This document shows positions 1-35,261 of a DNA stretch of 35,261 nt, in pieces; position 1 is the first letter of the stretch, and the number at the start of each line of letters is the position of its first letter. The notes beneath the pieces were generated by a model. That model was not told the origin of the DNA. It made no database searches and worked only from the letters and a program-made list of their open reading frames with translations. Position numbers and translations under genes: made by a program. Origin of the DNA: Pseudomonadota bacterium (GTDB lineage Bacteria; Bdellovibrionota_C; UBA2361; OMIW01); assembly GCA_900299205.1 (NCBI GenBank), contig OMIW01000100.1, positions 1-35,261 on the forward strand, in the 5' to 3' direction.

Positions 1-3
1 AAA

Positions 4-1470
4 CTATCCCATCAACGACAACACATGCGCAAGAGCCGAACCGGCATCCTCTCGAGGCACCCGCTCCTTTGCGGACTGCAACAAAAATTGAGCCATGCTC
101 GATTCCGCTCTGAGCAGCCGCTTTAGTTCCGGGTCGGGTCGCCCCCCAAGCAGAACCGTATCGCGATCCCGCTCAAGCCGCTCCCACCCCTGAATGAACA
201 CCAATCGACGTTGTCGCTCTTCTGGTGTTTCAATGGCGTTCGCCATTCGCGACAGCGATTGGGTTGGATGAATCGCGGGATAAATTCCCCGTCGCGCCAA
301 CGATTCACTTAATACAATATGACCATCGAGGAGGCTCAGTACCTCTTCCTTGAGGGGGTCGATATCCCGCTCATCATGCGAAAGAAGTGAATAGAACGCC
401 GTTATGATGCCTCGCCCCTGGGGTCCAGCCCGCTCAAGGAGCCGAGGGAGCTCGATGTAAACTGACGCCGTGTAGCCACCCCGAACAATTTTTTCACCCC
501 GCATTAACCCCACTTCGCGCATCGCGCGGGCTACTCGAGTGAGAGAGTCAATCATCAGCACCACCCGCTTTCCCTCCTTTGCAAGGCGCTCGGCATGATC
601 AACCGCTCCAAAGGCTGCCACCAGTCGTCGCATCGGTGACGCATCACTCGGCTCTGCAACTACGATAGTCTTCGGCGCAGCTCCGCCGCCACTCCCCGCA
701 TTGTGCAAGCGCCACTCACGGAGACGCGTGGCAAACTCCCGAATTTCTCGCCTCCGCTCACCCACGAGAGCAAGGACCAGCGCATCATGAGAGCTGAGCT
801 CTGCAAGCTGCAAAAGCAGAGATGTCTTCCCACACCCGGGGGGCGCAATGATCGCAACCCGTTGCCCCTCGGCCAGTGGTAACAGCGCATCGATCGACCG
901 TATCCCCGTCTCAAATCTTTTTGGACCCCTCCCCCCCTTCTCTGAATTGTCAGGCATAAGAGGCAACGGACTGCCGCTCATACTCAACGATTCCGATCCT
1001 TTCTCTCTATCGTAGAGTCGCCATCGCGGCGAAACTTCCACTATCCGCTCCTGACCCGGTTTTGACACCGGCATGAGGTCAACGCCCATCGCATCAATCA
1101 TGCGGTGAGTTCCGAGAAGTTTCGTCGGCATCCCCTTGCTCTGCCCGATGACCCGTACCACTGCTCCAATTTCCACTCCCACCAGTTCATCAAACGGACT
1201 CAAAAAGACATGCTTCCCCTCAGCGCCAACGATGAGACAGGCCACCGGAGGGCCAGCCTTCCGCTCGATGACGACCTTCCGTCCTATCGACGCAATCGGT
1301 ATCGTCGCAATTACCATATCGCCCCGAATGCCCCAGACTTTCCCCTCAATCATTATTGCTGGAGCGTGGAAAAGGATACTATGTGCTCGGCGCCACACAG
1401 CGTCCGTCAGACTGGAAACTTGGCCTAAAACCGTATCAGTGACACTATCGTCGCCCTTATTTACCCTCAC
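4..1470 (-). CDS. FliI/SctN-type export ATPase
   Basis: This is the ATPase of a type III export apparatus, either flagellar FliI or injectisome SctN. The protein is 488 aa, slightly longer than the usual 430-450. Seen: a Walker A motif APPGCGKTS near residue 210, a GERRREI motif, the Walker B stretch VVLMIDSLTR, and the family block LPRLLERAGPQGRG followed by SLLDGHIVLSESLA. The usual YPAID motif reads YPAIH, so the protein is a divergent member. The start is a GTG preceded by GAGG, and it overlaps the end of the upstream FliH/SctL-like gene by 14 nt, the usual pairing of stator and ATPase. Such enzymes act as membrane-associated hexamers that unfold and feed substrates. The sequence does not separate flagellar from virulence-type use, because the rest of the locus lies outside the window. 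Confidence 0.85.
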   Translation of the reverse strand: MRVNKGDDSVTDTVLGQVSSLTDAVWRRAHSILFHAPAIMIEGKVWGIRGDMVIATIPIASIGRKVVIERKAGPPVACLIVGAEGKHVFLSPFDELVGVEIGAVVRVIGQSKGMPTKLLGTHRMIDAMGVDLMPVSKPGQERIVEVSPRWRLYDREKGSESLSMSGSPLPLMPDNSEKGGRGPKRFETGIRSIDALLPLAEGQRVAIIAPPGCGKTSLLLQLAELSSHDALVLALVGERRREIREFATRLREWRLHNAGSGGGAAPKTIVVAEPSDASPMRRLVAAFGAVDHAERLAKEGKRVVLMIDSLTRVARAMREVGLMRGEKIVRGGYTASVYIELPRLLERAGPQGRGIITAFYSLLSHDERDIDPLKEEVLSLLDGHIVLSESLARRGIYPAIHPTQSLSRMANAIETPEERQRRLVFIQGWERLERDRDTVLLGGRPDPELKRLLRAESSMAQFLLQSAKERVPREDAGSALAHVLSLMG

Positions 1471-1993
1471 TACCTCGTTCCCTCCACAACTCTATCGGAG
1501 TTCCTATTAGGGTACCCCAACGGATTAACACCGTCCCTGAGCCAAGCTCTAATCTCAATTCACCCCGCGAGCACCCTGGATCATCAACCCACTGCCACGA
1601 TGAACCAGCGGTAACGTTTTTCTGGACCATTGGCCGCTCGGCGGGATGGACATGAACTGCAACGCCCTGCTCCCGCCGAACAACTGAATCAACAAACTGC
1701 TCCGCTTGCCGAGCCAAAATTCGGGCCACCATCTCTGGAACTTCACCGTTTAATTCCTCGAGTACAGAGCGCACCCCTTCTACAACAAGGGCCGTTAACG
1801 ATTCCTCAATTACCGAATGAAATAGCTCCTCATGCTCCGCAATTACACCCTCGACACGATCAATTATCTGCATAATAGATCGCCGGGTTACTCGTCCCCG
1901 TTGAGCCCGAATTCGCGCTCGAAACTCATCGCACCGACAAGGTGGTGGCAATGGCAAGCGCTGCGGGATTGGGAGTGGAATACAGAAGGCCAT
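1457..1993 (-). CDS. FliH/SctL-like stator protein of the export ATPase
   Basis: The protein is 178 aa and sits directly upstream of the export ATPase with a 14-nt overlap. The C-terminal half has the FliH/SctL layout: a helical stretch, then VAVHVHPAERP (a beta strand ending in HP), then a WVDDPGCSRGELRLELGSG block that matches the family's D-P-x-C-x-x-G-x-x-x-E signature. FliH/SctL dimers bind the ATPase N-terminus and tether it to the C-ring. The start is uncertain. The ATG at 1993 has no clear ribosome binding site. The frame stays open for about 100 nt further upstream without a start codon, and an internal ATG lies at 1873. The N-terminal Pro/Cys-rich segment is unlike normal SctL, so the gene may be N-terminally damaged. 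Confidence 0.65.
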   Translation of the reverse strand: MAFCIPLPIPQRLPLPPPCRCDEFRARIRAQRGRVTRRSIMQIIDRVEGVIAEHEELFHSVIEESLTALVVEGVRSVLEELNGEVPEMVARILARQAEQFVDSVVRREQGVAVHVHPAERPMVQKNVTAGSSWQWVDDPGCSRGELRLELGSGTVLIRWGTLIGTPIELWRERGSEGK

Positions 1994-2141
1994 TCGAAAT
2001 TCATCAAGAAACCAGCGGGCACCCAGCAGCGCCCCTGTGCAAAAGACACCTGTCTCATTCTCGACCGAGAGAGAAAAAAGTTTCGATTAATTTTTAAGAA
2101 AAAAGGCGTCCACGCCCAGGTGCTAGCGATAGGCGGAATAA

Positions 2142-2170
2142 TTGACGCGTTGACTCAAAACCAGTAGTCT
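2142..2170 (+). promoter_or_regulatory. Sigma-70-type promoter of tRNA-Val
   Basis: A -35 box TTGACG (2142-2147) and a -10 box TAGTCT (2165-2170) are separated by exactly 17 bp. The mature tRNA begins 11 bp after the -10 box. Spacing and position fit a housekeeping promoter for this tRNA. Confidence 0.6.
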
Positions 2171-2180
2171 CCTAAACGAT

Positions 2181-2255
<75 letters not shown>

Positions 2256-2276
2256 CATCGAGAACACGTTCGAGTG

Positions 2277-2330
2277 CGAGAAACAAGCAACCCTCGAGAA
2301 ACAAGCAACTCTTGAGAAATAAGCAACCCG
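2277..2330. repeat. Three tandem 18-bp repeats after the tRNA
   Basis: Three consecutive copies start at 2277, 2295 and 2313. Each follows the pattern YGAGAAAYAAGCAAC plus three variable bases. The array lies between the tRNA-Val 3' end and the rsmG stop and encodes no protein. A weak GGGTC/GACCC hairpin follows at 2337-2352 and may end the tRNA transcript. Confidence 0.7.
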
Positions 2331-2355
2331 CTTGAGGGGTCTTCCTGGACCCTCC

Positions 2356-3087
2356 CTAATTCTTTTCTCGGGGAAATCTCGTCTCTCCGGAGAATCTCCA
2401 GGTGACGACGGTACGTGAAGGCGATAGAGATACCACCTCTGGATCAGGCCATCTGTTCTTTACCTGTCCCTTCTGAGACCCTTTATTAACCGAAATTCGA
2501 TAGTCCTTCATCTCATCTGCGACCGAAGACCCCTTGAGTGCGACAGCTACCCCGCCCGGTGCAACGAATGGCAAAAGCCACGGAGCTAATCGCGCAAGAG
2601 GGGCTACCGCACGGGCAACCGCCATCTGATACCCTCGTGCATGGGATGTATCGTATTGAATCTCCTCGGCACGCCCGTGGACCACGGTCAGATTTGTGAG
2701 CCCGATTCCCCTCGCAACTTCAGATACAAAGTCAAGTTTTTTTCTCGTCGCATCGAGAGCAGTAACTTCGATAGTCGGAAAACAAATAGCGAGCGGAAGT
2801 GCTGGGAAGCCCGCCCCTGTGCCAACATCGATCAGACGAATTGCCCCCTTAATGGGCACCGCCATGACCACGGCCAGGGAATCAAGAATGTGTTTTTCGA
2901 TAAACTCCCCCTCGGGGATTCGGGTGAGATTAAGAGTGGCATTCTTCTCATAAAGCCGTGAACCTAACTCTGACAGCTGATCTAGTTGACGAACAGAGGG
3001 CACGATGCCAAGTTCTCCGAGCTCCCGAAGAAGCTCAGCCTTCTCAAAACCAGGCACACCTTTGCTGACGAACAAACCTGAACTCAT
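2356..3087 (-). CDS. rsmG: 16S rRNA m7G527 methyltransferase RsmG
   Basis: RsmG (GidB) methylates N7 of G527 in 16S rRNA using S-adenosylmethionine. The protein is 243 aa, a little above the family's typical 205-215. Seen: the SAM-binding motif I DVGTGAGFPALPLAI, the following acidic strand VTALDATRKKLDF, and HGRAEE, all characteristic of this family. The N-terminal block LNLTRI followed by HILDSLA is also typical. The start at 3087 gives an N-terminus MSSGLFVSK. The C-terminus carries about 20 extra residues with ETRFPRE. It stands alone rather than in the common gidA-gidB context. Confidence 0.92.
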   Translation of the reverse strand: MSSGLFVSKGVPGFEKAELLRELGELGIVPSVRQLDQLSELGSRLYEKNATLNLTRIPEGEFIEKHILDSLAVVMAVPIKGAIRLIDVGTGAGFPALPLAICFPTIEVTALDATRKKLDFVSEVARGIGLTNLTVVHGRAEEIQYDTSHARGYQMAVARAVAPLARLAPWLLPFVAPGGVAVALKGSSVADEMKDYRISVNKGSQKGQVKNRWPDPEVVSLSPSRTVVTWRFSGETRFPREKN

Positions 3088-3152
3088 ACTACCCTGCCGT
3101 TCAAAACCGAGAGATATTCGCCACGAAAATGATTCATCAATGAGAGCCCGAG

Positions 3153-3446
3153 TTACGGCATCATCGCTCCCAAATAGCGCTTGAATCCGTGATAGGACTC
3201 CGCCCGATCCTGAGCGTCCTTGTCTCTCCGCCGACGCTGCTCTAAGGCTCGCGCACCGAGGTCCACATCACCGTGGAGAATTTGTAACATTCGCCCATTC
3301 GCAAGCCGCTCGTCAAACTTCTCCGTCCGAACGAGACGGACCGAATGACGCGAAATGTCTTGCCAGGCCATATAAGAAATTGCTCCGCAAAAGAGCCAAA
3401 TAATCGCAAGCATCGCCGCCTTGGAGTCGCTGATAATATCGAGCAT
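3153..3446 (-). CDS. Small single-pass membrane protein, unknown
   Basis: A 97-aa protein that I do not recognise. The start at 3446 (MLDIISD) was chosen because GGAGG sits 4 nt upstream. A further in-frame ATG at 3473 lacks such a site. Residues about 12-29 (AMLAIIWLFCGAISYMAW) form one transmembrane helix. The remainder is highly charged (EQRRRRDKDAQDR), probably cytoplasmic and helical. It lies upstream of rsmG on the same strand with a 65-nt gap and may share its transcript. Confidence 0.55.
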   Translation of the reverse strand: MLDIISDSKAAMLAIIWLFCGAISYMAWQDISRHSVRLVRTEKFDERLANGRMLQILHGDVDLGARALEQRRRRDKDAQDRAESYHGFKRYLGAMMP

Positions 3447-3689
3447 CGGTCCTCCGAATCTTTTAAATCGCATCCAATCGCTACTTTCACCTCAGCCGTC
3501 TCCGGCCATCAGCATTGCCTTACCGCGTCGACCTCTCTTAATCTTCCATACTCTCAAGGACCCGGATCAACAGCAAGGGGGATATGGCTCGGCAAAGCCA
3601 CCTTCATGTTGCCGCTTCCCGCCTTAAGCTGATACCCTCCCCTTCTCGTTTTCAGCATCCACTCCCTCCCACACTTCGAGACAAATTTC

Positions 3690-4331
3690 GTGAAAAATAC
3701 CCCTCCCCTCCTGACCCGTCGAATAATCACTCCTTACCTAGCCCTCTTCATCGTCGCAACGCTCCTCCTTTTCGCCCCACAATCTCGGGGCTTAGCTGAG
3801 GAATCCAGAGAAGAAAGCGAGCTAATTGACCATGAGATGGCCTCTGAAGACGCGTTGACCCATACGAAAAAACGGGAGGATAAATACCTAAGAGACGAGG
3901 AAGAAGAGAGGGAGGAGGAGCATTCATTCGCTCATCGGGTGCTTTGGTATCTGCCGAACCGATTCCTCGATGTCACCGACCTCGTACGGGCACGTTTGAG
4001 AGTTGGTCCCGGAGCAGCGATTGACGCGCGTGCGACAAAGTTCATCCGGGCAGGGTTAGGGTCCTACCTTTCGGTCTATGCCGGCCTTCCCGGCCCTCGC
4101 CAACGAACCACCCCTCGCTCTCCGATCGGGCTCGAGGCGTACTCTGGAGTATCTCTCAGTGTCGCCGAGGCGTCGTTTAAGACAGGTTATGAGCCCGACT
4201 ACTCGCCGTCAGAGGTCGGCATAGGTTTCCAGCTACTAATTCTGGGCATCGATGTGGGAATCGATCCGCTTGAGGTAGGTGACCTGGTAACAGGGCTCGT
4301 TGGAATAGATCTGGTCGGCGACGATTTTTGA
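3690..4331 (+). CDS. Exported protein of unknown function
   Basis: 213 aa from a GTG start with a weak ribosome binding site. Residues 1-38 look like a Sec signal peptide: basic start, then ITPYLALFIVATLLLFAP, then a polar cleavage region. Residues 40-80 are an extremely acidic/basic linker (DEEEEREEEH). The C-terminal part, from LWYLPNRFLDVTDLVRAR onward, has regular Gly-rich strands (VGPGAAIDARATKF, EVGIGFQLLILGIDVGID) and looks like a compact envelope-associated domain. I associate this kind of sequence with uncharacterised exported proteins but cannot name a family. The gene converges with the next one on the opposite strand. Confidence 0.6.
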   Translation: MKNTPPLLTRRIITPYLALFIVATLLLFAPQSRGLAEESREESELIDHEMASEDALTHTKKREDKYLRDEEEEREEEHSFAHRVLWYLPNRFLDVTDLVRARLRVGPGAAIDARATKFIRAGLGSYLSVYAGLPGPRQRTTPRSPIGLEAYSGVSLSVAEASFKTGYEPDYSPSEVGIGFQLLILGIDVGIDPLEVGDLVTGLVGIDLVGDDF

Positions 4332-4356
4332 CGCCCCCTCCCTAAGGAAGAGGATC

Positions 4357-4995
4357 TTATTCGACGATACGCTCGATGGCATCGAGGATAAAGGGAGAAT
4401 CATCGCAAAGGGGTTTTAATGGAGCCCTCGAGCCCGAAGTGGCGGAAAGGAAAGCGCCCCCCGCACTTCCCCGGGATATCTCTTTAAAAGCAGACCCGAG
4501 TGAGAGCTTGCTCATAATCGTTCGGCGTTGTGGCAGCACCTTTGCGGGATTCTCCTCGGGACGCAGGATTGATTCGAGTACCGCTCTTGCCTCTTGCGAA
4601 GTCTGAGTTCCATGATTTTGCTCAACAAGGTTCGGAGGTTGCACATCGTCGGTCACCGTGCTCACGGACTCGACCTTACTATCCGCAGCAGGTACGAAGG
4701 GGGGTGAATTTTCGAACTGACCTCCCTCGTCAACTTCGTTGATGACGGAGGACGGTGCAAGCTGGGAAGGCTGCTGAAAGGTTTCATAACGCAGCATCTC
4801 ATCTTCAAGCCCTTCCTCGGCAAGCCACGCGAAACTCTCGGTAATACCCTCGCGGACATTTCGAAGGGTGATCCGCATCCCCCTGAGAACTGTCTCATTA
4901 ACTGCCCCCCCCTCCGGGGGGATTAAAAGATTCTCCACCATCTCTAGAAGATGGACAGATTCGGATAACTGCGCTAACACCTGTTCTCTCATCAT
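4357..4995 (-). CDS. Hypothetical protein
   Basis: A 212-aa protein not recognised. The N-terminal 70 residues are helical (VLAQLSESVHLLEMVENLL, then a second helix), and the middle (about 75-135) is low-complexity Ser/Pro/Val/Glu-rich and likely disordered. A short C-terminal helical part ends in DAIERIVE. There is no signal peptide or transmembrane segment. It ends tail-to-tail with the upstream exported-protein gene with 25 nt between stops. The architecture (two ordered ends joined by a linker) suggests an adaptor, but no function can be assigned. Confidence 0.45.
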   Translation of the reverse strand: MMREQVLAQLSESVHLLEMVENLLIPPEGGAVNETVLRGMRITLRNVREGITESFAWLAEEGLEDEMLRYETFQQPSQLAPSSVINEVDEGGQFENSPPFVPAADSKVESVSTVTDDVQPPNLVEQNHGTQTSQEARAVLESILRPEENPAKVLPQRRTIMSKLSLGSAFKEISRGSAGGAFLSATSGSRAPLKPLCDDSPFILDAIERIVE

Positions 4996-5222
4996 TATTC
5001 GGCCTCACGGGGGAAGGATCGTTCGGCTTGGGCCTCTGAAACGAAGGGCCCCTTTTTTGACGAAATCCTTTCGGGGAGATCTTGGGCAAAAAATTCTCTC
5101 GTTAAGATGCGCGATCCCTGCCGCTCGGTTCGAACTCCGTTATCGCATCCGAAAACCTGAAGGGCACCATTAGTTCTACCATCTTTGTAGCTGCAGACCG
5201 TGATTCTGGGAGAAGAGAGTTT

Positions 5223-5906
5223 ATGAGTTCAACACTACGCAGAGACGCTCCTAACGACTTTAATTCCCCGGATTCTTGCCCTGCCACCACTCCGCGGGCT
5301 CAAAAAAGAACGCTGACTAATTGCGAGGAGGATCGGCGAAACTTAAGTGCTCGTTTCAATAATTTAGCTCGCGGAACAGACCTCGAGAATGGCGGTTGGG
5401 TTGAGGTCCCCAAAAGCGAACCCCAACATTTCCAACTCCGCTTGGATGGCGCCCATTCCCCCAATCAGAGGCCTCGTAGCCTCTCGACACCATCGCCTCG
5501 CGAGCTGCTCGCGATCTGGGCCAAGCTTCACCAACAGTTTTTTCCTGGCCACGAGATTTTGGCCCAGTACAACCTTTTCTGGAGCACCCGACCCCAAAAA
5601 CGGGTGCTCGCTTCGTGCGACATTATTGGCAAACGGGTGCGGGTTGCGCGCGAGCTTGCTCGCCCTGAATATGAGAGGTACCTTTCACCACTGCTCTATC
5701 ACGAAATGTGTCACGCAGTGATTGGTAGAGAGGTTGAAACCAGGAATGGTGCCAGGCTTTGGCATGGCCCCCAATTCCGGGCACTTGAGGCGAATCATCC
5801 CGATTCGTCGATGCTGCAGGCGTGGATTACTGAGGGGGGATGGGCAACTGCCGTGCGGCGAGACCGAGCCTTCGCCGCCGCATCGAGGCGCAAAAATCGC
5901 AAATAG
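5223..5906 (+). CDS. SprT-like zinc metallopeptidase domain protein
   Basis: 227 aa with a C-terminal SprT-like domain. Residues 158-181 contain the zinc signature: LYHEMCHAVIG (HExxH at 160-164), and the third ligand His181 in LWHGPQFRALE. The order HExxH then H-G-x-x-F is typical of SprT/Spartan-type domains. A strand before it (RVLASCDIIGKRVRVARE) is also family-like. The N-terminal 95 residues look disordered and show no domain. There is no C-terminal zinc ribbon, so this is the peptidase core only. SprT-like proteins include DNA-protein crosslink proteases, but the actual substrate here is unknown. Flanked by unrelated genes. Confidence 0.75.
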   Translation: MSSTLRRDAPNDFNSPDSCPATTPRAQKRTLTNCEEDRRNLSARFNNLARGTDLENGGWVEVPKSEPQHFQLRLDGAHSPNQRPRSLSTPSPRELLAIWAKLHQQFFPGHEILAQYNLFWSTRPQKRVLASCDIIGKRVRVARELARPEYERYLSPLLYHEMCHAVIGREVETRNGARLWHGPQFRALEANHPDSSMLQAWITEGGWATAVRRDRAFAAASRRKNRK

Positions 5907-5969
5907 TTCCCCAATCATGCCAAAAAGGTCCTAACAATCCGCGACCTCCCCTTTGTGAGCAGGGTGCCG

Positions 5970-5975
5970 TATAAT
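5970..5975 (+). promoter_or_regulatory. Candidate -10 box upstream of the metallophosphoesterase gene
   Basis: A perfect TATAAT lies 46 bp upstream of the next start codon. No good -35 box is found at 16-18 bp; the nearest TTGTGA is only 11 bp away. Support is therefore partial. Confidence 0.3.
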
Positions 5976-6021
5976 CCTGTGGTCCACTAACTTTTGGGTT
6001 CTATCCTTACCCCTTCACTTC

Positions 6022-7011
6022 ATGACACTCACTCGCCGCCATTTTATCACGGGAGGGCTCTCCCTCGGCGCAGCGACCGCCATCGGTGGAGTAGGCTGGA
6101 GTGGGATTTCGGCCGCGCGGTCTCTCGATGTCACCGAAGACCTAGAACTCGTTGAGCTTTCCATCCCCGTCCGAGACCTTCCCGCCGATCTGCACGGATA
6201 TCGAATCGGATTCCTTACAGACCTTCATTTAGGTGTTGCCATCAGTGCCGATTTTATCTCAACGGCCTTTGCCTCAGTTTTATCCGCTCGGGTCGATCTC
6301 CTTCTTCTAGGGGGTGATTACATCTGGATCGCTGAGTCGGCACTCGGACTCCTCCTGCAACCAACCCGCTCACCTTCACTCACCTCTATCCAGTCTCGAA
6401 CAAAACTATCCGAGCGAATTTTCCATATTCTTGCGCGACTCATACCTCATGCTCCCCCGAAGGACGGCATATTCTGGGTGTTTGGCAACCATGACCGATG
6501 GGCACACCCCACGGCATGTGAGACAACACTAGCGGATACTCCAGCCCAATTATTGAAAAATAGTGCGATTGAAATTAGGCGGGGATCAAGTTCGATACTT
6601 ATTGTCGGAACGGATGACTACCTCACGGGCGTCCCTCAGATCCCCAGCCTTCGCCGGGAGCGCCGGGGACCGACGATCCTGCTTACCCATAACCCAGACC
6701 ACGTCGGTTCTCTCGCCGAGCGCGGCCTCCTTGCCCCCTCCCGAAGCACATCCTTCGCTGCCATTCATGGTGACCGTAGCCAATTCGACCTAGCCCTCTG
6801 TGGCCACACTCACGGGGGTCAGGTACATCTTCCGTTCATCGGACCCGTCCTCTTCAATATTCGACATCACCGCTTTGGAGCCGGGTTGGTTCGGGAGGGA
6901 GAAACGTGGGTTTACACATCCCGGGGGCTGGGCGTCGTCGAATTTCCCTACCGAATAGGGTGTCGTCCCGAAGCAACGGTAATTGTTCTTGAACGGGGGG
7001 ATGCCGCCTGA
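6022..7011 (+). CDS. Tat-exported metallophosphoesterase (YkuE-like)
   Basis: 329 aa calcineurin-like phosphoesterase. The N-terminus TRRHFITGGLSLGAATA is a twin-arginine signal, so the enzyme probably folds in the cytoplasm and works outside the inner membrane. All metal-binding motifs are present in order: TDLHLG (Asp67, His69), GGDYIW, GNHDRW, THNPD and CGHTHGGQ. The family includes YkuE-type enzymes acting on lipid-linked or phospholipid substrates. The exact substrate cannot be read from sequence. Starts at ATG 6022. A -10-like TATAAT is upstream, and the gene appears monocistronic. Confidence 0.82.
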   Translation: MTLTRRHFITGGLSLGAATAIGGVGWSGISAARSLDVTEDLELVELSIPVRDLPADLHGYRIGFLTDLHLGVAISADFISTAFASVLSARVDLLLLGGDYIWIAESALGLLLQPTRSPSLTSIQSRTKLSERIFHILARLIPHAPPKDGIFWVFGNHDRWAHPTACETTLADTPAQLLKNSAIEIRRGSSSILIVGTDDYLTGVPQIPSLRRERRGPTILLTHNPDHVGSLAERGLLAPSRSTSFAAIHGDRSQFDLALCGHTHGGQVHLPFIGPVLFNIRHHRFGAGLVREGETWVYTSRGLGVVEFPYRIGCRPEATVIVLERGDAA

Positions 7012-7043
7012 CAGCGGGGGACCCAGAGGGCTCTGAGCACTCC

Positions 7044-7071
7044 TTTACATCATCTGAAAAATATTTATACT
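7044..7071 (+). promoter_or_regulatory. Sigma-70-type promoter for the bS21 gene
   Basis: TTTACA (7044-7049) and TATACT (7066-7071) are spaced by 16 bp, a strong housekeeping promoter. The start codon of the bS21 gene is about 200 nt downstream, so the transcript would have a long 5' leader. Confidence 0.6.
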
Positions 7072-7156
7072 AGGGGGCCGAACGTGGTAAGGTCAGGCAA
7101 GGGGTGTGTGGCGCGAGCTCTTGGGGGAAAAGTAATCCGACGGCTCACCGTGGAAT

Positions 7157-7183
7157 TTGAAGCGTTTGGAACTTGAAGCGTTT
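7157..7183 (+). repeat. Direct repeat in the bS21 leader
   Basis: TTGAAGCGTTT occurs at 7157-7167 and again at 7173-7183, a 16-bp period, inside the long untranslated leader. A small AACC/GGTT hairpin follows near 7206-7218. Function unknown. Confidence 0.5.
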
Positions 7184-7276
7184 CGTTCAACGGCGGCCGG
7201 ACCCAACCTTAACGGTTAGGCAGGAACTGACACAGATCGAACGACAATCAGTCAGAAGTAAGGAAGCTTTTTTGTT

Positions 7277-7636
7277 ATGGCAGATTCGATGAGTAACGGG
7301 GAAAACGAAGGGCGATTTGAGCGAAATGGCGAACGTCGCGAGCGACGTGATAGAGAGGGCTTTTCGCCCCGCCGAGAAGGCCGGGATTTTCGAGAAGGAC
7401 GCGAAGGTCAGGAGCGAATCAAGCTCGAGGCGATGGAAGTTGCCGTCGATCATAACATCGAAAAGGCGATGAAGGTATTAAAGCGAAAGCTCATCAAGGA
7501 GGGACTCTTCAAGGAGCTTAAGTCACGTCGTTACTTCGAAAAACCGTCCGAGCGAAAAAAGAGAAAAGTGAAAGAATCGATAAAGAAGATTCGAAAAGAG
7601 GAAGCACGCTCAAGGAAGAACAGCGCTCTTCTGTAA
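7277..7636 (+). CDS. rpsU: Ribosomal protein bS21 with Arg-rich N-terminal extension
   Basis: The C-terminal 70 residues match bS21, the small-subunit protein near the anti-Shine-Dalgarno region: EVAVDHNIEKAMKVLKRKL, then LKSRRYFEKPSERKKRK and a basic tail. Normal bS21 is about 60-70 aa; this one is 119 aa. Residues 1-49 add a segment dominated by Arg, Glu, Asp and Gly (RREGRDFREGREG). This is a genuine in-frame extension with an AAGGAAG ribosome binding site upstream of its ATG, not an obvious mis-start, although internal translation cannot be excluded. It has its own promoter and a strong terminator, so it is a single-gene unit. Confidence 0.85.
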   Translation: MADSMSNGENEGRFERNGERRERRDREGFSPRREGRDFREGREGQERIKLEAMEVAVDHNIEKAMKVLKRKLIKEGLFKELKSRRYFEKPSERKKRKVKESIKKIRKEEARSRKNSALL

Positions 7637-7689
7637 TCCGTCCTTCGGGAGCACCCGGGAGGATAGGTCGGGAAGACCGGATGGTGAAC

Positions 7690-7734
7690 GACCGTGTATC
7701 CTAGGCGCGACACCTAAGGGTATACGGTCTTTTT
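7690..7734 (+). terminator. Rho-independent terminator after rpsU
   Basis: A long hairpin pairs GACCGTGTATCC with GGGTATACGGTC (two G-U pairs). An inner TAGG/CCTA extends it, and a T5 tract follows at 7730-7734. It lies 54 nt after the rpsU stop. Confidence 0.85.
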
Positions 7735-7908
7735 GCAGAACTCAGCCTTCGCGCATATTTCATTAAGGCAGGCCGTCACGGGAATTTGCGCCTGCATCCG
7801 CACCCAAAAGGCCCCCCAATCCATTGCTCCGCCACACTCGAATCAAGCCTGAAAGGAAAGGTGACGACAGAGGAAAAAGCACTTGTCGTAGAACATTGAG
7901 GAAGGCGC

Positions 7909-9219
7909 GTGGTACCCCGACGATTGACCCGCTATATTTTCTCTGAGTGCTGGACCTTTTTCCTTCTTTGCCTCGTCGCATTCACGGGTGTTCTATTCAC
8001 CATTCGCATACTCAAGTTTTCCGCGCTCATAATCAATAAAGGCGTCGCTGTCAGCCAGGTCGGCTGGGTTTTCATCTCTGTCATACCCACATTCCTCGAG
8101 TTTGCCCTCCCTCTCTCCGCTCTTCTCGGCGTAATGCTTGCAGGAGCTCGGCTTTCAGGAGATTCAGAGATCGTAGTCCTGAGAGCGAGTGGGATCAGCA
8201 TCTTCCAACTTCTCCGCCCCCTCTTCTTGTTCTGCTTCATTATAATAATCATCGCCTCGTCAGTAACGTTCGTACTAAAACCTTGGGGCTATCAAACACT
8301 TGCAGAGACTCTTTTCGATATTGCTCGGAGTACCTCAACGGCGGGACTGGAAGCGGGGACCTTTAATCGGATCGGACCGCTTACCATCTACGCTGAGAAG
8401 ATCATCGACCGCACCGGCGAGCTCCAGGGGGTATTGATTGACGATCGACGTGGCGATGGGCAGAGAAAGATTATTTTTGCCAAAAATGGTCGAATCATCT
8501 CTCGCCCGAAGACTCGATCGATCACCTTCGATCTTTACGACGGCTCGATTCATGAGATGATCACGGGTGATTACCTCACAACTCGATTTCAAACAAATTC
8601 ACTTACTCTCAGTTCTGACGAACTCTCGGATCCAGGTGCAAAGCAGCGAGGAGCAGCTCCGCGAGAACTGAGCGTGAGAGAACTCCGGCTCGTGATTCCT
8701 CATTTTATCGAATTTGAAGACAGTCTTCGGCGCTCCCCTAACACGAATTTTACGTCCGAACCACTGCCTCCGGCGATTCAACAACATTTCAATGAGTCAT
8801 CGGTAGACTTGGGCATGGTAAGTAAAAAAAGGCGCCGTCTCGAGGTAGAACTCGAGCAACGGTGGTCAATGCCGTGTGCTGCCGCACTGCTCGGATTACT
8901 TGCCCTACCTCTGGGAATCCAACCACCTCGCGCACAACGCATGTGGGGTCTCGGATTATCGGTGGGAGTTGGTGTAGGCGTGTTTGTTCTCTATTACGGC
9001 TTCCTTTCGATGGGTCTCGCCCTCGTTGAGAGTGGCGTTGTTTCGTCTTTCATCGGGGTTTGGATCCCCAATTTTATTACCGCCGTAATCGCAGCCCTCC
9101 TTACCTTTCAAATTGGCACAGAGCGTTGGTCATCAATCGCCGACCTTGTTGGGGCAACGTCTCGAGTTTGGCGCCGATTTGTCGGAGCCATATCCCCATC
9201 ACGGAGGGAACAGCTATGA
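7909..9219 (+). CDS. lptF: LPS export permease LptF
   Basis: YjgP/YjgQ-family permease, 436 aa. With LptG it forms the membrane channel of the LptB2FG ABC transporter, which extracts LPS from the inner membrane and passes it to LptC. The layout fits: three N-terminal transmembrane helices (from ECWTFFLLCLVAFTGVLF to about residue 125), a periplasmic beta-jellyroll region (about 130-300), then three C-terminal helices. The motif ALPLSALLGVMLAGARLS is typical. It is about 70 aa longer than E. coli LptF, mainly in the periplasmic part. The start is GTG 7909 with GAGGAAGG upstream. The stop overlaps the lptG start by ATGA, implying coupled translation. Confidence 0.88.
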   Translation: MVPRRLTRYIFSECWTFFLLCLVAFTGVLFTIRILKFSALIINKGVAVSQVGWVFISVIPTFLEFALPLSALLGVMLAGARLSGDSEIVVLRASGISIFQLLRPLFLFCFIIIIIASSVTFVLKPWGYQTLAETLFDIARSTSTAGLEAGTFNRIGPLTIYAEKIIDRTGELQGVLIDDRRGDGQRKIIFAKNGRIISRPKTRSITFDLYDGSIHEMITGDYLTTRFQTNSLTLSSDELSDPGAKQRGAAPRELSVRELRLVIPHFIEFEDSLRRSPNTNFTSEPLPPAIQQHFNESSVDLGMVSKKRRRLEVELEQRWSMPCAAALLGLLALPLGIQPPRAQRMWGLGLSVGVGVGVFVLYYGFLSMGLALVESGVVSSFIGVWIPNFITAVIAALLTFQIGTERWSSIADLVGATSRVWRRFVGAISPSRREQL

Positions 9220-10334
9220 GGAGACAGGGGACAACAAGACGAGGTATCCTCAATCGATACATTCTTTCCAACCTCGCTGCGTTTTTCGGGATGGCGCTCG
9301 GAGTTCTCACAACTCTCTTCCTGATATTCGACTTCTTTGATCGGATTGATAACATTATCGGAGAGCGTTCCAATTTTCTCCTCATAATCGAATATTTTCT
9401 GCTGAAGGTACCGTACACCGTTGTGTTGATGATGCCAGTCGCCGTCCTCATAGGAACGTTGATGACGATTGGCCTTCTATCACGGAATGCGGAATTGACT
9501 GCAATGAGATCTGCCGGGATAACTATCGCTCAGGTCGCGCGCCCCATTATCGCTGTCGGTTTCCTGCTCAGCCTTGGTAGTCTCACATTAAACGAGATAG
9601 TTGTGCCCTATGCGAGTCGTCGTGCTCGAGAGATATACAACATTGATATCAAACAAAAACACTCAAATGGTGCCTACAGTCAGAACGACTTCTGGTGGCG
9701 CTCAGGGGACTCTTTTTACTCTGTAGGGGTATTTGACTCCCGAACAAGCACCCTCTCTGGATTCTCTCGTTTTGATATCGTTGATGGAATGGCAGTTAAT
9801 AGCCGCATCAATGCCGACACCGTCTCCTACCTTGATTCGCTTCTTGGCTGGACGATGCATCAAGTGACCGAGTATCGATTCGACCCGACTACTGGCTCTA
9901 CAAGCTCATCACGTCTAGCGCATCTTCCGCTACCAATAGATAAAGAGCCCGAGGATTTCTACTACACCGAGACCGATCCATCGACCATGAGCTATCGGTC
10001 TCTCCGTCACTTCATCTACGAACAACAAGCTAACGGGCTGAGCGTTGATTCATATTATGCGGACCTCTATGCCAAGTTCTCATTTCCCTTCATCTGCTTT
10101 ATTATGCCACTGATTATTATACCGTTCGCGCTGAGGCCGGCGCGTTCTGGCTCTATGGCATCAAGTATCTTAGCGGCTCTGTGCATCGGCTTTGGATACT
10201 ACGTCGTTCACTCATTCGCCATATCACTTGGTCGCGCGGAGTTCGTCCCCCCCCTTATAGCCGCATGGCTCGGCAACATCATCATGGGTGCCGTTGGAGT
10301 TATTTTGCTCGCAGGGAGTGAACAACCACTCTAA
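9216..10334 (+). CDS. lptG: LPS export permease LptG
   Basis: Second YjgP/YjgQ-family permease, 372 aa, normal length. The start at ATG 9216 was chosen because it overlaps the lptF stop (ATGA) and has GGAGGGA just upstream; a longer frame from 9060 has no support. Transmembrane helices occupy about 14-120 and 290-370 and flank a periplasmic domain. MMPVAVLIGTLMTIGLLSRN and a region near residue 90 with AMRSAGIT match the family. It partners LptF in LPS extraction from the inner membrane. The assignment F versus G rests on order and similarity, not on a diagnostic residue. The cognate ATPase lptB is not in the window. Confidence 0.87.
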   Translation: MRRQGTTRRGILNRYILSNLAAFFGMALGVLTTLFLIFDFFDRIDNIIGERSNFLLIIEYFLLKVPYTVVLMMPVAVLIGTLMTIGLLSRNAELTAMRSAGITIAQVARPIIAVGFLLSLGSLTLNEIVVPYASRRAREIYNIDIKQKHSNGAYSQNDFWWRSGDSFYSVGVFDSRTSTLSGFSRFDIVDGMAVNSRINADTVSYLDSLLGWTMHQVTEYRFDPTTGSTSSSRLAHLPLPIDKEPEDFYYTETDPSTMSYRSLRHFIYEQQANGLSVDSYYADLYAKFSFPFICFIMPLIIIPFALRPARSGSMASSILAALCIGFGYYVVHSFAISLGRAEFVPPLIAAWLGNIIMGAVGVILLAGSEQPL

Positions 10335-10440
10335 TAACCTTCTCTCCCGTTGGAGACATATCAGCCCCGATTCTCACGAGTTTTCATTCCCCAAGGTCTC
10401 TGACACCTCGAGTTCGTTATCCCCCTTGCATCAATTAAAA

Positions 10441-10485
10441 AAGGGGTCTGATACTATCCTCGACTTGGATAGTATCAGACCCCTT
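10441..10485. terminator. Bidirectional terminator between lptG and rpsI
   Basis: A perfect 19-bp inverted repeat (10441-10459 with 10467-10485) has a 7-nt loop. It is flanked by an A-run on the left (10437-10442) and a T-rich stretch on the right, so it can act in both directions. It sits between the convergent lptG and rpsI genes. Confidence 0.88.
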
Positions 10486-10560
10486 TCTCTAGTGCTCAAA
10501 TTCTCACACCAGAGCCAGAACCCTTATATTGAGCACCTGGCCATCGCCCGTAAACGATTA

Positions 10561-10956
10561 CTATCGCTTGGAGAACTGAGGGCGCTTTCGAGCTTTGTGC
10601 AATCCATATTTCTTACGCTCGACAACGCGCGAATCCCGTGTAAGAAAACCAGCCTTTCGCAGAGGTGCCTTATTGTCTTCTGAGCTTTTTACCAGTGCCC
10701 GGGAGATGGCATGTCGAGCTGCTCCGGCCTGTCCCGACAGACCACCGCCTGCGATATTAAGAATTATATCAAACTGTTCCGCGCCGCCGACAAGCTGGAG
10801 AGGCTGCTGAACGATCATCGTTGACGTCTCACGACCGAAGTACTCATTAAAGGGTTTCCCATTAACGAGAACCTGACCGGTACCGGGACGAAGGTAAGCC
10901 CGTGCCACCGCGCTTTTTCTCCTTCCTACTGCGTGAATTCCTGTTCCTTTAAACAT
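10561..10956 (-). CDS. rpsI: Ribosomal protein uS9
   Basis: 131 aa small-subunit protein. Hallmarks: [17 protein letters not shown] at the start, FNEYFGRET, the glycine loop [15 protein letters not shown], and the basic tail [18 protein letters not shown], which reaches the P-site tRNA. The start at ATG 10956 (MFKGTG) follows GAGGAAAGG; a longer frame would need a TTG at 10980. It is the second gene of the classical rplM-rpsI operon, about 150 nt after rplM. Confidence 0.95.
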
Positions 10957-11108
10957 CCTTTCCTCGCTCCGCGTTGTCAACTGACCCGCTATTTATTTAC
11001 TTTGCGACTACTATATCCTTGGCCTTCCGGCCCGCCTTGTCTCTCACGGCAGGCTATCATTAAAAAAGGTCTGCCGAAACATCCCAGGACCTTTTCTGTG
11101 ATCATCGG

Positions 11109-11549
11109 CTACTTATAAACCGCTCGTACCTCAGGAGTCTGTGCCCCATGGCTATGATCTTCCCCTGCGAACACACGAAGCTTGCGCTCCAACTTATTAC
11201 CCAGTGGGCCATTTGGCAACATTCCTACCACTGCCCGACGTATCACTTCCTGGGGCTTACGCTGCATCAAATCCGAGGCCCGCACCTCTTTAATTCCCCC
11301 GACATACCCCGAATGCCAATAGTATTTCTTCTGGTTCAGCTTGCTGCCGGTGAAAACCGCCTTACTCGCGTTGATAACGACAACAAAATCTCCGCCGTCC
11401 TGATTCATGGTGAACTGCGGCTTATGCTTTCCTCGAAGAAGAAGTGCCACCTCAGACGCGACACGACCCACTGGTCGCGAGGCGGCGTCCACAACTATCC
11501 ACTTCCTTGACGCAAGCGCTTCCTGTTTTGTCTGGAAAAAAGTCTTCAT
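11109..11549 (-). CDS. rplM: Ribosomal protein uL13
   Basis: 146 aa, the usual length. Family motifs: KWIVVDAASRPVGRVASEVA near the start, DGGDFVVVINA, YYWHSGYVGG, AVVGMLPNGPLG and the C-terminal HSHGAQTPE. uL13 is an early assembly protein of the 50S subunit. It is followed by rpsI, as in most bacteria. The 256 nt upstream (11550-11805) hold no recognisable gene and probably contain the operon promoter, although I could not single one out. Confidence 0.95.
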   Translation of the reverse strand: MKTFFQTKQEALASRKWIVVDAASRPVGRVASEVALLLRGKHKPQFTMNQDGGDFVVVINASKAVFTGSKLNQKKYYWHSGYVGGIKEVRASDLMQRKPQEVIRRAVVGMLPNGPLGNKLERKLRVFAGEDHSHGAQTPEVRAVYK

Positions 11550-11805
11550 CTGGGCACCCTATCTCCCCATCACGTCACGATAATCTTGTCCGGCCCTTTA
11601 GCATTCGCCTGCTATCTGGTGCGCTCCTCCCCTCGGCCATTCGCGCTTTTTGGTATGCGCCCCCTACGACGGACCGCTGGAGCCCGGGGATCCCTTATAC
11701 CAATCGGATTCGAGCGCGTATTCTCTGCCATCTCGCGGTCGGCGTCAAGCCTAACTGAACGAAATTCGACCGATAAGTGCGCCTCATGCCCCCTCGCTTC
11801 CTCGG

Positions 11806-12336
11806 TTATCCGGTCGCAAGCTCGGAAAAAACCGCCGTTATGGTGTCTGACGAAAAACAGAGCGGCCGTGGCGAGGGTTGCCCGCGCGAGGTTGCAAGGG
11901 TCATGAGTGACCCGTGGAGTATCCCGAGAGAAGAGACAAGAGTCGCCACTCGCGACCGCAAGGTGGGGGCTGTCCCACCATCCCCCTGCACCTCATCAAT
12001 ACACATCTCTATCAATCCCTCGAGGCCGACTAATATCCCCCAGCTGTCGCCGAGAGCGAATATCGGATCGAAGTCATGGACTGAACTCGCATGTTCTTGC
12101 CAAAACGTACGGAGCCGCCCCACCTCGACCAAGGAGCCCGCTAATCCATCGGCGACCCATTTCTGAGTTCCTCGCTCAAGAAGTCTCTCACTAATCTCTT
12201 CCGCACTCAGCCGCCCCCCTTGTGATACAACACCAACCCGCGTTGCCCACCGATTCAAGCGCTCCGCTATGGCAATCTCATCAAGGATCCGACCTGTGCC
12301 CTGATCCGCCCCTAATGTTCCCATCTCCTCCCTCAT
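11806..12336 (-). CDS. Hypothetical protein
   Basis: 176 aa, not recognised, predicted soluble and mostly helical. It has no signal peptide or transmembrane helix. The start at ATG 12336 follows GAGGAG with a 4-nt spacer. Visible features are a conserved-looking helical region (SAEEISERLLERGTQKW), an aromatic stretch (LRTFWQEHASSVHDFDP) and a Gly/Ile-rich turn (GDSWGILVGLEGLIE). It lies between the sugar transferase and the rplM-rpsI operon on the same strand. The gene context does not suggest a role. Confidence 0.5.
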   Translation of the reverse strand: MREEMGTLGADQGTGRILDEIAIAERLNRWATRVGVVSQGGRLSAEEISERLLERGTQKWVADGLAGSLVEVGRLRTFWQEHASSVHDFDPIFALGDSWGILVGLEGLIEMCIDEVQGDGGTAPTLRSRVATLVSSLGILHGSLMTLATSRGQPSPRPLCFSSDTITAVFSELATG

Positions 12337-12434
12337 CGCTCTCCTCAGCTATGAAGCCTAATTCGGATTATTCCTAAAGCCGGGCCACACCGCGCACCCT
12401 CTTACCCGGAGAGGTTAAGCGGCGATCGCCTCAG

Positions 12435-13955
12435 TCACCGAGCCCCCGAGCCGAATAGCACTGCTGGTACCGTTCGCGCAAGGAGAGAAAAATCCCGACC
12501 AAGCGACCAATTATCGATGTACTCAAGGTCGAGCTGAACCCAGCTTTCAAAATCGGTAATATCGCTTCTCCCGCTAACCTGCCAGGTACACGTTAATCCG
12601 GGACGCATTGAGAGACGACGACGCTCACGCCTGTCATACAAACGCACCTCATGGGGAAGAGGGGGGCGCGGACCTACAAGGCTCATATCACCCCGAAAAA
12701 CATTCCAAAGCTGAGGCAACTCATCAAGGCTGTGCCGCCTAATCCAGCGTCCCACCTTTGTTACCCGTGGATCATTGGTCAGCTTGAACGCGGGTCCACT
12801 CATCTCGTTTTCCTCGCGCAAGGATGCTAATAGATCCTCTGCATTCGGATACATCGAGCGAAACTTGTAGAGGCTAAACAATCGACCGTTCAACCCAACT
12901 CGCTTCTGCTTAAAAAGAATCGGACCAGGCGAATCTCTCTGTATGGCATAAGCAATCCACACGCACAGAGGACTCATCAGCACGAGAGCTACTGCTGAAA
13001 CGAGAATATCAATAATCCGCTTCAACGAGAGATCCCAACGATCTCCTGGAGGAGTTTGGTAGTGAATCAGGGGCATCGAACCAAAATAGCTCAACTCTGA
13101 CCGGGTAACACCGAAGCTAAACAGATCAGCGACAAGAGTTGTCCTCACTCCCTGCTCGCTGCACCGGATCACCATCTCCTCAACTTCCTTCAACACCCCC
13201 GCATAATCCGCAAATAAGACTTCATCAACCGCCATCTCTGTTAGGAAATGGGTCAACGCTTCAACTCCGGCAACCACCTGACAATCATTAGAGATGAACC
13301 CTGATTCCAGCATCTGGGCACGGAATGCCATCTCCGCGCCCCCAACGTTGACTTTTTCGAGAGATGCTATCCCCCTCACCCGGATACCCAGCTCCGGTCG
13401 ACGCGCAACATCTCGTATTAACCGCGCCGCCTGGCTTCCAGAGCCACAAACCACCAGATTTCGAAAATTACGACCCTTTCCCCGCCAATATCTCAGAACG
13501 CGAAAAACGACCGATCGTTGTGCTAGCAATCCTATCGAAGCAACGCTGCAGTGAAGAAAAATGAATGCTCGACTCGGATCAAGCTTCAATACAAAGGCAA
13601 TAGTTCCGAGTGAAACGAATGCAGCGAAGGAGCTAACCACCGAAATGCGAAGGAGCCACCAAGGAGAACGAAGTCGCATACTTCCGTAAGCTCCTTGAGA
13701 TTCGAGAGAAAAAAGGTGCGAAGCCAGGGAGACAAGGAGAAGAACTACATAATCTTTCAGCGGCGCAATCGCTCGACTCGAGAAGGTCAGCTTTGTCGAA
13801 AAAAGGAAGCTCGGGACAAAAGTGCTCGGAAAAACATCCATCGCAAGTGGCAAAAGCCCACGAAGCCAGTGAGCCAGAACGAATGACCCAACAACAATCG
13901 CTGCGTCAAAACACCTTTCAATACGGGCAATTGACCGCCAATTCTCTTTTAACAT
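12435..13955 (-). CDS. Polyprenyl-phosphate sugar-1-phosphate transferase (WcaJ/PssY-like)
   Basis: Exopolysaccharide polyprenyl glycosylphosphotransferase, 506 aa from ATG 13955. It transfers a sugar-1-phosphate from a nucleotide sugar to undecaprenyl phosphate, the first step of a surface polysaccharide. Layout: four or five N-terminal transmembrane helices (about 10-150), a Rossmann-like CoA-binding-type domain (LVVCGSGSQAARLIRD), a further membrane anchor (IIDILVSAVALVLMSP), and the C-terminal catalytic domain with PILFKQKRVGLNG, YKFRSM, DELPQLWNV, SLVGPRPP and RPGLTCTWQVSGR. A longer frame from GTG 14012 is open, but MLKENWR is the usual family N-terminus. No other polysaccharide genes are adjacent. 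Confidence 0.88.
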   Translation of the reverse strand: MLKENWRSIARIERCFDAAIVVGSFVLAHWLRGLLPLAMDVFPSTFVPSFLFSTKLTFSSRAIAPLKDYVVLLLVSLASHLFSLESQGAYGSMRLRSPWWLLRISVVSSFAAFVSLGTIAFVLKLDPSRAFIFLHCSVASIGLLAQRSVVFRVLRYWRGKGRNFRNLVVCGSGSQAARLIRDVARRPELGIRVRGIASLEKVNVGGAEMAFRAQMLESGFISNDCQVVAGVEALTHFLTEMAVDEVLFADYAGVLKEVEEMVIRCSEQGVRTTLVADLFSFGVTRSELSYFGSMPLIHYQTPPGDRWDLSLKRIIDILVSAVALVLMSPLCVWIAYAIQRDSPGPILFKQKRVGLNGRLFSLYKFRSMYPNAEDLLASLREENEMSGPAFKLTNDPRVTKVGRWIRRHSLDELPQLWNVFRGDMSLVGPRPPLPHEVRLYDRRERRRLSMRPGLTCTWQVSGRSDITDFESWVQLDLEYIDNWSLGRDFSLLARTVPAVLFGSGAR

Positions 13956-14231
13956 CTCCTCACCGTTTCCTCGCCCTACCACCGAGCACCAATTGCGCCC
14001 GTTTAGGGGCACTTGAAGAACACAGAGGGAGAAACTCTCTTGAAACGAATAGCACCAAGCCCCCTCCTCTGCTCATCCTACAAAAGGTCTTATCCATTTT
14101 TTCCGCGACGCCCCTTCCTCCCCTCGAGCAAGGGCGAAAGGTTGGCAGCCCCCAAACTCATCGATTTTATAAACCTTGTTCCAGAGCAATGACCAACGAA
14201 CCTCACCGATTTTAGTAAGAGAGCCGGCTTG

Positions 14232-14609
14232 ATGCAAACTAAACCACCCTTTCAGAACGTCGATGATTACGCGACGGTGTGCGTTTGTTTCCATGAGCAT
14301 CTTATCAGCTACCTGTTTGCCGACCTCCTCGAGGCTCGAGGTGTACCCACCAAGATTGTTCGTAACCTCGACGACCCCTGCAATGTACCCCGTATTATTA
14401 CCGAACCCTCTTACTACGACTCACTCCCTCGTGAGCAGCAAGGTCGCTGTCTCATCGTTGGAACGATCGAATCGCTCGCTCCGTATGATGGTCGGGGAGC
14501 CCATACCCTCTCCCGCCCCCTCAGCGAGGATAAAATAAACTCAGCTCTCAAAATCCTGCTTACCAACCTTTCCTCAGAGCCCATCCCGCAACAGGCGCTG
14601 GATGAATAA
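14232..14609 (+). CDS. Receiver-like orphan protein
   Basis: 125 aa, divergent from the sugar transferase. The pattern resembles a degenerate response-regulator receiver. A first strand and helix (ATVCVCFHEHLISYLFADLL) take the place of the usual strand with paired acidic residues. A strand (RCLIVGT) follows, and the C-terminal LSRPLSEDKINSALKILL copies the K-P-x-x-x-x-x-L pattern of receiver alpha5, with Arg for Lys. The acidic pocket and phosphoacceptor Asp are not evident, so it would not be phosphorylated. It has no output domain. The start could be TTG 14229 or ATG 14232; the ATG is preferred. Function unknown. Confidence 0.55.
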   Translation: MQTKPPFQNVDDYATVCVCFHEHLISYLFADLLEARGVPTKIVRNLDDPCNVPRIITEPSYYDSLPREQQGRCLIVGTIESLAPYDGRGAHTLSRPLSEDKINSALKILLTNLSSEPIPQQALDE

Positions 14610-14782
14610 AGAGCTGTAAAATGTCGAATGGCAGAACCGACCACTTTTGATTGTCAATTCTAACCTATATCCGGACACCGATCTGCGCGCTAGGATACTA
14701 ATCATGGGCTTCATTCTTACCGTTTAGAGGAGCTCATTGGAGTCTCCTCTCGAGCTTCCCACCTTTACCGATAGGGAGTGCC

Positions 14783-15460
14783 ATGACGAAGTCGACAAAC
14801 CGTCTTTCCCAGTTCCTCAGCTGCGTTCTCAAAAATTCTCCCCACCTCACTGACCCTCGGGTGATTCAGGCGATGTCCGAGGTTGATCGGGCGCTATTTG
14901 TCCCCCCTCACCTCCGAAGTGCTGCTTACGATACGTCGGTAATTTCCCTTGATGGCTATACCCTTTCAGAACCGGGACTCGTCGGCTACATGATCCAATC
15001 CCTGGATCTTCACCCCTCTGACATAGTTCTCGACATCGGGAGTGGGAGTGGCTACCACGCTGCTGTCATGTCGCGACTCTGCCAGGCCGTCTATGGAGTT
15101 GAGGCGCTTCCCCACGCCGTTGAGCGTTCCCGCATTGCACTGAGAGCAGCGCTCTGCTCAAACGTGGAGATCCTCTGTGGCGATGGATGGGATGGATGGG
15201 AGGAGCATGCTCCCTACGACGCCGTAAACGTCGCGTGTGCGGCTGATCATCTTCCTCCCGCGATACTTGCCCAGATGAAAACAGGGGGCCGAATGATAAT
15301 TCCTCTCGGCACTCGCGACCCGCTGGGTAGGGAGCCTCAACAGCTATCGCTGGTCACTAAACAGGGAACTGCTCCCCTCGATAACCAATCCCTTCCTCCG
15401 CTCTCCCGTCAGGTCCTTACACCCGTGTATTTTGTACCAATGGTGCACCTACACCATTGA
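14783..15460 (+). CDS. pcm: Protein-L-isoaspartate O-methyltransferase family protein
   Basis: 225 aa. PCMT-family enzymes methylate isoaspartyl residues to repair aged proteins. Seen: the N-terminal block AMSEVDRALFVPP, ISLDGYTLSEPGLVGYMIQ (substrate side), the SAM motif VLDIGSGSGYHAAVMSRL, GVEALPHAVERS, and GGRMIIPLGTRDP near the end. The usual G-x-G-Q-T-I-S-x-P signature is modified to DGYTLSEP, so the specificity could differ from true Pcm. The start has GGGAG 5 nt upstream. It stands alone, followed by a 315-nt regulatory gap. Confidence 0.72.
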   Translation: MTKSTNRLSQFLSCVLKNSPHLTDPRVIQAMSEVDRALFVPPHLRSAAYDTSVISLDGYTLSEPGLVGYMIQSLDLHPSDIVLDIGSGSGYHAAVMSRLCQAVYGVEALPHAVERSRIALRAALCSNVEILCGDGWDGWEEHAPYDAVNVACAADHLPPAILAQMKTGGRMIIPLGTRDPLGREPQQLSLVTKQGTAPLDNQSLPPLSRQVLTPVYFVPMVHLHH

Positions 15461-15650
15461 GCGGAGGGACATGGCGAGAGTTCTCATAACCGAGCGTTTA
15501 ATTACTAGCCGCAGCTTTTTCGGTAAACAACCCTAAAGACCGTTGAGCCGTAGAGCGATGCCGGGATTCGGTGCGAGAAATGGTGACCGGCAAATAAATC
15601 GAATCCCCGCAGCAACGAAGCCCGTTAACAGTCCACGAAATAACCAGAGA

Positions 15651-15679
15651 GAGACATCGGAACGTGTGCGGGGTATACT
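15651..15679 (+). promoter_or_regulatory. Candidate promoter of the pheA-like gene
   Basis: GAGACA (15651-15656, four of six -35 consensus bases) and TATACT (15674-15679) are separated by 17 bp. Transcription from here would give an about 90-nt leader that begins with two hairpins. Confidence 0.45.
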
Positions 15680-15688
15680 ACATCACGT

Positions 15689-15751
15689 GCAGAGGGACTG
15701 AGTCTGCCTTCGGTCCTCTGCTATGTTCCAGCTGGTGCCACCTGAGGCACC
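15689..15751 (+). promoter_or_regulatory. Two tandem hairpins in the pheA-like leader
   Basis: Hairpin 1 (15689-15721) pairs GCAGAGG-AC with GTCCTCTGC, with one bulged G. Hairpin 2 (15734-15751) pairs GGTGCC with GGCACC across a 6-nt loop. Neither is followed by a T-run, and no Phe-rich leader peptide is visible, so a classical attenuator is not supported. The rest of the 315-nt gap after pcm holds nothing else that I can identify. Confidence 0.4.
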
Positions 15752-15775
15752 TATCCAAGACTCACGGTAAAGAAA

Positions 15776-17101
15776 ATGTCCTCACAACCATCCTCTGGGG
15801 ATCTCCATGACCTCCGCCGTCATATCGACGAGATTGACCGAGCAATTCTCCGTCTCATCGGAGAACGCCGAAACTGCTCATTCCAGATCGGTGAGGCGAA
15901 GAAAACTGGTGGCGTTCCCGCCCTGCGCGATGCGGCGAGAGAGTTCGAAATACTGACTAGGCTCAGTCACGAGGGACTTGAGCGTGGCATTCCTCCAACT
16001 CTTACTCAATCCGTATTTGGGGCCTTAATATCGGACTCCCTCGCACGTCAGGAGCAAGATATTCTTCGCTCGTCGGAGACGATCGGACGAAACACACCAA
16101 AGCGAACGGGGTTCCTGACTCGCGATGGGCTCTGGGGTGAACAGGCTGCTGCTCAATGCGCTTCATTTCATGAAAAGACCCTGTCAAATAACGTAACCCA
16201 ACAACCTGTCAGCAACTCGCAGTCGATCCTCCAGTGGGCTTCCCTCGCTGAAGCAACCCAGGCCCTTCACAAAGGCAATGCCGAGCTATTGGTTCTCCCG
16301 ATTGAACACTCCAACCTCGGAACCCTTCGCGAGTCGATGATAGCGATAATTGACGCTGGTCTGCGAGTTGTGCGTGAGGTTCGGGTGCCTGTTGCGCTCG
16401 CACTCATGGCACCAACTGGAGTGACCCTCAATCAAATTCGTCGGCTTTACGGATCAGAACTCGCCTTTCGCCTATGCAGCTCACTTCTCGAAACATTGGG
16501 CTCAGTCTCGCAGGAGATCGCATCATTTGTGGGAGAAGAGAGGATTCGCCCTCTCCAAGGCGAAGACGAGATAAGCTCAAACGACTGGGCAATCGTGGCT
16601 CCTGAGCACCTCGCAATCACCTCAGGGCTCACGGTAATCGCACCATCAGTATCGGACTTTCCTCAGACAACGCTCCGATTCTTCGCGTGTGCCCTCACAC
16701 CAGAACCGATCACTAATCAGCTTTCGTATGCGACGAGTCTCCTCGCGGGATCGCAGCAGGCGAGTGGCTCGCTCTCCTCCATTCTTGATATCTTCCGTAG
16801 GCGGAATATCGTGCTCACCAAACTTGAATCCCTCGGAACCCTCAGGGGTGAGGTAGTGTATCAGAGGATGTCATCGGCAGGTTCCCTTAATCCGTCGATA
16901 AAATCGCAAGCCCTGAGAGGGTATTCCGAGGGTCCACACGACGAGTTCTTTTACATCGAGTGCCTGGGAGCTGAGACGCTATCTCCCCTCTCGGAGGCGC
17001 TGTCCGAGCTGTCGGCAATCGGCGCCCTCGTTGAGATTCTCGGGTCATATCCCAAGATGAGCCAACCTCCTCAGCCAGGAGTCGTTTGGGAGAAGCAGTA
17101 G
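15776..17101 (+). CDS. Chorismate mutase with degenerate prephenate dehydratase and ACT domains (PheA-like)
   Basis: 441 aa with the layout of the bifunctional P-protein. Residues 8-98 are an AroQ-type chorismate mutase that retains every catalytic position of the E. coli enzyme by eye: Arg14, Arg31, Lys42, Asp52, Arg55, Glu56, Ser88, Gln92. Residues about 110-305 correspond to prephenate dehydratase, and about 315-430 to an ACT domain. The dehydratase motifs are eroded. GSYSH has become GLWGE, PIENT reads PIEHS (His178), the Gln before Cys is Leu233, and the catalytic TRF reads LRF (Leu300). The ACT ESRP motif reads ESLG. The protein should therefore make prephenate but probably not phenylpyruvate, and probably lacks normal Phe feedback. 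It converges with the HAD phosphatase gene, 5 nt between stops. Confidence 0.8.
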   Translation: MSSQPSSGDLHDLRRHIDEIDRAILRLIGERRNCSFQIGEAKKTGGVPALRDAAREFEILTRLSHEGLERGIPPTLTQSVFGALISDSLARQEQDILRSSETIGRNTPKRTGFLTRDGLWGEQAAAQCASFHEKTLSNNVTQQPVSNSQSILQWASLAEATQALHKGNAELLVLPIEHSNLGTLRESMIAIIDAGLRVVREVRVPVALALMAPTGVTLNQIRRLYGSELAFRLCSSLLETLGSVSQEIASFVGEERIRPLQGEDEISSNDWAIVAPEHLAITSGLTVIAPSVSDFPQTTLRFFACALTPEPITNQLSYATSLLAGSQQASGSLSSILDIFRRRNIVLTKLESLGTLRGEVVYQRMSSAGSLNPSIKSQALRGYSEGPHDEFFYIECLGAETLSPLSEALSELSAIGALVEILGSYPKMSQPPQPGVVWEKQ

Positions 17102-17106
17102 AACGG

Positions 17107-18531
17107 CTAGTCACCTAGCGGTAAAATGTGTGAATTTTCGTCGTAACCAGCCCGAAGCCGCTCGCACCACAACTGTCCGTGTTGATTGGAGAGAATAACC
17201 ACCCTTTCCTGTGGCCATAGCTTTTTCACTCCTGCCGCTACTTCTTGTTGTTCGAAACCTGGCTGGATCAGGAATTTTCCTTTCGGATTCAGGAGGCCCG
17301 GAGCCTGTCGACGGACATTTTCATCAAAATCATTCAGAAAGAATACATCATTCGAACCATCCCCTCCAAAGGAGATTGTGGCTTTGACATCAAGGGGTAT
17401 TCCGAACGCTCTTTCCAGATCACAATTAAGAGCGCGAAGGGCGATTTCTTTTGAAATAGAGCCGATATCATAAGAAAATTGGATTACGTGCTCTCCGATA
17501 CCAAAACTCTGTTGAAAGCCAGGAAAGCTTGCAATCCCCGTTACCCCCTTCCCTTGGAGGCATTCTTTAAATTCGCGATCAATCTCGGTGATGATGGTCC
17601 TTGCCTGTTCGATTTCAGCGGGAAGGGTGATGTAAAAATGTATTCGTCCGTTGCGCTCCGCCCCCTCTAGGGGAGTATAGCGCTGAACCATAATCGGGGG
17701 GACTTCTGCAATCGCATCGTCAATCCTTTTGGTGGAGATGCTCCTCTCATTAAACTCAATGACAGCTTCCGGTTTGGTCGACCATCCCTTCGCGAGGTGC
17801 GAATTTATGATGTTCTCGGCAATTCTTACGAAATCATCATGCAGTTGCTGCCAGTTACCCCCTCTTTCCCTCCTTACCCGTTCAACCTCGCGTTGATATC
17901 GCATTACCTGTTCATATCTATCGCCTACGAGGACACGCGCTTCACTTCCCCCATTCGTTATCATGAGGGGCGTCATGAATAGCTCGCCACTCGCGATTCG
18001 ATTTTCAATACTGTGGCGTGGGTCACCTCCGGTAAAGGAGCTTCCGGTAACCGTGACTATGGCGACCCCCTTTTGCGCCATCTCGATGAGGAATAGGGCG
18101 CGATCAAGTGCAGCATGGGGGCTGCATCTTTTGAAATTTGTTTGTGTATCGTCCAGATCAAGAAAGACCACGCCCTTTATGGTCCGGTGTCGGTAGTAGG
18201 CTGGGCTCGCAAGGCAGGAATGAAGGCCCAATTCGGAAAAAGATTGATAAGACCACCCATCCTGTGGCCCGGGATGAAAAGGATCGACCGTGGATCCAAA
18301 AATCTGCCGAAAAAGCTCCGTCCCCTCCTCGCTCCCTCGCCTCAGTGACGCTACGAGCTCGGTTAGGCGACTAATATTCCCAATATCCTGAAAGGAAATC
18401 TGAGTAGGGCTCGGAACACTCGATGGTTCAAGTGTCGGTTCTGCCCTGATTTTCTCCATAGAATCGGCGATAAAACGACACAGGGGAGAGAATTGCGATG
18501 AGGTATCACTCTGTCGTTGGATTTGGATCAT
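17107..18531 (-). CDS. HAD-superfamily phosphatase with large N-terminal extension
   Basis: 474 aa. The HAD core carries motif I FLDLDDTQT (DxDxT with nucleophile Asp125 and Asp127), motif II VTVTGSS (about residue 162) and motif IV GGDGSNDVFFL (about residue 410). This is a Cof/sucrose-phosphatase-like order with a C2-type cap between motifs II and IV. The first 110 residues are an extra region without recognised motifs. The substrate is unknown. It is 83 nt downstream of creC on the same strand and may be the last gene of the cre operon, although it has no known link to CreBC. No strong ribosome binding site precedes ATG 18531. Confidence 0.72.
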   Translation of the reverse strand: MIQIQRQSDTSSQFSPLCRFIADSMEKIRAEPTLEPSSVPSPTQISFQDIGNISRLTELVASLRRGSEEGTELFRQIFGSTVDPFHPGPQDGWSYQSFSELGLHSCLASPAYYRHRTIKGVVFLDLDDTQTNFKRCSPHAALDRALFLIEMAQKGVAIVTVTGSSFTGGDPRHSIENRIASGELFMTPLMITNGGSEARVLVGDRYEQVMRYQREVERVRRERGGNWQQLHDDFVRIAENIINSHLAKGWSTKPEAVIEFNERSISTKRIDDAIAEVPPIMVQRYTPLEGAERNGRIHFYITLPAEIEQARTIITEIDREFKECLQGKGVTGIASFPGFQQSFGIGEHVIQFSYDIGSISKEIALRALNCDLERAFGIPLDVKATISFGGDGSNDVFFLNDFDENVRRQAPGLLNPKGKFLIQPGFEQQEVAAGVKKLWPQERVVILSNQHGQLWCERLRAGYDENSHILPLGD

Positions 18532-18614
18532 AGAATAGTTTTATCCGCATGCCTACTCAGTATCATCAGCTATCGAAAAGTGCCGACGTCAACTTTCGAA
18601 GGACATTACTACCA

Positions 18615-20102
18615 TCAACTCCTCCTTGCTTTGCAATCCGAAGATTCACTCCTGAACGATAAACTAACAAAGAAGCCTCCCCCCGAGAGATTCTTTGCAA
18701 CAATCCATCCCCCCATAATCGACATCGCTTCTTGAGTTATGGCCAGTCCCAACCCAGTACTTCTGAGGCCGGTTGTCGGTCGGGGGAGCGAGAAGAATTG
18801 GTCAAATATTCGAGTGAGAGCCCATTCGGGCACTCCGGGACCATGATCTCTAATGTGAACCTCAACATAAGGAGGGATGACCGTACTTTCCACATCCGCC
18901 CCTCCGACACCTCGCCGAACCGCTATCTCAACCTGTGACCCATTAGGCGAAAAGCTGATGGCATTACGCACCACATTGGTGAGCGACTCGCGGGCGAGAA
19001 ACGGTGACCCCAACAGTCTTTCATCGGGGTTGAGTATATTCACCTCCAGCGAAACATTTTTTAACGCCGCCTCGCTCCGCACTCGCTCGGAAACCTCCTC
19101 TAGGATAGATCCGAGCCGAAAGCTCTCAACCTCCGGACCACCCCCATGGGCGGCTAGCGAGTTGAGCGTCATGAGATTATCGACCAAACCGATGATTCGA
19201 CCCGTATCCTGTTCCATATTTGCCAGAAACTTCTCCCGCACCGATGAATCAACGGTTGCTTGGACAACCTCAAGGGCACCCCGGATAGCCGTAACAGGGG
19301 ATTTGATCTCATGCGAGATGGCCCGAATGTAACGAGTCGTTTTCTGCGTCCCATCTACCGCTCGGCGCATCTCCTCGATCGCCTGGAGCAACTCCCTAAG
19401 TTCGCCGGGGGGCATGGCGGGCAGCGCGATGGGATTACCATCCCGCACTGACCGTACATACCGAGATAGTTTTCGTAGTGGCTCAGTAAGCACCAGGAGA
19501 GCGATAAACCCAAGACACGCCGCAGCAAGAAAAATGACCGTACCCAGCAATACGACTTGGCGCCGGGCATCGGCGACAAGACGATTTGAGGCACAGGTGG
19601 GCTTCGCCGCTGAGATCACACCAGAAACCGCCCCTCGATGATAAAGTGGCAGCGACACATACATCGTCCCACACGGCTCGCCCGGATTAGTCGTCGTGCG
19701 AGCACCATAGCCACCACGAAGCGCATAATGCACATCTCGCCACTGGTCATAGGCTGCGCCTACGAGATGTTTACCTCCAGAGTCAAACAGAAGTGTCCCC
19801 TTTTTATCGTAAATGAGGAGAGATGTATCAATAGACGTTTTCTTCAGATCGTATATTGTCGCCGATATCCTCTCGCGGTGAGCAGCGGTCATCTCATCAA
19901 GGAGTGAGCCATCAAGCGAATCACCCCGCCACATATTCTCTCCAAGCATTGTTCGAACAGTGACAACGAAATCAACAAGCACCTCTTCACTTGCCTCTCG
20001 AGAGCGACGTTTTAACTGATTCACCTCGCCTCGAATAACAAGAGCTGCTGTACCGATACACAGAACTCCGAGAACTATGGTAAGCCGAAGGAGTGTCGTC
20101 AT
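18615..20102 (-). CDS. creC: Sensor histidine kinase CreC
   Basis: 495 aa membrane sensor kinase. Transmembrane helix 1 is about 4-24, a periplasmic sensor covers 25-180, and helix 2 is about 183-206, followed by a HAMP linker. The phosphoacceptor is His264 in AISHEIKSPVTAIRG. The ATPase domain shows NVVRNAISFSPNG (N box), DHGPGVP (G1), FDQFFSLPR and STGLGLAIT (G2). The sensor block (KGTLLFDSG, YALRGGYGARTT, YVSLPLYHRG) and the FFSLPR motif match CreC specifically. In E. coli CreC responds to carbon-source and envelope signals and phosphorylates CreB. The gene follows creB with a 160-nt gap. The start is ATG 20102. Confidence 0.85.
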   Translation of the reverse strand: MTTLLRLTIVLGVLCIGTAALVIRGEVNQLKRRSREASEEVLVDFVVTVRTMLGENMWRGDSLDGSLLDEMTAAHRERISATIYDLKKTSIDTSLLIYDKKGTLLFDSGGKHLVGAAYDQWRDVHYALRGGYGARTTTNPGEPCGTMYVSLPLYHRGAVSGVISAAKPTCASNRLVADARRQVVLLGTVIFLAAACLGFIALLVLTEPLRKLSRYVRSVRDGNPIALPAMPPGELRELLQAIEEMRRAVDGTQKTTRYIRAISHEIKSPVTAIRGALEVVQATVDSSVREKFLANMEQDTGRIIGLVDNLMTLNSLAAHGGGPEVESFRLGSILEEVSERVRSEAALKNVSLEVNILNPDERLLGSPFLARESLTNVVRNAISFSPNGSQVEIAVRRGVGGADVESTVIPPYVEVHIRDHGPGVPEWALTRIFDQFFSLPRPTTGLRSTGLGLAITQEAMSIMGGWIVAKNLSGGGFFVSLSFRSESSDCKARRS

Positions 20103-20262
20103 GAAGAGATCGCGGAGTCAGGAGACAGTTTCAGATCGTCAGATCTCTGATCGGGCCGGAATATGGAGAAAAATAACTTCCTATCCCGCACTTTGATAGT
20201 CTGACTGCAATTTCGGGAAAACTCTCAAAATGGTCTCGACGGCACGATTATCCACCACTGTC

Positions 20263-20982
20263 CTAAACGTCCTCTCGCAGGGAGTACCCGAACCCCCGAT
20301 GGGTCATTATTAGATCGCGTGTTGGATCGATTAGTTTCAACTTGGCCCGAATGGTTTTAATGTGGGTATCCACCGTACGTTCGAGACTCATATCGGGTGA
20401 TTCCCAGACGATCGACATGAGCTGTTCGCGACTAAAAACCCATCCCGGCCGCTCCATTAATGTTGCCAGTAGTTTAAACTCATACCGCGTTAGTGTCAGG
20501 GGCGTACCAAGATACACGATTCGAGCTCGTGCGATATCCACAACAAGGTCACTCCGAGAGCCCTTTCGCCTCAACTGATTCTCCTCTGAAGGCCCGTTCA
20601 ACGACTTTATTCCCGACCCTTGACTTCGACGAAGAATCGCACGCATGCGACTTACCACCTCCCTCCCACTAAAAGGTTTTGTGACATAATCATCCCCTCC
20701 CAACTCAAGCCCAAGGATCCGGTCGATCTCCTCTGAGCGCGCGGTCAGGAAGAGGATGGGAACACCTGAGGTGAGCCGAATTTCCCTGCATATTTCAAAC
20801 CCCGACCTATCCGGCAGACCTACATCAAGGATGATGAAGTCGAAACTTTGCTCGCTTACCGCGCGGATGGCTGATTCTCCATCGGGAGCGTGGAAGCACC
20901 CGAATCCCTCTGACTCAAGATTGAATACCAGCGATTCGGCTATGGTCACTTCGTCTTCAACAATAAGGACTCGAGCGCTCAT
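20263..20982 (-). CDS. creB: Response regulator CreB (OmpR family)
   Basis: 239 aa. The receiver domain has the acidic pair in VLIVEDE, phosphoacceptor Asp53 in FIILDVGLPDRSGFE, then LFLTARSEEIDRILGLELG and KPFS with the conserved Lys. The C-terminal winged helix has LTRYEFKLLATLMERPG and RTVDTHIKTIRAKL, ending in THRGFGYSLR. Wording such as LTARSEE-(I/V)-DR and THRG-x-GYSLR is that of CreB. The start at ATG 20982 follows AGAGGA; a longer frame from 21012 was rejected. It sits 38 nt after creD and upstream of creC. It probably binds the 11-bp-spaced repeats described upstream of creD. Confidence 0.88.
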   Translation of the reverse strand: MSARVLIVEDEVTIAESLVFNLESEGFGCFHAPDGESAIRAVSEQSFDFIILDVGLPDRSGFEICREIRLTSGVPILFLTARSEEIDRILGLELGGDDYVTKPFSGREVVSRMRAILRRSQGSGIKSLNGPSEENQLRRKGSRSDLVVDIARARIVYLGTPLTLTRYEFKLLATLMERPGWVFSREQLMSIVWESPDMSLERTVDTHIKTIRAKLKLIDPTRDLIMTHRGFGYSLREDV

Positions 20983-21020
20983 AGTTATTCCTCTACCGAA
21001 AAAAGGCATCACGATCGATC

Positions 21021-22373
21021 CTATTGCCTCAGGCTATACCAATCGACCTTTCGCGTCACGAACATGATCGCCCCAAGCCCGACGGAAAGCCCTATCGACC
21101 CAAGAAGCAATGAACCGTCCTGCTCGCGGAGAATGGTATATAGAAATCCATAGGTTACGGTCAACAACGCTCCGACCGTCGCACCATGTCGCCAGCCTCC
21201 TAAAACGGCTGCCGAGTAGCCCGCGACGAGTAAAACGGTGATGGTAGAGGCGATAAGGTATGCCGCGGCGAGTCCGATATGCTCTCCGAAAGTGAGAGTT
21301 AGCAGGTAAAACAGGGACAACGCAGCGCCCACGAGTAGATACTGAAACGGATGGAGCCGGATCTTTGTGACGAATTCAAAAAGAAGGAAGGTGCCAAAGA
21401 TTAGAAGGACTACAAGCTCTCGATATTTAATTGCCCGCTCGACTGAATGATGAGCTGAGATGCCATCAAGTAGATTGATTCCTATGGGGTTTCGGTTTTG
21501 CGCGAAATAATGGTGCTGGCTTTCGCATTCCGGAAAGCATACCAGTTGCGTCGAGAATTTCTCCCCATGCCATCGTGCGCTACTTCCATCTGAATTGACT
21601 GATCGCTCCTCAGCGAGAAGCGATCCAGAAAAACTCGGATTTTCAGTATTTGCGGATAATGAAACATCCCAGACATGACTCATCGGAGAGACGGAGAATG
21701 ACTTGGTACCGCGAACCTTGAAGATCGCCCGAAGAGAATGGATCCGCTGGGGACTGGTTATCACCTCATGCGGTACGGTAAATGCGAGGGAATTGTCAAA
21801 ATTTAGGGGCTTTAGCTCAAGCTCTTTCCCATCGAGGGTCATCTCTTCGATAGCACGAATCGAATTTCTGTCGGTAAATTTGATAACAACAAGTCCAGAA
21901 GGAGTATCGGGAATACGGGGGAGCGAAAGCATCTCCTCCGAGAGGGCAAGTTCACCAGAAATAGTCACGGTACTAACAAATGTTTGGAATGAGTATATGC
22001 CTCGATAAATCGTCTCGCTGGCTAAATCTGCCTTCAACTGAATTCTATCGAAAGGTTTGATGCGAAGTGGTCGCTTTCGAGTTTCGGTGGAGGGTGCGCT
22101 AGGAACCTCAGAAAACGCCCCATCCGATGCTTCTAATTGAATACTCGCCGATTCTTTCAACACGTCACCCTCTGGCACGATAAAAATGGGGCCCTCAATC
22201 AACTGCTCTCCCCCAGCCATCTCGGTGATTTTGACCTCAGCCTCTTCACGTCGAGACATCCGCTCACTGAGTAAACCCCAAACCTCAACTATCGCCATCT
22301 CGATAATAACCATCACAACTGCTAGAGAAATAGCTTTCACGAGCCAACTTCGTGCTCCTATCAGAACTTTCAT
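21021..22373 (-). CDS. creD: Inner membrane protein CreD
   Basis: 450 aa CreD family. One N-terminal transmembrane helix (about 12-32) is followed by a large periplasmic domain (40-300, with AIFKVRGTKSFSVSPMS and FSGSLLAEERSV) and six C-terminal helices. The diagnostic end is present: GFLYTILREQDGSLLLGSIG, then a final helix and TRKVDWYSL. In E. coli CreD is the strongest CreB target and affects envelope integrity and beta-lactam tolerance. Its mechanism is unknown. The start at ATG 22373 has GGGAGG 5 nt upstream. It is the first gene of creD-creB-creC here, whereas E. coli has creA-creB-creC-creD, so the order differs. Confidence 0.87.
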   Translation of the reverse strand: MKVLIGARSWLVKAISLAVVMVIIEMAIVEVWGLLSERMSRREEAEVKITEMAGGEQLIEGPIFIVPEGDVLKESASIQLEASDGAFSEVPSAPSTETRKRPLRIKPFDRIQLKADLASETIYRGIYSFQTFVSTVTISGELALSEEMLSLPRIPDTPSGLVVIKFTDRNSIRAIEEMTLDGKELELKPLNFDNSLAFTVPHEVITSPQRIHSLRAIFKVRGTKSFSVSPMSHVWDVSLSANTENPSFSGSLLAEERSVNSDGSSARWHGEKFSTQLVCFPECESQHHYFAQNRNPIGINLLDGISAHHSVERAIKYRELVVLLIFGTFLLFEFVTKIRLHPFQYLLVGAALSLFYLLTLTFGEHIGLAAAYLIASTITVLLVAGYSAAVLGGWRHGATVGALLTVTYGFLYTILREQDGSLLLGSIGLSVGLGAIMFVTRKVDWYSLRQ

Positions 22374-22421
22374 CCACACCTCCCTTTGAAAACGTTAGAT
22401 ACGATACTCTCGCTCATGAAT

Positions 22422-22459
22422 GTGAAGGGTTTATGAAGTGACGGCGAATTAGGGATGAA
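22422..22459 (-). promoter_or_regulatory. Probable CreB operator upstream of creD
   Basis: On the minus strand, reading toward creD, pentamers TTCAT, TTCGC, TTCAT and TTCAC lie at exactly 11-bp steps (plus-strand starts 22455, 22444, 22433, 22422). The E. coli CreB site is known as TTCAC-N6-TTCAC, the same period and sequence. The array ends 48 bp before the creD start codon, and a candidate -10 (TATCGT, plus-strand 22401-22406) follows. This is consistent with activation by a head-to-tail OmpR-family dimer. Confidence 0.65.
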
Positions 22460-22859
22460 TTCAGTTCCGGAGGGCCATTTTCGGAAAACAGTGATAAAGG
22501 ATCGACCACGCGAGAAGGGTGCCCTTCTCACATCAAGCCATTTTGATCCGCTGGCAAGGACCATCTGAAGAGCCACAATCCCACGAAGAAAGGACCGTCG
22601 AGGACCTTCGCTGATATAAAGGCCGTTTTGCGAGTTGAATTAGCGACGAGCCGGACAGAACGATGGAGACCAGGGGGCACAAGGGGCCTAATCCGATTAG
22701 GGATATCGATCTTCCTAACAATCATTTCCCTCTCCGCCTGCCACCCCCGGAGACGCCTCGGTTCCCTCGTCAGATTCTTTGGTTAAGGGCACCCCCTTTC
22801 ATATCCATATTGACTTTACGGCGATTTTTGCGATTCTCTTCGAAGCTGAAGGTTCACTT
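22460..22859. other. Intergenic stretch without a supported gene
   Basis: The 400 nt between the cre operator and the next plus-strand gene contain only short frames on both strands with no ribosome binding sites or recognisable domains. They presumably hold the plus-strand gene's promoter, which I could not locate. Confidence 0.5.
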
Positions 22860-23198
22860 ATGTTACAGCTTCAAAGCGCGCAGTTTGGGGCATCCCCCTC
22901 AAACTCGGTAATGGTGCGCCGCGAGGCCACCGGTTTTTTTATCGGTGTTGGCGAGACGCAGATGCATCCCGAGATCGGAGCTCGGTACCTCAGCATCCTC
23001 GCCAAATCGATGGAGGACTGGCGGTATCCCGGATTTCCCGTTCAGGTGTCCCTTTCTGATGATAAAAGAGCCCTCGGGATCAAGCGGGATTCTGTCGTCT
23101 TTCACGATGGCACCCCTTGCCGTGATTACCCTACTCGATTGGAAATTATCGCTGCCCTTCATCGAGCTGCTGAAGAGATCCGTTCTCAACGCCGGTAG
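22860..23198 (+). CDS. Hypothetical protein
   Basis: 112 aa, not recognised. The start at ATG 22860 has GAAGG about 8 nt upstream; the frame can be extended to TTG 22779, but that lacks support. It is predicted soluble with alternating strands and helices (ATGFFIGVGETQ, ARYLSILAKSMEDW, LEIIAALHRAAEEI). A rho-independent terminator oriented for this gene follows 18 nt after the stop, which favours this reading over a long overlapping frame on the other strand. It is divergent from creD. Confidence 0.55.
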   Translation: MLQLQSAQFGASPSNSVMVRREATGFFIGVGETQMHPEIGARYLSILAKSMEDWRYPGFPVQVSLSDDKRALGIKRDSVVFHDGTPCRDYPTRLEIIAALHRAAEEIRSQRR

Positions 23199-23621
23199 AG
23201 CAGGTTGGATTGATCGGGCTGCTTCCACTGAGAGGCAGCCCCTTTTCTCTTCTTGCTCCTCCGTCCTTGCTCGATGCTCTCCAATATCGTCTCTTTGAGC
23301 GCGGAAGGGTTTCCGTCGTCGACGAGAGGAGTGTCTCCACCAGCAGGGACCACAACTCATCGAGTGAACGGTCCACCCGCTCCCTACCCCAGGAATCCGT
23401 GCCATATACCAGGAGAGCGAAGGCTGAAAAATCATCCCTTGTCCTAATACAAGCAGAACAAGAGGCAGATCTGCCCGAACTTTTCTTCCATTCGCAACTA
23501 TCTTATCCACGACCAGCCCATAGTGAGTGCCGTGGGTATGCATGGTGAGCCCGACAATGACAGCGAAGATGGACATGAGCGCTATGTCGACCGGTTCGAG
23601 CGTTGACGATATCGTTCTCAT
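23186..23621 (-). pseudogene. Small membrane protein, probably frameshifted
   Basis: From ATG 23621 (GGGAG 5 nt upstream) the first 60 codons look coding and contain one transmembrane helix (VDIALMSIFAVIVGLTMH) and then LPLVLLVLG. Coding character then moves to a second frame near 23435 (DDFSAFALLVYGTDSWGRE) and to a third near 23355 (VVVPAGGDTPLVDDGNP), which ends at a TGA at 23186. The single frame from 23621 stays open to 22899 but becomes Arg/Cys/Trp-rich and crosses the plus-strand gene and its terminator. Either the gene carries two indels or the sequence does. The family is unknown. A 24-codon frame (about 23692-23618) ends on its start codon with an ATGA overlap. Confidence 0.35.
23216..23246 (+). 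terminator. Rho-independent terminator
   Basis: A 10-bp stem GGGCTGCTTC/GAGGCAGCCC with one G-U pair and a 6-nt loop (23226-23231) is followed by CTTTTCTCTTCTT. There is a T-tract only in the plus direction, so it ends the 22860-23198 transcript. Confidence 0.75.
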
Positions 23622-23752
23622 ATTGCTCCCGCTTTCGTTCCTTCAGTTGCGGTTGGCGGAGTAATACCACTCTCTTCAAAGTCTCGGTCCATTTTAAAAA
23701 AAACAAATTGCTCTGGTCACCGGTGTATCGAGACTGAGCTCGCTTGCAAGCT

Positions 23753-24859
23753 CTATCGCCTCACCTGTTGCCCATTCGTCGGCAAATTGGGGTCTGTAAC
23801 GAGAGTGGGCTCCTCTCCAGTGAGACGGGCTATCGCTTCCCGCGCGAGCTGTGGAGAACTTTTGCCGAAAATTGAAAGATGAGGCACCAAAAAAAATGCC
23901 TTGTCTTGACCTTCCGCAACACTGATGAGTGTTTCCCAGTCGGCGAAGTACCGGAGAGGAGTGATAGCAAGAGGAGCTCCGGCCGTGCGGTGCTCGGAGA
24001 TAACGTACCGTGTCACCGTCCTTGGCGCTTCCGCAACAACAATGAGCAAGCCCCCGACACAAAGGCCCGCAAGGAGGGAACGAGAAAAAAAACGTTCCCT
24101 AACATCCTGCCCTCTTATCATCAAGCGGCGCACAAGAGCGACCCCCAAAACACAGAAATTTGGCGGGGTTAAAAAGAAAAAACAAGAAAATAACCAGACC
24201 AGGTCTAAAAGTTCAATCCCAATGAGGTCCTCCATCGGAAGAAAAAAAGAGATGAGGAGCAAGAGACAAAAACCGCCTCCTACAGATACAGAGGGAAATA
24301 AGACGACAAGTGAGGCATAAACTATCAACAAAAGTGAAGAAAGAAACGAGTTTGCAGGGTGCAAGCCCCAAACGGCACCCAGGAAAACCACCCCATAGGC
24401 CGCACTCACCACGAGCGCAACTCCCTGCAAGAAGCCGACTACGGCTCGGACTCCTCCCCTGCTCCGCCTGACGGGGTTCGTGGCTCTTTTCACCAAGAGT
24501 CCACTTACCAACTTCAACAAAGGAGGAGCCGTGAGGATCGCACTCAGCGGCCTCATCCCCAGAAGAGCTGCAAGAGGCCGGATGTGCCCCTTTACGCGCC
24601 GGTGCGGAACCTCTGCGCGATCGCTCATCCTCAATCGTCTCCACCCAAAGAGAGTCGCGATAGCACTTATCGCAGGGGTCAGAACAAGGAGAACATGCAG
24701 CCGTGTGGGTACAAAGACGTCGCCCCCATCGATTCCTCGAGACAACAATACCCAACGAACAGGCACAATGATAAGTGCCACGCAGAGCAGTATCCTTGCC
24801 ACACCCGACAGAAACAGTAACATGCGCCTACTCGCTCTTAAGATAACACCCCTTTTCAT
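23753..24859 (-). CDS. Polytopic membrane protein with C-terminal soluble domain, unknown
   Basis: 368 aa from ATG 24859, which has GGAG 8 nt upstream. There are about seven or eight hydrophobic helices between residues 10 and 290. A cytoplasmic-looking basic loop follows helix 2, and a Phe-rich helix (LVWLFSCFFFLTPPNF) lies near residue 230. The last 80 residues are soluble: PLRYFADWETLISVAEGQDK, then ARLTGEEPTLVTDP. I do not recognise the family. Three perfect CreB-type repeats and a TATAAC box lie just upstream, so it is probably CreB-controlled. After the stop at 23753, coding-like sequence continues in another frame (EAIELASELSLDTPVTRAI) to 23694, so the true C-terminus may be longer and the stop the result of an indel. 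Confidence 0.6.
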   Translation of the reverse strand: MKRGVILRASRRMLLFLSGVARILLCVALIIVPVRWVLLSRGIDGGDVFVPTRLHVLLVLTPAISAIATLFGWRRLRMSDRAEVPHRRVKGHIRPLAALLGMRPLSAILTAPPLLKLVSGLLVKRATNPVRRSRGGVRAVVGFLQGVALVVSAAYGVVFLGAVWGLHPANSFLSSLLLIVYASLVVLFPSVSVGGGFCLLLLISFFLPMEDLIGIELLDLVWLFSCFFFLTPPNFCVLGVALVRRLMIRGQDVRERFFSRSLLAGLCVGGLLIVVAEAPRTVTRYVISEHRTAGAPLAITPLRYFADWETLISVAEGQDKAFFLVPHLSIFGKSSPQLAREAIARLTGEEPTLVTDPNLPTNGQQVRR

Positions 24860-24900
24860 CGATTTTTCTCCACAGTAGCGAACCAACAACCTCTAGGACG

Positions 24901-24906
24901 GTTATA
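24901..24906 (-). promoter_or_regulatory. Candidate -10 box downstream of the CreB-type repeats
   Basis: Minus-strand TATAAC (plus-strand GTTATA) lies 10 bp after the last TTCAC repeat and about 42 bp before the start codon at 24859. No separate -35 box is evident, as expected when an activator supplies that contact. Confidence 0.45.
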
Positions 24907-24907
24907 C

Positions 24908-25561
24908 CTAAAGCATGTGAAGAGTTGGTGAAGTCCCTGTGAAAAGGAGCAGAATTGCGGACGGGGCTTGATAATCCAAGTTGTGCTCGTCAGGTGGCTC
25001 CGAGGCAACTTCAAATAATTGGTGCTCTCCAAAATCTCCCGTCCAGCCACACTGTCCTCCCACACCACCCCACGCACTTGGACGCCCGGCGGGGGGTGAA
25101 AAACGATTATGCAATATCTGAGAAAATGAGAAGCTCCGCATGCTGAGGACGAATAACTGCCTTGGTGGAGAGGGACAAGCGTTCACACGAAGTGCTATTT
25201 CAGTATTGAGGAACGAATCCCGGAGGAACATCCGCTTCCCCGTATCCGCACCCCGCTGGACCTCATGGAGGTAAAAACCTCCTCGAATGACGACGTTTGC
25301 GGTCGGGGCTGCTAGTGCTCCCAAGGAGGTCGAGAGAGAAATAATGGCCGCGACCTGCTCTTCCGGACCGCGCATACTAATCTCTAAAATTCTCGATCTT
25401 AACCCTTTTTCGGCGAGACAGAGGGTTATAAATCGCCCCAAACAAACTGGACCATCGAAATCAACCAGCGAACACAATCCCCAAAGCGAAACGATCCGGA
25501 TATTACCTATCCGAAGGTTGTGGGTGATCCTCTGGGGAATATTCAGAGCTGGGCCTGCCAC
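24908..25561 (-). CDS. Hypothetical protein
   Basis: 217 aa, not recognised. Its middle has alternating hydrophobic and polar strands (ATAN... region around VVIRGGFYLHEVQRGAD, then KRMFLRDSF), and the C-terminal part is Gly/Pro-rich (RFSPPAGRPSAWGG). Third-position and RNY codon patterns stay consistent from about 25500 to the stop at 24908, so the frame appears intact, although a competing frame is open from 25077 to 24856. The start is uncertain; ATG 25561 has no good ribosome binding site. It precedes the CreB-type repeats and points the same way as the membrane-protein gene. The divergent aroB begins 151 nt away. Confidence 0.45.
   Translation of the reverse strand: MAGPALNIPQRITHNLRIGNIRIVSLWGLCSLVDFDGPVCLGRFITLCLAEKGLRSRILEISMRGPEEQVAAIISLSTSLGALAAPTANVVIRGGFYLHEVQRGADTGKRMFLRDSFLNTEIALRVNACPSPPRQLFVLSMRSFSFSQILHNRFSPPAGRPSAWGGVGGQCGWTGDFGEHQLFEVASEPPDEHNLDYQAPSAILLLFTGTSPTLHML
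24917..24943 (-). promoter_or_regulatory. Three perfect CreB-type direct repeats
   Basis: Minus-strand TTCAC occurs three times with exactly 6 bp between copies (plus-strand GTGAA at 24917, 24928 and 24939). This is the published E. coli CreB tag TTCAC-N6-TTCAC plus one more copy. It is oriented toward the membrane-protein gene at 24859 and overlaps the last codons of the upstream gene. Under a uniform base model, three identical copies at fixed spacing are expected far less than once in 35 kb. Confidence 0.7.
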
Positions 25562-25712
25562 CAGCCAACCTTGTCATTCTCCCACGGCTCTCAGTCTGTT
25601 ATCATCTCACTACCCGACGTTTTAACCCCTCTAAACCGTGCGCCCCATGCCCGACGGGAGCCACCAAGAGAGCTTTTCTCACCAATTCAGTCAACCACGA
25701 AGGTATCTCCCG

Positions 25713-26801
25713 ATGAGTCATCCTCTCACCCCCCTATCGATAAGCCCGACGATTGAAGGCCATTCATATTCTGTGGTTGTCCGCTCAGGGTGCGGCGGTG
25801 CTCTTGCTGAACACCTCGCAACCCAATCGCATCGGGGCATAATCGCGATTGTGGATGCCACGGTCCTCGATTTCTGGAGCGAGCTCAGCTCTCATCTACC
25901 CTCCTCCTGCCATCTCGTCGAGTGGAGAGGAGGAGAGCATCAAAAGGGAATTGATGCCGTTCAATCTCTATGGAATGCCTTCCAATCAGCTGAGCTTGAT
26001 CGTACCAGTGTCGTCATCAGCGTTGGTGGTGGTGCTCAGGGTGATTTAGTGGGATTTGCGGCAGCGACCTTCAAGCGGGGCATCTCTGTGATTCAGATTC
26101 CCACGACCCTCCTCAGTCAAGTCGACGCGAGTATCGGCGGGAAAACCGGAATCAATTTCGGTGGGATCAAGAACTTGGTCGGGGTGATTCACCACCCTAC
26201 TCTCGTCCTTGCCGATGTTCGCGCCCTTGCGACTCTTCCCGAACGTGATCTCCGCTCAGGGATGGCAGAAGTTCTCAAGCACGGAATCATTCTCGATGGA
26301 CCCTATTTTACCAAATGGGCCAAGCAATCCTGCTCAACCTTCAGCGAAAATGATTGGATTTCGTTGATTCATGGATCGCTCGCGATAAAAGCGGCTATCG
26401 TCGCTGCCGATCCCCACGAACGGTCGACACGCAAGCTCCTCAACTTTGGCCATACCATTGGTCACGCCATCGAAGCACTCTCACTCGAAGAGAACTCAGC
26501 GCTCACTCACGGGGAGGCGGTCGCCATCGGCATGGTCGCTGAGGCCCGCATTAGCGCGACCATGGGATTACTTGCTCAAGAAGTGGTGCTCGCAATCGAA
26601 GAAGCCCTCACTACTCAGGGGCTGCCCATTCGAATCCCCTTCAGCGTCGATCGGAGATTGATGCATCAGAAGATAGCGGCCGACAAGAAGAATGTCGGAA
26701 GTGAAGTCCGGTTTACTCTGCTGACCGGCATTGGCTCGTCGATTTTTGATCGGGTAGTGCCCCAGGATACGATCGATGGAGCGATTGAGACGATACTTTA
26801 A
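25713..26801 (+). CDS. aroB: 3-dehydroquinate synthase
   Basis: AroB converts DAHP to 3-dehydroquinate, step two of the shikimate pathway, using NAD and a divalent metal. 362 aa, standard length. Motifs in order: VVISVGGGAQGDLVGFAA (NAD binding), IPTTLLSQVDASIGGKTGIN, MAEVLKHG, and the metal-binding histidines in FGHTIGHAIE and LTHGEAVAIGM. The start at ATG 25713 has GAAGG upstream; 25 further in-frame codons were rejected. It is the first gene of aroB-aroA-aroK-aroE. Confidence 0.95.
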   Translation: MSHPLTPLSISPTIEGHSYSVVVRSGCGGALAEHLATQSHRGIIAIVDATVLDFWSELSSHLPSSCHLVEWRGGEHQKGIDAVQSLWNAFQSAELDRTSVVISVGGGAQGDLVGFAAATFKRGISVIQIPTTLLSQVDASIGGKTGINFGGIKNLVGVIHHPTLVLADVRALATLPERDLRSGMAEVLKHGIILDGPYFTKWAKQSCSTFSENDWISLIHGSLAIKAAIVAADPHERSTRKLLNFGHTIGHAIEALSLEENSALTHGEAVAIGMVAEARISATMGLLAQEVVLAIEEALTTQGLPIRIPFSVDRRLMHQKIAADKKNVGSEVRFTLLTGIGSSIFDRVVPQDTIDGAIETIL

Positions 26802-26833
26802 ATGCCAACAACTTCATCCTTGAGTGCGACCTC

Positions 26834-28204
26834 ATGAGCTTCAATCCCGCTAGTTCATCCCTTGCTAAGTTAACTCCTCCCGAAAATCGTATCGCGGGCA
26901 CCATCACCATCCCTGCCTCAAAGAGCTTCTCGAATCGCGCCCTCATCACCGCGGCACTCGCTTCGGGACGCTCCCTGATACGGGGGGCATCGCCCAGTGA
27001 GGACACCGTTGCTCTTATCAATGCCCTTCGAGTGCTCGGGATCTCCATAGAGATGCGCTCCGACGGCAGTCTCATCGTCGATGGAGGAAGTGAACGTATC
27101 ATTGAGGGGGAGCGGGTCATCGATGTCGGGCCAGCGGGGACGACTATGCGTTTTCTTCTATCGCTTCTCGCTGCGACCCGTTCCGGAAAGACCGTACTGC
27201 GGGGCTCTGAGCGGATGCACCAGCGGCCGATAGGTGAGCTTGTCAACGCGCTCCGTGAACTTGGAGCCGAGATATCGTATCTGGGCACGGAGGGGTGTCC
27301 GCCCGTTGAGATTCGGGGAAAAGCCCTCGCAGGAGGCGCGGCATCGATTCCAGGCACGACGAGCAGCCAGTTTATCTCATCACTGTTGCTTGCCGCCCCC
27401 TGTTTTTCAGATGGTTTGAATCTCAAAGTGAGAGGGGGGCTCGTTTCATCATCATATGTGGGAACGACCCTCGATGTGATGGAGCGGTTCGGCGTTACCG
27501 TCACAGTGACCGACGAACCCCATGGCTACCACATTCCCGCAGGAGGTCACTACCATCCGCTCTCATATCAACCAGAAGGTGATGCTACCGGAGCGACCTA
27601 TTGGTGGGGTATCGCGGCGATCTCAGGAGGGTCGGTTACCGTAAGAAATATCAGTCGCACATCACGTCAGGGAGATCTCGCGATTCTCGACATATTATCG
27701 GGGATGGGGTGCACGATAACGTCGAGCACCGATACGAGCCAGGGGTCACACGAGGCTGCTGAAAACAGCGATTCCATGCCTTGGGTCAAGGTAACTGGAC
27801 CAGCACGACTGCGGGCCACCAACGCAGACATGACTCTCCTTCCCGATAGTGGACAAACAATGGCGATAGTGGCCGCATGCGCAGCGGGTACATCGCTGCT
27901 TACCGGCCTCGAAACACTCTCAAAAAAAGAATCAGATCGGATTGGTGACACCATCCGAGAGCTAGCAAGCGTCGGTATTTCGGCGACCGGAAGCGCTCAC
28001 TCGATGACAATAATAGGTGGGACACCAACCCCCAGCCGATCGATTGCCACATATCACGATCACCGAATGGCAATGGCGTTCGCAATGCTCGCGGCGACCT
28101 CGCCCGGTATCGCGATCAGCGATCCCAAAGTGACGGGCAAATCGTATCCCGATTTCTGGCGTGACCTTTCGTCGCTCGGAATCGGAGTTTCATTCGGCGA
28201 GTGA
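26834..28204 (+). CDS. aroA: EPSP synthase (3-phosphoshikimate 1-carboxyvinyltransferase)
   Basis: AroA joins shikimate-3-phosphate and PEP. 456 aa, slightly longer than the usual 427-440. Motifs: ASKSFSNRAL (Lys30, Arg35), GPAGTTMRFL (about 99-108, in place of the common N-A-G-T), SERMHQRPIGEL, TSSQFISSLLLAAP, TLLPDSGQTMA (catalytic Asp region), KKESDRI and DHRMAMAFAM. An insert of about 20 residues near 310 (STDTSQGSHEAAENSDSM) accounts for the length. The start is 33 nt after aroB with a weak ribosome binding site, and the stop is 8 nt before aroK. Confidence 0.94.
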   Translation: MSFNPASSSLAKLTPPENRIAGTITIPASKSFSNRALITAALASGRSLIRGASPSEDTVALINALRVLGISIEMRSDGSLIVDGGSERIIEGERVIDVGPAGTTMRFLLSLLAATRSGKTVLRGSERMHQRPIGELVNALRELGAEISYLGTEGCPPVEIRGKALAGGAASIPGTTSSQFISSLLLAAPCFSDGLNLKVRGGLVSSSYVGTTLDVMERFGVTVTVTDEPHGYHIPAGGHYHPLSYQPEGDATGATYWWGIAAISGGSVTVRNISRTSRQGDLAILDILSGMGCTITSSTDTSQGSHEAAENSDSMPWVKVTGPARLRATNADMTLLPDSGQTMAIVAACAAGTSLLTGLETLSKKESDRIGDTIRELASVGISATGSAHSMTIIGGTPTPSRSIATYHDHRMAMAFAMLAATSPGIAISDPKVTGKSYPDFWRDLSSLGIGVSFGE

Positions 28205-28211
28205 GGGCCCG

Positions 28212-28778
28212 ATGCGAATCGTATTAATCGGATTTATGGGGAGTGGAAAGACTACCGTCGGGAGGCTCCTTGCCGAGCGTTTGGCGGTACCGCACATCGA
28301 CACCGACCCCATCATTGCAGAGCGTGTCGATGTACCAACAGTCGGGGAGGCATTCTCTCGACTCGGCGAATCGGCATTTCGCGAACTTGAATCAACAATT
28401 CTCGCCGAGAGCTGTCGACGGGACACTGGGATCATATCTTCCGGTGGCGGCATTATAGCAGTTGACGCAAATCGTGGGCTTCTGGCTGGATGGCATATCA
28501 TCTATCTGCACACACCCTTTTCCGTCGTTGAAGCGCGGCTTTCATCATCGGAACAACAGGCGCGCCCCCTCCTCCGCAACCGCGATGCAGCCGTCGCATT
28601 GTACGACTTCCGCCTCCCGATCTACCGAACCTGGGCAACGCAGGAGTTCAGCACCGTCGGTCGGCATCCCGAGGAGATCGCAGCGGAAATAGCGACCACT
28701 CTCTCTCTCCTATGCTCACCGCCCCCATCCTTATCGCCGTTATCCTCATCCATCTCCGCCTCATCGAAAACCCGATAA
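28212..28778 (+). CDS. aroK: Shikimate kinase
   Basis: 188 aa P-loop kinase that makes shikimate-3-phosphate from shikimate and ATP. Seen: Walker A GFMGSGKTT (residues 7-15), the shikimate-binding HIDTDP (Asp30, Asp32), ESAFRELE, the SSGGGII motif and the lid RPLLRNRD. The start at ATG 28212 has GAGGG 7 nt upstream; the frame is open 51 nt further, into aroA. The C-terminal 23 residues are Ser/Pro-rich and probably disordered. Part of the aro operon. Confidence 0.93.
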   Translation: MRIVLIGFMGSGKTTVGRLLAERLAVPHIDTDPIIAERVDVPTVGEAFSRLGESAFRELESTILAESCRRDTGIISSGGGIIAVDANRGLLAGWHIIYLHTPFSVVEARLSSSEQQARPLLRNRDAAVALYDFRLPIYRTWATQEFSTVGRHPEEIAAEIATTLSLLCSPPPSLSPLSSSISASSKTR

Positions 28779-28803
28779 ACCAAGCATCTTCTCTCGACCG
28801 CAT

Positions 28804-29679
28804 ATGACCTCCATCTGCCTCATCATCGGCGATCCTGTCAGCCATAGCCTTTCGCCCCGCATGCATAATGCTGCGTATCGCGCGGTAGGTCTCGAATCTG
28901 CCTTTGTCTACGGTGCGGCCCGAGTGACGACGGCTCAACTCCCCGATGCCATAGCGGCGATTCGCACTCTCGGTATCAGGGGGGTGAGCGTGACGATGCC
29001 CCACAAAGAGGCGGTCATCACTCACCTCGATTCAATCGACCCATCTGCTGAGGAGTTGGGTGCCGTAAACACGATCGTGAATGAAAGAGGTGTTCTCACG
29101 GGGTATAATACCGATTGGTACGGTATCGCAAAGCCACTCGCTCAGGCGATCGGTGCTGATTTCTGGCGGGGCTGTGCTGATGCGCCCTCCACCGAACCAC
29201 TCAACGCGCTCATCCTCGGTGCCGGAGGAGCCGCACGCGCTGCCGCATTCGCACTCCGCTCCTTGAATATTCCTTTCTCCGTCACGGCTCGCACCGACGA
29301 TCGTGCCCGCGATGTTGCAATCCGTTTCGGCGGCTCAACCCTTTCGTGGGATGCTCGTGATACCGCCTCGGCGAATATCGTCATCAACACCACCCCGATT
29401 GGAATGCAATCAAAAGAGACAACACCTGAGGCCGCCCAGGATGAACGATACTCTCCACAATCTCCACTCCCCCACCGGCAATGGCACCCTCGAAATATAG
29501 CCTTCGAAACGATTTATGCCCCCCCCGAGACCCCTTTTATTGTGGCAGCACGGGCTGGAGGGGCCTCAGTGATTCTCGGAGGCCAGATGCTGCTGTGGCA
29601 AGGAGTACGACAGTTCGAGCTATTCACCGAACGGGAGGCTCCGATTGAGTCGATGCGTGGCAGCGTAGAGAAAAGGTGA
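28804..29679 (+). CDS. aroE: Shikimate dehydrogenase
   Basis: AroE reduces 3-dehydroshikimate to shikimate with NADPH. 291 aa. Motifs: SHSLSPRMHN (substrate), TMPHKE with catalytic Lys68, AVNT, GYNTDWYG with catalytic Asp104, the dinucleotide loop LGAGGAARAAAF, INTTPIGM, and GGQMLLWQGVRQFELFT at the end. A 20-residue insert after residue 200 (around QDERYSPQSPLPH) is unusual. The start lacks a strong ribosome binding site and is 25 nt after aroK. Last gene of aroB-A-K-E. No terminator is seen in the 237 nt that follow. Confidence 0.94.
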   Translation: MTSICLIIGDPVSHSLSPRMHNAAYRAVGLESAFVYGAARVTTAQLPDAIAAIRTLGIRGVSVTMPHKEAVITHLDSIDPSAEELGAVNTIVNERGVLTGYNTDWYGIAKPLAQAIGADFWRGCADAPSTEPLNALILGAGGAARAAAFALRSLNIPFSVTARTDDRARDVAIRFGGSTLSWDARDTASANIVINTTPIGMQSKETTPEAAQDERYSPQSPLPHRQWHPRNIAFETIYAPPETPFIVAARAGGASVILGGQMLLWQGVRQFELFTEREAPIESMRGSVEKR

Positions 29680-29916
29680 CCGAGGCGAAGGTCCTAAAGC
29701 CCCCCATCCGCGTTAGCGCCGATTTGCAGTTGATGCTTTTGTTTTTTTTACCGACGAGAGTGGGACGCTTCGTGTCGGGATCATCTCTCGTAACGTCGCG
29801 GCCGTCAGATATCTCAAACAACCGGAGGATCTATTGTTAGCATTCGTAGCGGGTAAGAGCATTTGACTTGGTGGTTATCATGCAGGTACGCTGGCGGGGT
29901 TTATTGAAGGTTTAAG

Positions 29917-30843
29917 ATGATTCAGTGGACCCGTTTTGATGGAGTTGACAAGAAGCTGGTCGACAGCTTTTTACCCCGAGAGCTCACACAGGAATTGAGG
30001 GAAACTCTTACCTCCGCATTCAATGCACTCGCAATGCCGGAGACATCGTGGGGGAACCGGACGTTTTTGATTCGCTTCGCACAGTTGAATCCCGACGTTT
30101 GTGCGGAGTTCCTCCCAATAGTAAGGAATCTCCCTTATGAGCCGTACCCCTGGCAGAAGATTCATCTCCTTGTCGCGTTGGGGGATGATGCGGATTTACA
30201 GGGATTGATGAGCAAGCTGCGAGAGGGCGATTGGGACGAAGAAGTTGCTGAGGCCGTTATTGACCTTTGGGCCAAAGGCGCTCGTTCAGAACAGGTGGGT
30301 AAGGAGTTTTCCGACATCCTGGTTGGGAAACTCTCGGGCGAGGAGTACTTTCACCCAGCGATCGAAATCGCACGGATGCTTTTATCGGGCTTCGAAAGAG
30401 GCATCGTTACCCCAGCGACCCTCATACGGGTAGCTGTTCTCAAGGAAACATTTCCTCAGATCCGGTATGAGGCTCTCAAGGCACTACAGGGTCATCTGCG
30501 GGAACTACCCTCCCCCGATAGTAAGCGTGTGCCAGAAAGGCTGGTATTCATTCTTCTCTCAACGCGCTCCATTGAGCCCCCGTGGGTGGGATTTCACGGT
30601 TCGATGGTGTACACCAAGAAGCTCCGACAATTATCGGCCACTCTGCTCGTTAAGCTTCTTTGGGAGTTTCACTGGGAGGATGGATTAGTCGCAGCCGAGG
30701 CCCTCAAATATCTCGTCGCCCTCGAGCAGATTGGAGAACTTCCTAAGCCGTTCATCTCAGGGTACCGAGAGGATTGCGTGAGGCAGTTTGGTTGGGCAAA
30801 CAAGAACCGGAGAACCTGGCTCGACCAGTTTACCAACTCGTAA
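29917..30843 (+). CDS. Helical-repeat (HEAT-like) hypothetical protein
   Basis: 308 aa, soluble, almost entirely helical. Repeated helix pairs such as IHLLVALGDDADLQGLMSKL and VAVLKETFPQIRYEALKAL suggest a HEAT/ARM-like solenoid, a protein-interaction scaffold. There are no catalytic motifs. The start is ATG 29917 with GAAGG upstream. It is followed by a strong terminator, so it is its own transcription unit. A second helical gene follows in the same direction. The 237 nt before it contain only a T-rich stretch (29739-29750) of unclear role. Confidence 0.55.
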   Translation: MIQWTRFDGVDKKLVDSFLPRELTQELRETLTSAFNALAMPETSWGNRTFLIRFAQLNPDVCAEFLPIVRNLPYEPYPWQKIHLLVALGDDADLQGLMSKLREGDWDEEVAEAVIDLWAKGARSEQVGKEFSDILVGKLSGEEYFHPAIEIARMLLSGFERGIVTPATLIRVAVLKETFPQIRYEALKALQGHLRELPSPDSKRVPERLVFILLSTRSIEPPWVGFHGSMVYTKKLRQLSATLLVKLLWEFHWEDGLVAAEALKYLVALEQIGELPKPFISGYREDCVRQFGWANKNRRTWLDQFTNS

Positions 30844-30875
30844 CCGCGCCACCACCATCAGAAATTCGGTTCTCC

Positions 30876-30910
30876 AAGGGGCCCCGCATATCGTGCGGCT
30901 GGCCCCTTTT
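30876..30910 (+). terminator. Rho-independent terminator
   Basis: A two-part stem: AAGGGGCC pairs with GGCCCCTT, and CCGCA pairs with TGCGG, with a 5-nt loop and a small internal bulge. TTTTCCC follows. It lies 33 nt after the 29917-30843 gene. Confidence 0.8.
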
Positions 30911-31103
30911 CCCTTTGCTGGCATCAACATACTGGGGGTTTGGCAACAGCTGATGGTCGGGCCGGCTCTCTTCCTTCGCCCCTCCGTCGAACGTTCGCCA
31001 CGATATCTCATTTTTAAAGAGCGCGGTTGACGAACTGTCGCGTGCTAATGTAGACAGGAAGGTCTCATTGTCAACACCCACGATAACTGAGAGGAGACCT
31101 TCG

Positions 31104-32090
31104 ATGAATTCCCATGGTCCTTCCGCGTTTTCCGGTAACCACTTCACCGCCCACGAGCACTCCGATACCTCAAGAGGAAACTGGTCAGATCCGCTCAGTG
31201 TCCCTCTCGATCTCAGGTTCCTTCTCGGTCATCCCACCTCTCCCGCTTTAATGCCGATATTCAGTGGCCTTGAGTTTCCCGAGAGTAATTTATCATCCCT
31301 TCTCACGCTAATCCCCTTACTTCCCTCGAGTGATTGGGAAACTCAGCGAACAATCACCAGTCTCGTTAAAAACAATCACCAGCTGAGCCCACTCCTGCTC
31401 AATGCTGTACGAGGTCTCGAGACATCCCGGGTCAAATCTGACCTTCTCGGTGCTATCGGAACCAAGGATGATGTGCCCAGCTTAATCGCAACGCTCGACA
31501 TAGATTTCTATTCAGCAAGTGACGCCTTGAGGGATGTCCTCCTTCGGGAGGGAAGACCAGAGCCAGAGTGCAGGCAGCTTGAGGACGCCCTTATTAAAAG
31601 GGTCATTAATGCGTCCGTCCCGCGCGATGGACTCGTAATTCTCAGCGAGGTAGAGAATCTTCGAAGGGCGGGGATCCCGTTGAGTCGCGCCATCGAATTC
31701 GCTATTGCAAGCGACGCGACTACATCGCTACCCGTAAGGACAGCGGCGATTGCCAAAATCTGGACCACTCTAGAGGACCATAGTGTTAGCGCAGCTCTTG
31801 ATCTCGCCGGTAATATCCTGAAAGAGGAGTCTCGAAGATATCGCAAATTACCTTGGGTCCCTCTCACAGATATTCATCGTGAGCATCAAAAACTCCAAAA
31901 TTGTGCTGGAATGTTGTTAACATCGGTAATTTCTGTGGGAGACGATTGCCATTTGCTGGAAGCTATGAACCTATTTAACAATCATCAGGCTCAATTTTCG
32001 CGAAAGGTTCTTGAGGGGTACGACCAGCAATGCACCATCCGTGGGATACCAACTACAGACCGGTGGTGGCAGCGATTTCTGCCAATCTGA
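31104..32090 (+). CDS. Helical-repeat (HEAT-like) hypothetical protein
   Basis: 328 aa from ATG 31104, chosen because GAGAGGAG precedes it; a longer frame begins at 31068. It is soluble and helical with repeat-like units (LLGAIGTKDDVPSLIATLD, AAIAKIWTTLEDHSVSAAL), similar in style to the preceding gene but without obvious residue-level identity. It ends in RWWQRFLPI at a TGA. The same frame remains open after that TGA and runs into the IS91-like transposase remnant, so the 3' end abuts, and may have been shaped by, a mobile-element junction. Confidence 0.55.
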   Translation: MNSHGPSAFSGNHFTAHEHSDTSRGNWSDPLSVPLDLRFLLGHPTSPALMPIFSGLEFPESNLSSLLTLIPLLPSSDWETQRTITSLVKNNHQLSPLLLNAVRGLETSRVKSDLLGAIGTKDDVPSLIATLDIDFYSASDALRDVLLREGRPEPECRQLEDALIKRVINASVPRDGLVILSEVENLRRAGIPLSRAIEFAIASDATTSLPVRTAAIAKIWTTLEDHSVSAALDLAGNILKEESRRYRKLPWVPLTDIHREHQKLQNCAGMLLTSVISVGDDCHLLEAMNLFNNHQAQFSRKVLEGYDQQCTIRGIPTTDRWWQRFLPI

Positions 32091-32417
32091 ATTGGCTTCG
32101 CAATACAGATACTCGAACAGGAACACACCGGGTTTGGTGCATGGGCAGAGCGAATCGTCGAACCAGAGGACACCGAAGGAAGACTTTTTCTCGCCCGATA
32201 CTTGGCAAAATCACCCCTCGCTCTTGACCGTATCGTTCTTAATGACACGTCTGTCATCATCTCCGCAGAGCGACGCAAACTTCCGGACTGGACTGGCACT
32301 CCACTAGAATTTCTCGCAAGACTCTCCGCCCACATTCCCCGCCACTACGTGGCATCTCGAGCGATTCATCAAGAGATGCTACATACCTACTCTTGTCCCG
32401 AGCTTCTACCTCTCTGA
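32091..32417 (+). mobile_element. IS91-like transposase remnant, C-terminal part (copy 1)
   Basis: The frame between two stops encodes about 108 residues with no proper start. The stretch HTGFGAWAERIVEPED, then RLFLARYLAKSPLALDRI, then TPLEFLARLSAHIPRHYV follows the C-terminal pattern of IS91/IS801-type (HUH, Y2) transposases, which is L-A-R-Y-L-x-x-x-P-(I/L)-x-x-x-R-(I/L) followed by F-L-A-R-L-x-x-H-I-P. The catalytic HUH and tyrosine regions are absent, so it is dead. The gene is read from established family pattern by eye; the terminal RYYG-like block is not kept. A diverged second copy starts at 35179. Confidence 0.6.
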
Positions 32418-32472
32418 GGGAGAGAGTTTCAGGGGTCTTCTTGCGCGCCTGACAAATCGTAGCGATGAGAGA

Positions 32473-32505
32473 GGGAGCAGAATTGGATTTTCCATTTCTG
32501 CTCCC
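32473..32505. repeat. Strong hairpin downstream of the transposase remnant
   Basis: The left arm at 32473-32487 and right arm at 32491-32505 pair in 14 of 15 positions (one T-T mismatch) around a TTT loop. There is no T-run on either strand, so it is not a standard terminator. It is 55 nt downstream of the transposase stop, where IS91-type elements carry their replication-origin end. Confidence 0.55.
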
Positions 32506-32572
32506 GTAATTGAACCAATGCGATGGGAAATGGCTTGTTTCCGATCGGGCGACTTTTTCGGGTCTCAGTCGG

Positions 32573-33178
32573 TCAGGTTGTGCGAAACCTTCCGGCTCCC
32601 GTCCACTCGTCATCCTCGGGCTTTGGATAGTCATACCACCCGCGCGCGCACCAGACATCGACTTTGTGGCAGAAGGCTGCCAGTTCGTTCATGACCCGAC
32701 GCTCACTGCTATAGTCAGCGTGCTCGCCCTCAACGTAGGTGAGGCCGTTGTGCTGCTCCGGGGTCAGGCGCAGTCCGTATTCTGCGAGCTTCTGCTCACG
32801 GAACTTTTTAAACTGCGCTTTGGTCGTAAGCCCCTGCCGATTCGACGCACGGCCCTCCGCATCAACCAGGATTCTCCACGGCTTTTCAAGATCGTGGAGA
32901 AAGAACACCAGCAAGGCGTCGGACAGCGAAAACGGAAGAGGACGACCAAAAGATTGATCGAACTCGAAGAGGTGTCGGGCGTAGTTCATGCCATCGATGA
33001 CATGATCGAGGTACCCTCCCTCCCACGTTTGGTGGTTGTAGGTCGAACCGGGAGCCTGCTCGAAGAGTTGTCGATTGTCGTCGAGGATCGTTCGACAGAC
33101 TGCCCGATGCGACTCATCGATAAGTTCGATGAGCGCATCGATACCAAGATAGTCGAGCCGGATTGAGACGCTTCTCAT
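32573..33178 (-). CDS. HD-domain phosphohydrolase-like protein
   Basis: 201 aa with an HD-superfamily metal-binding pattern: NHQTWEGGYLDHV (first histidines), LVFFLHDLEKPW (HD pair), then EHADYSSERRVMNELAAF. HD proteins hydrolyse phosphate esters, often nucleotides or cyclic dinucleotides. The substrate here is unknown, and the conserved aromatic tail DVWCARGWYDYP is distinctive. The start at ATG 33178 has AAGG upstream. It lies inside the IS91-bounded island and is divergent from the effector-like pair. Confidence 0.7.
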   Translation of the reverse strand: MRSVSIRLDYLGIDALIELIDESHRAVCRTILDDNRQLFEQAPGSTYNHQTWEGGYLDHVIDGMNYARHLFEFDQSFGRPLPFSLSDALLVFFLHDLEKPWRILVDAEGRASNRQGLTTKAQFKKFREQKLAEYGLRLTPEQHNGLTYVEGEHADYSSERRVMNELAAFCHKVDVWCARGWYDYPKPEDDEWTGAGRFRTT

Positions 33179-33864
33179 AAGAAACCTTTATTTTAACCCA
33201 GTCTACCAATTAGTCATGATAAATCAACCTACCTCGGGGAATTGGTTGAATCGTACCTCAGGTTTCCTTTTGCTCAGACTCATAGAGATTCACCCACACA
33301 AGCGTAGGTCTTGGGGTTGGGATCCGAGGGCCGTTATCGAAAAAACGCATTGAGGATGGGGCAGGAGGGATATCTTTATGCTCTGAAAAGAGGCGATTTC
33401 GGACGTTTTTTGGGAAAAATGAGATTTGGAGGCGTAGGTCAGCAAATGCGCCTGGGAATCGCGGGAGCAGGAGAGGAATTTTAGGTGGGCGTTTGCTTGA
33501 AGGGGTGCCTTAGGTCACGAGGCCAACATAGGATTGTATGTGCCTACCGGGAACTTGGCGCTGAGGTCGCCACTTCGATAGGCTTCTGAAGCGGAAGAAG
33601 ATGTCGAAGTACCACGACTTCATTTCGGCATTTTCGTGTTCTTCGAAAAACATGCAAACGGGGATATCCTGCGCGACTGTGGGTGCCCCCCTTTCGCTCA
33701 CGGTGTCAGCTACGTTTCTCGGGTATGATTTTTTTGGAAGCGTAGTCCAAACAGCAAAAATACTTGCACATCTGCGCAAAGTAGAGCATACAAAAAAGGC
33801 GCTTTATTTGACCTATGCTCCAACGACTGCTCAACATCCCGAAAGAAAACCAAGGATATTTGCG
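33179..33864. other. 686-nt stretch without a supported gene
   Basis: Between the HD gene and the NNPGNL gene I see no coding sequence. The frame from 33601 is open but its first 88 codons look non-coding. Several A/T-rich patches could contain divergent promoters for both neighbours, but none is clear. Confidence 0.45.
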
Positions 33865-34488
33865 ATGCCAGATATTCATTCCCACCACTACCGCCGGGAG
33901 ACACCCGCTGCCCCAACTCTCTCGCGCACCTCAATCGATGACATAAGAAGAGACGTCGCAGACGAGCGAAAACATAGAGCCTCTTCCACTATCGTATCGC
34001 CGCCTGCAGTCAGTGGCATAATCGTAGCAGGAGGCGAATTGAGCAAAGACACGAGGGAGGCAGTCAACACCGCGTTAGCAAAGACGCCTGCGCAATGGCA
34101 CCGTTTCGTCGCCTACGAGGACGTAGTAAAGGTCGGCGGCTCGCTTGCTTGGCGCGCCAACAATCCCGGCAACCTGCGTGATGCAACAACGAAAATCGGC
34201 ACCGTTCCCGGCGCGGTCGGCACGTTTGCCGTCTTTGCGACGCTCGATCAAGGACGAGCGGCACAGCGCGACCTGTATCTCTCAAAATACGGCGACCGAA
34301 AGGTGCGCGATGCGATCGTAAAATTGACTCCACCGAGTGAAAACGATACGGAAGCCTATCTGGCAAACCTGCAAAAAGAAGGGGTAGACCTGAATAGAGA
34401 TGTCACCTCGCAGATAGAGGTGCTCATGCGAGCGATAGAGAAAAACGAAGGATTTTTGAGCGGAACGGAGGTAAAACGACTACCATGA
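33865..34488 (+). CDS. NNPGNL-domain protein (phage-lysin/effector-like)
   Basis: 207 aa from ATG 33865 with AAGGA 9 nt upstream; a longer frame from 33601 was rejected. The core is WRANNPGNLRD, then VGTFAVFATLDQGRAAQRDL, KVRDAIVKLTPPSENDTEAY and VLMRAIEKNEG. This arrangement (N-N-P-G-N, F-A-x-F, a P-P-x-E-N-D-T-x-A-Y block and a terminal E-G) occurs in phage and prophage structural/lysis proteins and in some secreted-effector-like proteins that may target peptidoglycan. No signal peptide. Residues 1-60 are basic and disordered. The stop overlaps the start of the next gene by ATGA, so the two are translated together. Confidence 0.55.
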   Translation: MPDIHSHHYRRETPAAPTLSRTSIDDIRRDVADERKHRASSTIVSPPAVSGIIVAGGELSKDTREAVNTALAKTPAQWHRFVAYEDVVKVGGSLAWRANNPGNLRDATTKIGTVPGAVGTFAVFATLDQGRAAQRDLYLSKYGDRKVRDAIVKLTPPSENDTEAYLANLQKEGVDLNRDVTSQIEVLMRAIEKNEGFLSGTEVKRLP

Positions 34489-35111
34489 AATGCAGATTAT
34501 TACTGACTCTCTTGTTGTTGAGTGGGCCTGCTCGTGCAGCCGACGACGGTAAAGCTCACTGCCCCCAGGTAGCCCTTATTCTCGATGCTCGACTGGATGC
34601 GAAAAAGGTCGAACAGGGGTGGGGAAGTGGCGCTGCGCGCGACGAGGCGAATGCCGTGCTCGCCCTGCGTGACTGTTCCGGAAACATCGTCGATCGGGTT
34701 GCGCTTTCCGCGCCGCTTGCGCGATTAGATGCAGAACCAGTCCGCGGAGCACCAGTGCCAACCTATTTGGTAACGGTGGACGCGACTGCTGAAGCAGGCT
34801 CATACAATGGCCCGCTCACCCAGCCATTTGAAGTGCGAGGCAGCAAACTGCAACCGGTTTCGGCCCGTGATACAACCGGAAAAGCCGCGCCTATTCGTCT
34901 TGCCCTCACCGGAAAAGCAGCATGGAAGAGAGCTCCCATCGGCGATAAAGATGATCTGCTCTCCGTCAGCTGCCAACCAATGAACAACGACTTCGTAACG
35001 ACCTATCGGCGTTACCATCCGACCGCGGAGGGATGGCGCCTCTCTGAGCGTGAGGAGAAGGGGTTGTGGGAGTCAGATGGTGAGTTCCCCCCGATACGGT
35101 CATTTCCCTGA
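34485..35111 (+). CDS. Sec-exported protein, partner of the NNPGNL protein
   Basis: 208 aa. Residues 1-18 (MKCRLLLTLLLLSGPARA) are a Sec signal peptide with an A-R-A cleavage site, so the mature protein is periplasmic or secreted. Two Cys early (HCPQVAL, RDCSGN) could form a disulfide; a third is in SVSCQP. The C-terminal block FVTTYRRYHP, then EKGLWESDGEFPPI, looks conserved. The ATGA overlap with the upstream gene, which itself lacks a signal peptide, is the arrangement of an effector or lysin with a periplasmic protector. I do not recognise a named family. The idea of an immunity-type role is inference. Confidence 0.55.
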   Translation: MKCRLLLTLLLLSGPARAADDGKAHCPQVALILDARLDAKKVEQGWGSGAARDEANAVLALRDCSGNIVDRVALSAPLARLDAEPVRGAPVPTYLVTVDATAEAGSYNGPLTQPFEVRGSKLQPVSARDTTGKAAPIRLALTGKAAWKRAPIGDKDDLLSVSCQPMNNDFVTTYRRYHPTAEGWRLSEREEKGLWESDGEFPPIRSFP

Positions 35112-35178
35112 CCGTCGGCATTATTCGTTGTCAGCATCACCTCCAAGAGGAACCTAACGAAGAACGTACTAATTTGAG

Positions 35179-35261
35179 TTGGCAAAATCCCCACTCGCTC
35201 TTGACCGTATCGTTCTTAATGACACATCCGTCGTCATCTCCGCAGAGCGACGCAAACTTCC
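35179..35261 (+). mobile_element. IS91-like transposase remnant (copy 2, cut by window end)
   Basis: 83 bases match 32202-32284 with 5 mismatches. The reading frame is kept (LAKSPLALDRIVLNDTSVVI) and four of the five changes are silent; one changes Ile to Val. A TAA lies in-frame just upstream, so this is a truncated copy. The match continues off the window. Together with copy 1 it forms a direct repeat around the 32.4-35.2 kb cargo. Confidence 0.6.

Follow-up and report, generated by a model that had tools for sequence, protein, structure and literature searches.

We identify three TTCAC repeats ahead of the gene for a polytopic membrane protein, here called MemP, which very probably form a CreB-activated promoter of MemP within an envelope regulon, judging from the comparisons described below. 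An operator of CreB type driving a membrane gene had been proposed in a sequence-only reading of the window (the whole stretch of 35,261 nucleotides analyzed here), and the proposal gains support from an encoded regulator that passes the CreB cut-off and has a CreB-like recognition helix. We prefer the CreB operator because the combination of array and -10 element recurs at creD and at envelope operons, and because its enrichment follows the cre genes. What is known of CreBC comes from a few proteobacteria. Its output there (CreD and CbrABC) has been connected with envelope stress, tolerance of colicins, and the response to beta-lactams; to our knowledge, this output has no clear biochemical role. 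Envelope damage by colicin M induces the creBC regulon of Escherichia coli (PMC3599342), and a tag upstream of creD is reported to be critical for binding by activated CreB/BlrA (PMC4689548).

The TTCAC array and the proposed MemP promoter

The array lies on the minus strand at positions 24943-24917 (TTCACAGGGACTTCACCAACTCTTCAC; TTCAC AGGGAC TTCAC CAACTC TTCAC), and we confirm the three perfect TTCAC units, with a period of exactly 11 bp, that had been noticed earlier. They make up two overlapping exact TTCAC-N6-TTCAC pairs, the repeat of the cre/blr tag, and a degenerate fourth unit, TTCTG, stands one period upstream of the triple (24954-24950). Like the tag, the array is promoter-proximal and on the coding strand of its gene. 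The -10 element TATAAC (24906-24901, minus strand) begins 10 bp after the last TTCAC, a position conserved in 18 promoters, and is preceded by two bases by the G of an extended -10 (24908, minus strand). A GGAG Shine-Dalgarno sequence (24871-24868, minus strand) and the ATG of MemP (24859-24857) follow, in the order of TATAAC and start codon first described. Although the listed open reading frame starts at an in-frame TTG (24889), the true start is more likely the ATG, which has the Shine-Dalgarno sequence.

Pattern searches with reversed controls found no second TTCAC triple in the 2.45-Mb draft genome, even with one mismatch allowed; from base composition, we calculate an expectation of about 0.004 exact triples in a genome. 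An accidental repeat in or beside an unrecognized open reading frame, with no regulatory role, could be argued from the minus-strand ORF 24908-25561, which overlaps the array with a weak coding score, and from the abundance of TTCAC-N6-TTCAC pairs with one mismatch in the genome (118 vs. 76 for the reversed pattern). We nevertheless regard this origin as extremely unlikely, because the exact triple is unique, lies on the right strand at the right distance from a near-perfect -10 element, has the cre genes as neighbors, and fits a geometry conserved at other promoters. The other exact pairs of the genome lie inside or against long open reading frames, without a properly placed -10 element. We rejected the genome-wide set of pairs as a regulon list, as it is too permissive and consists mostly of matches in coding sequence.

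In the mechanism that we infer, an envelope-stress signal would lead to phosphorylation of the CreB encoded by creBC, and phosphorylated CreB would occupy the 11-bp repeats of the MemP array head-to-tail, on a single face of the helix. The last unit stands 10 bp ahead of the extended -10, and CreB bound there would substitute for a -35 element and bring in sigma-70 polymerase by class II activation, in the manner of PhoB on a pho box, leading to transcription of MemP. Other members of the OmpR family repress some of their targets, and CreB could likewise repress MemP or contribute little to its expression, with MemP driven mainly by other means. This is very unlikely, given that the array stands in place of the -35 element and that we found no sigma-70 promoter-like site near it on the same strand; moreover, CreBC activates creD in E. 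coli and Pseudomonas aeruginosa (PMC4689548).

MemP and the neighboring creDBC genes

MemP (23753-24859, minus strand) is an orphan polytopic inner-membrane protein of 368 amino acids, with an in-frame coding signal and a hydropathy profile of about 7-8 hydrophobic helices followed by a C-terminal tail of ~90 residues. Its earlier description as an unrecognized polytopic membrane protein holds, as we found no relatives in Pfam, NCBIfam, the PDB, or 46 genomes of the phylum. Assignments to DUF4153 (no profile match; hhalign probability 0.6%) and to CreD, MSEP-CTERM, or exosortase (no similarity) were rejected, and an AlphaFold model, built without relatives, was set aside (mean pLDDT 45.6). Judging by its predicted regulation and its topology, MemP probably belongs to the CreB response as an inner-membrane component.

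The reading frame after MemP (22899-23621, minus strand) had been taken for a small membrane protein. Its first ~80 codons (about 23380-23621) do carry coding signal, but the signal then changes frame near 23390, and a small membrane protein here is possible but doubtful. Over 23360-23621 (minus strand), this shift suggests a frameshift or an assembly error. We also observe a 139-residue ORF that shows coding signal and matches no Pfam family, on the plus strand between the MemP module and creD (22779-23198).

The cre genes lie on the same strand as MemP, at least 1.4 kb downstream of it, with creBC 4-6 kb from the array. Each passes its NCBIfam equivalog cut-off, which bears out the earlier statement that creDBC adjoins the membrane gene: creD, for the inner-membrane protein CreD (21021-22379; NF008712, 313.7 vs. 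275 bits; also PF06123), creB, for an OmpR/PhoB-family response regulator (20263-21012; NF008296, 297.5 vs. 273 bits), and creC, for a sensor histidine kinase (18615-20102; NF008312, 372.4 vs. 356 bits). The genome thus encodes both CreB and CreC, as expected where a cre/blr tag is used, and the recognition helix of this CreB (RTVDTHIKTIRAKL) is one conservative residue apart from that of E. coli CreB (RTVDTHIKTLRAKL). A similar tag is also present upstream of creD, in the form of a degenerate array of four units, TTCAT-TTCGC-TTCAT-TTCAC (22422-22459, minus strand), the putative CreB operator of creDBC, with a weak -10 element, GAGAGT (22406-22411, minus strand), at the 10-bp spacing seen at MemP. 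This weaker array would drive creD-creB-creC, and since creD heads the genes and creBC come after it, the cre system is probably autoregulated, in a positive sense.

The serious rival is that a different OmpR/PhoB-family regulator binds the array, which might then be, for example, a PhoB-type pho box. PhoB and PhoP boxes of several phyla are 11-bp direct repeats, and in pho box promoters such repeats replace the -35 element at about 10 bp from the -10, as in the class II arrangement proposed here. The draft genome (about 90% complete) encodes only two OmpR-family regulators, CreB and one at C76:12045. The latter, however, falls below every equivalog cut-off shown, PhoB included (210.6 vs. 296.2 bits), and its recognition helix differs from that of CreB; no PhoB over the cut-off was found in this draft, the regulator that a pho box would call for. 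The pho box also has a different half-site and a different regulator. The arrays described here are immediate neighbors of creD, creBC, and envelope genes, either in front of them or at their side, and their enrichment is confined to cre genomes. We consider a regulator other than CreB quite unlikely and continue with CreB as the predicted activator.

Conserved geometry and association with cre genes

We aligned 14 arrays by their last unit and scored the -10 element at each spacer length. The mean score peaks solely at the 10-bp spacer (3.31), with negative values at every other spacer, and none of 5,000 shuffles reaches it; this peak is absent from six control arrays taken from genomes that lack cre genes. 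The aligned promoters share an A at position 2 of the hexamer (14/14), mostly a T at position 6 (11/14), and the G two bases before it that marks an extended -10 (12/14). A larger set of 18 promoters, with one weak case dropped and five added, keeps the A at position 2 throughout (18/18), although the statistic is valid for the 14-promoter set only, since two of the added arrays (L243 and L246) were found with the -10 element in the search pattern. The same 10-bp distance is found in E. coli, where the tags of cbrA and cbrB, two known CreB targets, read TTCAC-N6-TTCAC-N10-TAGTCT and TTCAC-N6-TTCAC-N10-TAAATT and resemble the window array; E. coli creD lacks a -10 at 10 bp and has CATAGT about 20 bp away.

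We then compared 46 draft genomes of the phylum, 8 of which encode CreC over the cut-off and 4 of which encode creD, using a search pattern that joined three units to the -10 element and tolerated up to 3 mismatches. The ten genomes that have cre genes give 23 matches vs. 5 for the reversed pattern (our own sums; an array matched in several overlapping registers was counted once for each, so 23 matches are not 23 promoters), and the other 36 give 23 vs. 23. All five matches with at most one mismatch fall in cre genomes. The ten comprise the eight with CreC over the cut-off together with G037, counted through a CreC fragment 88% identical to the CreC of G034, and G041, counted through creD, and this class label is imperfect, the genomes being drafts. 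In G041 (86% complete), we found no CreC over the cut-off, with creD and arrays present. Two cre genomes, G042 and G044, have no match at the pattern threshold and show arrays in looser scans. We discarded the arrays of genomes without cre genes, as they lie within genes, resemble microsatellites, or lack a -10 at 10 bp.

Envelope operons with CreB-type arrays

In cre genomes, arrays of 3-5 TTCAC-like units occur around creBC and creD and as independent array matches. One group lies upstream of DUF4153 membrane proteins (G034 L076, G037 L077, G044 L088, and G041 L242), of which the gene at L088 is divergent from creB. Another lies upstream of VIT/VWA proteins with a PEP-CTERM-like end (G034 L075, G007 L087, G015 L083, and G004 L236); an exosortase follows the VIT/VWA gene in most of these loci, and two of them (L075 and L087) come directly after creC. 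An array with GATACT at 10 bp precedes an operon in G006 (L243; C89, 3-2700) that passes the cut-offs of TIGR04287 (78.7 vs. 55 bits) and TIGR04286 (439.1 vs. 150 bits) and encodes XrtK and MSEP-CTERM. Further arrays precede small or unassigned membrane proteins (G015 L082, G006 L079, and G041 L246). The expectation of conserved spacing and enrichment near envelope genes is thus borne out for the operator class, MemP itself having no ortholog in the phylum, and the exosortase, VIT, and DUF4153 targets go beyond what had been predicted. Two loci with VIT/VWA-like and rhomboid-like neighbors, reminiscent of a rhombosortase pair, are without CreB-type arrays (L238 in G033 C86 and L239 in G006 C253).

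The window's own genome carries a third array, on another contig, at an operon that we located through its protein and not through the motif (L235 in G000 C55:15000-20723; operon at 2013-5628 of this locus). The operon encodes a VIT/VWA protein, an XrtQ-like exosortase, and an accessory protein of ~189 residues, and its array reads TTCAC-TTCAT-AACAC-CTCAC, with CATAAT at exactly 10 bp. The exosortase falls below the Exosortase Q cut-off (NF012182, 160 vs. 270 bits) and has the exosortase/archaeosortase signature (TIGR04178, 46.1 vs. 23 bits). The third array would serve this operon, and we infer an envelope-maintenance regulon of three or more units, MemP among them.

More broadly, we lean toward the view that CreBC directly regulates protein-anchoring modules in this phylum, as CreB-type arrays are found on two unrelated pairs (the XrtQ-like enzyme with a VIT/VWA protein, and XrtK with MSEP-CTERM), along with creD, DUF4153 proteins, and MemP-like orphans. 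If so, CreBC would govern an envelope-stress regulon that takes in surface-protein sorting. Linking CreB to exosortase/VIT pairs, DUF4153, and orphan membrane proteins would make the roles of CreD and of the sorting systems testable jointly, and the strict operator geometry in another phylum offers a pattern with which the CreB regulon can be searched for. This regulon content is new with respect to the literature searched: we found no paper linking CreB with exosortase or VIT, in a search that missed many subscription papers.

The operator itself represents a lengthened form of the known cre/blr tag. With the tag of E. coli and Aeromonas it shares the core TTCACN6TTCAC, the 11-bp period, the regulator family, and creD as a target, but it has three to five units instead of two, and its targets, unlike theirs, take in an orphan membrane protein as well as exosortase/VIT operons and DUF4153 proteins. 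The dedicated sortase system of proteobacteria (TIGR03787/TIGR03788) likewise places a VIT/VWA target under an OmpR-type two-component system; here, in contrast, the processing enzyme is of the exosortase family, the regulator is CreB by cut-off, and neither the TIGR03787 nor the TIGR03788 cut-off is reached.

The creD gene also differs in its placement, preceding creBC in the window and following them in E. coli and Aeromonas. Among named CreB loci of other phyla, tags upstream of creD are recognizable in only some. Within the phylum, arrays precede creD in G004 (L090) and a truncated creD in G006 (L081). The latter (C370; 1619-2069) corresponds to the C-terminal 120 residues of CreD and still has an array of four units, 50 nt ahead of its ATG; it is either what remains of creD or a short CreD that stands alone.
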